Shown one piece after another: positions 1 through 64,000 of a stretch of DNA of 64,000 nt. The position numbers and the translations under genes are program-made. The DNA is from Paenirhodobacter ferrireducens (lineage in GTDB: Bacteria > Pseudomonadota > Alphaproteobacteria > Rhodobacterales > Rhodobacteraceae). The stretch covers positions 62,001 to 126,000 of the forward strand of contig NZ_SAVB01000008.1 in assembly GCF_004022265.1 (NCBI RefSeq), given 5' to 3'. Each line of letters starts with the position of its first letter. Within the stretch, counting starts at the first letter, position 1. The notes beneath the pieces are model-generated. The model was given only the letters and a program-made list of their open reading frames with translations. It was not told the origin of the DNA and did no database searches.

Positions 1-2063
1 TCCCAATTCTCTTGAGCGTTTTTCCCAAGTTTCCTAATCAGTGCGGCCGCGAGGACATCGTAGATGAATGAGTTCGTGGATCCAGCGGCGAGGACTTCTC
101 TCGCAAATGATTCGGCATCCTCAAGCAACCCGCGTGCAAGACAGATTGACGCAAGCTCGCGAGCGGGAGATGCGCTGCCTGGCGATAGCCGGTAGGCCTC
201 ACGGAAGAAATTCTCGGCGATTGGCAAATTCCCTTTCAACCTTTCACGAAAGCCCTTCAAGAAGTTGATGTTGCTCTGCGCAAATGCGTCACCTCCATAA
301 CCTTCCAATAACTCGATGCCGCGCGTAAATTCATCATCATCAAATCGCCTGGACGCTGCTAGGCACAGATACCGACATGCCGTAACGCGACCTTTGAAGG
401 AAAGACGTTCAGACCTATTTAGGGCTTCTTTGGCTAGCCTTATAGCTTCCGTATAATCGCCCTGATCGTATTTCTCCTTCATCAACCAAACGAAATGAGA
501 TGGGAGAATAAGAGCGGATACGTAGGACTGCGCCTCAATGCCGGAGTCGATCGAAGAGATGATCGCGGTATCAAGAAGCTGAATCGGTGCAGTTCCATCC
601 CCGAAGCGAACATTTAGGCCGTCTGCAATTGCACTCACTGCTCGACGCACCTCCGACGTCGAAGCCGCAGCCCGAGGATCTTTTTCGGCCGCAATTCTCA
701 AGGGGGGGGCAATTTTGTATACAGACCCGGCTGTTTCCAAAACATGAAGGTCGATCAGCCGCTCGAGAGCCTTAGCTACTTGTTCAGGGGCCAAGTCGCA
801 TCCGGCGACCAGCGTCTCAAAGTCTAGACTCGGAACCATTGTTAGGACTGCAACTACCTTTCTCTCATCATCGTTTAGCTCAATCTGATGAAGATATTCC
901 GTTCCCTGCCGATGTTTCCAAATATAAAACTCATCCGCTTCCGCCAAGAACACGTCGAGCGTGCGGGCCTGGATTTCCTCAACTATCCGGTAGTGATTGT
1001 ATGGGTGACCCTCGCTCATCTCCGTCAGTTGATCAACCTGAGCGGGATTTGCCGAAATGCCCGCTGCCGATATAACTTTTGACATTAACCGGCGCGATGT
1101 TTTATGGTCGAATGATGTTAGATTGGCATAGGCAACATCATTTCGTCGAAATCGCATTGGCATCATTCTGCGCGCCACAACGGCAAGTGGCGGGTGCGGG
1201 CGGTTGGCTATCTCTTTGATAACCGACTCCGCATCCGGGGTGAAATCGCCAGAGTCCTCTAATAGCCCGCCCTCATCCTCCATAATTAAGGCTTCTCCTT
1301 GCGAGATAAACGAACTAATTAGATCTGCTACTGTTTTGGCTTTTTTCTCGGGCGCCTGCATCGAGAAGTCAAGGTCATACGCCTGAAGATTTTTTACAGA
1401 AATATTTGGATGGGCTGCGAACAAAACCAATCTAAATAATTCTTCAATACCCACATCGGATGGAATAGAAACTTTGGGAAAAACCTGGTTCACTTCAGGA
1501 AACTGGTCGGAGTAAAACTTTCGCACAAGAGTGCGGCGTCCAGACCCATAGATTCCAGATACATATAGCGCCTTGGATGGCGGCCGATTTGGGTCAGCTG
1601 TTTGCGCCTCCAGTGCTTCAATTTCCCTCTCTCTCCCAATGAATGGATGCGCGCCCATTTGCTTTTCAGAACCAACTGAAATCATGGTTCCTTGAATCAA
1701 TCTGGCGGCGCTTTCTGGCGATATTTGTTTGCGAACAATATTAAATAGCTTAAGCACAGACGATGCACGCTGGAAGGATGTCTCATCGAGGCATATTGGC
1801 AAAATGCGTTGAATCGTTCCCCTTGCGGCGAGCTCTATCGCCAATCCCGTCTCGAAGTCTACATAATGTGAGTCAATCGCCGGGCCGCTAAGAAAAATAC
1901 AAAATATATCTGCACGATTTAGAGCCTTGATGATTGCTGCTGAGTTCAAGATTCCCGCGTCGAACGTCTCGGAATCAAGCTCGTAGGTTCCAGGCTTCAG
2001 TTCATGTGCAACTGCCTCAACGAAGCCTTTGTCTACAGAGGAATGGGAAAGAAACACACGCAT
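1..2063 (-). CDS. TIR domain-STAND NTPase-TPR protein, C-terminus cut by the window edge
   Basis: An open frame of about 687 codons runs without a stop off the left edge. Residues 2-115 form a TIR domain: FLSHSSVDK at 5-12, a conserved DAG at 35-37, and SHYVDFE at 65-71, where E71 sits in the position of the catalytic glutamate of NAD-cleaving TIR domains. HPFIGREREIEAL (139-151) opens a STAND-type P-loop module with a degenerate Walker A, GIYGSGRRT (170-178), in which the usual Lys-Ser/Thr is Arg-Arg. ALIMEDEGG (258-266) is a Walker B-like segment. From about residue 520 the sequence is alpha-helical and TPR-like. Two ATGs are adjacent (2066 and 2063); AAGG precedes the second by 7 bases, so I use 2063. 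Known TIR-STAND proteins sense phage and deplete NAD. That role is inferred here from architecture and its defence-island neighbours. Confidence 0.82.
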   Translation of the reverse strand, partial: MRVFLSHSSVDKGFVEAVAHELKPGTYELDSETFDAGILNSAAIIKALNRADIFCIFLSGPAIDSHYVDFETGLAIELAARGTIQRILPICLDETSFQRASSVLKLFNIVRKQISPESAARLIQGTMISVGSEKQMGAHPFIGREREIEALEAQTADPNRPPSKALYVSGIYGSGRRTLVRKFYSDQFPEVNQVFPKVSIPSDVGIEELFRLVLFAAHPNISVKNLQAYDLDFSMQAPEKKAKTVADLISSFISQGEALIMEDEGGLLEDSGDFTPDAESVIKEIANRPHPPLAVVARRMMPMRFRRNDVAYANLTSFDHKTSRRLMSKVISAAGISANPAQVDQLTEMSEGHPYNHYRIVEEIQARTLDVFLAEADEFYIWKHRQGTEYLHQIELNDDERKVVAVLTMVPSLDFETLVAGCDLAPEQVAKALERLIDLHVLETAGSVYKIAPPLRIAAEKDPRAAASTSEVRRAVSAIADGLNVRFGDGTAPIQLLDTAIISSIDSGIEAQSYVSALILPSHFVWLMKEKYDQGDYTEAIRLAKEALNRSERLSFKGRVTACRYLCLAASRRFDDDEFTRGIELLEGYGGDAFAQSNINFLKGFRERLKGNLPIAENFFREAYRLSPGSASPARELASICLARGLLEDAESFAREVLAAGSTNSFIYDVLAAALIRKLGKNAQENW

Positions 2064-2183
2064 CATTTTACCTTTCGTGGACAGCCGGTATCGTCTGATG
2101 GGCGGCCTGAAATAGCAAGCATGGGATTATCTGGGCACGCCTGTGCTGCTGAGAAAGACCAACAAGGCAGGGTGCTCGGCACC

Positions 2184-2395
2184 TCACTCATGATGATCCA
2201 CCTGCGTCGCCATCTCCGGATCGTTGGCCAGATTGACGCGGCGGTGGGAAGCGCGGTGCCCGGAAAGCATGTCCGCGTCCTGCGCACAGCCGACGTTCGT
2301 GTCGCGCGCGGCGAACGGCTGCTCCCCGCCCTTAGTGACTGCGACGAGAGGTGTGACGTCGGCTGCATTTCGCCCCCACCCGCCCCATCAGGCGA
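2184..2395 (-). other. Orphan coding-like frame in the gap between endonuclease and TIR-STAND genes
   Basis: The 320-base gap between the endonuclease stop and the TIR-STAND start is GC-rich, unlike the TIR-STAND gene. On the minus strand it contains about 70 codons without a stop, with strongly GC third positions, ending in a TGA at 2184. The C-terminal peptide reads ANDPEMATQVDHHE. There is no convincing start codon or ribosome binding site; the frame opens after an in-frame TGA inside the end of the endonuclease gene. I do not recognise it. It could be the 3' remnant of a gene lost when the TIR-STAND gene was inserted, or a chance frame. Nothing else is visible in the gap. Confidence 0.25.
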
Positions 2396-3764
2396 CACCG
2401 CGCCAGGCCTCCAGGTTCGGCTGCACGATCTCATCGCAGAACCGCCGGAAGGTCAGGACGTTTTGATGTCCTGCATATTCGGTCTCTCTGGCGTCCATCA
2501 GACTTTCGGGGATCACCAGCTGCACGCCAATCCCTTCCATGTCCTGGATTGCATTGCCGGCGATATTTTCATCCACCGTCGTCAGGTAGAGCCTGCGGTT
2601 ACCTTTCTCTCGCTCGACCTGTTTCCAGCGCTCGCGCAGTGTCGTTTTGGCGCTCAGGATAAGCCCCGTCGCGGCGAGGGCATCCGCCCTGCTGACGAAG
2701 GCTAAAGACGGCAGAATGAAGTCGGGGCGTTTCTTTGCTTCGATCACCACCTGCTTTTCAAACGGGATCTGCCCACCGCGCAGCATGGCCTCGATGTGGT
2801 GCTCATAAGAGTAGCCGGCCCGTGACTTTCGTTGCTGGCTCGCAGACAGCATCAGCGCGTCGATCCGGGGCAGCTCGTTGACAAGCTGCCGGATCATCTC
2901 TGCGACGGTCATCCCCCGGGGGGCATCGCCCAGAACGATCCGCACCAGGTCGACCGCGCGCTCGCGCCGCTGAAAGGTCCGGAACATTTCCCATTCGATG
3001 CTGCGGCTGATCTCGCGCAGGGCATCTCCGGGGCGTTCGATGGCAAAGGGGTCGAGAACTTCCAGTCCATGGATCTCAAGGTACCGTGCAAGCGCCCGGC
3101 GGGCGAGGTCCTCGGTCCCGGGCATGGCGGAGGTCCGGGCAAAATCTGCAATCGTCCCGGCCTGCCATGCCGCAATCAGCTCGGAAGCAAAGTCCAGAAC
3201 GCGGTCCTGTTCCTGTGCCCGGATAGCCGCGGGCTCGAACTCTCCGATCAGAAAATCCGGTGGGATGTCGAGTTGTGCAAGGAGCAGCTCGGCTTCATCG
3301 CTCGCGGAATCCACGGTCAGGCATTCGTAAACGGTGCCTTGCTCCTTTCCGTATCGCCCCATGACAAGGAAGGATGCCGGTGAAAGCTGTCCGAAGCACT
3401 CCTTCGGCAGCCGGGTCATATGCGTCTCAGGGCCCTTGCTCGTGTAATGCACGATCCGGGCTTTCCTGTTCTGCCTGCCATCCAGAGCCTGAGGCCAGAC
3501 AGTATCGAACAGGGCCTCCCGGATCGGCCTGGCGGCCGGATCCTCGCGTTCCTTTTCCTCCAGGGCCGGGAAAAAGCCGCCGTCTCGATGGTCCGCCGGA
3601 ATGTAGATCCCGGCCTGGTGCTTGTTGGCATACCGCGCCCAGTCCCGGTCATTGTTCGAGAGTTTCTTGACAAGGACACGTTCTGCCCGGCCGAGCAGGT
3701 CCGTCAGAAGTCCGGCCTGTCCGGAACCCTCGCCGTCGAAATCAAAAATGCCTTGCTCGTTCAA
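2388..3764 (-). CDS. EcoRII-type (type IIE) restriction endonuclease
   Basis: This 458-residue protein matches the two-domain plan of EcoRII (404 residues). The N-terminal part has KKLSNNDRDW and HQAGIYIP (33-56), which resembles the start of the EcoRII effector-DNA-binding domain. The C-terminal nuclease domain has RKSRAGYSYEHH (312-323), KKRPDFILPS (344-353) and AKTTLRERWKQV (372-383), giving the expected catalytic set of an acidic residue near 321, D348 and K373. EcoRII cuts CCWGG and needs two sites for activation. The same target is likely here because a Dcm-like methylase and Vsr sit in the same operon, but the sequence does not prove it. It starts at TTG 3764, four bases after the vsr stop, so translation is probably coupled. 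Confidence 0.85.
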   Translation of the reverse strand: MNEQGIFDFDGEGSGQAGLLTDLLGRAERVLVKKLSNNDRDWARYANKHQAGIYIPADHRDGGFFPALEEKEREDPAARPIREALFDTVWPQALDGRQNRKARIVHYTSKGPETHMTRLPKECFGQLSPASFLVMGRYGKEQGTVYECLTVDSASDEAELLLAQLDIPPDFLIGEFEPAAIRAQEQDRVLDFASELIAAWQAGTIADFARTSAMPGTEDLARRALARYLEIHGLEVLDPFAIERPGDALREISRSIEWEMFRTFQRRERAVDLVRIVLGDAPRGMTVAEMIRQLVNELPRIDALMLSASQQRKSRAGYSYEHHIEAMLRGGQIPFEKQVVIEAKKRPDFILPSLAFVSRADALAATGLILSAKTTLRERWKQVEREKGNRRLYLTTVDENIAGNAIQDMEGIGVQLVIPESLMDARETEYAGHQNVLTFRRFCDEIVQPNLEAWRGVA

Positions 3765-3768
3765 AGTA

Positions 3769-4239
3769 TTAACTGCCTGCTTCTGTTTTCAGGCCTGCAA
3801 GTGTCAGCCTCTGACCGTCAGAACACAGCCAATCGGACAGCGAGTCAATCACGGCGTCCGCCGGCAGTTTTCCGCGGCCCTTCAGAGCGCATTCCCAGAT
3901 CGTGGCGATGCGCCAGCCGCCAGCGAGGAGCATGGCGTCATTCCGGGCGTCCCGCTCCATGTTGCCGGTGATCTTGACGCGCCAGAATTCCTGCCGCGTT
4001 GCGGGCCAGCGGAACAAAGGGCAGCCGTGGCCGTGCCAGAAGCAGCCGTTCACGAAGATCACGGCATGATGTTTCGGAAGCACGAGGTCGGGCGTCCCCG
4101 GCAGCCTGCGGTCGTGAAGCCGATAGCGAAACCCCCGGGCATGCAGTCCGCGCCGGATCTGCATCTCTGGCCCGGTGTCGACGCCCCGGATGGCCGACAT
4201 GTTGCGGCTCCGGGTCTTGTCGTCGTGAACGTCAGCCAA
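3769..4239 (-). CDS. vsr: Very short patch repair endonuclease
   Basis: At 156 residues this is the usual Vsr length. The protein nicks DNA 5' of the T in T:G mismatches made by deamination of 5-methylcytosine, and so repairs damage at the sites methylated by the neighbouring methylase. PGTPDLVLP carries the catalytic aspartate D51. IFVNGCFWHGHGCPLF (61-76) carries C66, H69, H71 and C73, and IWEC carries C117; these line up by number with the active-site and zinc residues of E. coli Vsr. Position 64 is Asn where E. coli Vsr has His. The start is a TTG overlapping the last 8 bases of dcm, a classic coupled arrangement. The gene lies between the methylase and the endonuclease. Confidence 0.93.
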   Translation of the reverse strand: MADVHDDKTRSRNMSAIRGVDTGPEMQIRRGLHARGFRYRLHDRRLPGTPDLVLPKHHAVIFVNGCFWHGHGCPLFRWPATRQEFWRVKITGNMERDARNDAMLLAGGWRIATIWECALKGRGKLPADAVIDSLSDWLCSDGQRLTLAGLKTEAGS

Positions 4240-5491
4240 CTTTCCTCAGCCGTTCTGCGCCGATCAGAGACAGGATATGCGGTGCCATGACCCGCGCGAC
4301 TTCGGCAAAAACCGGCACCGCGACCGAGTTGCCGAACTGCTTATAGGCCTGGGTGTCCGAGACCGGGATGCGGAAATCGTCCGGATAGCCCATCAGCCGC
4401 GCGCACTCGCGCGGGGTCAGCCGGCGCGGGTTCTGGCCCTCGCCGCGGCTGACCAGAATCTCCGAGCCATCCTTGTAATAGCGCGCGGACAGCGTGCGCG
4501 AGATGCTGTCGCCATCCACCATCCCGAAGCCAAAGCCGTTTCCCTTGGCCTTATGTTTTTCGGCATAGGCCTGCAGATAGGCCCAGAGCTTGTCGGTCAG
4601 AGTGTATTTGTCACTCACCACGGCATCCGGCCCGACGGTGTAGTGGCTTTCCGGGCGCTCCGTTCCGTTTTCGGGGTGCAGGATGTGGCGCAGACGCCTG
4701 TTGCCATAGGCCGGCAGCTTTACATCGTCGAAGCTGAACCCGGTGGCTTCCCGGAAGCCAACCATGACGATCCGCTCGCGGTGCTGCGGGACAAAATGCC
4801 CGGCATCGATGATCCGGGTCTCAAGGGTATAGCCGAGCTCTTCGGTCAGCTTGCGCCGGATCACGTCGAATGTCCGGCCTTTGTCATGGCTTTTCAGGTT
4901 CTTGACGTTCTCAAGCATGAAGGCCGCAGGGCGGTGGTGCATCAGGATGCGCAGCACGTCGAAGAACAGCGTGCCCTGGGTCTCGTCATCAAAGCCATGA
5001 GCCCGGCCGAGCGCATTTTTCTTCGAGACGCCGGCAATCGAAAACGGCTGACAGGGGAAACCTGCGACCAGAACATCGTGCGGGGGGATCTCTGCCGCAT
5101 CAATCGCCCGGATATCCCCGACAGGCGGATGGTTGTCGGGGAAGTTGGCCATGTAGGTCTGCTGGGCGTATTTGTTCCACTCCGACGTGAAGATGCACCG
5201 GCCGCCAGCGCTTTCCATCGCGCGCCGCAGGCCACCGATCCCCGCAAACAGGTCGATGAAGGTAAAGGTCTTTCCGGCATCCGCGGCGTTGCGTTTGCGC
5301 TCGATCTCCATGTTCAGCAGGCGGATGACGCCTTCGCGGGGGATTTCCTCGCCGCGCTTCCAGCGATAGATGTGCCCCTCAGAGTAACCAAGGGCGCGCG
5401 CGGCTTCGGGGACAGAGTATCCGGCCTGGGCCAGAAGTGTCGAGAAATCAGCCTGCATGTGCCCGCGTCCATCTGGGAATTTTTCTGACAT
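4232..5491 (-). CDS. dcm: DNA (cytosine-5) methyltransferase with N-terminal HTH
   Basis: This 419-residue protein protects host DNA from the endonuclease encoded downstream. Residues 15-60 (YSVPEAARALGYSEGHIYRW) form a helix-turn-helix like the N-terminal extension of M.EcoRII and M.SsoII, which represses its own promoter. The catalytic domain shows motif I FAGIGG (82-87), motif IV GFPCQPFS with catalytic C147, motif VI ENV (194-196), motif VIII QHRER (236-240) and motif X QFGNSVAVPV near 391-400. An upstream in-frame ATG at 5599 would add 36 residues unlike the family. I prefer 5491, although its ribosome binding site is poor; 5458 is also possible. It is the first gene of the dcm-vsr-endonuclease operon. 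Confidence 0.93.
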   Translation of the reverse strand: MSEKFPDGRGHMQADFSTLLAQAGYSVPEAARALGYSEGHIYRWKRGEEIPREGVIRLLNMEIERKRNAADAGKTFTFIDLFAGIGGLRRAMESAGGRCIFTSEWNKYAQQTYMANFPDNHPPVGDIRAIDAAEIPPHDVLVAGFPCQPFSIAGVSKKNALGRAHGFDDETQGTLFFDVLRILMHHRPAAFMLENVKNLKSHDKGRTFDVIRRKLTEELGYTLETRIIDAGHFVPQHRERIVMVGFREATGFSFDDVKLPAYGNRRLRHILHPENGTERPESHYTVGPDAVVSDKYTLTDKLWAYLQAYAEKHKAKGNGFGFGMVDGDSISRTLSARYYKDGSEILVSRGEGQNPRRLTPRECARLMGYPDDFRIPVSDTQAYKQFGNSVAVPVFAEVARVMAPHILSLIGAERLRKVG

Positions 5492-5669
5492 AATGTCGCG
5501 ATGAAGTGTCAGCTGCAAGAACAAACATCGAATTAACGGCGCTTGAAATTGGCCGGACTGGCGCATGCCGTCGTCGGCAACCGGCTCTGGAGCCCGCAAT
5601 CGCTCGCTGATTTGCGTTGGCGGGGAGCGCCCTTCGGAGAAGGCACGCTCGACGCATTAAAGGCCGGGA

Positions 5670-6239
5670 TCAGTCTTCACTTTCGTCAGGTTTGAACAGG
5701 GCATCATAGCAAAGCATGAGGCTGGCGCCGTCCACATCAGTCTCTCCCTCGGAGCGGCCCATGTAGAGCGTGACCAGCGCGTCGGCTTCCTCTGTCGTCA
5801 GATCCGGATAGGCTTCGGCGACGTGTCGCGCCACCTTCAGGGTGAGCCGGCTGAAGGCGGTTTTCCAGTCCTGCGAAGGTCCGTAAGGTGCTCCGGTGAA
5901 CAGCTTGTGCAGGTCTATGCCGAAGCTCACGTATAGCGAGGAGAGGAAATCAGAAGTTGGGGGGCGCTCTCCGGTCTCGTACATCTGGAGGCTCCGCAGT
6001 GCGACGCCAAGGCGATCTGCCATTTCTGACTGACGCAGCCCAAGCCTGAGGCGAAGAGACTTCAGGTTTTCGGAGAGGCGCAGCTCATCCTGCCGCTCGG
6101 TTTTTCCGATATCCATCGAATCTTCGGCGAGTGTTTCCGCAAAGTGCTGATCTGCCAGTTCAGCCCATTGCTCGTCGGAGAGCTTGTCCTGACCGGGCAG
6201 CTTGCGTGGTTTTTTGAACCTAAATTGCTGTTCCGGCAT
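5670..6239 (-). CDS. XRE-family transcriptional regulator of the island
   Basis: A 189-residue protein with a Cro/CI-type helix-turn-helix near residues 58-115 (LRLRLGLRQSEMADRLGVAL followed by RSLQMYETGERPPT). A charged N-terminal tail precedes it and a C-terminal region of unknown function follows. The ATG at 6239 is preceded by GGAG seven bases upstream and by a good promoter. It lies between the restriction-modification operon (same strand, 178 bases downstream) and the divergent excisionase-integrase pair. It may therefore control the restriction genes, the integration genes, or itself. I cannot tell which; it is longer than typical restriction-modification controller (C) proteins of about 80-100 residues. 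Confidence 0.8.
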   Translation of the reverse strand: MPEQQFRFKKPRKLPGQDKLSDEQWAELADQHFAETLAEDSMDIGKTERQDELRLSENLKSLRLRLGLRQSEMADRLGVALRSLQMYETGERPPTSDFLSSLYVSFGIDLHKLFTGAPYGPSQDWKTAFSRLTLKVARHVAEAYPDLTTEEADALVTLYMGRSEGETDVDGASLMLCYDALFKPDESED

Positions 6240-6270
6240 GATTTTTCTCCAATCGCCTCTTATGCGCAGC

Positions 6271-6299
6271 ATTATGCGTATTTTGTGTTGATGCTGCAA
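6271..6299 (-). promoter_or_regulatory. Predicted promoter of the XRE regulator
   Basis: On the minus strand TTGCAG (6294-6299) and CATAAT (6271-6276) are separated by 17 bases, close to the sigma-70 consensus, and lie 32 bases before the ATG at 6239. TATGCG occurs twice around the -10 (6261-6266 and 6274-6279), which could be part of an operator. Confidence 0.6.
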
Positions 6300-6305
6300 G
6301 CGATG

Positions 6306-6315
6306 TTTGCGCAAA
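6306..6315. promoter_or_regulatory. Perfect 10-base palindrome, possible operator
   Basis: TTTGCGCAAA lies just upstream of the -35 of the regulator promoter, in the 236-base region between the divergent regulator and excisionase genes. A perfect palindrome here is a reasonable binding site for the dimeric XRE protein. This is inferred from position only. Confidence 0.35.
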
Positions 6316-6475
6316 TACTGTACGCACGATCCTGCACATCTGTCTGATTCGAGGTTCGTCTGTTTCGAAAAATTCATATCCGGAGGTGCGTTTTCGGCGC
6401 GCCTCACTCTCTGCGACCATCTCGGGCATGGTTTTGTTTCCGCCCCTGAAAGAGCATCTGGAAGGCCTTTGGCAA

Positions 6476-6754
6476 ATGGGAACTCAGCATCATAACTTCG
6501 CTGACATGATTGGATTGGTCGCGGTTGCTGATCTCGCACAGCTGTGGGGCTACTCCGGGCCCAATGATGCCTTCCGGACATTTTGCATGCGCATCGGCGT
6601 GCAGCATGTGCCGGGTCGCCCTGGCTGGTTTGATCCGCGCCATGTCCGGCATCGCCTTGATCTGGCCCATGGGATCATCTCTGAGGCACAGGTGAAGGAT
6701 GAGAAGCCGCAGTCACTGGTTGAGAGAAGGAGGATGCGCCTTGGTACGAAGTAG
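6476..6754 (+). CDS. Small excisionase/HTH-like protein upstream of the integrase
   Basis: About 92 residues from ATG 6476; ATG 6428 (108 residues) is an alternative start. The core, DMIGLVAVADLAQLWGYSGP followed by a basic FDPRHVRHRLD segment, looks like a short winged-helix or helix-turn-helix protein of the kind found just before integrases. GGAAGG precedes 6476 by about ten bases. The gene overlaps the integrase start by 14 bases, so the two are co-translated. A recombination directionality factor is the likely role. This rests on position and size rather than a recognised family. Confidence 0.6.
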   Translation: MGTQHHNFADMIGLVAVADLAQLWGYSGPNDAFRTFCMRIGVQHVPGRPGWFDPRHVRHRLDLAHGIISEAQVKDEKPQSLVERRRMRLGTK

Positions 6755-7805
6755 GCTCCCGAAAGGAGTCCATGCAGTTCGCCGCCCCAAGATTGACGGT
6801 GTGACATTTCATTTCTACGCATGGCGTGGCGGGCCAAAGTTCTGGACCGATGTCCAGCACTACCCGACCACTCCCGCGTTCTTCGCTGCATATTCCGATG
6901 CGATAGAGAAGCCAAAGCCATCGGCCTATATGACGCCGCAGATGGTGGATGAATTCCTGAGCAGCGCTCATATGCCCCGTGGGGAGCGAACCCGGCAGGA
7001 TTACCGAAAATGGGCACTGCGTTTCGCCGAAGCCTTTGAGGACGATCCGGTGGAGATGTTCGAGGAGCCCGAGTCCAGGGGCGAGGTGAACGAGTGGCGT
7101 AAACGATGGGCGCACTCGCCGCGCCAATATGACTATGCCGGGACCGTAGTTGCGCGGATTCTGAACTGGTTGTGGGAAGAAAAACGTGCGATCCGACAAC
7201 ACCATTGCGCCGGTTTTACCAAAATCTACAAGGTTGATCGCTCGGATATCGTCTGGACAAAAACGCAAAGGTCCACGCTTTGCAAGAAGGCTCCGAAGTG
7301 GGTTTGCCGTATCCTCACGACAGCTTGTGAAACCGGCCTGCGTCCAGGTGACCTGATCCGTCTCACATGGTCGCACATCGAGGATACGCCTAAAGGGCGC
7401 CGGATCCGCGTTCGTACCAACAAGAGAGGCCGAATAGCAACAATTCCGGTGACACCCGAGATGGCTTCAGTTCTTGATTCAACGCCACGTGACCGGGATC
7501 TCATCCTTGTCAGCGCCGGCGGCCGTCCGCTCACCGAGCACCGCGCATCGGAAGGGGTTCGGCAGTGGCGTGACAAGGCCGGTTTGACACCTGCCGCACT
7601 TGGATTCGATCTGCGCCTCCAGGATGCGCGTGGAACCGCGGCGACACGCCTGCTTAACGCGGGGCTCACGCTCGCTCAGATCGCGTCTTACATGGGCTGG
7701 AGCGTGAAGCATGCAGCAGCTGTTATTGAGCACTATGCTCGCGTGTCACCTGATGAAACAGATGCTGTTCTGGTGAAGCTGGCAGAAGCCACGCAGGGCG
7801 CCTGA
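6741..7805 (+). CDS. int: Tyrosine-type site-specific recombinase (integrase)
   Basis: A 354-residue phage-type integrase. LPKGVHAVRR with HFYAWRGGPKFWTD (6-37) is the N-terminal arm-binding part common in alphaproteobacterial integrases. The catalytic domain has R201 (TGLRPGDLIRL), K228 in a TNKRGR hairpin, the second box LQDARGTAATRL with R297, W320 in MGW, and the nucleophile Y332 (IEHYARV). In box II the usual His of HxxR is Gln294, and the usual His before Tyr is Trp. The start is TTG 6741, preceded by AGGAGG with seven bases spacing, which is far better than the upstream ATG at 6699. It reads toward tRNA-Cys, its presumed integration target. Confidence 0.92.
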   Translation: MVRSRLPKGVHAVRRPKIDGVTFHFYAWRGGPKFWTDVQHYPTTPAFFAAYSDAIEKPKPSAYMTPQMVDEFLSSAHMPRGERTRQDYRKWALRFAEAFEDDPVEMFEEPESRGEVNEWRKRWAHSPRQYDYAGTVVARILNWLWEEKRAIRQHHCAGFTKIYKVDRSDIVWTKTQRSTLCKKAPKWVCRILTTACETGLRPGDLIRLTWSHIEDTPKGRRIRVRTNKRGRIATIPVTPEMASVLDSTPRDRDLILVSAGGRPLTEHRASEGVRQWRDKAGLTPAALGFDLRLQDARGTAATRLLNAGLTLAQIASYMGWSVKHAAAVIEHYARVSPDETDAVLVKLAEATQGA

Positions 7806-7816
7806 ATGAATGCTAT

Positions 7817-7864
7817 TGTAAACGCGACTGTAAACGTGTCAGTCAACGAGCAAAACGGAGGTCG
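7817..7864. repeat. 12-base tandem-phased direct repeats, candidate integrase arm sites
   Basis: Between the integrase stop and the tRNA, TGTAAACG occurs at 7817 and again at 7829, followed by the variant AGTCAACG at 7841 and a weaker AAACGGAG at 7853, all at exact 12-base spacing. Phased short repeats next to an attachment site are typical of arm-type binding sites for tyrosine integrases. Confidence 0.45.
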
Positions 7865-7883
7865 CTAAGTGATTGAAAAGATT

Positions 7884-7957
7884 TGGAGGCGGGTACCGGA
7901 ATCGAACCGGTCTTCACGGATTTGCAATCCGCTGCGTAACCTCTCCGCCAACCCGCC
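7884..7957 (-). tRNA. tRNA-Cys (GCA), CCA encoded
   Basis: The minus strand folds as a complete 74-base tRNA. The acceptor stem is GGCGGGT (7957-7951) with ACCCGCC (7894-7888), followed by T and an encoded CCA (7884-7886). The anticodon stem GCGGA/TCCGT encloses the loop TTGCAAA, giving anticodon GCA. The T arm contains TTCGATTC. Its 3' end faces the integrase gene, which makes it the probable attachment site of the island. Confidence 0.97.
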
Positions 7958-8107
7958 AGCCTCAAGGTTGCCCCCACCTAAACAATCGCGCGCGCTCGCG
8001 CAAGTGGTCTTGCACAATCGCCTGCGCGGTGCCGCGGCATCTGTTGCCCCGCCTGTTTTTCTGTGGCACAACCGATCTCAGGCACACCAGACCGAAGAGT
8101 TCAAAAG

Positions 8108-8758
8108 ATGCAAGATTTCGCCACGCGACGCACGATGATGGTGGATACTCAGGTCCGCCCAAATGACGTGACGAAATTCCCGATCATCGAGGCGATGCTC
8201 GCCGTGCCGCGCGAGGACTTCGTGCCCCCTGCGCGCCGCGAGGCCGCCTATATCGGGGAGAATGTTCCGCTGGCACCGGGTCGCGTCCTGCTCGAGCCGC
8301 GCAGCTTTGCCAAGATGCTCGACGCCCTCGACGTCCAGCCCTCCGATCTCGTCCTCGATGTCGGCTGCGGCCTCGGCTATTCGAGCGCGGTGATCGCGCG
8401 CATGGCCGAAGCCGTGGTGGCGCTTGAAGAGGGCGACATGGCGACGCTTGCCGAGGCCGCGCTCGCCCGCGTCGGCGCCGACAATGCCGCCGTCGTTGCC
8501 GCCCCGCTCGCGGCCGGCTCCGACAAGCACGGCCCCTATGATGTGATCCTTCTCGAAGGTGGGGTTGAGACCGTGCCTGCCGCGATTCTCGGCCAGCTGA
8601 AAGAAGGTGGCCGCATCGCCGCGATCTTCATGCAAGGCGCGCTCGGTGTGGCGCGGCTTGGCCGCAAAATCGACGGCGAGATCGCCTGGCGGGACATCTT
8701 CAATGCGGCCGCGCCGGTGATCCCGGGCTTCGTCGCGGAAAAAGAGTTCGTGCTCTGA
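8108..8758 (+). CDS. Protein-L-isoaspartate O-methyltransferase family protein
   Basis: A 216-residue SAM-dependent methyltransferase of the Pcm family. The N-terminal part ([24 protein letters not shown]) is typical of the Rhodobacterial branch of this family. [17 protein letters not shown] (81-97) is the SAM-binding motif I. True Pcm repairs isoaspartyl residues, but this divergent branch has not been shown to do so, so the exact substrate is uncertain. ATG 8108 is chosen over 8063 because family members begin MxDFAxRRxMMVDxQ. It is followed by tolC and a PopZ-like gene, an order conserved in other alphaproteobacteria. Confidence 0.85.
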
Positions 8759-8806
8759 GCCCGGCTTCGCGGTATTCAGGGCTCATATAGACGGATTGGA
8801 ATATCT

Positions 8807-8823
8807 GGGCCGTGCTGCGGCCC
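8807..8823. terminator. Short GC hairpin between pcm-like gene and tolC
   Basis: GGGCCG-TGCTG-CGGCCC is a six-pair hairpin in the 120 bases before tolC. There is no T run, so it may be a weak terminator or part of the tolC leader. Confidence 0.3.
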
Positions 8824-8878
8824 GGAGCCCGGAGCGCCAAAAGAAGCGACCGGCACGCCCCCAAATGAGGACCCAGGC

Positions 8879-10282
8879 ATGACGCGCAAGATCCTGAAAC
8901 CGCTTCTTTTCGCCACCGTGGCGGGCCTCGGGCTGATGACGTCCACGCTTGCCGTCTCGGCCGAGACGCTCGCTGATGCGCTGGTCTCGGCCTATCGCAA
9001 CTCGCACCTGCTCGAACAGAACCGCGCCACGCTGCGCGCCGCTGACGAGGATGTGGCGCAGGCGGTGTCGGCGCTGCGCCCGGTGCTGCAGTGGACCGCC
9101 GATTACGGCTATTCGGCGACCGACACGACGATTGCCACCTATCGGGCGCAGGGCAAGAGCTACGACCGGCTCACCGCCTATACCTCGCTTGTCGCGCAGA
9201 TGACTCTTTATGATTTCGGCCGCACCCGGCTGGCCATCGACATGAAGAAGGAAGCCGTTCTGGCAACGCGCGAGGCGCTGCGCTCGGTCGAGCAGAGCGT
9301 GCTGCTGAGCGCGATCAGTGCCTATACCAGCGTCAAAAGCACCGCCGAGCAGGTCTCGATCAACGAGAACTCGGTGCATGTCTATGGTGAGGACCTGAAG
9401 GCCGCGCGGGACCGTTTCGAGGTCGGCGAGGTGACGAAGACCGACGTGTCGCAGGCCGAGGCGGCGGAGGCCGCGGCGCGGGCAGCGCTGGCGGCGGCGC
9501 GCGGCAACTATCAGATCGCGCGCGAGGCCTACAAGGCGTCGATCGGCCATTACCCCGACAAGCTGTCGCCGCTGCCGAAGGCGCCGACGCTGCCGAAGTC
9601 GCTTGATACCGCGCGTGAGACCGCGCTGCGCAATCACCCCTCGATCAAGCAGGCACAGCACACCGTCAGCATGTCGGAGCTGGGCGTTTCGGCCGCGGCG
9701 GCTGAGCGGCTGCCGACGATCGACGGTTCGGCCGGCTTCACAAAATACGAAGGCGGCAACAAGGCGACGAATGTCGGCGTCGGCCTGACGCAGACGCTCT
9801 ATGCCGGCGGCAAACTGTCCTCGGCGCATCGCCAGGCGATCGCGAGCCGCGACCAGGCGAAGGCGGCGCTGAGCGAGGCGGGGGTCGAGATTGCCGATTC
9901 GGTGGCCCAGGCCTGGGCGCAGATCGGCGTCTATCAGGCGCAGATCACTGCTTATGACGAGCAGATCTCGGCGGCGAAGATCGCCTATGAGGGCGTGAAG
10001 GAAGAGGCGACGCTGGGCGCGCGTACCACGCTTGACGTGCTCGACGCCGAGCAGACGCTGCTTGACGCCCGGGCCTCGCGGATCACCGCAGAGGCCGATC
10101 TGCAGGTTGGCTACTATCAGCTGCTTTCGGCGATGGGTCTGCTGACGGTCGAAGATCTGAAGCTCGGGATCCCGACCTATGATCCGGCAGCCTATTACAA
10201 TGCGGTCGAGAACGCGCCGGTCACCAGCGTGCGGGGCAAGAGCCTTGACCGTGTGATGCAGGCGATCGGCAAGAAGCCCTGA
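8879..10282 (+). CDS. tolC: TolC-family outer membrane efflux/secretion channel
   Basis: A 467-residue protein. Residues 1-28 are a signal peptide with a hydrophobic core and a likely cut after VSA. The mature protein shows two similar halves rich in long alanine/glutamate helices (for example VTKTDVSQAEAAEAAARAAL near 185-205), as expected of the periplasmic helical barrel. A conserved RTTLDVLDAEQTLLDAR segment near 380-397 is typical of TolC. It forms a trimeric channel for type I secretion and drug efflux together with inner membrane partners that are not encoded next to it. GAGG lies before the ATG. A terminator-like hairpin follows the gene. Confidence 0.93.
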   Translation: MTRKILKPLLFATVAGLGLMTSTLAVSAETLADALVSAYRNSHLLEQNRATLRAADEDVAQAVSALRPVLQWTADYGYSATDTTIATYRAQGKSYDRLTAYTSLVAQMTLYDFGRTRLAIDMKKEAVLATREALRSVEQSVLLSAISAYTSVKSTAEQVSINENSVHVYGEDLKAARDRFEVGEVTKTDVSQAEAAEAAARAALAAARGNYQIAREAYKASIGHYPDKLSPLPKAPTLPKSLDTARETALRNHPSIKQAQHTVSMSELGVSAAAAERLPTIDGSAGFTKYEGGNKATNVGVGLTQTLYAGGKLSSAHRQAIASRDQAKAALSEAGVEIADSVAQAWAQIGVYQAQITAYDEQISAAKIAYEGVKEEATLGARTTLDVLDAEQTLLDARASRITAEADLQVGYYQLLSAMGLLTVEDLKLGIPTYDPAAYYNAVENAPVTSVRGKSLDRVMQAIGKKP

Positions 10283-10329
10283 TCGACCCGGAAGACCCGA
10301 CCGGGCCCGTGTCGGCCCGGCCATGACCT

Positions 10330-10357
10330 GCCCCGGCCTTTGCGGTCGGGGCTTTCT
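10330..10357 (+). terminator. Rho-independent terminator after tolC
   Basis: GCCCCG (10330-10335) pairs with CGGGGC (10347-10352) and is followed by TTTCT. A further GC-rich inverted repeat lies just upstream, near 10295-10320. Confidence 0.6.
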
Positions 10358-10411
10358 GTCCTTGTCCGGGGCTGGACAGCGGCCCCGCCCCGTCGCAGGA
10401 TGGCCAGCGTG

Positions 10412-11539
10412 ATGAATGAGCCCGGAACCCATATCGAGATTGAGGACGTCCTGACGTCGATCCGTCGCCTGGTGTCGCAGGATGCGGCCAGCGCGCGAGC
10501 CCCTGCCGTACCGCATCGTGCCGCGGCACCGGTGGCGGTGGCGCCGCCGGAGGCCGAAGCCGAGGATGCGGCGCAGGACGCGGCCTGCCTTGTGCTGACG
10601 CCCGCGCTGCGGGTCGAACCGGAGGCGGAGGCTGCCGGTGAGGAGGCCGCGCCGGTGGCCGAGGTTCCCGACGCAGACATCGTCGAGGAGCTGAGCCGGC
10701 TCGAGACGTCTATTGCGGAAATGGAAGCGGCAGTGGCCGGGCATGGGGCTGAATTCGGCGCACAGGCCGGAGGCGAGGTTTCCTTTGAAGCCGATCCCCT
10801 GCCTGAAACCACGCCGGAGCCCGAGCGCGACGTCGCGCCCGAGGCCGGGGACGGTGCCGAGCCTGCGGACCTGTCCGGAGTGGAGCCGCTGCCGGCCGAG
10901 CGGCGCGATGACGGCGAAGAGGCCGAGGCGCCCTTCGCCGAGGATGTCGCGCCCGAGGATCTCGAGGCGCTTCTCCTCGACATGGCGGATTTTTCCGAGG
11001 CCGAAGTCGGTGTCGGTGTCAGTATCGAGGTTTCGGATCCCGATGCGGAGGGCGTGGCCGTCGAGGAGGCCGAGCCTGCGTCGGATCAGGCCGTGGGGGC
11101 TGTTGCCGGGGCGGAGGATGTCGCCGAGGATGACGAGGGCGACCCGGACCTGCGCGACGAGGCCTGGACCGAGGATCAGGGCGCGATGGACTGGGCCGAG
11201 GCGGCGCTGAACCTCGCATCGGCCGCCTCCGGCCCGCGTCGCCTGCACCTCTCTGACGCCCTCGAGGAGGATCGCCGGCCGGAGATCCTGCGCTCGAGCT
11301 ATCAGACGCTGCGCGACGAATACGCGCGCGACGAGGACCTGTCGGGCATCGAGGCGGCGCTGGATGACGAGCCGCTGATGGACGGCGGCCTGATCGATGA
11401 GGAGGCGCTGCGGATGCTGGTGGCGCAGCTGATCCGCGAAGAGCTGCGCGGCGTTCTGGGCGAGCGCATCACCCGCAATGTGCGCAAGCTGGTGCGGCGC
11501 GAGATCCAGCGCGCGCTGATGGGCGAGGATTACGAGTGA
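10412..11539 (+). CDS. PopZ-like cell-pole organising protein (DUF2497 type)
   Basis: About 375 residues. The N-terminal helix IEIEDVLTSIRRLVSQD (8-24) matches the PopZ/DUF2497 signature (EEILxSIRRIIxxD). The middle 250 residues are a low-complexity, strongly acidic Pro/Glu/Asp/Ala region like the disordered PED linker of PopZ but much longer. The last 60 residues (LRMLVAQLIREELRGVLGER and following) form the helical oligomerisation end. Caulobacter popZ lies between tolC and valS; here tolC is immediately upstream and valS is about 8 kb away. PopZ forms a polar condensate that anchors chromosome origins. ATG 10412 fits the family N-terminus; 10400 is possible. A hairpin terminator follows. 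Confidence 0.75.
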   Translation: MNEPGTHIEIEDVLTSIRRLVSQDAASARAPAVPHRAAAPVAVAPPEAEAEDAAQDAACLVLTPALRVEPEAEAAGEEAAPVAEVPDADIVEELSRLETSIAEMEAAVAGHGAEFGAQAGGEVSFEADPLPETTPEPERDVAPEAGDGAEPADLSGVEPLPAERRDDGEEAEAPFAEDVAPEDLEALLLDMADFSEAEVGVGVSIEVSDPDAEGVAVEEAEPASDQAVGAVAGAEDVAEDDEGDPDLRDEAWTEDQGAMDWAEAALNLASAASGPRRLHLSDALEEDRRPEILRSSYQTLRDEYARDEDLSGIEAALDDEPLMDGGLIDEEALRMLVAQLIREELRGVLGERITRNVRKLVRREIQRALMGEDYE

Positions 11540-11576
11540 TCTGCCGTAGCCGGCCGGTTCCCAGCCCCTGAAATGC

Positions 11577-11603
11577 AAACGGCGCGCCAGTGGCGCGCCG
11601 TTT
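11577..11603. terminator. Bidirectional terminator hairpin
   Basis: AAACGGCGCGCC-AGT-GGCGCGCCGTTT is a perfect 12-pair stem between the convergent PopZ-like gene and the small minus-strand gene. It ends in TTT on either strand. Confidence 0.75.
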
Positions 11604-11625
11604 GATCAGGAGGATCCGCCCGGTC

Positions 11626-11946
11626 TCAGGCGGCCTCGGCCTCTTCCGCCGCCATGCGACGTTCGCTTTCCTCGCGCGACAGTGCGACCGAGGTGCGCAC
11701 GCCCTTCGCGACGAATTCCATCAGGCCCTTCACAACGCGCTCGTTCGGGTCGATCCCGGCGCAGGACAGCACTTCGCGACCATCGCGCGAGCGCGCCCAG
11801 CGGGCGATCTGTTCCGGGCCATTGCCGTATTTCTTGTCATCGGCGATCGCATCGTCGAGAGCAGCGAGAACGACGGCGGCGAACAGCTTGCGCGCCCTTT
11901 GTCCCTGCTCATAGTTGAATGCGGAGCCGTCAACGAAATCGCGCAT
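11626..11946 (-). CDS. Small conserved Rhodobacterial protein (DUF6280-like)
   Basis: A 106-residue acidic protein beginning MRDFVDGSAFNYEQGQRARK and containing AAVVLAALDDAIADDKKYGN near 25-44. I recognise it as a short conserved hypothetical protein of Rhodobacterales, probably the DUF6280 family, with no known function. There is no signal peptide or membrane segment. AAGGA lies about nine bases before ATG 11946. It has an unusually long upstream region with a candidate promoter far from the start. Its function is unknown. Confidence 0.75.
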   Translation of the reverse strand: MRDFVDGSAFNYEQGQRARKLFAAVVLAALDDAIADDKKYGNGPEQIARWARSRDGREVLSCAGIDPNERVVKGLMEFVAKGVRTSVALSREESERRMAAEEAEAA

Positions 11947-12287
11947 TATTCCGTCCTTTGTTATTGCTCTTGCGTTTCCTGGCGTGGCGGCCATCTAGGG
12001 CGCATGAGGGGCGATTCGATATGGCCTGCGAGGAATGCCTGCCATGCACCATGCGCATATGACGCCCTGTCCAACCCTTGGGGCCGGCCCCTGTTCCATG
12101 GCCAGTCGCGCATATATAGGCCCGCTTTGCCACCGATCAAGGCATTTATTTCCGGATTTCAGGCAAACTGCGAAGAAACCGCGGCTTTTCCGCGCAGCGC
12201 AGTGCAGCACGGCATGGCGGCGCAGGGCGCCGGGTCATGATCGGGGGACATGTCTCACGACAACGTGAAAACAGCCGGCGCCGGGGG
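11947..12287 (-). promoter_or_regulatory. 341-base intergenic region with a candidate minus-strand promoter
   Basis: No gene is visible. On the minus strand TTGATC (12135-12140) and TATATA (12113-12118) are 16 bases apart and would give a leader of about 160 bases for the small gene at 11946. The long leader could hold regulatory structure or a small RNA, but I see no recognised riboswitch. The remaining part is the upstream flank of the ygfZ stop. Confidence 0.35.
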
Positions 12288-13031
12288 CTATCCGAGGCTC
12301 TCTTCGAGGTGCAGCCGCGCCTCGCCGGCGGTCATCCTCCCGTCGGTCCGGTCGAAGCGCAGATGCGCGATCGCCCGCCCGCCGGACTGGGTGAAAAGCG
12401 TGCCGGCAGGGCGTCCCTCGGCCTCGATCGGGGTCCCGACCGGCGCCGCGCCGTCGATCGCAAGCCGCACGAGCCCCTTGCGCAGCTCGGTCTTGTGCTT
12501 CATCCGCGCCGTGACTTCCTGGCCGACGTAACAGCCCTTGCGGAAGTCGACGCCGTGCAGCCGCTCGAACCCCGCCTCGAGGATATAGGTCTCGGGCGTC
12601 AGCTCGATCCCGGTTTCGGGGATCAGATGCGCGACCCGGATCGCGTCCCAGTCGCTGCCGTCGTCGCCCTCGGTCTCGCCGTAAAGCCGCCAGCCAAGCG
12701 CCGGGTCGCGCGGGTCGGCGACGGCGCCTTCGGGGGCGGGGCCGGTGCCGCGAAAGACCTTCAGCGCCGAGGGGGTGATCGCCACGTCGGCGCGCAGCTT
12801 GTACATTGCGAGCCGCTTCACCGTCGCCTCGGCGATGCGGGCGTCGATGTCGAGAAGGATGGTCTCGCCCCGCGGCACCAGCAGGAAGTCCGCCAGATAC
12901 TTGCCCTGCGGCGTCAGCAGCGCGGTATAGACCGGGCCGTCCTTCAGCCGCCGCACGTCATTGCTGACGAGGCCCTGCAGGAAATGCTCGCGGTCCGCGC
13001 CGGTGATCTCGTAGATCCGTCTTTCAGCCAT
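12288..13031 (-). CDS. ygfZ: YgfZ/GcvT-domain folate-binding protein
   Basis: A 247-residue member of the YgfZ family, a tetrahydrofolate-binding relative of the glycine cleavage T protein that supports iron-sulfur cluster maintenance and tRNA methylthiolation enzymes. The diagnostic KGCYVGQEVTARM motif, with the conserved cysteine, lies near residues 165-177. The N-terminal DREHFLQGLVSNDV and LLTPQGKYLADF also match the family. ATG 13031 is used because the upstream ATGs fall within or against the end of the ABC exporter gene, 14 bases away. It is probably co-transcribed with that gene. Confidence 0.9.
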   Translation of the reverse strand: MAERRIYEITGADREHFLQGLVSNDVRRLKDGPVYTALLTPQGKYLADFLLVPRGETILLDIDARIAEATVKRLAMYKLRADVAITPSALKVFRGTGPAPEGAVADPRDPALGWRLYGETEGDDGSDWDAIRVAHLIPETGIELTPETYILEAGFERLHGVDFRKGCYVGQEVTARMKHKTELRKGLVRLAIDGAAPVGTPIEAEGRPAGTLFTQSGGRAIAHLRFDRTDGRMTAGEARLHLEESLG

Positions 13032-13045
13032 GGCCTGCTTCTCCG

Positions 13046-14794
13046 TCATTCGACAAGCTGCATCCGGCACAGGCCGGCATAGGCGCCGCCCCGGGCAAGC
13101 AGCTCGTCATGCGTGCCCTGTTCCACCGCCTCGCCCTCGACGATCACCACGATCCGGTCGGCGTCGCGCACGGTCGAGAGGCGGTGCGCGATGACCAGCG
13201 TCGTGCGCCCTTCGGAAAGGTGCGAGAGCGCCTGCGCCACCTTTGCCTCGGAAGCGGTGTCGAGCGCCGAGGTGGCCTCGTCGAGAAGCAGGATCGGCGC
13301 GTTGCGCAGCACCGCGCGGGCGATCGCCACACGCTGGCGCTGTCCGCCCGACAGCGCCGAGCCGCGCGGGCCGGCGGGCGTTTCGAGGCCAAGCGGCATC
13401 GCGTCGGTGAACTCGGTCACATGCGCGACCTCAAGGGCCTTGGCCAGTGCCGCCTCGCTGACGTCGGTGCGGCCCAGAAGCACGTTCTCGCGGATCGTCT
13501 CGTCAAAGAGCGCCGCGTCCTGTGCCACCATCGAGAACATGTCGCGCAGCGTGCCGAGATCGAGCGTCGAGACCGGCACGCCGCCCACGGTGACCGCGCC
13601 ACTGTCCGGATCGACGAGCCGGGTGAGCAGGTTGAAGACGGTGGTCTTGCCGGCGCCCGAGGGGCCGACGAGGGCGGTGGTCTTGCCCGCTTCGGCGGTG
13701 AAGCTGAGCCCGCGCAGCACCGGCTTGCCGCCATAGTTCAGCCGCACGTTGTCGAGCCGCACCTCGGTCGTCGCCGGGCGCGGGGCCGGCAGCGCTGGCG
13801 AACGGATCTCGGGGGTGATGTCGAAAACGCCATAGAGCCGTTCAAGGCTGGCGGCGGCGGTCTGCCAGGTGCCGGCAAGCCCGCCAAGCCGGCGCAGCGG
13901 CTGGAAGGCCAGCGCCATCGCGGTGAAGAAGGACATGAACTCGCCGACGGTGCGCTCGCCCTCGACGATCTCGGGGCCGCCAAGCACGAGGACGGCGAAG
14001 AAACCAAGCCCGGTCACCACGTCGATCAGCGCCGGAATCATCGACTGTGACACCGCCATCTTCACCATGGCGCGGCGGATGAAGGCCACCAGCGTCTCGA
14101 AGCGGCGCATCTGGTAGGGTTCCATCCGGTTCAGCTTGACCGCCGAGATGCCGTGGAACACCTCGTCGAGGCGGGTGGCGCGGGCGCTGGCCTGATTGCG
14201 CATCTGCCGCGTCTTCTTGCGGATGTAGCGCTGCGCCATGGTGGTGGGCAGCACCAGAAGCGGCGCGCCGATCAGCGCGGCGAGCGTCCAGCGCGGGTCG
14301 ATCGACAGCGCCACGCCGAAGAGCGAGACAAGCGCGATCGCGTCGCGCCCGGCGCCGGTGATGAAGGTGGTCCAGACCCCCTGCACGGCAAGCGTATCGC
14401 CCTGCACCCGCTCGATCAGCGCGCCGGGCGGGTTCGCCTGGAAGAACGACTGGTCAAGCGTCAGGATATGCCGCACCAGATCGACCTGCATGTCCGAGGA
14501 GGAGCGCTGCGACACGTCCGACAGCAGCGCCCGCGAGCCGACCGACGTGACGGCGCGGATCAGGAACAGCCCGAAGATCGCACCGCCCACCCACCAGATC
14601 ATCCCGGCCTGGCCCTTTACGAAGACGGTGTCGAACAGCGGCTCCAGCATTGCGCTGAGCGCGCCGAGGGTCGAGCCCTCGATCACCATCAGCACCATGG
14701 CGACGACCATCTTCGGCCAGTGCCGGCGCAGGTAGCGGTTCCACATCCGGGAAAAGAGCGTGTGCGAACGATAGGGAGTGTCGGGCCTTGCCAC
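13046..14794 (-). CDS. MsbA-like ABC exporter (fused permease and ATPase)
   Basis: A 582-residue half-transporter. Residues 25-310 hold about six transmembrane helices, with an arginine-rich cytoplasmic N-terminus. The ATPase domain has Walker A GPSGAGKTT (377-385), the signature LSGGQRQRVAIARA near 483-496 and Walker B ILLLDEATSALD near 506-517. The protein dimerises in the inner membrane and exports lipids or hydrophobic compounds; whether this one is the essential lipid A flippase cannot be decided. The start codon is GTG at 14794, preceded by GAGG. It is followed by ygfZ after 14 bases. Confidence 0.9.
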   Translation of the reverse strand: MARPDTPYRSHTLFSRMWNRYLRRHWPKMVVAMVLMVIEGSTLGALSAMLEPLFDTVFVKGQAGMIWWVGGAIFGLFLIRAVTSVGSRALLSDVSQRSSSDMQVDLVRHILTLDQSFFQANPPGALIERVQGDTLAVQGVWTTFITGAGRDAIALVSLFGVALSIDPRWTLAALIGAPLLVLPTTMAQRYIRKKTRQMRNQASARATRLDEVFHGISAVKLNRMEPYQMRRFETLVAFIRRAMVKMAVSQSMIPALIDVVTGLGFFAVLVLGGPEIVEGERTVGEFMSFFTAMALAFQPLRRLGGLAGTWQTAAASLERLYGVFDITPEIRSPALPAPRPATTEVRLDNVRLNYGGKPVLRGLSFTAEAGKTTALVGPSGAGKTTVFNLLTRLVDPDSGAVTVGGVPVSTLDLGTLRDMFSMVAQDAALFDETIRENVLLGRTDVSEAALAKALEVAHVTEFTDAMPLGLETPAGPRGSALSGGQRQRVAIARAVLRNAPILLLDEATSALDTASEAKVAQALSHLSEGRTTLVIAHRLSTVRDADRIVVIVEGEAVEQGTHDELLARGGAYAGLCRMQLVE

Positions 14795-14959
14795 GGGAAC
14801 CTCGCTGAGGGCGCCGGCGGGCGCGGGGTGAGCCCGATCTAGCGCGAAACCCGCCGCCGGGCAAGTTTGCCCGCCGGCGCCGGCCGGGGGAGGGGCTGCG
14901 GGCGTTGACCCGGCGGGGGCGGTTCAGTACCGAGGAAGGATCAGTTTCAGGAGACACCG

Positions 14960-16159
14960 ATGAGCCTTGCGCAGGGCCGTACCTATCTCGCCATTCCCGG
15001 GCCCTCGGCCATGCCCGACCGGGTTCTTGCCGCGATGCACCGCGCCGCGCCGAACATCTACGAGGGCGACATCGTCACGATGACGCGGGGCATCGTGGCC
15101 GATCTGCGCCGCGTCGCGCTGTCGAGCAGCCATGTCGCGATCTATATCTCGAACGGCCATGGCGTGTGGGAGGCGGCGATCGCCAACCTGTTCTCGCGCG
15201 GGGATCGGGCGCTGTCGCTCGCCACCGGGCGGTTCGGCATCAACTGGGCGCTGCATGCGGCCGCCATGGGGGTCGCGGTCGAGACGCTCGATTTCGGCCT
15301 GAAGGCGCCGGTCGATCCGGCCCGGGTCGAGGCGGCGCTGCGGGCCGACACCGAGCAGACGATCAAGGTGGTGCTGCTGACCCATGTCGACACCGCGACC
15401 TCGGTGCGCAGTGACGTTGCCGCGGTGCGCGCGGCGATCGACGCGGCCGGGCATCCGGCACTGCTGGCCGTCGACTGCATCGCCTCGCTGGGCTGCGACG
15501 CGTTCCGCTTTGACGACTGGGGCGTCGATGTGATGGTCGCGGCCAGCCAGAAGGGGCTGATGGTGCCGCCGGGGCTGGGTTTCGTCTGGGTCTCGGACAA
15601 GGCGCTCGAGGCGAGCCGGGCGAGCGATCTGAAGACCCCCTACTGGGACTGGGCGCCGCGCCTCAACCCCGAGCACTACTATGAATATTTCGCCGGCACC
15701 GCGCCGACGCACCACCTTTTCGGCCTCGTCGAGTCGCTGAAGATGCTGCTCGACGAGGAGGGGCTGGCCCATGTCTGGGCACGGCACGCGACGCTCGCGC
15801 GTGCGGTCTGGGCGGCATTCGATGCCTGGGGAGAGGGCGGCGAGATCACGATGAATATCGCCGACCCGGCCGAGCGTGGCCATTCGGTGACGGCTGTGCG
15901 GATCGGCGGCGGTGGCGCGGCGCGGCTGCGGACCTGGTGCGAGGAGGAGGCAGGGCTCACCCTTGGCATCGGGCTTGGCATGGCCGAGCCGGGCACGCCC
16001 GAGGTGGCGAATTACCTGCGCATCGCCCACATGGGCCATGTCAACGCGCATATGACGCTCGGCGCGCTTGGCGTGATGGAGGCGGGGATGATCGCCCTTG
16101 GCATTCCGCATGGGGCGGGCGGCGTGGCCGCCGCTGCGGCCGTCTGCGCACAGGGCTGA
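14960..16159 (+). CDS. Class V PLP aminotransferase (alanine/serine-glyoxylate type)
   Basis: A 399-residue PLP enzyme of the alanine-glyoxylate/serine-glyoxylate aminotransferase family. PGPSAMPDRVLAAM (13-26) is the family N-terminus, SNGHGVWEAA (64-73) binds the cofactor phosphate, and ASQKGLMVPPGLGF (195-208) carries the PLP lysine K198. In methylotrophs and photorespiring bacteria such enzymes make glycine or hydroxypyruvate from glyoxylate or serine, but the substrate cannot be read from sequence. CAGGAG precedes the ATG. A strong bidirectional hairpin follows the gene. Confidence 0.88.
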   Translation: MSLAQGRTYLAIPGPSAMPDRVLAAMHRAAPNIYEGDIVTMTRGIVADLRRVALSSSHVAIYISNGHGVWEAAIANLFSRGDRALSLATGRFGINWALHAAAMGVAVETLDFGLKAPVDPARVEAALRADTEQTIKVVLLTHVDTATSVRSDVAAVRAAIDAAGHPALLAVDCIASLGCDAFRFDDWGVDVMVAASQKGLMVPPGLGFVWVSDKALEASRASDLKTPYWDWAPRLNPEHYYEYFAGTAPTHHLFGLVESLKMLLDEEGLAHVWARHATLARAVWAAFDAWGEGGEITMNIADPAERGHSVTAVRIGGGGAARLRTWCEEEAGLTLGIGLGMAEPGTPEVANYLRIAHMGHVNAHMTLGALGVMEAGMIALGIPHGAGGVAAAAAVCAQG

Positions 16160-16173
16160 GCGCGGGACTAAGG

Positions 16174-16210
16174 GCAGGCGGCGAGGGGAGGGAACACCCT
16201 CGCCGCCTGC
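16174..16210. terminator. Bidirectional hairpin between convergent genes
   Basis: GCAGGCGGCGAGGG (16174-16187) pairs perfectly with CCCTCGCCGCCTGC (16197-16210), a 14-pair stem. There is no T run. It separates the aminotransferase from the convergent DUF305 gene. Confidence 0.55.
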
Positions 16211-16258
16211 GACACGACGCCGGGTCAGGGGAGACCCCGGCGCCGCAAGGCGGAAGGC

Positions 16259-16663
16259 TCAGGGATTGCCGTGCTTTTCGAGCCACTGCACCATCCAGTC
16301 GACCTCGGCCTGCTGGTTGGTGATGATGCCCTCGGCAAGCTTGCGCACGTCCGGGTCATCGCCATAGTCGCGCGCGATCCGCGCCATCTCGATCGCCCCT
16401 TCGTGATGCGGGATCATCGCGCGCACGAAGTCGATGTCGGCGTCGCCGGTATAGGGGACGTCCATCGCCGTGTGCATCTTGCGGTTCGCGGCCAGGAACG
16501 CCTCGGTCGAGGGGGCGGCATCGGCGGTCGCATTGGCGCCGCTCATCTTCTGGCCCTCGTGGACATCACTGCCGCCGCGGCCCTGGGCATAGGCGCCAAA
16601 GGCGATGGCGAAGGCGACGGGGCTGAGCATCGCGATCCGTCGGGTGCGGTTGATTCTGCTCAT
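16259..16663 (-). CDS. DUF305 periplasmic protein
   Basis: A 134-residue exported protein. A signal peptide covers about residues 1-26 (basic start, hydrophobic core, AYA cut site). The mature domain has the DUF305 signature: ADIDFVRAMIPHHEGAIEMA near 79-98 and a following ITNQQAEVDWM segment. DUF305 proteins are ferritin-like helical bundles often found with copper or metal resistance genes, but no such genes lie here. The AGGAG before ATG 16663 decides the start; the longer upstream frame is not supported. Confidence 0.88.
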   Translation of the reverse strand: MSRINRTRRIAMLSPVAFAIAFGAYAQGRGGSDVHEGQKMSGANATADAAPSTEAFLAANRKMHTAMDVPYTGDADIDFVRAMIPHHEGAIEMARIARDYGDDPDVRKLAEGIITNQQAEVDWMVQWLEKHGNP

Positions 16664-16757
16664 CTGCAACTCCTGTTCCCTTGGACAGGAGCCTGCGCCC
16701 GCGTCGCGCCTGCGGCAAATCACCACTGAGCGAGGGAAACGTGAGTCCCCGTGGACC

Positions 16758-17870
16758 TCACTGCGCCGCGCGGGCGCGCGAAAGCGCACCGGGAAGGGCC
16801 GCGGCAAAGGCCTCGACCTCGGCCTCGGGGCCGCAGGAGACGCGGATGCAGCGATCGAGCGGCGCCACGCCCGGCATCCGCACGAAGATGCCCGCAGAGG
16901 TCAGTTCCGCCAGCACGGCACGGGCGAAGGCGCCGTCGCGACCGCAGTCGATGGCGACGAAATTCGTGGCCGAGGGCAGGGGGACGAGCCCGTTTTCCCG
17001 CGCGATGGCGCCGATGCGGTCGCGCGAGGCGCCGATCAGTCGCCGCATGTAGGCAAGCCAGGTGGTGTCGGTCAGTGCGGCCAGCGCACCGGCCTGACCG
17101 ATCCGGCTCATGCCGAAGTGATTGCGGATCTTGTCAAAGGCCGCAATCAGCGGCGCCGCGCCGATGGCATAGCCCACCCGCGCGCCGGCCAGCCCATGCG
17201 CCTTCGAGAAGGTGCGCATCCGGATCACCCGCGGATCATCGGCGTCGATCGGCGCTTCGGTGCCCTCGGGGGCGAGTTCCACATAGGCCTCGTCGACAAT
17301 GAGCAGGCTGCCCTCGGGCACGCGCGGCACCATCGCGGCGATTGTCGCGCCCGGGTGATGCGAGCCCATCGGGTTGTCGGGGTTGGCGATGTAGATCAGC
17401 TTCGGCACGATCTGAGCGGCCAGGGCCAGCAGCGCCTCGGGGTCTTCGGCATCGCCCGCATAGGGCACCTTGTGCAGCACGCCGCCAAAGCCCGAGACGT
17501 GGAAGTTGAAGGTCGGATAGCCGCCTTCCGAGGTGACGACGGCATCGCCCGGCGCGATCACCAGCCGGCACAGATAGCCAAGCAGCCCGTCGATGCCTTC
17601 GCCCACCACGATGTTCTCGGGCCGGCAGCCATGGCGCGCGGCCAGCGCCGCCTTCAGCTCGTAATTCTCCGGGTCGCCGTATTTCCACGCCTCGCCCGCC
17701 GCCGCCGCCATCGCGGCGATCGCGCGCGGCGAGGGGCCAAAGCCGTTCTCATTCGCGCCCAGACGGGCAGCGAAGGGATGGCCCATGCGGCGCTCCTGCG
17801 TTTCCGGCCCGACGAAGGGCACGGTCGAGGGCAGGGTGTCGATCAACGGGGTGTAGCGAGGTCCGGTCAT
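16758..17870 (-). CDS. Class I/II PLP aminotransferase, histidinol-phosphate aminotransferase-like
   Basis: A 370-residue fold-type I aminotransferase. ANENGFGPSP (39-48), IYIANPDNPMGS (159-170), VDEAYVE (192-198), the PLP lysine K223 in RTFSKAHGLAGARVGYAIG, and RVSCGPE near the C-terminus are all present. The sequence belongs to the HisC-like group. Many Rhodobacterales carry an additional paralogue like this, so the natural substrate could be histidinol phosphate or an aromatic amino acid. No other his genes lie nearby, which argues against confident naming as hisC. Confidence 0.85.
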   Translation of the reverse strand: MTGPRYTPLIDTLPSTVPFVGPETQERRMGHPFAARLGANENGFGPSPRAIAAMAAAAGEAWKYGDPENYELKAALAARHGCRPENIVVGEGIDGLLGYLCRLVIAPGDAVVTSEGGYPTFNFHVSGFGGVLHKVPYAGDAEDPEALLALAAQIVPKLIYIANPDNPMGSHHPGATIAAMVPRVPEGSLLIVDEAYVELAPEGTEAPIDADDPRVIRMRTFSKAHGLAGARVGYAIGAAPLIAAFDKIRNHFGMSRIGQAGALAALTDTTWLAYMRRLIGASRDRIGAIARENGLVPLPSATNFVAIDCGRDGAFARAVLAELTSAGIFVRMPGVAPLDRCIRVSCGPEAEVEAFAAALPGALSRARAAQ

Positions 17871-18002
17871 GATGCGAAATCCCTAGGAGCAAAGCCCGCC
17901 TCCGGCAAGGGGGCAGATTTCGTCGCGTCACCCGGGCGCGGGCCCGCTGCCATGCGCTGGTGCACCGCCTATACTGGGAAAAAGGCAGACAGGGAGGAAA
18001 AC

Positions 18003-18785
18003 ATGGCTCGGCTCACCACGGAAATTCGGGGCGGGATCGCCTATGTCACGCTCACGCGACCCGAGAAGATGAACGCCGTCGATTTCGAGATGATCGACGC
18101 GGTGATCGAGGCGGGTGATGGGCTTGCCACGCAGCCGGGGCTGCGCGCGGTCGTGCTGGCGGGCGAAGGGCGGGCCTTCTGTGCCGGGCTCGATGTCGCG
18201 AATTTCGCCCGCCTTGCGCAGGGCGGGGCCGAGGATCTGATCCTGCCGCGCAGCCATGGCGCGGCGAACCGGTTCCAGCAGTTTTCGCTGGTGTGGCGGA
18301 CGCTGCCGGTGCCGGTGATCGCGGCGTTGCATGGCGTGGCCTTCGGCGCGGGCTTCCAGCTTGCGCTCGGCGCCGATATCCGCGTTGCGGCGCCCGGCAC
18401 GCGGCTGTCGATCATGGAGATGAAATGGGGCCTTGTCCCCGACATGGGCGGCATGGTGACCCTGCCCGAGCTGACCCGCGCCGATGTGGTGCGGCGCCTG
18501 ACCTATACCGCCGAGGAGATCGGGGCCGAGCAGGCGCGGGACTGGGGCCTCGTCACCGAGATCGCCGAGGATCCCTTCGCCCGTGCCTCCGAACTGGCCG
18601 AGACGATCGCGGCGCGCAGCCCCTCGGCGATCCGGGCGGCGAAGCGGCTGATCGCCACCGCCTGGGCGGCGCCCGCCGAAACCGTGCTGATGGCCGAAAG
18701 CCGCGAGCAGGTGGAGCTTATCGGCAAGCCCGACCAGCTCGAGGTGATCGCCGCCAATCTGCAGCACCGCGCGCCGGCCTTCTGA
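18003..18785 (+). CDS. Enoyl-CoA hydratase/isomerase (crotonase) family protein
   Basis: A 260-residue crotonase. ITYVTLTRPEKMNAVD-like sequence (12-27), GRAFCAGLDVANF near 57-69 (first oxyanion-hole loop) and ALHGVAFGAGFQLALGADIR near 106-125 (second oxyanion loop) are present. MKWGLVPDMGG follows, as expected. In the catalytic region the second conserved glutamate of classical hydratases is not clear, so dehydration could be replaced by isomerase or hydrolase activity. GGGAGG lies before ATG 18003. The much longer upstream frame has no coding character and is antisense to the aminotransferase. Confidence 0.88.
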   Translation: MARLTTEIRGGIAYVTLTRPEKMNAVDFEMIDAVIEAGDGLATQPGLRAVVLAGEGRAFCAGLDVANFARLAQGGAEDLILPRSHGAANRFQQFSLVWRTLPVPVIAALHGVAFGAGFQLALGADIRVAAPGTRLSIMEMKWGLVPDMGGMVTLPELTRADVVRRLTYTAEEIGAEQARDWGLVTEIAEDPFARASELAETIAARSPSAIRAAKRLIATAWAAPAETVLMAESREQVELIGKPDQLEVIAANLQHRAPAF

Positions 18786-18806
18786 CCTGCCGATTTTCCT
18801 TGGCGC

Positions 18807-18861
18807 AACTACTCCCGCCGAAGGCTCTGCCCGCGAGCGGGAGCCTCCGGCGGGAGTAGTT
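18807..18861. terminator. Long extended hairpin, bidirectional terminator and repeat-family member
   Basis: AACTACTCCCGCCG (18807-18820) pairs perfectly with CGGCGGGAGTAGTT (18848-18861), with an inner AGGCTC/GAGCCT stem. It sits between two convergent genes. It shares the GGCGGGAGTA core with the dispersed palindromes found elsewhere in the window. Confidence 0.7.
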
Positions 18862-18885
18862 GATCGAGGAAAAACAGGAGGGAGC

Positions 18886-19221
18886 TCAGCCCTTCAGGAA
18901 CTTGCGCCGCGATTCCTCGGCGATCGCCTGTTTCATCATCAGCTCGGACAGGCGCGCCATCAGGGCGCGGCGCGCCGTCTCGTCGGTTTCTGCGGCCAGC
19001 TCGGCGCGGACCGCCTCGACCTGCTTCTTCAGCACGATCTCTTCGGGCAGCACGCCCGCCGCCGCCATCATCCGGAAGCCGACCGCCTCGCCGGCATCGA
19101 GAAAGGCCTCGCCGGTGCGGTCGGGGAGGGGCTTGCCCTCCCCTGCAAGGCCCGAGAGCCTGCCCTCGGCCCGCGCCTTGAGCATCCGCCGTTCGGCGAG
19201 TTTCTCGAGCCAGCCCGCCAT
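18886..19221 (-). CDS. DUF1992 (DnaJ-homologue C28-like) protein
   Basis: A 111-residue soluble protein with the DUF1992 signature ARAEGRLSGLAGEGKPLPD (17-35), and a helical remainder rich in Ala, Glu and Arg. Family members lack a J domain in bacteria and have no established function. It starts three bases after the valS stop, so it is the downstream member of a valS operon and probably translationally coupled to it. Confidence 0.82.
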   Translation of the reverse strand: MAGWLEKLAERRMLKARAEGRLSGLAGEGKPLPDRTGEAFLDAGEAVGFRMMAAAGVLPEEIVLKKQVEAVRAELAAETDETARRALMARLSELMMKQAIAEESRRKFLKG

Positions 19222-19224
19222 GGC

Positions 19225-22200
19225 TCAGCCGAGCTCGGCGAGCCGCTTCACCGCGGCGGCGACCTTGGCGGCCTCTTCCTCGCGGGCGGCGAGGTTCTCG
19301 CGGGCCTCGTCGATCACCTCCTCGGCCGCGTTCTCGATGAACTTCGGGTTCGAGAGCCGGCCGCGCAGGCCCGCCGCCTCCTTCTCGAGCTTGCCGAGGG
19401 TCTTCTCGAGCCGGGCCTTCTCGGCCTTGACGTCGATCACCCCCTCGAGCGGCAGGCCGAGGAGCGCGCCGGCGACCGGGATCGAGATCGCGCCCTTCGG
19501 GATCGCGGTCTCGGTCAGGCTGTCGAGACGGGCGAGCTTGAACACCAGCGCCTCGTTGCGGGCAAGCGCGGTGCGCGCGGCCTCGTCGGCCTCGGCCAGC
19601 ACCATCGGCAGCTTCAGCCCCACCGGCACGCCCATCTGCGCGCGGCTCGAGCGGATCGTCTCAATCAGGTCGATGACCCAGTTCATCTCGCGGTCGGCCT
19701 CGGCATCGATCAGCTCGGCGCCATAGATGGGCCAGTCGCCATGCACCAGCATCTTGGCGCGGCCCTCGGCGGGGGCCGTCAGCGCCCAGAGCTCTTCGGT
19801 GATGAAGGGCATGATCGGGTGCAGCAGGGTATAGCACTGATCGAGCACCCAACGCATCGTGGCGCGGGTCTCGGCGGCTTCCTCGGTGTCGAAGAGGGGC
19901 TTGGCGAATTCCACGTACCAGTCGCAGACCTTGCCCCAGACGAAGGCGTAAAGCGCCTGCGCCGCATCGTTGAAGCGGTAGGCGGCAAAGGCCGCATCGA
20001 CCGTCTCGCGCACCTTGGCGGTCTCGCCGATGATCCAGCGGTTCACCGTGTGCCGGGGCTGCGGCACGCCGGCGGCGGCCGGGCCCTCGAACACGCCGTT
20101 CATCTCGGCGAAGCGGGTGGCGTTCCAGATCTTGGTGCCGAAGTTGCGATAGCCCGCGATGCGGTCCTTCGACAGTTTCAGCACGCCGCCGATCGCCGCC
20201 ATCGACGTATTGGTGAAGCGCAGCGCGTCGGCGCCGAACTCGTCGATGATCTCGAGCGGGTCGATGACGTTGCCCGCCGTCTTCGACATCTTCTTGCCCT
20301 TCTCGTCGCGCACCAGCTGATGCAGGTAGACGGTGTGGAAGGGCACCTGATCGACGACGGCAAGCTGCATCATCATCATCCGGGCGACCCAGAAGAACAG
20401 GATGTCGAAGCCGGTCACCAGCACATCGGTCGGGAAGTATTTCGAGGTGCTCTCGTCCCAGTTCGGCCAGCCGAGCGTGCCGATCGGCCACAGCCCCGAG
20501 CTGAACCAGGTGTCGAGCACGTCCGCGTCGCGCCAGACCGGATAGACCAGAACGGTCGGATCCTGGCTGACGTTATACTCGGCGAGGCTTGCCGCCAGCG
20601 TGTCGATCGCCGCCTGCTTGTCGGCCACCTCGACGATGCGCGCATGGCTGAGCGGGATCGGCAGATCGGCGATCTCGTCCTTGAAGGCCGCCGTCACCGC
20701 CTCGAAGGCCGGGGCGCAATGATAGACGTCATTGCGGTGCAGCATGCCGCCCTCGTTCAGGAGCCGGCCGAGTTCCACCTCGTCGAGCGCACCGTCGCCC
20801 TCGTCGTCGCGGAAGCCCGGCGCGCCGAGGTCGAGCCCGTACCACACCGGAATCTGATGGCCCCACCAGAGCTGGCGCGAGATGCACCAGGGCTCGATGT
20901 TCTCGAGCCAGTGGAAATAGGTCTTCTCGCCGGCCTCGGGCATGATGACGGTGTCGCCATTGCGCACCGCGTCCAGCGCCTTGCCGACGATCTTCTCGGC
21001 GTCGACGAACCACTGGTCGGTCAGCATCGGCTCGATCACCACCTTCGAGCGGTCGCCGAAGGGCTGCATGATCGGCTTCGCCTCGACCAGCGGGATCACG
21101 TTCGGCTCGCCCTCTTCGCCGGCCTTCGGGTTCGCGACCATCACGGCAAGGCCCTCGGCCGTGACCTGTTCGATCACCGCCTCGCGCGCGGCATAGCGGT
21201 CAAGCCCGCGCAGCTCCTCGGGCACGAGGTTGAGCGCGTCGACCTCGGCTTCGGTGAAGGACGCGCCCTTCGAGATCTCCATCGCGCGCTTCGCCGCCTC
21301 GGCATAGGAGAGCCCGTCGGTGCGCATCTGCGCGCGGGTGTTCATCAGCCGGTAGAGCGGCAGGCCCGCCCGTTTCGCCACCTGATAGTCGTTGAAGTCA
21401 TGCGCGCCGGTGATCTTCACCGCGCCCGAGCCGAAGGTCGGATCGGGGTAGGGGTCGGCGATGATCGGGATCTGCCGGCGGTGTTCCTTCGGACCCACCG
21501 GGATCTCGCACAGCTTGCCGATCAGCGCGGCATAGCGCTCGTCAGTGCCGTTCACCGCGACCGCACCATCGCCCAGCATGGTCTCGGGGCGGGTGGTGGC
21601 GATCGAGATATAGTCGCGCTCTTCCTCGAAGATGACGGTGCCGTCCTCGTCCTTCTCGCGATAGGTGTAGGTCACCCCGCCCGCGAGCGGATACTTGAAG
21701 TGCCACATGTGGCCCGCGACCTCGATGTTCTCGACCTCGAGGTCGGAGATCGCGGTCTCGAAATGGGGATCCCAGTTCACCAGCCGCTTGCCGCGGTAGA
21801 TCAGGCCCTTCCCGTACATCTCGACGAAGACCTTGATCACCGCGTCATGGAAGTTGCCTTCCTCGCCCGCCGGTGCGCCGGGCGCGCCCGACATGGTGAA
21901 GGCGTTGCGCGACCAGTCGCAGGACGAGCCGAGGCGCTTGAGCTGGTTGATGATGGTCGAGCCGTACTTGCCCTTCCACTCCCAGACCTTCTTCAGGAAT
22001 TCCTCGCGGCCCAGTTCGACGCGGCCGGGCTGGCCGGTCTTCGCCAGTTCCTTCTCCACCATCATCTGGGTGGCGATGCCGGCATGGTCCTGACCGGGCT
22101 GCCACAGCGTGTCGAAGCCGCGCATCCGGTGCCAGCGCACCAGGATGTCCTGCACCGTGTTGTTGAACGCATGGCCGACGTGCAGCGCGCCGGTGACGTT

Positions 22201-22335
22201 CGGTGGCGGGATCATGATGCAGAAGGTTTCCGGGCGCGAGGCATTGGCGCCGGCCTTGAAGGCGCCGGCCTCTTCCCATTTCGCATAGATCCGAGGCTCG
22301 GCCTCGCGCGCGTCGAAGGTCTTTTCCATCGTCAT
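19225..22335 (-). CDS. valS: Valyl-tRNA synthetase
   Basis: A 1036-residue class I synthetase that charges tRNA-Val in the cytoplasm. [18 protein letters not shown] (43-60) contains the HIGH motif as HVGH (52-55). [13 protein letters not shown] is the KMSKS loop. Inserted editing-domain sequences with [10 protein letters not shown] and the C-terminal coiled coil ([19 protein letters not shown]) are present, so it is full length. ATG 22335 is chosen because AAGGA lies eight bases before it. The next ATG, two codons on, is an alternative. Caulobacter valS neighbours popZ; here it is about 8 kb away. Confidence 0.97.
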
Positions 22336-22431
22336 CGGTCTTGTCCTTTCAGGGCTTGACGGCTGTTTAGCGCGCACACCCCGCAAGGAAAAGCCTTTCC
22401 GCGCGCTGCAAGGGGGGCGCTGCCCCCCTCA

Positions 22432-22528
22432 CCCCCCGAGGTATTTATGGCAAGATGAAGGGATGAGAGCGCTTTTCATCTTGCCCGAAATACCTCGGGG
22501 GTCCGGGGGCGGCGCCCCCGGCCGTGCC
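22432..22528. repeat. Large intergenic inverted repeat (dispersed palindrome family)
   Basis: CCCCCGAGGTATTTATGGCA followed by AGATGAAG (to 22460) is inverted at 22475-22501 as TTCATCTTGCCCGAAATACC followed by TCGGGGG. GGGGGCGCTGCCCCC-type hairpins flank both sides. It lies between valS and the Lrp gene. The same GAGGTATTT or GGAGTATTT core with a flanking GC hairpin recurs near 37329, 42840, 57375 and 59422. Confidence 0.7.
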
Positions 22529-22530
22529 GC

Positions 22531-22962
22531 CTAGACCGCGCGGTCGAGTTTGGTCGACAGGTGGATCAGGCTTTCCGAGCTTTTCACCCCCTGCATCTCG
22601 CCGATCTGATCGAGCACGGCGTCGAGCTGCGCGGTCGAGTTCGCCGCGACCTGCAACAGCAGATCGACCCGGCCCGAGGTGGTCGAGATCCGCTCGACCT
22701 CGGGGATCGCCTTCAGCCGGGTCAGGATCGCGGGCTGGGCGCGCGGCTCGATGGTCAGCAGCACGGTGGTGCGCAGCCGCCCGGCCCGCGCCGCCTCGCC
22801 CAGCTTGACGGTATAGCCCGCGATGATGCCCGTCGTCTCCAGCCGCTCGAGCCGCGCCTGGATCGTCGAGCGCGCCACCTTCAGCCGTCGCGCCAGTGTC
22901 GCCACCGACATCCGGGCATCGCCCGAGAGCAGGCCGAGGATCGCCGTATCGAGTTCATCCAT
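22531..22962 (-). CDS. Lrp/AsnC-family transcriptional regulator
   Basis: A 143-residue regulator with an N-terminal helix-turn-helix (MDELDTAILGLLSGDARMSV to about residue 50) and a C-terminal RAM/ligand-binding domain (TVLLTIEPRAQPAILTRLK and RISTTSGRVDLLL). ATG 22962 gives the standard family length; the upstream ATG adds 30 unrelated residues. It is divergent from a PLP decarboxylase gene with a palindrome in between, so it probably controls that gene in response to an amino acid. The ligand is unknown, with ornithine or lysine as candidates by context. Confidence 0.9.
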   Translation of the reverse strand: MDELDTAILGLLSGDARMSVATLARRLKVARSTIQARLERLETTGIIAGYTVKLGEAARAGRLRTTVLLTIEPRAQPAILTRLKAIPEVERISTTSGRVDLLLQVAANSTAQLDAVLDQIGEMQGVKSSESLIHLSTKLDRAV

Positions 22963-22985
22963 GGGAGTGCCTGCAAATTGACCGA

Positions 22986-23011
22986 ATATCTCGTCATTAT
23001 AACGATGATAT
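22986..23011. promoter_or_regulatory. Palindromic candidate Lrp operator between divergent genes
   Basis: The core TCGTCATTATAACGA (22991-23005) is a near-perfect palindrome, flanked by ATATC and GATAT. It lies 29 bases before the regulator ATG in the region shared with the decarboxylase promoter. Length and symmetry fit an Lrp-type 15-base site. Confidence 0.45.
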
Positions 23012-23188
23012 GCCGCACATCTACTCTTTTGATCGGTGAAAACGTGCCCCATTTAGCGCAAACTGAAAAGACAGGAAAAGGGCGCCTCATACGCACCTGG
23101 CCTGGTTGGTTGAAACGCTGTAAGCGTCTCCCGACCCGTGAAGCCGGGGCAAGAGGTGGCTGCAATTCTGTTGGCGAGGGAGAAGCCG

Positions 23189-24334
23189 ATGGGACTGTCG
23201 AAGACGATCTGGGCGGCGCCGTCCGAAATCATCCGTCACAAGCAACCCGAGCACCCGGTGCTGGTGTTCTCGCCCGCCGCGTTGCAGGCGAGCGCGCGGC
23301 GCTTCATCCGGGGCTTTCCGGGTATCGTGACCTATGCCGTGAAGTCGAACCCCGACGAGATGGTGATCCAGAACCTCGTGGCCGCCGGCGTGCGCGGTTT
23401 CGACGTCGCCTCGCCGTTCGAGATCGACCTCGTCCGTCGTCTCGCCCCGGGAGCGGCGCTGCATTACCACAACCCGGTGCGCGCGCGGGCCGAGATCGCC
23501 CATGCGGTGAAGGCCGGGGTGAAGACCTGGTCGGTCGATTCCGGGTCCGAGCTCGAGAAGCTGATTGAGATGGTGCCGGCCGAGGGCTGCGAGATTTCGG
23601 TGCGCTTCCAGCTGCCGGTCGCGGGGGCAGCCTATCATTTCGGCGCCAAGTTCGGCGCGACGGCCGAGGCTGCGGCCGAACTTCTGAAGCGGGCTGCCGC
23701 GGCGGGCTTCATCCCCTCGCTCACCTTCCATCCGGGCACGCAATGCACCGATCCGATGGCCTGGGACGCCTATATCCGCACCGCGGCCGGGATCTGCACT
23801 GCGGCCGGGGTGACGGCGGCGCGGCTCAATGTCGGCGGCGGCTTCCCGAGCCATCGTCAGGAGGCGGCTGCGCCGGCGCTCGAGGCGATCTTCGCGCTGA
23901 TCGACCGGGTCGCGACCGAGGCCTTCGGCGCCGATCGTCCGGTGCTGGTGTGCGAGCCGGGCCGCGGGCTGGTGGGCGATGCCTTCACCCATATCACCCG
24001 GGTGAAGGCGCTGCGCGACGGCACGCATGTGTTCCTGAACGACGGCGTCTATGGCGGGCTGGCCGAGCTGCCGCTGATCGGCAACATTGACCGCATCGAG
24101 GTGATCTCGCCCGAGGGGGCGCGCCGTGTTGGCGCACCGGTCGGCCGCACCGTCTTCGGCCCGACCTGCGATTCGGTCGACCGGCTGCCGGGGGAATTGC
24201 CGCTGCCGGGCGATCTGGCCGAGGGCGATTTCATCGTCTTTCATGGCATGGGCGCCTATTCCTCGGCCACCAACACCCGGTTCAACGGCTTCGGGGCGAT
24301 GGAGATCGTCACCGCGCTGTCGCTGAAGGGCTGA
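23189..24334 (+). CDS. Type III PLP decarboxylase (ornithine/lysine/diaminopimelate type)
   Basis: A 381-residue alanine-racemase-fold decarboxylase. The PLP lysine K52 lies in YAVKSNP; HPGTQC, LNVGGGFPS and CEPGRGLVGD follow in order. GPTCDSVDRL contributes the active-site cysteine across the dimer, and GAYSSATNTRFNGF ends the domain. The pattern fits eukaryotic-type ornithine decarboxylases that make putrescine; the specificity between ornithine and lysine cannot be settled. ATG 23189 has GAGGGAG upstream. It is divergent from an Lrp regulator that probably controls it. Confidence 0.87.
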   Translation: MGLSKTIWAAPSEIIRHKQPEHPVLVFSPAALQASARRFIRGFPGIVTYAVKSNPDEMVIQNLVAAGVRGFDVASPFEIDLVRRLAPGAALHYHNPVRARAEIAHAVKAGVKTWSVDSGSELEKLIEMVPAEGCEISVRFQLPVAGAAYHFGAKFGATAEAAAELLKRAAAAGFIPSLTFHPGTQCTDPMAWDAYIRTAAGICTAAGVTAARLNVGGGFPSHRQEAAAPALEAIFALIDRVATEAFGADRPVLVCEPGRGLVGDAFTHITRVKALRDGTHVFLNDGVYGGLAELPLIGNIDRIEVISPEGARRVGAPVGRTVFGPTCDSVDRLPGELPLPGDLAEGDFIVFHGMGAYSSATNTRFNGFGAMEIVTALSLKG

Positions 24335-24479
24335 GGGCGCGACCTTCGCCGGCGCCCCGAGCCGCGCACGACATCGTCAATGACCGTTTACCGACCTTGC
24401 CCTATGCTCGGGGCAAGGTCTTTTCACGCGAGGGGGAGATGGGCGCGGATTTCGCCACCCGCATCCCGGGAGGCTCCGG

Positions 24480-25679
24480 GTGATGCGCGGGTTGATCGAA
24501 CGGCTGGTGGCCTTTGCGCGCCACCATCTGCACCGGCGACAGCCCGAGGCGGCGCCGCCCGCACCGCGCACGCGCGGGCCTGTCGATCACGTGCTGCTGC
24601 TCGACGGCACGCTCGGCGCGCTCGACCCGGCGCGGATCACCTCGATCGGGCTGATCTGGCGGTTCCTGCGCCGGCGGGTGCCGCGCGCCTCGATCTACTA
24701 TGGCAAGGGGCTGCAGTTCCGCGAATGGCGCGACCTGACCGATGTCTGGTTCGGCTGGGGGGTGAATGCGCAGATCCGCCGTGCCTATGGCTGGCTGGCG
24801 ATGCGTTATCGGCCCGGCGACCGGATCTTCGTCATCGGCTATTCCCGCGGCGCCTTCGCGGCGCGCTCGCTGGCGGGGATGATCGAGCGGGTCGGCCTCT
24901 TGCGCCCCGAGGAGGCGACCGAGCGCAATGTGACCCTGGCCTGGCGCCATTACGAGGGGGTGCTGTCGCCCGAGGCCTTCCGTCACGCCCATTGCCATGC
25001 CGAGACGGCGATCGAGATGGTCGGCGCCTTCGACACGGTGCGGGCGCTGGGCGTGCAGTTTCCGTTGCTGTGGATGCTGAGCGAACCGCGCTATCGTTTC
25101 CACGATCACCGGCTCGGTCCCTCGGTGCGGCACGGCTTTCACGCGCTCGCCCTGCACGAGACCCGCTCGGTGCTGGAGCCGCTGCTCTGGGCAAGCGAGA
25201 ACACCGGCGCGGCGCGGATCGAACAGGTCTGGTTTCGCGGCTGCCATGGCGACATCGGCGGCCAGCTGGGCACGTTCGAGGCGGCGCGGCCGCTCGCCAA
25301 CATCCCGCTGGTGTGGATGCTCGACCGCGCCGCGGAGCTGGGTCTTGCCCTGCCCGCGGGCTGGCGGGAGGAGTTTCCGACCGACCCGCTTGCCCCCTCG
25401 GTCGGCAGCTGGGGCGGCTGGGGCAAGTTGTTCTGGCTGCGCGCGCCGCGGGTGATCGGCCGCGACCCGTCCGAGAGCGTGCACGACACCGCCTTCATCG
25501 CCGGGCGGGAATGGTGGCTGACGATCCGGCCGTGGCTCTCCGAGAAGGGCGCCCGCATCCGCCGGCTCGGGCAGAGGCGCTCAGTGCGCCTCGCCCATGA
25601 CGAAGCAGGTGGCGGTGCCGACGGCATAGAGCCGGTCGTCGGCCACGCCGCGGATCTCGCCGCGCGCGACCCCGGTTGA
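24480..25679 (+). CDS. DUF2235 alpha/beta-hydrolase (Tle1-like phospholipase family)
   Basis: A 399-residue predicted hydrolase. DHVLLLDGTLGAL (36-48) and FVIGYSRGAFAARSLAG (117-133) give the nucleophile S122. GAFDTVRALG supplies D185, and FRGCHGDIGGQ supplies H256, completing a Ser-Asp-His triad. The family includes type VI secretion phospholipase effectors (Tle1), but no secretion genes or signal peptide are present, so a housekeeping role is equally likely. The last 33 codons are antisense to the end of the convergent thioesterase gene. That tail may reflect loss of an earlier stop. Confidence 0.8.
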   Translation: MMRGLIERLVAFARHHLHRRQPEAAPPAPRTRGPVDHVLLLDGTLGALDPARITSIGLIWRFLRRRVPRASIYYGKGLQFREWRDLTDVWFGWGVNAQIRRAYGWLAMRYRPGDRIFVIGYSRGAFAARSLAGMIERVGLLRPEEATERNVTLAWRHYEGVLSPEAFRHAHCHAETAIEMVGAFDTVRALGVQFPLLWMLSEPRYRFHDHRLGPSVRHGFHALALHETRSVLEPLLWASENTGAARIEQVWFRGCHGDIGGQLGTFEAARPLANIPLVWMLDRAAELGLALPAGWREEFPTDPLAPSVGSWGGWGKLFWLRAPRVIGRDPSESVHDTAFIAGREWWLTIRPWLSEKGARIRRLGQRRSVRLAHDEAGGGADGIEPVVGHAADLAARDPG

Positions 25680-26072
25680 GCGGCCGAGGTGCTCGAGCCG
25701 GCCGATGCCCGCCACCTCGGTGCCCAGCGGGATCGCACGCAGCATGTTCACCTTGTATTCGAGGGTCGTCTGGAACTGGCCGCGCGGCAGGCCGGTGATG
25801 ACGGCGCAGGTCAGGCAGGTGTCGAGGATCACCCCGTACCAGCCGCCATGCGTGCCGCCGAAGGCGTTGGTGTGGCGGAACTCGGGCGTGCCGCGGACCT
25901 CGACGAGGCCCTTCTCGACCGCGGTGATACGATAGTTCATCGACTGCGCCAGCGTCGTCGTCGGCACCTCGCCCGCCAGCATCTTGCGCATGAACTCGAG
26001 CCCGGTCATCGCGCGCAGCGCCTCGAGGGGCAGGAAATCGCCGGGGTCTTCGGCATACATCGGTTGGGTCAT
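25581..26072 (-). CDS. PaaI-family hotdog thioesterase
   Basis: A 163-residue single-domain hotdog protein. RHTNAFGGTHGGWYGVILDT near 67-86 is the PaaI/thioesterase signature, with a conserved Gly-rich HGG loop and acidic residue. TTLEYKVNMLRAI and the central strand pattern are as expected. Such proteins hydrolyse aryl- or acyl-CoA thioesters; the substrate is unknown. ATG 26072 gives a normal family length. It converges with the DUF2235 gene, sharing 99 bases. Confidence 0.87.
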   Translation of the reverse strand: MTQPMYAEDPGDFLPLEALRAMTGLEFMRKMLAGEVPTTTLAQSMNYRITAVEKGLVEVRGTPEFRHTNAFGGTHGGWYGVILDTCLTCAVITGLPRGQFQTTLEYKVNMLRAIPLGTEVAGIGRLEHLGRSTGVARGEIRGVADDRLYAVGTATCFVMGEAH

Positions 26073-26121
26073 GGTCTCTCTCCCTTGTCGGGAGGCAGCC
26101 TGCCGTCTCGCATGCGCAGCG

Positions 26122-26145
26122 AAAAGGGGGCGCGAGGCCCCCTTT
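26122..26145 (-). terminator. Terminator downstream of metF
   Basis: AAAGGGGG (26123-26130) pairs with CCCCCTTT (26138-26145) around a seven-base loop. On the minus strand it ends in TTTTC, directly after the metF stop. Confidence 0.7.
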
Positions 26146-26173
26146 GTCAAAGTTCCGTGACGTCACGCGAGGC

Positions 26174-27031
26174 TCAGGCGGCCGCGGCCGCCGGCACCAC
26201 GCCAAGCGCCGCGCAGACCGCCTGCGTCATCTGCGGCCGGTTCAGCGTGTAGAACTGCAGGTCCTCGACCCCGCCAGCGATCAGGGCCTCGCACAGTTCG
26301 ATGCACAGATCGGTGGCGTGCTCGCGCTCGCGCCCGGCGGCGATCGCCGCCTCGAAGCCCTCGGCCACGCCCGCGGGAATCGCCGCGCCGCAGCGGCTGG
26401 CAAAGCCCTTCGCGCCCTTCCACGACTGGATCGGCAGGATGCCCGGGATGATCTTCGCGGTGATCCCTTCCTTCACACAGGCATCGCGGAAGCGGAAGAA
26501 GGTGTCCGCCTCGAAGAAGAACTGGGTGATCGCCGAGCTTGCGCCGGCCTCGGTCTTGCGCTTGAGCCAGCGCACGTCGGCCAGCGCGTCGGTGGCCTCT
26601 GGGTGCGGCTCGGGATAGGCGCCGCAGCGGATGGTGAAACGGCCGTCGGCGGCCAGCGCCTCGATCAGCTCGACCGAGCTGGCAAAGCCCTCGGGATGCG
26701 GGGTGAAATGCATGGCCCCCTTCGGCGGGTCGCCGCGCAACGCCACGATCTCGGTCACGCCGGCCTCGGCATAGGCGTCGACGATCTCCAGCGTCTCGGC
26801 CTTGGTCGCATCGACGCAGGTCAGGTGTGCGGCGACGTTCAGCCCATAGTTCTTGTGGATCGTCGCCACCGCCTCATGCGTCAGCTTGCGCGTCGTGCCA
26901 CCGGCGCCATAGGTGACCGAGACGAAGCCCGGTTTCAGCGGGGCGAGCGCCTGCACCGTTTCCCACAGGCGGAACGACGCGTCGAGAGTCTGCGGCGGGA
27001 AGAATTCGAAGCTGACGGTCGGCGTGGTCAT
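26174..27031 (-). CDS. metF: Methylenetetrahydrofolate reductase
   Basis: A 285-residue flavoprotein that reduces 5,10-methylene-THF to 5-methyl-THF for methionine synthesis. SFEFFPP (7-13) with the catalytic glutamate, VSVTYGAGGT (38-47), HLTCVDAT (69-76), ALRGDPP (95-101), and ITQFFFEADTF near 168-178 are all diagnostic. The length is normal. It is divergent from a LysR regulator of MetR type with candidate operators between them. A terminator lies directly after the stop. Confidence 0.96.
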   Translation of the reverse strand: MTTPTVSFEFFPPQTLDASFRLWETVQALAPLKPGFVSVTYGAGGTTRKLTHEAVATIHKNYGLNVAAHLTCVDATKAETLEIVDAYAEAGVTEIVALRGDPPKGAMHFTPHPEGFASSVELIEALAADGRFTIRCGAYPEPHPEATDALADVRWLKRKTEAGASSAITQFFFEADTFFRFRDACVKEGITAKIIPGILPIQSWKGAKGFASRCGAAIPAGVAEGFEAAIAAGREREHATDLCIELCEALIAGGVEDLQFYTLNRPQMTQAVCAALGVVPAAAAA

Positions 27032-27077
27032 GGCGGCATCCTTGTTTTCTGCTGCCCTTGTGCCCGATTCCGGGATG

Positions 27078-27110
27078 TGAGACAAATTCATAATACTCAA
27101 GAACGTTATG
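27078..27110. promoter_or_regulatory. Candidate MetR operators in the metF-metR intergenic region
   Basis: TGAGACAAATTCA (27078-27090) has one mismatch to the known MetR site TGAAN5TTCA and also fits the LysR T-N11-A rule. CATAA (27089-27093) and TTATG (27106-27110) form a second, overlapping inverted repeat. Both lie in the 93-base space between the divergent genes. Confidence 0.5.
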
Positions 27111-27124
27111 AGTCTGTCAACAAG

Positions 27125-28030
27125 ATGCACCTGGAGCTGCGACACCTGCGCACGATGAAGGCGATCCATGACGCGGGCGGGCTCGCCCGCGCGGCGGAGG
27201 TCCTGCACATCACGCAATCGGCGCTGAGCCATCAGGTGAAAGGGCTCGAGGAACAGGCGGGGGTCGAGCTGTTCGTGCGCCGCTCGAAACCGTTGCGGCT
27301 GTCGGCCGCCGGGATGAAGCTCCTGCGGCTGGCCGAACGCGTGCTGCCCGAGGTCGACGCCGTCGCCGACGAGTTCGAGGCGCTGCGGGCCGGCCGCGCC
27401 GGGCGGCTGCATATCGCGATCGAGTGTCATGCCTGTTTCGACTGGCTCTTTCCGGTGCTCGAGGCCTTTCGCCGCGACTGGCCCGAGGTCGACATCGACA
27501 TCCGTCCGGGGCTCGCCTTCAACGCGCTGCCGGCGCTTGCACGCGAGGAGGTGGATCTGGTGATTTCCTCGGACCCTGAGAAGATCGCGGGCATCACCTT
27601 CAATCCGCTCTTCGACTATTCGCCGACCTTCATCGCCGCCTCGACCAGCCCGCTGGCCGCGAAACCCTATGTCACCGCCGAGGATTTCGCCGATCAGACG
27701 CTGATCACCTATCCGATCGACCGGACGCGCTCGGACGTGTTCTCGTTGCTGCTGGGCCCCGCGCGGGTCGAGCCGAAGGCGCATCGGCAGGTCGAGCTGA
27801 CCGCGGTGATCCTGCTTCTGGTCGCGGCCGGGCGCGGCGTTGCGGTGCTGCCCGACTGGGTGCTGCGCGAGGTGAAGTATCAGCCCGACTACATCACCCG
27901 CCCGGTGACCGAGAAGGGCTTGCGCAAGCGCCTTTACGCCGCGACCCGGGACGAGGATCTGGGCGAGGGCTACATGGCCGACTTCCTGCGTCTGGCGCGG
28001 ACCGAGCCGGTCAAGCTGCAGCGCGCGTGA
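27125..28030 (+). CDS. metR: LysR-family regulator, MetR type
   Basis: A 301-residue LysR protein. The N-terminal helix-turn-helix (LRHLRTMKAIHDAGGLARAA to SQHVKGLE-type SHQVKGLE) matches MetR rather than general LysR members. The effector domain has IECHACFDWLFPVLEAFRRDWP near 100-121, also typical of MetR, which senses homocysteine and controls metE, metF and metH. ATG 27125 gives the correct N-terminus; the long upstream extension in frame is antisense to metF. It lies divergent from metF. Confidence 0.9.
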   Translation: MHLELRHLRTMKAIHDAGGLARAAEVLHITQSALSHQVKGLEEQAGVELFVRRSKPLRLSAAGMKLLRLAERVLPEVDAVADEFEALRAGRAGRLHIAIECHACFDWLFPVLEAFRRDWPEVDIDIRPGLAFNALPALAREEVDLVISSDPEKIAGITFNPLFDYSPTFIAASTSPLAAKPYVTAEDFADQTLITYPIDRTRSDVFSLLLGPARVEPKAHRQVELTAVILLLVAAGRGVAVLPDWVLREVKYQPDYITRPVTEKGLRKRLYAATRDEDLGEGYMADFLRLARTEPVKLQRA

Positions 28031-28108
28031 TGTAACCGTCACAATTCCGGGCGTGACGGAATGCCGCGGCGGGGGCTAGATCGGCGGGCAACCCCGAGGG
28101 ACCGCCCG

Positions 28109-29311
28109 ATGACCGCCATGCCGCAGCCAGCCCGTGCCAACGCGGGCGCGACCGTCTTCCCGATCCTGATCGCGATCTCGCTGTGTCACATGATGAACGA
28201 TGTGATGCAGTCGATGCTGTCGGCGATCTATCCGATGCTGAAGACGGATTTCGCCCTCGACTACTGGCAGATCGGGCTGATGACGCTGGCCTTCCAGGGC
28301 ACGGCCTCGCTGCTTCAGCCGGTGATCGGCATCTTTACCGACGCCCGGCCGCAGCCCTGGTCGCTGCCGCTCGCCTCGGTCTCGACCTTCCTCGGCGTGA
28401 TGGTGCTCGCCTTCGCGCCAAGCTGGCCGCTGCTGATCGTCGGCGCGATGCTGATCGGCTTCGGCTCGGCGATCTTCCACCCCGAGTCGAGCCGGGTGGC
28501 GCGGCTCGCCTCGGGCGGGCGCTTCGGGCTCGCGCAATCGGTGTTTCAGGTGGGCGGCAATTTCGGCACGGCCATCGGCCCGCTGCTTGCCGCCTTCGTC
28601 GTGTTGCCCTTCGGGCGCGGCTCGGTCGCCGTCTTCGGCCTGCTTGCGGTGATCGCCGGCACCATCCTGACCCGGGTCAGCCGCTGGTATGGCACGCATC
28701 TGAAGACGCGCGCCCGCAAGGCGATGGACAAGACCTTGCCGCTGCCGCGCAACCGCGTGGTGCTGGCGCTGACGGTGCTGGCCTTCCTGACCTTCACCAA
28801 GAACATCTACATGGCCTCGATGAGTTCGTATTACACCTTCTACCTCATCGACACCTTCCACGTGGACACCCGCACCGCGCAGCTGATGCTGTTCCTGTTC
28901 CTCGGCGCCGTTGCCGCGGGCACGGTGCTGGGCGGGCCGGTCGCCGACCGCTGGGGGCCGATGGCGGTGATCTGGGTCTCGATCCTCGGCGTGCTGCCCT
29001 TCACCTTGGCGCTGCCGCATGTGGGGCTGGTTGCCTCGGGCGTGCTGACGGTGCTGATCGGGCTGATCCTCGCCTCGGCCTTCTCGGCGATCGTGGTCTT
29101 CGCGCAGGAACTGCTGCCCGGCCGCGTCGGCATGGTGGCGGGCATCTTCTTCGGGCTCAGCTTCGGCATGGGCGGCATCGCCGCGGCGGCGCTTGGGGTG
29201 CTGGCCGACCATCACGGCATCCGCTTCGTCTATCTGATCTGCTCGGGTCTGCCGGCGCTTGGCGTGCTCACCATCCTGCTGCCGCGACGGCGCGAGTTCC
29301 TGCGCGGCTGA
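28109..29311 (+). CDS. MFS exporter, fosmidomycin-resistance (Fsr) type
   Basis: A 400-residue protein with twelve predicted transmembrane helices. The first helix has SLCHMMNDVMQSMLSAIYPM, the DDLIN/HxxND-type motif of the Fsr family. DARPQPWSLP follows TM2 as the variant MFS signature, and FHPESSRVARLASGGRFG is typical of Fsr between TM4 and TM5. A basic cytoplasmic loop (RKAMDKTLPLPRNR) separates the halves. It probably exports small toxic compounds; resistance to fosmidomycin is known for the E. coli member, not shown here. GAGGGA precedes ATG 28109. Confidence 0.88.
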   Translation: MTAMPQPARANAGATVFPILIAISLCHMMNDVMQSMLSAIYPMLKTDFALDYWQIGLMTLAFQGTASLLQPVIGIFTDARPQPWSLPLASVSTFLGVMVLAFAPSWPLLIVGAMLIGFGSAIFHPESSRVARLASGGRFGLAQSVFQVGGNFGTAIGPLLAAFVVLPFGRGSVAVFGLLAVIAGTILTRVSRWYGTHLKTRARKAMDKTLPLPRNRVVLALTVLAFLTFTKNIYMASMSSYYTFYLIDTFHVDTRTAQLMLFLFLGAVAAGTVLGGPVADRWGPMAVIWVSILGVLPFTLALPHVGLVASGVLTVLIGLILASAFSAIVVFAQELLPGRVGMVAGIFFGLSFGMGGIAAAALGVLADHHGIRFVYLICSGLPALGVLTILLPRRREFLRG

Positions 29312-29394
29312 ATCCGCCCGGACCGGGCCGCAAACCCCTTGGATTCCGGCCTCCGCCCGTGTAAGGCAGCGGCCTGAACCGAAGGAGCGAACCG

Positions 29395-30183
29395 ATGCAA
29401 GGCAGCGCCAACCTCAATCTGATGATCAAGGCCGCGCGCAAGGCCGGCCGCTCGCTGGTGAAGGATTTCCGCGAGGTCGAGAACCTGCAGGTCTCGGCCA
29501 AGGGGCCGGGCGACTTCGTCAGCCGCGCCGACCGCGAGGCGGAACGGATCATCAAGGAAGAGCTGCGCGGGGCGCGCCCTTCCTATGGCTGGCTCGGCGA
29601 GGAGACCGGCGAAGAGGCGGGCGAGGACCCGACCCGGCGCTGGATCGTCGATCCGCTCGACGGCACCACCAACTTCCTGCACGGCCTGCCGCACTGGGCG
29701 GTGTCGATCGCGCTCGAGCACAAGGGCGAGATCGTCTCGGCGGTGATCTTCGACGCCGCCAAGGACGAGCTTTACTGGGCCGAGAAGGGCTCGGGCGCCT
29801 TCATGAACGAGATGCGCCTGCGCGTTTCGGGCCGCAACCGGATGATCGAGTCGATCTTCGCCACCGGCGTGCCCTTCGGCGGCCGCTCGACCCTGCCCGC
29901 GACGCTGCAGGATCTGGCCCGGCTGATGCCGGTCTGTGCCGGCGTGCGCCGTTTCGGTGCCGCCTCGCTCGACCTCGCCTATGTGGCGGCGGGCAAGTAC
30001 GAGGGCTATTGGGAGCGTGGCATCAAGGCCTGGGACATCGCGGCCGGCCTGCTGCTGGTGAAGGAAGCCGGCGGTTTCGTCGGCCCGGTGCGCGAAGGCC
30101 GCGACATCTTCGAGACCGGCAGCGTGATCGCCGCGAACGGCGAGCTGTTCGAGCCGCTGTGCAAGGTGCTGCGCGCCGAATGA
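29395..30183 (+). CDS. suhB: Inositol-1-monophosphatase family protein
   Basis: A 262-residue magnesium-dependent phosphatase. GWLGEETGEE (65-74), the central WIVDPLDGTTNFLHG (83-97) and the C-terminal GIKAWDIAAGLLLVKEAGG near 213-231 are the three metal and substrate motifs. GAASLDLAYVAAGKYEGYWE precedes the last. In bacteria SuhB also takes part in rRNA antitermination; which role dominates here is unknown. AAGGAG lies before the ATG. Confidence 0.93.
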   Translation: MQGSANLNLMIKAARKAGRSLVKDFREVENLQVSAKGPGDFVSRADREAERIIKEELRGARPSYGWLGEETGEEAGEDPTRRWIVDPLDGTTNFLHGLPHWAVSIALEHKGEIVSAVIFDAAKDELYWAEKGSGAFMNEMRLRVSGRNRMIESIFATGVPFGGRSTLPATLQDLARLMPVCAGVRRFGAASLDLAYVAAGKYEGYWERGIKAWDIAAGLLLVKEAGGFVGPVREGRDIFETGSVIAANGELFEPLCKVLRAE

Positions 30184-30192
30184 GATCCGGCC

Positions 30193-30215
30193 CCGCCGCG
30201 GCATGACCGCGGCGG
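30193..30215. terminator. Hairpin between convergent suhB and GST genes
   Basis: CCGCCGCGG-CATGA-CCGCGGCGG is a perfect nine-pair stem between the two stops. No T run follows. Confidence 0.5.
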
Positions 30216-30233
30216 TCACCGTTGCGCCCGGCC

Positions 30234-30929
30234 TCAGTCGCGTTTCGGGATCAGCAGCCCGCGCTGCACCGCCGGACGGGCAAGGAAGCGCTCGAGATAA
30301 GCCGGCACATGGGCCAGATCGGCCCAGCCGGCCAGATCGGCGGCCTTGTAGAAGTCGCGCAGCGTGCGCAGCCAGGGCGCGATGGCGATATCGGCGATGG
30401 AATAGTCGCCCGCCACCCAGTCCCGGCCCGCAAGCCGCCCGTCGAGCACCTTCAGCAGCCGTGCCGCCTCGGTGCGGAAGCGTTCCTTCGGGCGCGGATC
30501 CTCGATCTCCTTGCCGGCGAAGGTGTGGAAATAGCCGAGCTGGCCGAGCATCGGGCCAAGCCCGCCCATCTGCCACATCAGCCATTGCAGCACCTCGTAG
30601 CGCTGCGCCTGCGGCAGCAGCATCCCGCTCTTCTCGGCCAGATAGATCAGGATCGCGCCGCTTTCGAACAGGCCGAGCGGTTCGCCCCCGGGCCCGTTCG
30701 GATCAAGGATCGCGGGGATCTTGTTGTTCGGTGCGAGCGACAGGAATTCGGGCGTCATCTGGTCGTTCGTGTCGAAGCGCACGAGATGCGGCTCGTAGGC
30801 GAGGCCGGTCTCCTCGAGCATGATCGACACCTTCACCCCGTTCGGTGTGGGCAGCGAGTAAAGCTGGATCGCCTCGGGGTTTTCCGCGGGCCAGCGCCTA
30901 GTGATCGGGAATTGCGTGAGATCGGTCAT
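30234..30929 (-). CDS. Glutathione S-transferase, YfcG/YghU-like
   Basis: A 231-residue GST. The thioredoxin-like N-terminal domain has IQLYSLPTPNGVKVSIMLEE (21-40), with the Thr/Asn pair in place of a catalytic cysteine. NNKIPAILDPNGP near 68-80 holds the conserved cis-proline, and LFESGAILIYLAEKSG follows. The all-alpha C-terminal domain begins near 100 and has YSIADIAIAPWL as the N-capping box. This is the pattern of disulfide-bond oxidoreductases such as YfcG. GGAGG lies seven bases before ATG 30929. Confidence 0.88.
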   Translation of the reverse strand: MTDLTQFPITRRWPAENPEAIQLYSLPTPNGVKVSIMLEETGLAYEPHLVRFDTNDQMTPEFLSLAPNNKIPAILDPNGPGGEPLGLFESGAILIYLAEKSGMLLPQAQRYEVLQWLMWQMGGLGPMLGQLGYFHTFAGKEIEDPRPKERFRTEAARLLKVLDGRLAGRDWVAGDYSIADIAIAPWLRTLRDFYKAADLAGWADLAHVPAYLERFLARPAVQRGLLIPKRD

Positions 30930-31053
30930 CGACACCTCCTGTTTGCGCCGAGCCGAGCACATTTCCGCTGCAAGGAAAAGATGCAGCCGCAGCAGGAGCA
31001 TGCTACCCTGCGCCGGTCTGCGCCTGCCACAGGGGCGCTGAGAGGGGCATAAC

Positions 31054-31467
31054 ATGTTGCAAGAGTTCAAGAATTTCATCGCCCGCGGGAATGTCGTCGA
31101 CATGGCGGTGGGCATCATCATCGGCGCGGCCTTCACCGCGATCGTCAATTCTCTGGTGGCGGATCTGATCAACCCGATCATCGGCGTCGTCACCGGCGGG
31201 CTCGATTTCTCGAACCTGTTCATCAACCTCGGTGCGGGTGACTATCCCTCGCTTGCCGCGGCGAAAGAGGCCGGCGCGCCGGTCTTCGCCTATGGCGCCT
31301 TCATCACCGCGGTCATCAACTTCCTGATTATCGCCTTTGTCGTGTTCCTGCTGGTGAAGCTGGTGAACCGGGTCAAGGACGCTGCCGAGAAGAAGGAAGC
31401 CGCCGCTCCCGCCGGCCCGAGCGAGCTCGACGTGCTGCTGGAGATCCGCGACGCGCTGAAGAAGTGA
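31054..31467 (+). CDS. mscL: Large-conductance mechanosensitive channel
   Basis: A 137-residue channel that opens on membrane stretch to release solutes during osmotic downshock. [30 protein letters not shown] (from residue 5) covers the N-terminal amphipathic helix and TM1 with the glycine-rich gate. TM2 lies near 85-105 ([20 protein letters not shown]). The charged cytoplasmic helix ends the protein. Length and layout are standard for pentameric MscL. A strong terminator follows. Confidence 0.96.
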
Positions 31468-31490
31468 TCCGGCACCGGCCGGAAGGGGAG

Positions 31491-31518
31491 GGGCCCGGTC
31501 CGCATGACCGGGCCCTTT
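31491..31518. terminator. Terminator between mscL and ald
   Basis: GGGCCCGGTC (31491-31500) pairs with GACCGGGCCC (31506-31515) around CGCAT, followed by TTT. It serves mscL and perhaps the convergent ald gene. Confidence 0.75.
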
Positions 31519-31521
31519 GCG

Positions 31522-32640
31522 TCACAGCCCAAGCGCCTCGGCGCCAGAGATCACCGGCAGGCCAAGGGCGGCGCCGACCGGGGCGCAGGTCAGCCGCCCG
31601 GCGTGCACGTTCAGCCCGTCGAGGAGATGTGCGTCCTCCAGGCAAGCCTGCCGCCAGCCCTTGTCGGCGAGCGCCAGCACGAAGGGCAGGGTGGCATTGC
31701 CAAGCGCCTGCGTCGCGGTGCGGGCAACGGCGCCCGGCATGTTCGCCACGCAATAGTGGATCACCCCGTCGACTTCGTAGATCGGGTCTTCATGCGTCGT
31801 CGGGCGAGAGGTCTCGAAACAGCCGCCCTGGTCGATCGCCACGTCGACGAGCACGGCGCCCGGTTTCATCGTCTTCAGCATCGCCCGCGTCACCAGTTTC
31901 GGCGCTGCGGCGCCCGGGATCAGCACGGCGCCGATCACCATGTCTGCCGTCGCAACGAGTTCGGCAGTGGCGGCGCGGTCGGAATATTGCGTCGTCAGCC
32001 GCCCCATAAAGACGTCGTCGAGATAGCTTAGCCGCGGGATCGAGCGGTCGAGCACGGTGACATGGGCGCCCATGCCGGCGGCGACGCGCGCCGCCGCCGT
32101 GCCGACCACACCGCCGCCGATGATGACCACATGCGCGGGGCGCACACCCGGCACACCGCCCAGCAGCACGCCGCGCCCTCCATTCGCCTTCTGCAAAGCC
32201 CAGGCCCCGACCTGCGGTGCAAGCCGCCCCGCCACTTCCGACATCGGGGCCAGCAGCGGCAGCCCGCCCTTGCTGTCGGTCACCGTCTCGTAGGCGATGC
32301 AGGTCGCCCCCGAGGCGAGCAGGTCATGTGTCTGCGCCGGGTCCGGCGCGAGATGCAGATAGGTGAACAGCACCTGCCCCGGGCGCAGCATCGCGCGCTC
32401 GCCCGGCTGCGGCTCCTTCACCTTCACCACCATCTCCGCCGCCGCCCAGACTGCGGCGGCATCGGCGGCGATCTGCGCGCCTGCGGCGACATAATCGGCA
32501 TCGGTGAAGCCCGAGCCGATCCCGGCACCGGCCTCGATCAGCACGGCATGGCCATGCGCCACGGCCTCCTGCGCGGCCGAGGGCGTCAGGCCGACGCGAA
32601 ATTCCTGGGGCTTGATCTCCCTCACACATCCGATCTTCAT
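31522..32640 (-). CDS. ald: Alanine dehydrogenase
   Basis: A 372-residue NAD-dependent enzyme that interconverts alanine and pyruvate with ammonia. R15 (EFRVGLTP), K75 (KVKEP) and H96 (YLHLAPD) match the substrate and catalytic residues. VVIIGGGVVGTAAARVAAGMGA is the Rossmann motif, and DVAIDQGGCFETSRPTTHEDP lies at the usual place. ATG 32640 starts at the family N-terminus MKIG; the upstream extension is spurious. It is divergent from an Lrp-type regulator, the same arrangement as ald-aldR in other bacteria. Confidence 0.95.
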   Translation of the reverse strand: MKIGCVREIKPQEFRVGLTPSAAQEAVAHGHAVLIEAGAGIGSGFTDADYVAAGAQIAADAAAVWAAAEMVVKVKEPQPGERAMLRPGQVLFTYLHLAPDPAQTHDLLASGATCIAYETVTDSKGGLPLLAPMSEVAGRLAPQVGAWALQKANGGRGVLLGGVPGVRPAHVVIIGGGVVGTAAARVAAGMGAHVTVLDRSIPRLSYLDDVFMGRLTTQYSDRAATAELVATADMVIGAVLIPGAAAPKLVTRAMLKTMKPGAVLVDVAIDQGGCFETSRPTTHEDPIYEVDGVIHYCVANMPGAVARTATQALGNATLPFVLALADKGWRQACLEDAHLLDGLNVHAGRLTCAPVGAALGLPVISGAEALGL

Positions 32641-32705
32641 CCGGTCCTCCTCCGATCCGAAATGCTCCTCCACCCCAGCCTGCGCCCGGGCGCGCAAAAT
32701 TGCAT

Positions 32706-32727
32706 CGAAAAGCGGTTGCGTTTTTCG
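32706..32727. promoter_or_regulatory. Inverted repeat between ald and its Lrp-type regulator
   Basis: CGAAAA and TTTTCG flank GCGGTTGCGT across 22 bases in the middle of the divergent promoter region. It is a plausible binding site for the regulator. Confidence 0.35.
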
Positions 32728-32786
32728 GCCATGGGCGCGCATATCTTCGACCGTATGCCCTTCGCGGCGAAGAAGATTGCGTGACC

Positions 32787-33245
32787 ATGACCCTTGACGC
32801 GACGGATCGTCGAATCCTCACCGTCCTGCAAAAGCAGGGGCGGATCTCCAATGCCGAGCTGTCCGAGCGGGTGAACCTCTCGGCCTCGGCCTGTCACCGG
32901 CGGGTGCAGCGGCTCGAGGAAGAGGGCTATATCCGCGACTATGTCGCGCTGCTCGATGCCCGCAAGCTCGGCCGGCCGACCACCGTCTTCGTCGAGATCA
33001 CGCTGTCGGGGCAGGCGGACGAGGTGCTCGAGGCCTTCGAGCGCGAGGTGAAGAAGATCCCCGACGTGCTCGAATGTCACCTGATGGCGGGCTCGGCCGA
33101 TTACCTGCTGAAGGTGGTAGCCGAGGACACCGAGGATTTCGCCCGCATCCACCGCGCGAAACTGGCGCGGCTGCCCGGTGTGCAGGGGATGCAGTCGAGT
33201 TTCGCGCTGCGCACGGTGTTCAAGACCACGGCGCTGCCGGTCTAG
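32787..33245 (+). CDS. Lrp/AsnC-family regulator, probable AldR
   Basis: A 152-residue regulator. LDATDRRILTVLQKQGRISN (3-22) and the recognition helix SASACHRRVQRLEEEGYI form the DNA-binding domain. ECHLMAGSADYLLKVVAEDT near 96-115 belongs to the ligand-binding RAM domain. It lies divergent from ald with an inverted repeat between, so regulation of alanine catabolism by alanine is likely. ATG 32787 is used; a GTG two codons upstream is possible. Its stop overlaps the convergent trkH stop within a single CTAG. Confidence 0.9.
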   Translation: MTLDATDRRILTVLQKQGRISNAELSERVNLSASACHRRVQRLEEEGYIRDYVALLDARKLGRPTTVFVEITLSGQADEVLEAFEREVKKIPDVLECHLMAGSADYLLKVVAEDTEDFARIHRAKLARLPGVQGMQSSFALRTVFKTTALPV

Positions 33246-34690
33246 TCGCGCCAGAACCGCGGCAGGAACAGCACGAAGATCGCCAGCATGCCGAGCCGGC
33301 CGAGCAGCATGGCGAGGATCATGATCCAGGTGGCGGTGTCGTTGAAATCGACCATCGTGCCGGTGCGGGCCACCATCGGGCCGAGGCCGAAGCCGATGTT
33401 GCCAAGGCAGCCCCAGATCGCGAACAGCGACGAGGTCAGGTCGACCCCCGCCATCGACATCAGCACCGAGAGCACGCCGAGCGTCAGGATATAGCCCGAG
33501 ACATGCAGCATCAGCGGGCCGAGCGTCTCCTCGTCGAGCGTTTTGCCGTCATAGCGCGGCTGCACCACCCGGTGCGGCGAATGGAGTTGCCGGATCGCGG
33601 CGCGGATCACCGACAGCACCACCTGCACCCGGAACACCGACAGCGCCCCCGAGCTCGACCCGGTGCAGCCGCCGATCAGGCCGAGCAGAAAGGCCACCAC
33701 CATCGCGAAGGTGCCCCAGGGTTCGACCCCGCTGACGCCGAAGCCGGTGCCGGTCAGGATCGAGGCGAAGTCGAAGGTGGTCTCGCGCACGACCTGCTCG
33801 ATGGGCAGGCTCTCGCGCCACAACCGGTAGCCGATCATGATCGTGCTGAAGAGGACGAACCAGCGCAGGAAGGCGCGCACCTGACTGTCGTGCCACAGCG
33901 GCCGCGTCTGGCCCTGCACCAGCTGGAAGAAGCGGATGTAGGGCATGGCGCCGAGCAGCATGAAGACCGTGCCGGCATATTGTGCGGGCACCGGCCAGAC
34001 CGCGAAATTCGCGTCATAGGTGCCGAAGCCGCCGGTGGCGATCGCCGCCATCGCGTGGATTGCGGCGTCGAAAAGCGGGATCCCGCACAGCACGAAGACC
34101 ACGGTGCAGATCACCGTCAGCCCGGCATAGACTTCGAGCAGCGAGATCGCGATATCGCGCGCGCGCGGCAGCACCTTGCCGAAGGTGTCGAAGCCCTCGG
34201 TCTGGAAATAGCGCATGCCGCCGATGCGCATGACCGGCAGGAAGATCATCGCGACGAAGGCGATGCCGAGCCCGCCCATCCAGTTCAGCATGCCGCGCCA
34301 CAAGAGCACCGAGCGCGGCAGCTCCTCGAGCCCGGTCAGCACCGTGTAGCCGGTGGTGGTGATGCCCGAGACCGCCTCGAAATAGGCATCCGTCAGGCTG
34401 ATCGAGGGCTCGCCATGGATGAAGGGCAGGGCGCCGAAGGCCGGCACCACCAGCCAGATCGCCGCGGTCAGCAGATAGGCCTGACGCAGGGTGAGCGGTT
34501 GCGGCTTTTCCGGACTCGCGGCGAGGGCCAAAAGCGTGCCGAAGAGAATCGTCTCGAGCGCCGCCTCGAACACCGCAAAGCCGTTCGGGTCGGCGGCCAG
34601 GACATCCACTGCCACCGGCGCAAGCATCGCGACCCCGAGCGCAAGCAGGATCAGGCCGAGATGATGAAAGACGGGTCCGAAATCGGTCAT
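33242..34690 (-). CDS. trkH: TrkH-type potassium uptake permease
   Basis: A 482-residue inner membrane potassium transporter with repeated membrane-pore-membrane units. The selectivity-filter loops are visible as SGITTTGYT, ATGGFGTYD, TGTGFGVSG and CLGNIGFGLG. GGCTGSSSGALSVFRV follows the third unit, as in TrkH. It works with a cytoplasmic NAD-binding TrkA, which is not in the window. ATG 34690 fits the family; the 36-residue upstream extension crosses a terminator and is rejected. Confidence 0.95.
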   Translation of the reverse strand: MTDFGPVFHHLGLILLALGVAMLAPVAVDVLAADPNGFAVFEAALETILFGTLLALAASPEKPQPLTLRQAYLLTAAIWLVVPAFGALPFIHGEPSISLTDAYFEAVSGITTTGYTVLTGLEELPRSVLLWRGMLNWMGGLGIAFVAMIFLPVMRIGGMRYFQTEGFDTFGKVLPRARDIAISLLEVYAGLTVICTVVFVLCGIPLFDAAIHAMAAIATGGFGTYDANFAVWPVPAQYAGTVFMLLGAMPYIRFFQLVQGQTRPLWHDSQVRAFLRWFVLFSTIMIGYRLWRESLPIEQVVRETTFDFASILTGTGFGVSGVEPWGTFAMVVAFLLGLIGGCTGSSSGALSVFRVQVVLSVIRAAIRQLHSPHRVVQPRYDGKTLDEETLGPLMLHVSGYILTLGVLSVLMSMAGVDLTSSLFAIWGCLGNIGFGLGPMVARTGTMVDFNDTATWIMILAMLLGRLGMLAIFVLFLPRFWRD

Positions 34691-34796
34691 CGTGGTGCCA
34701 GCGATGCAGGCGGGCGGTGCGGCAGGCAATTCACGAAACCGTGAGATTGCCCCGGTGATGCCCTGCTGCGGTGGGTTCAACCTGTTCAAAAGAACC

Positions 34797-34826
34797 AAAA
34801 ACCCCCGATGGCAGGGCCACGGGGGT
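34797..34826 (-). terminator. Terminator of rpsU
   Basis: On the minus strand ACCCCCG and CGGGGGT form a seven-pair stem followed by TTTTTGG, downstream of rpsU and upstream of trkH. Confidence 0.8.
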
Positions 34827-34863
34827 CATCAGTGCGGGCAAGCCCGCCAGCGGTTCCAGTCGC

Positions 34864-35070
34864 TTAGAGCGCGCCTTCACGCTGCGCCTTTTTCCGCGCC
34901 AGTTTCCGGGCACGGCGAACGGCCTCAGCTTTCTCGCGCGCTTTCTTGACGGAGGGCTTCTCGAAATGCTGCTTGAGCTTCATTTCACGAAACACACCCT
35001 CGCGCTGAAGTTTCTTCTTCAGAGCACGAAGCGCCTGTTCGACGTTGTTGTCGCGAACGCTGACCTGCAT
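34864..35070 (-). CDS. rpsU: 30S ribosomal protein bS21
   Basis: A 68-residue, highly basic protein. It begins [20 protein letters not shown], continues with [20 protein letters not shown], and ends in an Arg/Lys-rich helix, which is bS21 throughout. It sits near the anti-Shine-Dalgarno end of 16S rRNA and helps initiation. The gene stands alone, with its own terminator downstream and coq9 divergent. Confidence 0.97.
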
Positions 35071-35185
35071 GTGGTGTCACCACCTTCCTAAGTTAGAGTT
35101 GCATCAGATTGCAGGAGCGGGCCATATAACAGGGGACCGGAGTTTTGTCCACTCCCCGAAACGGGGCGTGGCGAAGGAATATGCC

Positions 35186-35857
35186 ATGAGAAATGACCAT
35201 CTCGACGTTGCGCGGATGCGGGCCGAGCTGCTTGCCGCGATCGAGCCGCACGTGCCCTTCGACGGCTGGTCCGAGCCCGCCTTCCGACAGGCGGTGGCGG
35301 ATGTCGGGGTCGACCCGGCGCTGGCTCGTCTCGTCTGCCCGCGCGGTGCGGTGGATCTCGCCGTGGAATATCACCGCGCCGCCGACCGGGCGATGGTCGC
35401 GGCGCTCACGGATGCCGACCTTTCCGGCATGAAATTCCGCGACAAGGTCGCCCATGCGGTGACCCTGCGCCTTGGCCTTGTCGATCCGGAGCTTGTGCGT
35501 CGCGCCGCCTCGCTGTTCGCGCTGCCGCAGCATGCAGCGACCGGCGCCCGGCTGGTGTGGGAGACCTCCGATGCGATCTGGCGCGCCCTTGGCGACGAAA
35601 GCGAAGATTACAACTGGTACACCAAGCGGATGACGCTGTCGGGCGTGTTCTCCTCGACCGTTCTGTTCTGGCTGGGCGACGAGAGCGAGGGGCTGGCCGA
35701 GACCCGCGCCTTCCTCGATCGCCGCATTGCTGACGTCATGCAGTTCGAGAAGGTGAAGGGCGCGGTCATCCGCCTGCCGGGGCTGAAGGGCCTGCTCGGT
35801 GCGATCCGCGCGCCCCAGCCCGCCCCGCTGCCCGGCCATGAGGAGCACGCGCAATGA
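35186..35857 (+). CDS. coq9: COQ9-family ubiquinone biosynthesis protein
   Basis: A 223-residue protein. The C-terminal half carries the COQ9 signature: DYNWYTKRMTLSGVFSSTVL near 148-167, followed by FWLGDESEG. COQ9 binds lipid and presents ubiquinone intermediates to the hydroxylase COQ7; bacterial members occur in alphaproteobacteria. ATG 35186 gives the expected length. It overlaps the next gene by ATGA, so coq9 and the oxidoreductase form one operon. Confidence 0.92.
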   Translation: MRNDHLDVARMRAELLAAIEPHVPFDGWSEPAFRQAVADVGVDPALARLVCPRGAVDLAVEYHRAADRAMVAALTDADLSGMKFRDKVAHAVTLRLGLVDPELVRRAASLFALPQHAATGARLVWETSDAIWRALGDESEDYNWYTKRMTLSGVFSSTVLFWLGDESEGLAETRAFLDRRIADVMQFEKVKGAVIRLPGLKGLLGAIRAPQPAPLPGHEEHAQ

Positions 35858-36840
35858 CCCTTCCGCTGCAGATGCAGGCAATCGAGATTTCGGCCCCCGG
35901 CGGTCCCGAGGTGCTGAAACCCATCTCGCGCCCGGTGCCGCTGCCCGGTCCGGGCGAGATCCTGATCGAAGTGGCCTTTGCCGGGGTGAACCGCCCCGAT
36001 GCGCTGCAACGTGCGGGCGCCTATCGTGCCCCGCCCGGCGCCTCGGACCTGCCCGGCCTCGAATGTGCGGGACGGATCGCGGCGCTCGGCCCCGGTGTCT
36101 CCGGCTGGCAGGTGGGCGATGCGGTCTGCGCGCTGCTGCCCGGTGGCGGCTATGCCGAATATGCGGTCTGCCCTGCCGCCCATGCCCTGCCGGTGCCCGA
36201 GGGCGTCAGCCTGCGCGACGCCGCCTGCCTGCCCGAGACCTGCTTCACCGTCTGGTCGAACGTGGTGATGCGCGGCGGGCTGAAGGCGGGCGAGCGTTTC
36301 CTCGTCCACGGCGGGTCCTCGGGCATCGGCACGACGGCGATCCAGATCGCGCGCAACCTGGGCGCCCGGGTCTTCGCCACCGCCGGCTCGGCCGAGAAAT
36401 GCGCCGCCTGCGCGGCGCTCGGCGCCACCGCGATCAACTATCGCGAGGCCGATTTCGTCGAGGTCCTGCGCGCCGAGGGCGGCGCGAACCTGATCCTCGA
36501 CATGGTCGGCGGCAGCTATATCCCGCGCGACGTCAAGGCCTTGGCCGATGACGGCCGGCTCGTCTTCATCGCCTTCCTCGAAAGCCCGAAGGCCGAGCTG
36601 AACTTTGCCCAGGTGATGCTGCGCCGGTTGACGATCACCGGCTCGACCCTGCGCCCGCAATCGGATGCCGCCAAGGCCGCGATTGCGGCCGAGCTGCGCG
36701 CGCAGGTCTGGCCGATGGTCGCCGCCGGCCGGCTGCGCCCGATCCACGACAGCACCTTCGCGCTGACCGAGGCCGCCGCCGCCCATGCCCGCATGGAAAG
36801 CTCGGCCCATATCGGCAAGATCGTGCTGCAGGTCCGTTGA
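35854..36840 (+). CDS. NAD(P)H:quinone oxidoreductase, zinc-free MDR family
   Basis: A 328-residue member of the medium-chain dehydrogenase/reductase superfamily, quinone oxidoreductase (Qor/PIG3) branch. VAFAGVNRPDALQRAGAYRA (40-59) and LPGLECAGRI are typical. There are no zinc ligands. FLVHGGSSGIGTTAIQIARN near 150-169 is the NADPH-binding motif. It may reduce quinones or enals. It starts inside the coq9 stop and is followed by a SpoIIAA-like gene after 20 bases. Confidence 0.9.
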   Translation: MTLPLQMQAIEISAPGGPEVLKPISRPVPLPGPGEILIEVAFAGVNRPDALQRAGAYRAPPGASDLPGLECAGRIAALGPGVSGWQVGDAVCALLPGGGYAEYAVCPAAHALPVPEGVSLRDAACLPETCFTVWSNVVMRGGLKAGERFLVHGGSSGIGTTAIQIARNLGARVFATAGSAEKCAACAALGATAINYREADFVEVLRAEGGANLILDMVGGSYIPRDVKALADDGRLVFIAFLESPKAELNFAQVMLRRLTITGSTLRPQSDAAKAAIAAELRAQVWPMVAAGRLRPIHDSTFALTEAAAAHARMESSAHIGKIVLQVR

Positions 36841-36860
36841 ACCCACCCCACGGAGGCACC

Positions 36861-37319
36861 ATGACCAAGGGATATTTCGAGACGCTGCCGGGCCTGCCCG
36901 CCGACGTTCTGGCGATCGAGGCCAAGGGCACGATCGACGCCGAAGCCTATAGCCGCGACCTGATCCCGGCGATCGAGGCGAAGATCGCGGCCGAGGGGCG
37001 GCTGAAGCTCCTCTATGTCATCGGCGCCGAGTTCGAGAGCTACACCGCCGGCGCCGCCTGGGAAGACGCGAAGGTCGGGATGCTGCACCTGGGCGATTTC
37101 GCCCGCATCGCGCTCGTCAGCGACGTCGAATGGATCCGTCTTGGCGTGAAGGCCTTCGCGCCGATGATCCCGGGCGCGGTCAAGGTCTTCGCCCTTGCCG
37201 ACCTCGCTGCAGCGAAAGCCTGGATCGCGGCGGATGGCCATGACGAGACCGGCAGCCCCGGCATCGCCGCCGATTACACCATCCCGCCGCTCGAGGACCG
37301 GATCCCGGAAGAGCCCTGA
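36861..37319 (+). CDS. SpoIIAA-like (STAS-fold) protein
   Basis: A 152-residue soluble protein. The core from LAIEAKGTIDAEAYSRDLIP (17-36) through LKLLYVIGAEFESYTAGAAW is the SpoIIAA-like/STAS family found widely in proteobacteria. Family structures resemble anti-sigma factor antagonists and lipid-binding CRAL-TRIO domains, without a known function. CGGAGG precedes the ATG. The C-terminal 25 residues extend beyond the usual domain end. It is the third gene of the coq9 operon. Confidence 0.8.
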   Translation: MTKGYFETLPGLPADVLAIEAKGTIDAEAYSRDLIPAIEAKIAAEGRLKLLYVIGAEFESYTAGAAWEDAKVGMLHLGDFARIALVSDVEWIRLGVKAFAPMIPGAVKVFALADLAAAKAWIAADGHDETGSPGIAADYTIPPLEDRIPEEP

Positions 37320-37328
37320 TCCCTTTCT

Positions 37329-37375
37329 CCTTGCGGAAAATACCTCCGGGGGTGCGGGGGCAGGCAGCCCCCGCG
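37329..37375. repeat. Dispersed palindromic repeat copy
   Basis: CTTGCGGAAAATACCTCCGG followed by a GGGTGCGGGGGC/GCCCCCGC hairpin lies between two convergent genes. It matches half of the copy at 22432-22528 and may also act as a terminator. Confidence 0.6.
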
Positions 37376-37403
37376 CGTGCCACAGATACCCACGCCCAAA
37401 GGC

Positions 37404-38039
37404 TCAGCGCACCCGCTCCATCAGCGCGTCGTTCATCGTGCAGTCGCGGATCACGTCGGCGCCGCAGCGGCGCGGGCGCAGATCCTTCGTCAGGCAGATC
37501 CGCGCTTCCTGGATCCGGCCGGCGTTGCAGGTCACGGTGATCTCGTCGCGGGCAAGCCCCGGGTTCGCCTCGAGAAACGCCTCTTCGACCACGGCCGCGG
37601 GCAGTTTCACGTCGCGGCCGAGGCGGCGGAACACCTCGGGGATGGCGATCGTGCCATAGGCGCGGCGGGCGAGCGCGAAATAGTCGCCGGCCGACAGCCC
37701 CGAACAGCGCCCGTGCTTCTTCCACTGATACCAGGCGGCGCCGTCCGAGCCCATCACGTCTTCCATTGCCGCCGAGGCGCTGCGTGCGGGATCGCGTGCC
37801 GTGGTGCGGCAATAGCTCGGATAGCCGCGCTCATCCTGCGGCCAGAGCCCGTGCAGAACGAAGCTCGCATCGGTCGCCGGATCGCATTGCGCCGCACCGC
37901 GTCCAGCGCCGTCGGTCGCGCACCAGCCGGGTGCCCAGCTCAGCGACAGCACGTAATAGTCGAAATCGCCAGCCCGTTCGCCCTCGGCCAGTGCCGCACT
38001 CGCCCAGAACAGGCAGCCGAGAACCGCCGAAATCCGCAT
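37404..38039 (-). CDS. Secreted ribonuclease T2 family protein
   Basis: A 211-residue exported RNase. Residues 1-19 are a signal peptide ending in ALA. FVLHGLWPQ near 62-70 and WYQWKKHGRCSG near 103-114 are the two conserved active-site boxes (CAS1 and CAS2), each with its histidine. Four or more cysteines suggest disulfides. It degrades RNA in the periplasm or medium through a 2',3'-cyclic phosphate. ATG 38039 has AGGGG eight bases upstream and is preferred to the GTG two codons earlier. Confidence 0.92.
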   Translation of the reverse strand: MRISAVLGCLFWASAALAEGERAGDFDYYVLSLSWAPGWCATDGAGRGAAQCDPATDASFVLHGLWPQDERGYPSYCRTTARDPARSASAAMEDVMGSDGAAWYQWKKHGRCSGLSAGDYFALARRAYGTIAIPEVFRRLGRDVKLPAAVVEEAFLEANPGLARDEITVTCNAGRIQEARICLTKDLRPRRCGADVIRDCTMNDALMERVR

Positions 38040-38172
38040 TTTCACTTCCCCTGTTGCCGTTTCCGCCCTATATAGCAGACCAATTCCCCACCAGAAATGG
38101 ACCGCGGCCGGGGACCCCCGCGCCGCAGCCGGTTTCTCGGCCCGGGAGAGATATGTGCAAAGGACCGATCAG

Positions 38173-38943
38173 ATGACGACGAACAAGCCCCTGATGGCCA
38201 AGGCAACCGCCGTTTGGCTGGTGGACAACACGACGCTGAGCTTCAAGCAGATCGCCGATTTCTGCGGCATGCACGAGCTCGAAGTGCAGGGCATCGCCGA
38301 CGGGGACGTGGCGGTGGGCGTGAAGGGCTTCGACCCGATCGCGCACAACCAGCTCGACCAGAAGGAAATCGACAAGGGCGAGGCCGACCCGCTCTACAAG
38401 CTGAAGCTCAAGTTCAACGCCGCTGCCGTCGGCGAGGACAAGCGCCGCGGCCCGCGCTACACGCCGCTCTCGAAGCGTCAGGACCGCCCGAACGCGATCC
38501 TGTGGCTGGTCAAGTTCCACCCCGAACTCGCCGATGCGCAGATCGCCCGTCTCGTCGGCACGACGAAGCCCACCATCGCCTCGATCCGCGACCGGACGCA
38601 TTGGAACATCCAGAGCATGACCGCGATCGATCCGGTGGCGCTTGGGCTGTGCCGGCAGTCGGAGCTTGACAGCGAAGTGCAGAAGGCCGCGAAGAAGCGC
38701 GCCGCCGAGGGCGTGATGTCGGATGACGAGCGTCGCAAGCTGGTCTCGACCGAGCAGTCGCTGGGCATGACCGAAGAGCCGCGTTTGCCCTCCTCGATCG
38801 CCGGGCTCGAGAACTTCACCCTCGGCACCGCCGAGGAAGAGCGCGAGAATCCGAAGGACTTCTCGGACGCGGACAGCTTCTTCAACCTGCCGCATGGCGA
38901 GGACGACGAGGACGAGGAAGACGATCGCGATCCGCGCCGCTGA
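38173..38943 (+). CDS. trcR: TrcR-like cell cycle transcriptional regulator (DUF1013)
   Basis: A 256-residue DUF1013 protein. AKATAVWLVDNTTLSFKQIA (9-28) with DFCGMHELEVQGIADGDVAV starts the conserved domain. RQDRPNAILWLVKFHPELAD near 101-120 with a following helix-turn-helix-like GTTKPTIASIRDRTHWNIQ completes it. The last 15 residues are a highly acidic tail. The Caulobacter homologue TrcR associates with RNA polymerase and affects cell cycle gene expression. AAGGA lies before ATG 38173. A terminator follows. Confidence 0.88.
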   Translation: MTTNKPLMAKATAVWLVDNTTLSFKQIADFCGMHELEVQGIADGDVAVGVKGFDPIAHNQLDQKEIDKGEADPLYKLKLKFNAAAVGEDKRRGPRYTPLSKRQDRPNAILWLVKFHPELADAQIARLVGTTKPTIASIRDRTHWNIQSMTAIDPVALGLCRQSELDSEVQKAAKKRAAEGVMSDDERRKLVSTEQSLGMTEEPRLPSSIAGLENFTLGTAEEERENPKDFSDADSFFNLPHGEDDEDEEDDRDPRR

Positions 38944-38966
38944 TCCTGCGTCGATCCGCATGCGCA

Positions 38967-38993
38967 GGGCCGTCCCGCCGGGGCGGCCCTTTT
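38967..38993 (+). terminator. Terminator of trcR
   Basis: GGGCCGTCCC and GGGGCGGCCC form a ten-pair stem around GCC, followed by TTTTC. Confidence 0.75.
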
Positions 38994-39016
38994 CGCTGCC
39001 GGCCTCCCGGGGAGTG

Positions 39017-39205
39017 TCAGGCGCGGGCAGAGAGCGAGGCGAGGATTGCGTCGAGGTCGGCACGCGCCCGTTCCGCCTCGGCGGCGTCGCGCGGCGCGGC
39101 GATCAGCTCGGCCAGGCGATAGGCTTCCTGCACATGCCGCAGATTGCGCCGCGCTTTGTGCGGGGCGGGCATGGGGAAGGCGAGGACGGTTGTTTCTTTG
39201 CTCAA
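39017..39205 (-). CDS. Small conserved-looking protein
   Basis: About 62 residues from TTG 39205, or 51 from the in-frame ATG at 39172. The sequence SKETTVLAFPMPAPHKARRN followed by a helical, alanine-rich segment has normal codon use for the window. I do not recognise a family. There is no signal or membrane segment. It ends 73 bases after trcR, in convergent orientation. It is a plausible but unproven small gene. Confidence 0.5.
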   Translation of the reverse strand: MSKETTVLAFPMPAPHKARRNLRHVQEAYRLAELIAAPRDAAEAERARADLDAILASLSARA

Positions 39206-39364
39206 GGTGCGATTCGTGCCTGACTGTCCAAGGGGCATAGCCGTCGCGGCGCCGTTTTTGCAAGACACATGCAAAAAAATAGGCAACTGCCTTGATCCGC
39301 GTCAAATCGTCACGAGGATTTTGCTGCGGGCGAAGCAGCTGGCTCCGCCCGCGGCCGCGCCGCC

Positions 39365-40843
39365 TCAGATCGAGAGGCAGATGTATTTCAGCTCGAGGTA
39401 ATCCTCGACGCCGTGGTGCGATCCCTCGCGGCCGAGGCCGGACTGCTTGACACCGCCGAAGGGGGCGACCTCGGTCGAGATGATGCCGGTGTTCACCCCG
39501 ACGATGCCGTATTCCAGGCCTTCCTGCACGCGGGTGATCCGGCCGATGTCGCGGGCGTAGAAGTAGGAGGCCAAGCCGAAGATCGTGGCGTTGGCCTTCT
39601 CGATCACCTCTTCCTCGGTCTCGAACTTGAACAGCGGCGCGACCGGGCCGAAGGTTTCCTCGGTGGCGACCTTCATCTCCTGCGTCACGCCGGTGACGAC
39701 GGTCGGCTCGAAGAAGGTGCCGCCAAGCGCGTGACGCTTGCCGCCGGTGACGACCTGACCGCCGCCCTTGACCACGTCGGCGATGTGATCCTCGACCTTG
39801 GCCACGGCCTTGTCCGAGATCAGCGGTCCGGTGGTGATGCCGGCCTCGAGCCCGTCGCCCACGTTCAGCTTGGCAACCGCCGCGGCCAGCTTTTCGGCGA
39901 AGGCGTCATAGACCCCGGCCTGCACGTAGATGCGGTTCGCGCAGACGCAGGTCTGACCGTTGTTGCGGAACTTCGACATCATCGCGCCCTCGACCGCGGC
40001 GTCGAGATCGGCATCGTCGAAGACGATGAAGGGCGCGTTGCCACCCAGCTCCATCGAGCATTTCATCACCTGATCGGCGGCCTGACGCATCAGGATCCGG
40101 CCGACCTCGGTCGAGCCGGTGAAGGTCAGCTTGCGCACGGTGTGGTTCTCGCAGAACTCCTTGCCGATGTCCGAGGCCTTCGACGAGGTGATGACCGAGA
40201 AGATGCCCTTCGGCAGGCCGGCGCGTTCGCCCAGAACCGCCAGCGCCAGCGCCGACAGCGGGGTCTCGGCAGCCGGGCGGGCGACGAAGCCGCAACCGAC
40301 GGCAAGCGCCGGGCCGCATTTGCGGGTGATCATCGCGTTCGGGAAGTTCCACGGCGTGATCGAGCCGACGACGCCGATCGGCTGCTTGATCACCTGGATG
40401 CGCTTGTCGCGCATGTGGCCCGGGATCGTCTCGCCGTAGATGCGCTTGGCTTCCTCGCCGAACCATTCGATGAACGAGGCGCCATAGGCGATCTCGCCCT
40501 TCGCCTCGGCGAGCGGCTTGCCCATCTCGGCGGTGAGGATCGCGCCCAGATCGTCCTGGTTCGCCATCATCAGCTCGAACCACTTGCGCAGCACCTGCGC
40601 GCGTTCCTTGGCGGTGCGCGCGGCCCATTCCTTCATCGCGATGCGGGCGGCCTCGATCGCGCGGGCGGTCTCGGCGCGGCCGAGGTCGGGCACGGTGCAG
40701 ATCACGTCGCCGCGGGCGGGGTTGAGCACCTCGAAGGTGGTGCCGTCATCGGCGTCGACCCATTCGCCGGCGACATAGGCCTTGGTGGCAAGAAGGGTGG
40801 GGTCCTTGAGAAGGGATTTGAGATCGGTGGCGGTGTCGAGCAT
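39365..40843 (-). CDS. gabD: NAD(P)-dependent succinate-semialdehyde dehydrogenase
   Basis: A 492-residue aldehyde dehydrogenase. TPWNFPNAM (163-171), FTGSTEVG (241-248), E265 in MELGGNAPF and catalytic C299 in GQTCVCAN are in order. The Cys-x-Cys pair at 299/301 is characteristic of SSADH, where it forms a redox switch. PFGGVKQSGLGREGSHHGVEDYLE ends the protein as in GabD. It oxidises succinic semialdehyde to succinate in GABA breakdown. GGGAGA precedes ATG 40843. No gabT is adjacent. Confidence 0.93.
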   Translation of the reverse strand: MLDTATDLKSLLKDPTLLATKAYVAGEWVDADDGTTFEVLNPARGDVICTVPDLGRAETARAIEAARIAMKEWAARTAKERAQVLRKWFELMMANQDDLGAILTAEMGKPLAEAKGEIAYGASFIEWFGEEAKRIYGETIPGHMRDKRIQVIKQPIGVVGSITPWNFPNAMITRKCGPALAVGCGFVARPAAETPLSALALAVLGERAGLPKGIFSVITSSKASDIGKEFCENHTVRKLTFTGSTEVGRILMRQAADQVMKCSMELGGNAPFIVFDDADLDAAVEGAMMSKFRNNGQTCVCANRIYVQAGVYDAFAEKLAAAVAKLNVGDGLEAGITTGPLISDKAVAKVEDHIADVVKGGGQVVTGGKRHALGGTFFEPTVVTGVTQEMKVATEETFGPVAPLFKFETEEEVIEKANATIFGLASYFYARDIGRITRVQEGLEYGIVGVNTGIISTEVAPFGGVKQSGLGREGSHHGVEDYLELKYICLSI

Positions 40844-40992
40844 GGGTATCTCCCTGTGTTGGGCGTGGCGGCAAGGAAGCATGCGGGGCCGGCCCTTGTC
40901 CATCCGTCGCAGTGGCAACCCGCGCCGGCGCAGGTGACCGATCTGCGCGGTCTGCCTGCCAATATGGTGCATGGGGCCGCGGTGGAAAGGGC

Positions 40993-41982
40993 TCAGCCGA
41001 AGCGCGCGGTCCAGCTCGGCTGCAGGTCGCCCGGCATCGCCGTGGCGGCATGGACCGCGCGGGCGATGGCGCGGGCCAGACAGCTTGCGGCGGCATGGCC
41101 GAGCAGGAAGGTGTCGGCGACCGGATCGGCGAGCGGCTTGGCGCCGGTCGCCGCCGCAAAGACCAGATCGCCGTCGATCGGCGTGTGCGAGGGCACGAGC
41201 GCGCGGGCCATGCCGTCATGCGCCGCCGTCGCCATCCGCTGCGCCTGCGCCTGGCTCAGCGCCGCGTCGGTGGCGACGATGGCGATGGTGGTGGCCTCGC
41301 CCATCCGCTTCTTCGGCGCGGGCTCGGCAGCGGCGGGGTAGAGCAGTGCCGCACCGCGGCCGCCGAACTCGCCCTCGAGCTCCCAGGGTGCGGCCCAGAA
41401 ATGCGGGCTGTCCTCGACCGTGGCCGAGCCGAGCGCGTTCACCGCGACCAGCGCGCCGACGGTCATCCCGTTTTCCAGCACCGCCGAGGCCGAGCCGAGC
41501 CCGCCCTTGAGCGTGCCGGTGAGCGCGCCGAAGCCCGCGCCCTCGCTGCCGATGGCGAAGTCGGGGCTTGCCGCCTCGAGCGCCGCGCGGCCGAGCGCGG
41601 AATAGGGGTTGGTGCCCCAGCCCTTGTCGCCGCCGTTCAGCAGGTCGAACAGGATCGCCGCCGGCACGATCGGCACGCGCATGTCGCCGACGGCAAAGCC
41701 GCGGCCGCGCGCGCGCAGCCCCTCGGCGACGCCCGAGGCCGAATCGAGCCCGAAGGCCGAGCCGCCCGACAGCACGATCGCATCGACCTCCTGCACCAGC
41801 CGGTCGGGGGCAAGCAGATCGGTCTCGCGGGTGCCCGGCGCGCCGCCCATCACCTGCACGGCGGCGGTGAAGGGGTGGTCCGCCAGCAGCACCGTGCAGC
41901 CCGAGCGCAGCCGCCCGCTGTGCGCATTGCCGACGCGCAGCCCCTCGATGTCGGTGATCAGATTCTTCGGTCCCGGCTGCAT
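40993..41982 (-). CDS. P1-family (DmpA/S58) N-terminal nucleophile peptidase
   Basis: A 329-residue self-processing aminopeptidase-type protein. ITDIEGLRVGNAHS (9-22) and DAIVLSGGSAFGLDSASGVA near 77-96 are diagnostic of the family. The autocleavage site is expected where a conserved small-residue/Asn segment (VAVNALGSATVEDS) precedes the beta chain, but I cannot fix the exact nucleophile. Family members release N-terminal residues or beta-peptides. It lies just downstream of a peptide-type ABC transporter on the same strand, so it may digest imported peptides. Confidence 0.88.
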   Translation of the reverse strand: MQPGPKNLITDIEGLRVGNAHSGRLRSGCTVLLADHPFTAAVQVMGGAPGTRETDLLAPDRLVQEVDAIVLSGGSAFGLDSASGVAEGLRARGRGFAVGDMRVPIVPAAILFDLLNGGDKGWGTNPYSALGRAALEAASPDFAIGSEGAGFGALTGTLKGGLGSASAVLENGMTVGALVAVNALGSATVEDSPHFWAAPWELEGEFGGRGAALLYPAAAEPAPKKRMGEATTIAIVATDAALSQAQAQRMATAAHDGMARALVPSHTPIDGDLVFAAATGAKPLADPVADTFLLGHAAASCLARAIARAVHAATAMPGDLQPSWTARFG

Positions 41983-42008
41983 GACGCTCTCCTCGCTGCG
42001 CTGCAGCA

Positions 42009-43660
<1,652 letters not shown>

Positions 43661-43664
<4 letters not shown>

Positions 43665-44472
43665 GTCAGCCGCCCCCGCAACCGCGGGTCGAGCGCATCG
43701 CGCAGCCCGTCGCCCAGAAGGTTCAGCCCGAGCACGGTGAGCACGATCGCCAGCCCCGGGAACAGCGCCACATGCGGGGCAAGCGCCACCATCGTCTGCG
43801 CCTCGGCGAGCATCCGGCCCCAGCTCGCGGTGGGCGGCTGCGCACCAAGGCCGACATAGCTCAGCCCCGCCTCGGCGAGGATGCCGAGCGAGGCCTGGAT
43901 CGTCGCCTGCACGATCAGCAGGCTGGCGATGTTGGGCAGCACATGTTCGGCCGAGATCCGGGCGCGGCCCTTGCCCGCCACCCGGGCGGCGCGGATGTAG
44001 TCGAGCGTCCACAGGCTGAGCGCGGCGCCGCGGGCGGTGCGGGCGAAGACCGGGATGTTGAACAGCCCGATCGCCAGCGTCGCGTTCAGCGCCGAGGGGC
44101 CGAGCGTCGCGGTGATCAGGATCGCGGTGACGAGGGCAGGGAAGGCGAAAATGAGGTCGTTCAGCCGGGCGAGCGTGGCGTCGAGCAGGCTGCCGCGGCT
44201 GGCCGCCGCGGCGAGCCCGAGCGGCGTGCCGATGCCGGCGCCGATCGCCACGGCGGCCAGCGCCACGGCGAGCGAGGTGCGCGCCCCCGCCATCAGCATC
44301 GACAGGATGTCGCGGCCGAAATGGTCGGTGCCCATCCAATGCGTGGCCGACGGCGGCTGCAGCCGCGCGCCGATCGCCATCGCCGCGGGGTCCCAAGGCG
44401 TCCAGACGAGCGACAGCGCGGCCGCGGCGACGGCCAGCCCGCTCAGCCCTGCGCCGATCAGCAGCGCGGGCC

Positions 44473-44476
<4 letters not shown>
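43661..44476 (-). CDS. DppC-type ABC transporter permease
   Basis: A 271-residue inner membrane permease with about six transmembrane segments. HWMGTDHFGRDILSMLMAGA near 46-65 is the characteristic DppC/OppC N-terminal motif. The EAA loop, including AEAGLSYVGLGAQPPTASWG near 215-234, contacts the ATPase. It overlaps the genes before and after by four bases. It pairs with the DppB-like subunit encoded just upstream. The solute is inferred to be peptides or similar, from family resemblance. Confidence 0.92.
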
Positions 44477-45417
<941 letters not shown>

Positions 45418-45458
45418 TGCCGCAAGCTTGCCCGCTGCGCCGCAGCGGTCAAGCCCTG

Positions 45459-46880
45459 TCAGGCGGCCGAGCCGCCGACGGTGAGCCCGCCGATCAGCAG
45501 CGAGGGCATGCCGACGCCCACCGGCACCCATTGCCCGGCCTTGCCGCAATTGCCGATGCCGGGGTCGAGCGCCATGTCGTTGCCGATCGCGCGGATCCGG
45601 TGCAGTGCGGTCGGCCCGTCGCCGATCAGCGTCGCGCCCTTGACCGCGGCACCGACGACGCCGTTCTTCACCCGATAGGCCTCGGTGCAGTTGAACACGA
45701 ACTTGCCGTTGGTGATGTCGACCTGCCCGCCGCCGAAGCCCACGGCATAGATCCCGTCCTTCAGATCTGCGAGGATCGCCTTCGGATCGGCATCGCCGCC
45801 GAGCATGTAGGTGTTCGTCATCCGCGGCATCGGCGCGTGGGCAAAGCTCTCGCGCCGGCCGTTGCCGGTGGGGGCGACCCCCATCAGCCGGGCGTTCTGC
45901 CGGTCCTGCATGTAGCCCACCAGCACCCCGTCCTCGATCAGCACGTTGCGCCCCGAGGGCGTGCCCTCGTCATCGACGGTGATCGAGCCGCGCCGGTCGG
46001 GGAGGGTGCCGTCGTCGAGGATGGTCACCCCCTTCGCCGCCACCTGTTGCCCCATCAGCCCGGCGAAGGCCGAGGATTTCTTGCGGTTGAAATCGCCCTC
46101 GAGCCCGTGGCCCACGGCCTCGTGGATCAGCACGCCCGGCCAGCCCGGGCCAAGCACCACGTCGAACTGCCCGGCGGGCGCGGGTTCGGCCGACAGGTTC
46201 ACCAGCGCGATGCGCAGCGCCTCGCGCGCGACGGGCTGCCAGCTTGCCGGCTCGATCAGCCCGGACAGACCGAAGCGGCCGCCGCCGCCATGCCCGCCCG
46301 ATTCGCGCCGGCCGTTCTCCTCGACGATGACCGAGATGTTGAGCCGCGCCATCGGCCGGATGTCCTGCACGAGGCCGCCTTCGGGGCGCAGGATGAATAC
46401 CTCCTGATGCGAGGCCGCCATCGAGGCGGTGACCTGCACCACGCGCCGGTCGAGGCCGCGGGTGAAGGCGTCGATTTCCGACAGGATGTCGATCTTCGCG
46501 CCGAAGCCCGCGTCGGCCATCGGGTCGGCGTCGGTGTAGAGGTGGCGGTTGGTGCCGGCGGGCGGGGGCGCCATCACGCCACCGCCATCGCCCACGGCGA
46601 GCCGCGCCGTTTCGGCCGCGCGCTTCAGCGCCGGCTCGGAAATCTCGGTCGAATGGGCATAGCCCGCGACCTCGCCGTTTACCGCGCGCAGCCCGAACCC
46701 CTCGGAGGCGTCATAGGAGGCCGTGCGCAGCCGCCCGTCATCGAAGACCAGCGCCTCGGAGCGCCGGCGCTCGAGGAACAGCTCGCCGTCCTCGGCCCCC
46801 GCGGTGGCCCCGCGCAGCACCGCAAGTGCGGCGGCCTCGTCGATCTGCGTCTCGAAGGGGGCGAAACGGTCCTCGGTCAT
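45459..46880 (-). CDS. tldD: Metalloprotease TldD
   Basis: A 473-residue TldD/PmbA-family zinc protease. The active-site helix HEAVGHGLEGD (253-263) holds the HExxxH zinc ligands. GLRAVNGEVAGYAHST (63-78) and NCTEAYRVKNG near 426-436 are further family motifs. With TldE it degrades unstructured peptides and matures some ribosomal peptides and toxins; tldE is not in the window. It is divergent from ctaC, an order common in Rhodobacterales. Confidence 0.96.
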   Translation of the reverse strand: MTEDRFAPFETQIDEAAALAVLRGATAGAEDGELFLERRRSEALVFDDGRLRTASYDASEGFGLRAVNGEVAGYAHSTEISEPALKRAAETARLAVGDGGGVMAPPPAGTNRHLYTDADPMADAGFGAKIDILSEIDAFTRGLDRRVVQVTASMAASHQEVFILRPEGGLVQDIRPMARLNISVIVEENGRRESGGHGGGGRFGLSGLIEPASWQPVAREALRIALVNLSAEPAPAGQFDVVLGPGWPGVLIHEAVGHGLEGDFNRKKSSAFAGLMGQQVAAKGVTILDDGTLPDRRGSITVDDEGTPSGRNVLIEDGVLVGYMQDRQNARLMGVAPTGNGRRESFAHAPMPRMTNTYMLGGDADPKAILADLKDGIYAVGFGGGQVDITNGKFVFNCTEAYRVKNGVVGAAVKGATLIGDGPTALHRIRAIGNDMALDPGIGNCGKAGQWVPVGVGMPSLLIGGLTVGGSAA

Positions 46881-47039
46881 GGCGATCCTCTCTGACGGCC
46901 CGGTGCGGCGCAGTGTCGCAGCTTTTGCTTGCCGGACCGGGCTGAATGTGTATGCAATACCTACATAACGTCCGGATCGGTGAAGGGAAGCACCGGTTTG
47001 GGCGGGGCGGCTGGGGAGAGCCGTCCGAGGGAGGAAAAC

Positions 47040-47927
47040 ATGCGACTTGCGAGGCTCTGCCGCCCTTTGGCGGCCGGTTTCCTGCTGGCCTGTGTCAGCG
47101 GGCAGGTGATGGCTCAGGACATGATCACCGGGTTGCCGGTGATCGGTCAGCCGCATCTTGGCGGGGTGGGGTTCCAGCCCGCCTCGTCCGAGCTGGCCCA
47201 GGATCAGCAGTGGCTTGACCACATGCTGCTGACGATCATCACCGCGATCTGCATCTTCGTCTTCGCGCTGCTGATCTATGTGATGATCCGCTTCAACAGC
47301 CGGACGAACCCGGTGCCGAAGCGCTTCACCCACAACACCCCGCTCGAGATCGCCTGGACGCTGGTGCCGATCCTGATCCTCGTGGTGATCGGCTCGTTCT
47401 CGCTGCCGATCCTGTGGAAGCAGCAGGAGATCCCGAAGGGCGACATCGTCATCAAGGTGACCGGCAACCAGTGGTTCTGGAGCTATGAATACCCCGACGA
47501 GGGGATCAGCTTCGACGCCATGCCGCTGGAAAAGGCGGACCTTGCCGCGAACGGCTATGACCCGGATCAGTATCTGCTTGCGGTCGACAACGCGGTGGTG
47601 GTGCCGCTCGGCAAGCGCATCGTGATGCAGTTGACCGGCGCCGACGTGATCCACAGCTGGACGATCCCGGCCTTCGCGGTGAAGCAGGACGCGGTGCCCG
47701 GCCGCATCGCGCAGCTGTGGTTCGATACCGAGCGCGAGGGCGTCTATTTCGGCCAGTGCTCCGAGCTCTGCGGGCAGGGCCACGCCTATATGCCGATCGT
47801 GGTGAAGGTCGTGCCTGCCGAGATCTATGACCGCTGGCTCGCCCGCGCCAAGGCCGATTTCCCGGCCGGCGAGCGCATCGACGTCACCGCCTGGCACGCC
47901 GGGCGGCTGCAGGTCGCGGCGAACTGA
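47040..47927 (+). CDS. ctaC: Cytochrome c oxidase subunit II (aa3 type)
   Basis: A 295-residue subunit with a signal peptide (1-25), two transmembrane helices (about 63-85 and 103-125) and a periplasmic cupredoxin domain. [10 protein letters not shown] (144-153) is the electron-entry region. H205, C240, C244, H248 and M251 ([12 protein letters not shown]) are the CuA ligands. It accepts electrons from cytochrome c and passes them to subunit I, which is not encoded here. GGGAGG precedes the ATG. It is the first gene of the oxidase assembly operon. Confidence 0.98.
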
Positions 47928-47937
47928 GGGGGCGGGG

Positions 47938-48876
47938 ATGAGCGACACCTCCTTTTCCTCCGCCGCCCCGGGCGAGGCGGGGCTGCGTGATTTCCTCGCG
48001 CTGCTGAAGCCGCGGGTGATGTCGCTCGTGGTCTTCACCGCCTTCGTCGGGCTGGTGGTGGCGCCGGTGCCGGTGCATCCCTTCGTGGCGGCGGTGGCGA
48101 TCCTGTTCATCGCGCTCGGCGGCGGCGCCGCGGGGGCGCTGAACATGTGGTATGACGCCGATATCGACCGGCTGATGCGCCGCACCGAACGCCGCCCGGT
48201 CCCTGCGGGCCGGGTCAGCGAGGGCGAGGCGCTTGGCTTCGGGCTGGCGCTTGCGGGCATCTCCTGCGTGATGCTGGCGCTGGCCGCGAATGTCTTCGCG
48301 GGGCTGTTCCTGGCCTTCACCATCTTCTTCTACGTCGTCGTCTATACCGTCTGGCTGAAGCGGCGCACGCCGCAGAACATCGTGATCGGTGGCGCCGCCG
48401 GGGCCTTTCCACCGATGATCGGCTGGGCGGTGGCGACGGGCGGGATCTCGGCCGAGAGCCTTTTGATGTTCGCGCTGATCTTCCTGTGGACGCCGCCGCA
48501 TTTCTGGTCGCTCGCCCTCTTCATGCGCGACGACTATTCCCGCGCCGGGGTGCCGATGCTGACGGTGACGCATGGCCGGCCGGCGACGCGCGGTTGGATC
48601 CTCGCCTATACGCTGGCACTGATTCCGGCCTCGCTCGCGCTTGCCTTCAGCACGGTCGGCGGGCCGCTGTGCCTGGCCGTCGCCGTCATCCTCGATGCGC
48701 TGTTCCTGCGCGGCGCGCTGCGGCTGTGGCGGCGCGACGAGGCCGTGGCCGAAGCGGATGGTTTCGCCGCCGAGAAACGCCTCTTCCGCTTTTCGCTCTT
48801 GTGGCTTTTCGGCCATTTCGCCGCGCTTCTGGCCGAGCGCGCGCTGCATCTGACGGGCTGGGGAGGCTGGGCATGA
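47938..48876 (+). CDS. ctaB: Protoheme IX farnesyltransferase (heme O synthase)
   Basis: A 312-residue UbiA-family membrane prenyltransferase with about eight helices. [20 protein letters not shown] near 69-88 contains the first Asp-rich farnesyl diphosphate motif. [12 protein letters not shown] near 136-147 and a [11 protein letters not shown] region give the second conserved loop. It adds the farnesyl tail to heme B on the way to heme A for the aa3 oxidase. It starts ten bases after ctaC. Confidence 0.97.
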
Positions 48877-49061
48877 CGATCGCACATGTGCACGAGCTGC
48901 ATCGGCGCCGGCTGGGCCGCAACCTCGGCCTCGGCGCGGCGCTGCTGCTGTTCGTCGTGCTGGTCTTCGGGCTGACCTTGGTCAAGGTCGGGCAGGGCGA
49001 CCGGATGCACGCGAATGACGCGCCGGGGGCGGCCCGGGCGGTCGCCGGGGGGCAGCCATGA
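48873..49061 (+). CDS. Small single-span membrane protein of the oxidase operon (CoxF-like)
   Basis: A 62-residue protein with a cytoplasmic His/Arg-rich start ([20 protein letters not shown]) and one hydrophobic helix at about 20-38. It overlaps ctaB and ctaG by four bases on each side, so it is strictly co-translated. A small gene at this position is known in Paracoccus and relatives, and is thought to help oxidase assembly. Its exact function is unproven. Confidence 0.75.
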
Positions 49062-49630
49062 GCGGGCGGGCGAACACGCGCCTTGCCGCGCGGCTGGTAC
49101 TGGTGATCCTCGCCATGGGCGCGGCCGCCTGGGCCGCCGTGCCCTTCTACAGCTGGTTTTGCCGCACCACCGGCTATGGCGGCACCACCAATGTCGCCAC
49201 GGTCGGTCCGGACGCGGTGCTCGACCAGACCATCGAGGTGCGTTTCGACGCCAATGTCGCGAAGGGCATGCCGTGGAAGTTCCGCCCCGCGCAAACCAGC
49301 ATGACGCTGCGCATCGGCGAGACCGGGCTTGCCTTCTTCGAGGCCGAGAACACCTCGGACCGCACCGTCGCCGGCACCGCCGCCTATAACGTCGCCCCCG
49401 ATACCGCGGGCTATTACTTCGACAAGATCCAGTGCTTCTGCTTCACCGAGCAGGTGCTGGCGCCGGGCGAAAAGGTCGAGATGCCGGTCTCCTTCTATGT
49501 CGACCCGGCGATGGTGAAGAACCCCGACACCGCCCGGATCCGCTCGATCACGCTGTCCTACACCTTCTTCGAGACCGACCTGCCCGAGCGGCAGGCCGCC
49601 GTTCCCGCCGCGCCCACGCCCGTCAACTGA
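49058..49630 (+). CDS. ctaG: Cytochrome c oxidase assembly protein CtaG (Cox11)
   Basis: A 190-residue membrane-anchored copper chaperone. One N-terminal helix (about 9-28) is followed by the conserved C35 in [13 protein letters not shown], and by IQCFCFTEQ with copper ligands C126 and C128. The immunoglobulin-like periplasmic domain ends with LSYTFFETD. It delivers copper to the CuB site of subunit I. It lies in the four-base-overlap chain between the small membrane gene and ctaE. Confidence 0.97.
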
Positions 49631-49643
49631 CAGGAGCCCCGAC

Positions 49644-50450
49644 ATGGCCCACAGCCGCAACCACGACTATCAGATCCTGCCGCCGTCGATCTGGCCGCTG
49701 CTGAGCGCGCTTGGCGCCTTCGTCATGCTGTTCGGCGCCGTGCTCTGGATGCAGCACGTCACCCCTTATGCCTTCGTCGCGGGGCTTTTGCTGGTGCTCT
49801 ACTGCATGATCGGCTGGTGGTCCGACGTGGTGCGCGAGGGCGAGGCGGGCGAGCACACGCCGGTGGTGCGGATCGGGCTGCGCTATGGCTTCATCCTGTT
49901 CATCATGTCCGAGGTGATGTTCTTCGTCGTCTGGTTCTGGAACTTCTTCAAGAACGCGCTTTATCCGCTCGGCCCCGACTATCCGCTGAAGGACGGGGTC
50001 TGGCCGCCCGCGGGAACCGAGCTGTTCGACCCCTGGCACCTGCCGCTGATCAACACCGTGATCCTGCTACTCTCGGGTGTCACCCTGACCTGGGCGCACC
50101 ATGCGCTGGTGCACGAGAACAACCGCCGCGACGCGATCAACGGGCTGGTGCTGACGGTCATCCTCGGCCTCAGCTTCACCGCGCTGCAGGGCTTCGAATA
50201 CCTGCACGCACAGCAGGCGATCGGCACCGGCTCGCTCTACTGGGACACCTTCTTCATGGCGACGGGGTTCCATGGCGCCCATGTCATCATCGGCACCATC
50301 TTCCTGCTGGTCTGCCTGATCCGGCTGACCCGCGGGCAGATGACGCCCGAGCAGCATGTGGGCTTCGAGGCGGCCGCTTGGTACTGGCACTTCGTCGATG
50401 TGGTGTGGCTCTTCCTCTTCGCCTCGATCTATATCTGGGGCAGTGCCTGA
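49644..50450 (+). CDS. ctaE: Cytochrome c oxidase subunit III
   Basis: A 268-residue subunit with seven transmembrane helices. [20 protein letters not shown] (6-25) is the N-terminal signature, followed by [20 protein letters not shown] and [19 protein letters not shown]. The final [15 protein letters not shown] helix is typical. It stabilises subunit I and proton uptake. CAGGAG precedes the ATG. A strong hairpin lies directly after the stop, before surf1. Confidence 0.98.
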
Positions 50451-50473
50451 GCCGACCGGCCGGCGCGACAGCT

Positions 50474-50505
50474 GACGCGGGGGGCGTTCCCCCGCGTCTT
50501 GCGTT
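50474..50505 (+). terminator. Hairpin between ctaE and surf1
   Basis: GACGCGGGGG and CCCCCGCGTC form a ten-pair stem followed by TTGCGTT. It may terminate part of the transcripts from the oxidase operon, lowering expression of surf1 and the genes beyond. Confidence 0.55.
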
Positions 50506-50516
50506 CGAGAGGTGTC

Positions 50517-51194
50517 ATGCGTCGTTACGTCTTCCCGCTGCTGCTTGGCCTGATCGGCTGTGCGATCCTGGTTTCGCTGGGCGTCTGGCAGGTCGAGCGG
50601 CTGCACTGGAAGCAGGCGATGCTCGCCGCGATCGAGGCGCGGATCGGCGCCGATCCGCAGGAGCTGCCACCCGAGGGCACCGACACGCGGGGGCTGAAGT
50701 ATACCCCGGTGCGGCTGATGGGGGCGACGACCGGGGCCGAGATCCGGGTGCTGAGCGGCGAGAAGGGCACGGGGCCGGGCTTCGAGGTGATCTCGGCCTT
50801 CGAGACCGGCGACGGCCGGCATGTGCTGCTCGATCGCGGCTTCATCCCCGAGGAGCGGGCGGGCGATCCGCGTCCGACCACGGCGATGATCGTCACCGGC
50901 ACGCTGCACTGGCCCGAGGAGACCGACGCCTATACCCCCGCGCCGGACACGAAGACCGGGATCTGGTTCGCCCGCGACGTGCCGGCGATGGCTGCGGCGC
51001 TTGGCACCGAGCCGGTCCTTGTCGTCGCGCGCACGGTTCAGGGCGACGCGCAGGGCGTGGTGCCGCGCCCGCTGGGCACCGAGGGCATCCCGAACGATCA
51101 CCTCGAATACGCGATCACCTGGTTTTTGCTGGCGATCGTCTGGGCAGGGATGACAGCGTTCCTGTTGTGGCGTATCAGGCGGGGACGGAATTGA
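50517..51194 (+). CDS. SURF1-family oxidase biogenesis protein
   Basis: A 225-residue protein with two membrane helices, at about 4-24 and near the C-terminus (TWFLLAIVWAGMTAFLLW). LGVWQVERLHWKQAML (22-37) and EYAITWFLLA near 199-208 are the conserved ends of the family. SURF1 binds heme A and helps its insertion into oxidase subunit I. The gene follows ctaE after a hairpin. thrC begins 10 bases after its stop. Confidence 0.92.
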   Translation: MRRYVFPLLLGLIGCAILVSLGVWQVERLHWKQAMLAAIEARIGADPQELPPEGTDTRGLKYTPVRLMGATTGAEIRVLSGEKGTGPGFEVISAFETGDGRHVLLDRGFIPEERAGDPRPTTAMIVTGTLHWPEETDAYTPAPDTKTGIWFARDVPAMAAALGTEPVLVVARTVQGDAQGVVPRPLGTEGIPNDHLEYAITWFLLAIVWAGMTAFLLWRIRRGRN

Positions 51195-51204
51195 AGGGCG
51201 AAAG

Positions 51205-52602
51205 ATGCGCTATATCTCCACCCGGGGGCAGGCCCCGGTTCTGAGCTTCGGCGAGGCGATGCTGACGGGCCTTGCACGGGACGGCGGGCTCTATGTGCCG
51301 GAAACCGTGCCGGTGATGACCGCGGACGAGATCGCGGCGCTTGCCGGGCTGAGCTATGAGGAGGTCGCCTTCCGGGTGATGCGCCCCTTCACCGGCGACA
51401 CCTTCACCGAGGCCGAGCTGAAGGGCGCCATCGCGCGCGCCTATGCGGGCTTCGGCCATGCCGCGCGCGCGCCGCTCAAGCAGCTCGCGCCGAACCACTT
51501 CCTGCTCGAGCTGTTCCACGGCCCCACCCTCGCGTTCAAGGATTTCGCGATGCAGGTGATCGGCCAGCTGTTCCAGATCGAACTGGCGAAACAGGGCCGC
51601 CGCATCACCATCGTCGGCGCCACCTCGGGCGACACCGGCTCGGCCGCGATCGAGGCCTTCCGCGGGCTCGACAATGTCGATGTCTTCATCCTCTTCCCGC
51701 ATGGTCGGGTGAGCGAGGTGCAGCGCCGGCAGATGACGACGCCGATCGAGGGCAATGTCCACGCGTTGGCCGTCGACGGCGATTTCGACGACTGCCAGGG
51801 CAAGCTGAAGGACATGTTCAACGACTTCGCCTTCCGTGACGAAGTGGGCCTTGCCGGCGTCAACTCGATCAACTTCGCCCGGGTGCTGGCGCAGATCGTC
51901 TATTTCTTCACCTCGGCCGTGGCGCTTGGTGCGCCGCATCGCAAGGTCAGCTTCACCGTGCCGACCGGCAATTTCGGCGACATCTTCGCAGGCTTCCTCG
52001 CGAAGGAGATGGGCCTGCCGGTCGAGCGGCTGGTGATCGCGACGAACCAGAACGACATTCTCGACCGCTGCCTGAAGGCGGGCGATTACACCAAGCACGG
52101 CGTCACCCCCTCGATCAGCCCCTCGATGGACATCGAGGTCAGCTCGAACTTCGAGCGTGCGCTGTTCTGGGCCTATGGCAAGGACGGCGCTGCCATCGCT
52201 GAGCTGATGGATGAGCTGAAGACCAGGGGTACCTTCACCGTCTCGGCCAATGCCATGGCGCATCTGCGCGACACCTATGACAGCGGCTCGGTCGGTGAGG
52301 CGCGCACGCTCGAGGTGATCGGCGAGACGCTGAAGGAGACGGGCGAACTCGTCTGCCCGCACAGCGCCGTGGGCGTCGGTGTGGCAGCCGGGGCGATCGA
52401 GCGCGATCCGGGCACGCCGATGGTGACGCTGGCCACCGCGCATCCCGCGAAATTCCCCGATGCGGTCGAGGAAGCCACCGGCCTCCGCCCGGCACTGCCG
52501 CCGCGCATGGCCGACCTCTTCGAGCGGCCCGAGCGCGTGACCCGCGTGGCGAACGACCTTGCCGCGCTCGAGGCGCTGATCCGCAAGGAGCGGCGCGCAT
52601 GA
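51205..52602 (+). CDS. thrC: Threonine synthase
   Basis: A 465-residue PLP enzyme converting O-phosphohomoserine to threonine. The PLP lysine is K112 in TLAFKDFAMQ. GATSGDTGSAA near 139-149 binds the phosphate, and PTGNFGDIFAG follows in the second half. The length and YISTRGQ start match the longer E. coli-type ThrC. It is embedded at the end of the oxidase operon, with the M16 peptidase start overlapping its stop by four bases. Confidence 0.97.
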   Translation: MRYISTRGQAPVLSFGEAMLTGLARDGGLYVPETVPVMTADEIAALAGLSYEEVAFRVMRPFTGDTFTEAELKGAIARAYAGFGHAARAPLKQLAPNHFLLELFHGPTLAFKDFAMQVIGQLFQIELAKQGRRITIVGATSGDTGSAAIEAFRGLDNVDVFILFPHGRVSEVQRRQMTTPIEGNVHALAVDGDFDDCQGKLKDMFNDFAFRDEVGLAGVNSINFARVLAQIVYFFTSAVALGAPHRKVSFTVPTGNFGDIFAGFLAKEMGLPVERLVIATNQNDILDRCLKAGDYTKHGVTPSISPSMDIEVSSNFERALFWAYGKDGAAIAELMDELKTRGTFTVSANAMAHLRDTYDSGSVGEARTLEVIGETLKETGELVCPHSAVGVGVAAGAIERDPGTPMVTLATAHPAKFPDAVEEATGLRPALPPRMADLFERPERVTRVANDLAALEALIRKERRA

Positions 52603-53858
52603 TCGAGACCACGACGCTGCCGAACGGGCTTCGGATCATCACCGAGCCGATGCCCGGGCTTGCCTCGGTCTCGGTCGGGATCTGGGTCATGGCCGGCGGC
52701 CGCCACGAGCGGCCCGAACAGAATGGCATCGCCCATTTCCTCGAGCACATGGCCTTCAAGGGCACGAAGACCCGCAGCGCGCTGCAGATCGCCGAGGCGA
52801 TCGAGGATGTGGGCGGCTATATCAACGCCTATACCTCGCGCGAGATGACGGCCTTCTATGCCCGCGTGCTGGGGCCCGACGTGCCGCTTGCGCTCGACGT
52901 CATCTCGGACATCGTGTTGAACCCGGTCTTCGACCAGCGCGAGATCGAGGTCGAGCGCAACGTGATCTTGCAGGAGATCGGCCAGACCCTCGACACCCCC
53001 GACGACATCATCTTCGACTGGCTGCAGGAAGCGGCCTATCCGGATCAGGCGATGGGCCGCACCATCCTCGGCCCGGCCGAGAAGGTGTCGCGTTTCGGCC
53101 GAGAGGATCTGTCGCGTTTCGTGGGCGAGCATTACGGCCCCGACCAGATGATCCTGGCCGCCGCGGGCGATGTCGATCACGCCGCGATCGTGAAACAGGC
53201 CGAGGCGATCTTCGGTGGCCTGTCGCCGGTGCGCCAGCCGGCGCCGCAGCTGGCCCGCTGGGTCGGCAGCGAACGGCGCGAGCTGCGCGACCTCGAGCAG
53301 GTGCATTTCGCCCTCGCCTTCGAGGGGCCGACCTATCGCGACCGCGACCTCTACACCGCGCAGGTCTACACCACCGCCATGGGCGGCGGCATGTCCTCGC
53401 GCCTGTTCCAGAAGATCCGCGAGGAGCGGGGGCTGTGCTATTCGATCTTCGCGCAGGCCGGCGCCTATGACGACACCGGGATGATCACCATCTATGCCGG
53501 CACCTCCGAGGAGGAGGTGGCGAGCCTTGCCGCATTGACCATCGACGAGCTGAAGCGCGCGGCCGAGGACATGACCGAGGCCGAGGTGGCGCGGGCGCGC
53601 GCGCAGATGAAGGCGGGGATGCTGATGGGGCTTGAAAGCCCGTCGAGCCGGGCCGAGCGTCTGGCGCGCAACCTGGCCGTCTGGGGCCGGGTGCCGCCGC
53701 TCGACGAGATCGCGGGGCTGATCGACGCGGTCAGCACCGCCGACGTGCGCCGCTACGGCGAGGAGATGATCACCCGGGACCGCACCGCGCTTGCCCTTTA
53801 CGGGCCCGCGGCCAGCGCCCCGGATCTTGCGGGGTTGCGCCAGAGGCTCGCTGCCTGA
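52599..53858 (+). CDS. M16-family zinc peptidase (mitochondrial processing peptidase-like)
   Basis: A 419-residue pitrilysin-family protease. The inverted zinc motif HFLEH (46-50) and downstream glutamate in the ERNVILQEIG segment are present, so this is the catalytic type of subunit. The C-terminal half has SSRLFQKIREERGLCYSI, typical of the M16B branch. Bacterial members resemble the beta subunit of mitochondrial processing peptidase. It overlaps thrC and the following GNAT gene, so these are co-translated. Confidence 0.94.
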   Translation: MIETTTLPNGLRIITEPMPGLASVSVGIWVMAGGRHERPEQNGIAHFLEHMAFKGTKTRSALQIAEAIEDVGGYINAYTSREMTAFYARVLGPDVPLALDVISDIVLNPVFDQREIEVERNVILQEIGQTLDTPDDIIFDWLQEAAYPDQAMGRTILGPAEKVSRFGREDLSRFVGEHYGPDQMILAAAGDVDHAAIVKQAEAIFGGLSPVRQPAPQLARWVGSERRELRDLEQVHFALAFEGPTYRDRDLYTAQVYTTAMGGGMSSRLFQKIREERGLCYSIFAQAGAYDDTGMITIYAGTSEEEVASLAALTIDELKRAAEDMTEAEVARARAQMKAGMLMGLESPSSRAERLARNLAVWGRVPPLDEIAGLIDAVSTADVRRYGEEMITRDRTALALYGPAASAPDLAGLRQRLAA

Positions 53859-54442
53859 TGCTCGTCCGTCGCCGGAAGCCGAAGGTCGAGACGGAACGCA
53901 TGACGCTCCGCCTGCCGATGCATTCGGACTACCGGGACTGGGCGCTGCTGCGCGAGGAAAGCCGGGCCTTCCTGACGCCGTGGGAGCCCGCCTGGTCGCC
54001 CGATCACCTCGGGCGCAAGGCCTTCACCAACCGCGTCTACTGGGCGGCGCGGGCGGAGAGCGCGGGCACGGCACTGCCCTTCTTCCTGATCCGGCGCGAA
54101 GACGGGCGCGTCCTTGGCGCGATCACCCTCGACAACATCCGCCGCGGCCCGGCGCAGGCCGGCACCATCGGCTACTGGATCGGCGAGCGCTATGCCCGGC
54201 AGGGCTACATGCGCGAGGCGATCCGCGCCGTCGTGCATCATGCCTTCCACGTCCTCGACCTGAGCCGGGTCGAGGCCGCCTGCCTGCCCGAAAACGCCGC
54301 CTCGCGCGGGGCGTTGGAGAAATCCGGGTTCAAATACGAGGGCGTGGCGCAGAGCTATCTGCAGATCAACGGCCGCTGGCGCAACCACGTGCTCTATTCC
54401 AACCTGCGCGCCGACCGGCGCGGGCGCACCGACATCGGCTGA
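53858..54442 (+). CDS. GNAT acetyltransferase, RimJ/RimL type
   Basis: A 194-residue N-acetyltransferase. ETERMTLRLP (11-20) and the acetyl-CoA binding segment GYWIGERYARQGYMREAIRA near 107-126 are typical of ribosomal-protein N-terminal acetyltransferases. LPENAASRGALEKSGFKYEG completes the fold. The natural substrate is unknown; RimJ acetylates S5. It begins on the last base of the M16 stop codon. Confidence 0.92.
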   Translation: MLVRRRKPKVETERMTLRLPMHSDYRDWALLREESRAFLTPWEPAWSPDHLGRKAFTNRVYWAARAESAGTALPFFLIRREDGRVLGAITLDNIRRGPAQAGTIGYWIGERYARQGYMREAIRAVVHHAFHVLDLSRVEAACLPENAASRGALEKSGFKYEGVAQSYLQINGRWRNHVLYSNLRADRRGRTDIG

Positions 54443-54480
54443 GACGGCCCCGGCGGGCCCGACAGAAGAAGGAGACCGCG

Positions 54481-55878
54481 ATGCTGACCCCGGCAGATCA
54501 GGCATTTCTTGACCGGCTGCGTGCCGAGGGCGTCGAGGTGGGCGAGGCGGAGCCGCGCTACCTCGAGGAACCGCGCGGGCGCTGGCCGGGGCGCGCCGCG
54601 GGCGTGGCGCGGCCGCATTCGACGGAGGAGGTGGCGCGGGTGCTGCGCGCGGCCGCGGCGGAACGGGTGGCGGTGGTGCCCTATGGCGGCGGCACCGGGC
54701 TTGTCGGCGGGCAGGTGAAGGGCGAGGGCCCGCTGCCGCTGGTGCTCAGCCTCGAGCGGATGACGGCGCTGCGCGCGATCGACCCGCAAAGCCTCGTGGT
54801 CGAGGCGGGCGCAACGCTGCAATCGGTGCAGGAGGCGGCGCAGACGGTGGGGCGGCTCTTCCCGCTGACCATCGCCGCGCAGGGCACGGCGCAGATCGGC
54901 GGGTGCCTGTCGACCAATGCGGGCGGCGTGCATGTGCTGCGCTATGGCAATGCCCGCGCGCTCTGCCTCGGGATCGAGGCGGTCCTGGCCGACGGCACGG
55001 TCTGGAACGGGCTCACGCGGCTCAGGAAGGACAACACCGGCTATGACCTGCGCGATCTGCTGATCGGCGCCGAGGGCACGCTCGGCGTCATCACCGCGGC
55101 GGCGCTGCGGCTCTTCGAGCCGCCGGCGGTCACGGGCCTTGCCTTCTTCGCGCTGCCCTCGCCTGCCGCGGCGGTGGCGCTTCTCGGTCTGGCGCAGGGC
55201 CGCTTTGCCGGCTGCGTCTCGGCCTTCGAGCTGATCTCGCGCCAGGGGCTCTCCTTCCTGCGCGAGGTCGGGCCCGAGGTTCACATGCCCTTTGCCGAAG
55301 ACCCGGACTGGATGGTGCTGATCGAGCTCGGTCTGCCCGCCGGCATGGACGCCGAGGCGGCCTTTGTCGAGCTCTTCGAGGCGGCGGAAGATCTGGTTCT
55401 CGATGCGGTGATCGCGCAATCGGGGGCGCAGGCCGCGCAGATGTGGGAGCTGCGCGAGAGCCTGCCGCTTGCCAACCGCCGCATCGGCGCGATCTCGAGC
55501 CATGACATCTCGGTGCCGGTGGCCGCGATCCCCGATTTCGTCGCCGAGGCGGGCGCGATGCTGGCCGCCATGGGCGATTTCCGCATCAACTGTTTCGGCC
55601 ATGTCGGGGACGGCAACCTGCATTACAACGTCTTCCCGGCGCCGGGGCGGAACCGCAGCGAATACGACGCGCAGAAGGATGCGGTGAAGACCGCGGTGCA
55701 TGACCTCGTGGTGCGCGGCTACAACGGCTCGGTCTCGGCCGAGCACGGCATCGGCCGGCTCAAGGTCGGCGACCTCGAGCGTTATGCCGATCCGGCGAAG
55801 CTGATGATGATGCGGTCGATCAAGACGGCGCTTGATCCCTTGGGCATCCTGAACCCCGGCGCGGTGCTGCGCGGCTGA
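54481..55878 (+). CDS. FAD-linked oxidase, D-2-hydroxyacid dehydrogenase (GlcD) family
   Basis: A 465-residue flavoprotein. RVAVVPYGGGTGLVGG near 61-76 and LVVEAGATLQSVQEAA form the PCMH-type FAD-binding fold. LIGAEGTLGVIT near 194-205 continues it. The C-terminal cap carries NCFGHVGDGNLHYNVF near 377-392 and EHGIGRLK. It probably oxidises glycolate, D-lactate or D-2-hydroxyglutarate. No glcE/glcF genes are adjacent, so the single-subunit D-2-hydroxyacid dehydrogenase role is more likely. GAAGGAG precedes the ATG. Confidence 0.9.
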   Translation: MLTPADQAFLDRLRAEGVEVGEAEPRYLEEPRGRWPGRAAGVARPHSTEEVARVLRAAAAERVAVVPYGGGTGLVGGQVKGEGPLPLVLSLERMTALRAIDPQSLVVEAGATLQSVQEAAQTVGRLFPLTIAAQGTAQIGGCLSTNAGGVHVLRYGNARALCLGIEAVLADGTVWNGLTRLRKDNTGYDLRDLLIGAEGTLGVITAAALRLFEPPAVTGLAFFALPSPAAAVALLGLAQGRFAGCVSAFELISRQGLSFLREVGPEVHMPFAEDPDWMVLIELGLPAGMDAEAAFVELFEAAEDLVLDAVIAQSGAQAAQMWELRESLPLANRRIGAISSHDISVPVAAIPDFVAEAGAMLAAMGDFRINCFGHVGDGNLHYNVFPAPGRNRSEYDAQKDAVKTAVHDLVVRGYNGSVSAEHGIGRLKVGDLERYADPAKLMMMRSIKTALDPLGILNPGAVLRG

Positions 55879-55882
55879 GGGC

Positions 55883-56413
55883 TCAGGCGCCCTCGAACTC
55901 GCACAGCACGCTGATCGGCAGGCCGAGGCTTTCGAGCAGCTTGCGGCCACCGAGTTCCGGCAGGTCGACGATGAAGGAACAGCCGACGATCTCGCCGCCG
56001 AGCCGCTCGATCAGCTGCGTGCCGGCGCGGCAGGTGCCGCCGGTGGCCAGCAGGTCATCGACGATCAGCACCTTCTCGCCGGGCGCGATCGCGTCCTCGT
56101 GGATCTCCATGATCGCCTCGCCATATTCGAGCTTGTAGGCCTGGCTGATCGTCGCACCGGGCAGCTTGCCCTTCTTGCGCACCGGCACGAAGCCCTTCGA
56201 GAGCTGGTGCGCGATCGCGCCACCGAGGATGAAGCCGCGCGCCTCGAGCCCCACCACCTTGTCGATCTGCTCGCCGGCCCAGGGGGTCAGCATCTGGTCG
56301 ACCGCCATGCGGAAGCCCTTCGGATCGGCAAACAGCGTGGTGACATCGCGAAACAGGATCCCCTCGTGCGGGAAGTCGGCGATGGTGCGGATGTAATCCT
56401 TGACGGTTTTCAT
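55883..56413 (-). CDS. apt: Adenine phosphoribosyltransferase
   Basis: A 176-residue type I phosphoribosyltransferase that turns adenine and PRPP into AMP. The PRPP loop is [17 protein letters not shown] near 119-135. [11 protein letters not shown] near 54-64 binds the base, and [16 protein letters not shown] is specific to Apt. Its start overlaps the mtnP stop by four bases. The pair forms a salvage pathway: the phosphorylase releases adenine from methylthioadenosine and Apt recovers it. Confidence 0.96.
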
Positions 56414-57288
56414 TCTCGGCCTTTCAGGACGCGGCCCATCACGGGCATCAGCTGGGCGACGAGCGCGGGGTCGCGCTTCGCCGGATGGGTCATGATCGCG
56501 CTGTCGAGCGCGTGGGTGCAGCCCGCGGCGCAATCCTCGGCGGGGCCGGCGATACGGGCGGGGAGTGCCGCGACAAGGGCGCGCGCCTTGTCGGCATTGG
56601 CGATCGCCGTGGCCACCACCTGCGCCACGTCGACGGCGTCATGCTCGGGGTGCCAGCAGTCATAATCGGTGATCATCGCGATGCAGGCATAGCAAAGCTC
56701 GGCCTCGCGGGCGAGCTTGGCCTCGGGCATGCCGGTCATGCCGATCACGTCGGCCCCCCAGCTGCGATAGAGCCGGCTTTCGGCAAGCGTCGAGAATTGC
56801 GGCCCCTCCATCGCCACATAGGTGCCGCCCTCGTGCACGGTCAGGCCGAGGTCCCGCGCCGCGCCCGCGCAGAGCGCCGACAGGCGCGCGCAGGTCGGGT
56901 GCGCGAAGGGAACGTGCCCCACCAGCCCCGGCGCGAAGAAGCTTTTCTCGCGCGCGAAGGTGCGGTCGATATACTGGTCGACGATCAGGAAATCGCCGGG
57001 CGCATAGGCCTCCTTCAGCGAGCCCACGGCCGAGACCGCGATCAGATCGGTGACGCCGAGGCTCTTCATCGCGGCGATATTGGCGCGATAGGGCACCGAG
57101 GTCGGCGTGTGCACATGGCCGCGGCCGTGGCGCGGCAGGAAGACCATCTCGACCCCGCCGAGCGTGCCGGTCAGCACCGCGTCCGAGGGCGGGCCGAAGG
57201 GCGTGTCGACCGTGACCCAGGCCGCGTTCTCGAGCCCGGCGATCTCGTAGACGCCCGAGCCGCCGATCACCCCGATCTTCCGTTCCAT
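56410..57288 (-). CDS. mtnP: S-methyl-5'-thioadenosine phosphorylase
   Basis: A 292-residue purine nucleoside phosphorylase of the MTAP family. [12 protein letters not shown] (5-16), [13 protein letters not shown]-like sequence near 50-62, and [20 protein letters not shown] near 70-89 are diagnostic. [19 protein letters not shown] holds the substrate-binding methionine and glutamate. It splits methylthioadenosine, a by-product of polyamine synthesis, into adenine and methylthioribose phosphate. It is the upstream gene of the mtnP-apt operon. Confidence 0.95.
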
Positions 57289-57374
57289 CGCCCGCTCCTT
57301 GCTGCTGCGCGGCGAAGATTAGGCGCGTGGCGCGGGCAAGAAAAGGGCGGATTGCAGGAGGAGGCGGGGAAGGG

Positions 57375-57415
57375 AGGGGGCGCTGCCCCCTCGGCCTCAC
57401 CCCGGGATATTGGGG
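57375..57415. repeat. Dispersed palindromic repeat copy (degenerate)
   Basis: AGGGGGC-GCT-GCCCCCT followed by CACCCCGGGATATTGGGGGC lies between the mtnP promoter and the flavin reductase stop. It resembles half of the copy at 22432-22528 with the core altered. Confidence 0.4.
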
Positions 57416-57443
57416 GCGATTGGAAGCGGAAAGCGATCGTGCC

Positions 57444-58043
57444 TCAGCCCCCCGGCGGGCGGTCGAGCTCGAAGGTGTCGCGCACCGCGGCGTAATCCTT
57501 GTAGCCGAGCCGGCTGAGCCGGTCGGGCGGCAGATAACGGCCGTCGGTCAGGCAATCGGGGCGGATGTGGATGCCCGTCACCTCGCCATGGATCAGGAAG
57601 TTCGACTTGCCGAGCAGCGGGATCACCTGCACCAGCCGGCATTCGAGGGCGGCCGGGGCCTGCGCGACGCGCGGGCAGTCGATGGTCTCGCACTCGGCCT
57701 TCTCGAGGCCCGCGACGGTGAACTCGTCCGTTCCCGCGGGCAGCGGGGCCGAGGAGGCGTTCATCGGCCCGATCAGCTCGGAGGAGACGAGGTTGACGCA
57801 GAACACCCCGCTTTCGCGGATCTGCGCGAGGCTGTCCTTGGTGTCGCCGCGATCAGGTTTCGCCGCGGTCGAGGCGAAGGCGACCTGCGGCGGGGTATAG
57901 GCCACGGCGTTGAAGAAGGAATAGGGGGCGAGATTGTCGCCGAGGCTGCCGCGCGTCGCGATCCAGCCGATCGGGCGCGGCGCGACGATCGCGTTGAACG
58001 GATTGTGCGGCAGGCCGTGGCCATCGGCGGGGCGGTAGAACAT
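57444..58043 (-). CDS. Flavin reductase-like FMN-binding protein
   Basis: A 199-residue split-barrel flavoprotein. NPFNAIVAPRPIGWIATRGS (14-33) followed by NLAPYSFFNAVAYTPPQVAF (37-56) is the diagnostic FMN-binding start. GVFCVNLVSSEL and ALECRLVQVIPLLGKSN complete the domain. Family members reduce FMN for partner monooxygenases or act on small substrates; no partner gene is adjacent. It is divergent from the GNAT gene at 58120. Confidence 0.9.
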   Translation of the reverse strand: MFYRPADGHGLPHNPFNAIVAPRPIGWIATRGSLGDNLAPYSFFNAVAYTPPQVAFASTAAKPDRGDTKDSLAQIRESGVFCVNLVSSELIGPMNASSAPLPAGTDEFTVAGLEKAECETIDCPRVAQAPAALECRLVQVIPLLGKSNFLIHGEVTGIHIRPDCLTDGRYLPPDRLSRLGYKDYAAVRDTFELDRPPGG

Positions 58044-58119
58044 GGCGGCAGGGATCCCTTTGATTTGAACCTGACATTATCGCGTGTTAGGCGCGTCTGA
58101 CGAGGGATTCGGGGGCGCC

Positions 58120-58605
58120 ATGTATCAGCTCGAGGAAGAGACCGAGGCCGACTGGTGGGAAGTCGAGGCGCTTTACGACCTGTGCTTCGCGCCGGGGCGC
58201 ACGGCGCTGTCCTCCTATCGGTTGCGCGACGGGGTCGAGAAGGTCCATCCGCTGTGCCTGACGCTGCGCGAGGACGGGGTGCTGGCCGCCGTCATCCGCT
58301 ACTGGCCGGTGAAGGTCGGCGGGCGGCGCGTGCTGCTGCTGGGCCCGGTCGCCGTGCACCCGACGCGGCAGGGCGAGGGGCTCGGTGGCATCCTGATGCA
58401 CGAAAGCCTGGCCGAGGCGCGCCGGCTCGGCTGGGAGCGGGTGCTGCTGGTCGGCGATCTGCCCTATTATCAGCGCTTCGGCTTCTGGAAGATCGACGGT
58501 GTGATCATGCCGCCGCCGACCAACCCCGAGCGCGTCCTGGCGCTTGAATTGCAGCCCGGCGCCTGGGAGGGCGTGCGCGGCCCGGTGGAAAAGTTCACCG
58601 CCTGA
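58120..58605 (+). CDS. GNAT acetyltransferase, YhbS-like
   Basis: A 161-residue acetyltransferase. LLLGPVAVHPTRQGEGLGGILMHESL near 72-97 is the acetyl-CoA binding motif A, and LVGDLPYYQRFGF near 114-126 is typical of the YhbS group. RYWPVKVGGRR precedes. The substrate is unknown. ATG 58120 gives the family start MYQLEEETEADW. It is followed by the EcsC-type gene after 48 bases. Confidence 0.88.
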   Translation: MYQLEEETEADWWEVEALYDLCFAPGRTALSSYRLRDGVEKVHPLCLTLREDGVLAAVIRYWPVKVGGRRVLLLGPVAVHPTRQGEGLGGILMHESLAEARRLGWERVLLVGDLPYYQRFGFWKIDGVIMPPPTNPERVLALELQPGAWEGVRGPVEKFTA

Positions 58606-58653
58606 TTGGCGCCGGCCCGCCGCGCCCCCATATCGGGCAAAACGGAGGATGCG

Positions 58654-59415
58654 ATGCCGCCCGAGATCCTGTTGCCCGTCACCGATCCGAAACTCGTGAC
58701 CGAGCTCGATGCCCTTGCCCGGCGCCATCGCGGCGCCTCGGGGCCGGTGATGCAGGTGCTGGGCTTTCTCGGCGGCTCGGCCGAAGGGCTGGTGAACCGG
58801 CTGCCGGCGGGCGTGCGCACGGGGCTCGAGGGCGCGACCGAGCGCGCGCTCGACACCGCGATGGCGGCGGCGAGCCGCTCGCGCGGCGTGGTGGCGGACC
58901 GGCCCGACTGGGTGAACACCGCGCTTGCCACTGCCATGGGCGCAGCGGGCGGTTTCGGCGGGCTGCCCGGGGCGCTGGCGGAGCTGCCCTTCACCGTGAC
59001 CATGCTGCTGCGCGCGATCCAGGGCATCGCGGCCGAGCACGGCTTCGACCCGGCCTCGGACGAGGTGCGGCTGGAATGTCTGCGCGTCTTCGCCTCGGCC
59101 GGGCCACTCGCGCGTGACGACGGCACCGACATGGGCTTCTTCACCGCCAAGGTGACGATCACCGGCTCCGGGCTGTCGGGGCTGATCGCCCGGGTCGCGC
59201 CGCGGCTGTCGGTGGTGCTGGGCGAGAAGCTTGCCGCGCAGACGGCGCCGGTGCTGGGCGCGGTGGCGGGCGCCGCCGTCAACTATGCGTTCACCAGCTA
59301 TTATCAGGAAATCGCCCGCGTGCATTTCGGGCTCAAGCGCCTTGCCCGCGACAGCGGCGAGGATGAGGGGCTTCTGCGCGAGGAGCTGGTGGCGCGGATC
59401 ACCGCCCGCCGCTGA
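58654..59415 (+). CDS. EcsC-family protein
   Basis: A 253-residue protein related to Bacillus EcsC. It has an alanine/glycine-rich middle with weakly hydrophobic stretches (ATAMGAAGGFGGLPGALAEL near 91-110) and LPFTVTMLLRAIQGIAAEHG. GAVAGAAVNYAFTSYYQEIARVHF near 210-233 is the most conserved end of the family. The function is unknown; it may associate with the membrane. CGGAGG lies before ATG 58654. Confidence 0.82.
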   Translation: MPPEILLPVTDPKLVTELDALARRHRGASGPVMQVLGFLGGSAEGLVNRLPAGVRTGLEGATERALDTAMAAASRSRGVVADRPDWVNTALATAMGAAGGFGGLPGALAELPFTVTMLLRAIQGIAAEHGFDPASDEVRLECLRVFASAGPLARDDGTDMGFFTAKVTITGSGLSGLIARVAPRLSVVLGEKLAAQTAPVLGAVAGAAVNYAFTSYYQEIARVHFGLKRLARDSGEDEGLLREELVARITARR

Positions 59416-59421
59416 AAAAGA

Positions 59422-59505
59422 CGCCTCCGGCGGGAGTATTTCCGCCAGGAAAAGCCCGGGGGCCCTGAAGACCGCGAGGGGGCTTTTTCCTGGCCCAAAT
59501 ACTCC
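59422..59505. repeat. Large intergenic inverted repeat (dispersed palindrome family)
   Basis: GGGAGTATTTCCGCCAGGAA followed by AAGCCC (59432-59457) is inverted as GGGCTTTTTCCTGGCCCAAA followed by TACTCC (59480-59505). It lies between convergent ecsC and ptsP genes and probably terminates both. Its half-units match the copy inside the ABC ATPase gene at 42840. Confidence 0.75.
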
Positions 59506-59536
59506 TCTTTCCCCACCGCCCGCGCGGCATGGGGCC

Positions 59537-61783
59537 TCAGAGTGTGGCGAGATAGGCCATCACCGCGGGGCGCACGCTTTGCGCGCCGGCCTTGCGCGCC
59601 TCGAGGATCACGCGGCGCAGCGCGTCGAGATCGGCACGGCGGATCAGGTGCTTGACCGGGCCGATCGAGGCCGGGCGCATGCTGAGCGTGCGGATGCCGA
59701 GCGCGGCGAAGGTCAGCGCCTCGACCGGGCGGCCGGCATCCTCGCCGCAGAAGCTCAGCGCCGTGTGCGACACGTCGCAGCGCGCGATGATCCGTTCGAT
59801 GAAGGTCAGGAAGGCGCTGTCGAGCGTGTCGTAACGGCGCCGCACGCGTTCGTTCTCGCGGTCGGCGGCGAAGAAGAACTGCTTCAGATCGTTGCCGCCG
59901 ATCGAGATGAAATCGCAGGCCTCGAAGAAGCTGTCGGGGGCGAAGGCGAGCGAGGGCGTTTCCAGCATCGCACCGATCTTCAGTACGGCCGGCACCGGGC
60001 GGCCGCGTGCGGCCTCGCGGTCGCGTTCGTGCAGAAGCGCGGCCTTCGCCTCGTGGAACTCGTCGGGGGTGGCGATGAAGGGGAACATCACCGAGAGCGG
60101 TCGGCCCTCGGCCGCGCGCAACAGCGCCTGCAACTGCATCCGCAGCACACCCGGCTTGTCGAGCCCGACGCGGATCGCGCGCCAGCCCATGGCCGGGTTC
60201 GGCTCGTCTTGCGGCTTCATGTAGGGCAGGACCTTGTCCGAGCCGATGTCGAGCGTGCGGAACTGCACGTGCTTGCCATCGGCCGCGTCCATCACCCGCT
60301 TGTACAGCGCAGCAAGCTCCCCGCGCCGCGGCACGCGCGAGCGGATCAGGAATTGCAGCTCGGTGCGGAACAGGCCGACGCCATCGGCGCCCGAGTTCAT
60401 CAGCGAGGGCAGGTCGGCCATCAGCCCGGCGTTCATCATCAGTGCCACGGTCTTGCCAGACAGGTCGGTGGCCGGCAGGTCGCGCAGGTCGGCGTAGCGT
60501 TTCTGCGCCTCGGCAGCCATCGCGATCTTGTCGCGGAAGGCGACGGCGACGGTTTCTTCGGGGCGCAGATGGACGATGCCCTGATCGCCGTCGACGAGGA
60601 TCGGATCGCCGTTCAACGCTTCCGTGGTGATCCGCTTGGCATGGATCACCAGCGGGATCGCCAGCGCGCGGGCGACGATTGCGGCGTGGGAGCCGACCGA
60701 GCCCTCTTCCAGCACCACGCCCTTCAGCTGCCGGCCATAGTCCAGAAGCTCGGCCGGGCCGATGTTGCGCGCGATCAGCACCGGATTCTCGGGGAGTTCC
60801 GCCCCGGTGTCGCGGCCCTGGCCGGTCAGCAGGCGCAGCAGCCGGTTCGACAGGTCGTCGAGGTCGTGGAGACGTTCGCGCAGGTAGGGGTCGGGGGATT
60901 GCTCGAGCCGGGCGCGGGCGCTCGACTGTTCCTTCTCGACCGCCGCTTCGGCCGAGAGGCCAAGCGCGATGTCCTCGCCCATCCGCCGCACCCACCCCCG
61001 CGAATGCGCCAGCATCTTGTAGGCCTCGAGCACCTGGCGCTGGTCCTTGTCCATCGCCACCGAGGCGGTCAGCATCTCGTCGATCTGCGCCTGCAGCGAG
61101 ATCACCGCCTCCTCGAGGCGATGCTGCTCGGCCTCGGGGTCGTCGCCCACGGGGTTCGTGACCACGACGCGCGGCTCGTGCAGCCAGACCCGGCCCTCGG
61201 CGGCGCCTTCCTGGCCGGTGGTGCCGCGGAACATGACAGGGAAGCGATGCGTGGCGCCGATGCCGTTATGCTCGCCGGTGAAGGCGCCGAGCTCGGTCAT
61301 TTCCGCGAGCACCATTGCCACCACCTCGAGCCCGTAAAGCTCGTCTTCGGAGAATTCGCGGGCCTCGCGCGACTGCACGACCAGCACGCCGAGCCGCTCG
61401 CCCACGCGCTGGATCGGCACGCCGAGGAAGCTCGAATAGATCTCTTCGCCGGTCTCGGGCATGTAGCGGAAGCCGGGCTCGGAGGGCGCGTCGCCGGTGT
61501 TCACCGGCACCCCGGTGCGCGCGACGCGGCCGACGAGACCTTCGCCAAGCCGCATCCGGGTGTGGTGCACCGAATCGGGGTTGAGCCCCTCGGTCGCGCA
61601 CAGTTCGAGCGTCTCGGGGTCGCGGAACAGGTAGATCGAGCACACATGCGTGCCCATCGAATCCGCGATCAGGCTGGTGATCCGGTCGAGCCTGTCCTGC
61701 CCCCCGCCTGGGGTGGCAAGCGTGTCCCGCAGACGCCGCAGCAGGCTACGGCTGCGGCTGTCGCTCTCGCTGCGATCCGGCAT
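59537..61783 (-). CDS. ptsP: PTS phosphotransferase EI-Ntr with GAF domain
   Basis: A 748-residue enzyme I of the nitrogen PTS. Residues 25-165 form a GAF sensor domain. The phosphohistidine is H366 in GSVGSHAAIVARALAIP. The PEP-binding C-terminal barrel follows, with GLFRTELQFLIRSRVP, a conserved GIRAIR-like MGWRAIRVGLD and the catalytic LSFCGEDAG cysteine loop. It starts a phosphorelay from PEP to NPr and EIIA-Ntr, which controls metabolism rather than sugar uptake. It is downstream of lysC on the same strand, 49 bases away. Confidence 0.95.
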   Translation of the reverse strand: MPDRSESDSRSRSLLRRLRDTLATPGGGQDRLDRITSLIADSMGTHVCSIYLFRDPETLELCATEGLNPDSVHHTRMRLGEGLVGRVARTGVPVNTGDAPSEPGFRYMPETGEEIYSSFLGVPIQRVGERLGVLVVQSREAREFSEDELYGLEVVAMVLAEMTELGAFTGEHNGIGATHRFPVMFRGTTGQEGAAEGRVWLHEPRVVVTNPVGDDPEAEQHRLEEAVISLQAQIDEMLTASVAMDKDQRQVLEAYKMLAHSRGWVRRMGEDIALGLSAEAAVEKEQSSARARLEQSPDPYLRERLHDLDDLSNRLLRLLTGQGRDTGAELPENPVLIARNIGPAELLDYGRQLKGVVLEEGSVGSHAAIVARALAIPLVIHAKRITTEALNGDPILVDGDQGIVHLRPEETVAVAFRDKIAMAAEAQKRYADLRDLPATDLSGKTVALMMNAGLMADLPSLMNSGADGVGLFRTELQFLIRSRVPRRGELAALYKRVMDAADGKHVQFRTLDIGSDKVLPYMKPQDEPNPAMGWRAIRVGLDKPGVLRMQLQALLRAAEGRPLSVMFPFIATPDEFHEAKAALLHERDREAARGRPVPAVLKIGAMLETPSLAFAPDSFFEACDFISIGGNDLKQFFFAADRENERVRRRYDTLDSAFLTFIERIIARCDVSHTALSFCGEDAGRPVEALTFAALGIRTLSMRPASIGPVKHLIRRADLDALRRVILEARKAGAQSVRPAVMAYLATL

Positions 61784-61832
61784 CGACCTCGCGCGCCCCG
61801 CTTCTTGCATTCAGGGGCCTGACCCGGTCAGA

Positions 61833-63095
<1,263 letters not shown>

Positions 63096-63275
63096 GATAC
63101 CCCCCCTGAAACGCCGCGGCCCTCTGCCCCGGACTTTGCGCTTCTGCTAGCGGAAGGGGGCGGCGCTTGCAAGAGCGCGCCTGTGCCGCAAGGCGTGATC
63201 TGGCCGTCGTGCGATTGTCACGCCGCTGTCACCCGGCGGGCGTAGCCGGAACCGCGGGAAGCGAGGAGGATCGCG

Positions 63276-64000
63276 ATGAGTCTTGCAGAGGTTGAAGGGC
63301 GCGAACGGCGCGCACAGGCGCGGGGGCTCTACCGGGCGCTCGAAGGACTGCGTGCCGACATGGCGCGACGGGCCGAGACCACGCTCGAGGCCTGGGACGG
63401 CAAGATCCTGCGGCCCGAATTCATGCCCTCGGCGCGCAACCTGGCCGATTATCTCGCGTTGCGGCGCGGCGACCTGGTGCCGTTCCAGGCGCCGCTGTCC
63501 TCGCTCGGGCTGTCCTCGCTCGGCCGCTCCGAGGCGCATGTGCGCCCCTCGCTCGATGCGGTGCTGGCGTCGCTCGCGCTCATCGGCGGCGAGGGGGTGG
63601 CCGAGTATCCGCCGGTCGAGATCTTCGCTGCCGGCCCGGCGCGGCTCGCGGCGCGCCGCGATGCACTCTTCGGCGCGCGCCGCGGCAATCCGAACACCCG
63701 GATCATGGTCACCCTGCCCTCGGACGCGGCCGAAGACGCCGCGCTCGTCGCCACGCTGATCGCGTCCGGCGCCGATTGCATGCGGATCAACTGCGCCCAT
63801 GACGGGCCCGACGCCTGGTCAGCGATGATCGGCCACGTGCGCCGCGCCGCCGCCGCGGCCGGGCGGAGGGTGCCGGTGCAGATGGACCTGCCCGGGCCGA
63901 AGCTGCGGGTCGAGACGGTGGCGCCCGGCAGGGGCGAGAAGGGCGCGAAGAAGGAAAAGCTCGAGCCGGGCGAGACCGGGCGGCTGTTCGAGGGCGACCG
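63276..64000 (+). CDS. Pyruvate-kinase-like protein, truncated by the window edge
   Basis: Only the first 241 codons are in the window. From about residue 140, NTRIMVTLPSDAAEDAALVA with SGADCMRINCAHDGPDAW and PVQMDLPGPKLRVE corresponds to the start of the pyruvate kinase barrel (TKIVxTLGP, GMxxxRLNFSHG, xxDLxGPKIR). It is preceded by about 140 residues unlike classical pyruvate kinase, which begins the barrel within its first 20 residues. The substrate-binding Arg and Asn (MRINCAH) are kept. GAGGAG lies nine bases before ATG 63276. A role as a second, divergent pyruvate kinase is likely but the catalytic lysine lies outside the window. Confidence 0.75.
   Translation, partial: MSLAEVEGRERRAQARGLYRALEGLRADMARRAETTLEAWDGKILRPEFMPSARNLADYLALRRGDLVPFQAPLSSLGLSSLGRSEAHVRPSLDAVLASLALIGGEGVAEYPPVEIFAAGPARLAARRDALFGARRGNPNTRIMVTLPSDAAEDAALVATLIASGADCMRINCAHDGPDAWSAMIGHVRRAAAAAGRRVPVQMDLPGPKLRVETVAPGRGEKGAKKEKLEPGETGRLFEGD

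Follow-up and report, generated by a model that had tools for sequence, protein, structure and literature searches.

Does the large minus-strand gene at the left end of this DNA represent a new type of defence system, or is it a distant relative of one that already has a name? The window, that is, the whole stretch of 64,000 nucleotides analysed (C60:62001-126000 of the genome of the host, Paenirhodobacter ferrireducens), starts inside this gene. An earlier note on the same DNA had described it as open at the window edge, and the open reading frame does run off the left edge, covering window positions 3-2066 (688 aa). Extending the contig leftward, which that note had advised for recovering the full C-terminus, gives a complete gene at C60:61562-64066 that encodes 834 aa with zero internal stops, 438 bp of it lying left of the window. 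The frame opens with two methionines and homologues start at the second (position 2063, the end coordinate in the earlier note), which is likely the start of translation. Since the earlier note counted from this second methionine, its E71 is E72 in the 834-aa numbering used here. Within the window, the gene has the following features.

1..2066, minus strand: 5' 688 codons of the TIR-NLR gene (ORF; PADLOC model PDLC03015, E=3.6e-27; BLASTP to E. coli TIR-NLR, 4e-35)
1722..2066, minus strand: TIR domain, residues 1-115 (Pfam TIR_2, E=1.2e-11; AlphaFold2 model with Foldseek matches to TIR domains)
1851..1853, minus strand: codon of Glu72, putative NADase catalytic residue (Glu in 21/21 aligned members)
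1530..1556, minus strand: Walker A segment GIYGSGRRT, with Arg177 at the Lys position (Arg in 21/21 members)
882..1661, minus strand: STAND-like NTPase region, approximately residues 136-395 (TIR-NLR match of the partial sequence; STAND/NLR fold matches)
3..551, minus strand: TPR region, residues 506-688 in the window and on to 834 outside it (Pfam TPR_19 and others; helical repeats in the model)

The TIR-STAND-TPR architecture read from the sequence in the earlier note holds up, both by profile and by fold. In Pfam, TIR_2, TPR_19 and TPR_14 are above cut-off, while AAA_16 is weak (4e-4) and below it. AlphaFold2 models, which were built from an alignment of the window sequence with related loci, have a pLDDT of 82 for residues 1-140 and 83 for the 688 window residues. 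For residues 1-140, and thus for the stretch (2-115) in which the earlier note had placed it, a TIR fold is predicted, the best PDB folds among the matches listed being the bacterial TIRs AbTir (bound to 3AD), TcpB, ThsB and PdTIR. The 688-residue model shows helical repeats in the TPR region, and the best of its Foldseek matches listed are 6mfv (a STAND-TPR protein), RPP1 (a TIR-NLR of plants) and CED-4, while Avs5, a SIR2-STAND protein, ranks lower; this agrees with the proposed likeness to bacterial NLR-like proteins. The TM-scores of this model are low (0.2-0.4), as expected from domains that are posed differently, and the fold evidence is therefore counted domain by domain. Upstream, no small gene is convincing in the long stretch between genes (2067-2387), and its single weak promoter-like match (L002 14155-14126, 9/12 positions) carries no evidential weight.

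Where the earlier note did not hold is in its suggestion that the gene, which it could not match to a named system, may be a new type. Searching defence-system models, as it had recommended alongside domain profiles, identifies the whole protein with PADLOC TIR-NLR. Moreover, when tested alone, residues 135-505 (2.8e-9) and residues 506-834 (7.8e-6) each match this model and no other, the former also matching the solved structure 9m0n (1.2e-9), and several close orthologues cover most of the profile (e.g. L017, positions 3-762 of 824). TIR-NLR is described as a single-gene TIR-STAND-TPR system from the psu-int hotspot of P4-like satellites that, tested on its own in E. coli, protects against phages (Rousset et al., 2022; PMC9122126). 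The E. coli protein used here for comparison is encoded in strain KL53, where a psu remnant flanks its gene on one side and a tRNA-Leu-associated integrase on the other, and it scores 1879 bits over positions 1-824 of the PADLOC model; from this location and this match, we infer that Rousset et al. tested this same protein. It is also all but identical to the chain solved as 9m0n/9umd, an entry deposited only as "Tetratricopeptide repeat protein". This structure is absent among the 50 Foldseek matches listed for the 688-residue model (structure library to 2026-04-08).

The alignment of the window protein with its E. coli counterpart shows 23% identity over 727 aa in BLASTP, which leaves the last 130 residues unaligned, and ~20% identity globally, so that, at the level of sequence, homology spans the TIR, the STAND region and the greater part of the TPRs. 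The window protein and its close relatives form one subclade (100/100) in a 20-row tree, and the clade with strong TIR-NLR matches is separate (100/100), three long branches being of unsure position. The low global identity and the separate clade are what an unnamed system merely resembling bacterial NLRs would predict, but such a system would also have to share with E. coli TIR-NLR (i) collinear homology over TIR, STAND and TPR, (ii) the same unusual P-loop and the same Glu and (iii) what appears to be the same single-gene form, and the integrase-tRNA setting, which makes it highly improbable. In view of the PADLOC match, the alignment with the E. coli satellite protein and the published architecture, a new type is unsupported. 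The gene encodes a bacterial relative of the immune receptors of plants and animals and, although distant, can be recognised as a member of TIR-NLR, a known kind of system that is already named, phage-tested, single-gene and, for an E. coli member, structure-deposited. The two proteins share domain order, the GR[RK][ST] P-loop, the conserved Glu and carriage by a mobile element with an integrase at a tRNA. They differ in that the window copy is carried by a MobV-type element that also bears a restriction system, and not by a P4-like satellite, and belongs to its own alphaproteobacterial subclade, ~20-23% identical to the E. coli group. Since both clades are well supported and separate, trigger and outcome may differ between them, and the divergence of the C-terminal TPRs makes a different trigger likely.

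Other systems with a comparable layout fit less well. Avs5 (AVAST type 5; PMC12931631), which appears among the fold matches, shares an effector followed by STAND and C-terminal repeats, an effector that consumes NAD and an NLR-like logic. However, its effector is SIR2 and not TIR, and its Walker A is normal (GPAGSGKT), in contrast to the GR[RK][ST] of the TIR-NLR family. Membership in Avs was rejected on the GRRT found in place of canonical GK[ST] and on the lack of a PADLOC Avs match. Plant TIR-NLRs such as RPP1 (among the top fold matches listed) and Roq1 also combine a TIR with a nucleotide-switch core and sensing repeats, but these are NB-ARC and leucine-rich repeats, whereas the window protein has TPR in place of LRR and Pfam finds no NB-ARC, NACHT or LRR match in it, which sets it apart from eukaryotic NLRs. 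Finally, Thoeris ThsB likewise has a bacterial TIR domain, but it belongs to a two-gene signalling system and is only weakly similar to the window TIR by profile; this assignment was rejected too, the window gene having no ThsA-like neighbour.

What could this protein do? Glu72 and Ser7 of the TIR box are invariant in the 21 aligned members (21/21, including E. coli TIR-NLR), and in a profile alignment, in which Cat1 was also aligned, Glu72 falls on a Glu of AbTir, from which its catalytic role may be inferred. The nucleotide-binding site is more unusual. The Walker A lysine is replaced by arginine in all members, including the solved E. coli protein, GR[RK][ST] is seen in nearly all of them, and Walker B has one conserved acid only, Asp264 (20/21 members). 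Without the usual lysine in the P-loop, classical ATP hydrolysis is doubtful. It is conceivable, if unlikely, that the whole family, window copy included, is a lysine-replaced STAND group (GR[RK][ST], single Walker B acid) that would switch by nucleotide binding/exchange or by ligand-driven assembly instead of ordinary ATP hydrolysis, and that its alphaproteobacterial branch would recognise a phage product other than that of the E. coli branch. This family-wide change in the nucleotide-binding loop bears on how these bacterial NLRs are switched on. No remark on this arginine in TIR-NLR was found in the literature covered, which does not include the publication behind 9m0n, and no newness is claimed for it.

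Taken as a whole, the evidence is probably best explained by a divergent member of the single-gene system TIR-NLR, on an island with EcoRII-like restriction-modification genes, that would sense infection, oligomerise and cleave NAD+. At rest, the STAND module and the C-terminal TPR array would keep the TIR inactive; a phage product would then bind the TPR array, upon which the STAND core would change state and an oligomer assemble, bringing together TIRs that would cleave NAD+ via Glu72. The predicted outcome is abortive, with cell arrest or death stopping the infection. That repeats sense a phage product and the TIR destroys NAD, as the earlier note had proposed, matches the published hypothesis for TIR-NLR, in which TPRs are proposed to sense infection and the TIR to degrade NAD+ (PMC9122126). 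Phage defence by the family is published for the member tested in E. coli only (PMC9122126), and the alphaproteobacterial copy may be active as well.

Bacterial TIRs can deplete NAD+ or make a signal molecule, the latter being exemplified by ThsB of Thoeris, which makes a cADPR isomer. A TIR that makes such a ThsB-like signal to activate a separate effector, with no NAD+ depletion of its own, is an alternative, for which speak that the TIR domain is matched, if weakly (0.004), by ThsB profiles and that a ThsB complex is among the best folds listed. It is nevertheless improbable, since a search of solved structures with the sequence profile of the TIR yields Cat1 and AbTir but not ThsB, and no ThsA-like partner is recognised in the island. 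A STALD search of the host genome was empty as well, which is weak evidence because this search also matched no control. TIR-NLR moreover needed no second gene to protect E. coli (PMC9122126). An NAD+-cleaving TIR is therefore preferred, in keeping with a fold that is nearest to NADase TIRs by fold search and profile alignment. No recognised partner is present within the island, and no conserved partner gene was seen beside the homologues examined.

As for the surroundings, the earlier note had placed the gene in an integrated defence island of AT-richer DNA, beside a restriction-modification operon and an integrase at a tRNA, all of which was borne out, and the island is supported as mobile by its att repeats, its MobV-like relaxase and tRNA-Cys sites in relatives that lack it.

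2388..3764, minus strand: EcoRII-C type restriction endonuclease (PF09019, 2.3e-26)
3769..4239, minus strand: Vsr mismatch endonuclease (PF03852, 1.5e-29)
4232..5599, minus strand: Dcm-like C5 methyltransferase with N-terminal HTH (PF00145, 3.8e-83; NF007772, 4e-127)
5670..6581, minus strand: repressor-like HTH regulator, probably starting inside this frame (HTH_3, 5.9e-9; phrog_8)
6699..7805, plus strand: tyrosine integrase of the island (PF00589, 5.8e-16; phrog_1, 1.5e-24)
7877..7931, no strand: right att repeat (55 bp), which overlaps tRNA-Cys in its 3' part (exact repeat; left copy C60:54368-54422)
7884..7957, minus strand: tRNA-Cys (gca), the integration site (ARAGORN; three genomes of the genus lack the island here)

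The 55-bp att repeats are exact, lie 15,509 bp apart and contain the 3' part of tRNA-Cys. The island also carries a replication-initiator-like gene (L002:4617-5525) and a MobV-like relaxase (L002:5816-7243, plus strand, which is C60:55816-57243). The relaxase scores below the curated cut-off but, along half its length, shares 46% identity with a recombination protein of small plasmids. These two genes point to a mobilizable integrative element with ties to small plasmids. The island is a 15.5-kb integrative element in tRNA-Cys, and probably a mobilizable one. In three same-genus genomes, tRNA-Cys and its downstream genes are present, DNA similarity starts at the repeat and there is a single repeat copy, and the island is therefore absent; a site that is cleanly empty on both flanks was not found, the left flank of G046 being rearranged so that it aligns only from tRNA-Cys onward. 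Arranged much like an operon, the genes for the EcoRII-C endonuclease, Vsr and the Dcm-like methylase (2388-5599, minus strand) may encode a system that acts on CCWGG, by analogy with EcoRII/Dcm. Adjoining the TIR-NLR gene is a phage-type phosphoesterase (L002:10471-11169, plus strand; phrog_547, 3e-44; weak PdeM-like match), and at L002:8022-10190 (minus strand) lie three island genes with no useful family matches (a BPSL0067 match for 9588-10190 is sub-cut-off), the first two of which have apparent signal peptides by eye.

The TIR-NLR gene has 49.9% GC, where the island as a whole has 60% and its flanks 66-68%, and it probably did not arrive together with its neighbours. Such a separate arrival, together with a branch length (0.83) that is the longest in its subclade, might be expected of an island passenger that has decayed and no longer functions. 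Nonetheless, the 834 codons are intact, family motifs are retained and model confidence is good, all of which speaks against decay and renders it very improbable.

Close relatives of this TIR-NLR (38-45% identity) form an alphaproteobacterial subclade, found on Zymomonas plasmid pZMOB03, in a Rhodospirillum MAG, Komagataeibacter europaeus, Seohaeicola, Acetobacter musti and the same-family genome G201, and on two IMG/VR contigs. Matches of near-full length are rare, being present in 2/298 genomes of the family and 4/385 sampled from the class, and a scan of the genome collection with a three-member alignment returned only four close relatives. Among annotated phages the search found zero relatives, whereas IMG/VR contigs did contain some. 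The earlier note's defence reading would have suffered had homologues sat in non-defence contexts only, but several are in defence or mobile contexts (inspected singly, without a background rate): the Acetobacter copy adjoins SngA-SngB-SngC of Shango, the Seohaeicola copy has a C5 methylase alongside and tRNA-Ser nearby, the K. europaeus copy is near a relaxase and a VirD4-type coupling protein, and the two IMG/VR copies adjoin phage lysozymes. Around L015 and L030, no recognised defence genes were seen by eye. A phage-tested family known from an E. coli satellite hotspot now gains a distinct branch in Alphaproteobacteria, carried by integrative elements, plasmids and prophages, which adds no new kind of system.

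Within the close clade, conservation is 58% for the TIR, 39% for STAND, 43% for the first TPR half and 32% for the last 143 residues, a pattern that fits a conserved effector with a faster-changing far C-terminus. Diversification of the whole repeat array as a sensor finds only partial support, since the core-side TPR half is not faster than the STAND core. Other TIR proteins, one with TIR_2 and one of the CAP12/Pycsar type, adjoin TIR-NLR relatives at L031:223-1026 and L036:4943-5791, and the host genome itself has, outside the window, a second short TIR_2 match (1.9e-12; G000:C5:17641-17982, L053) in a 131-aa frame.
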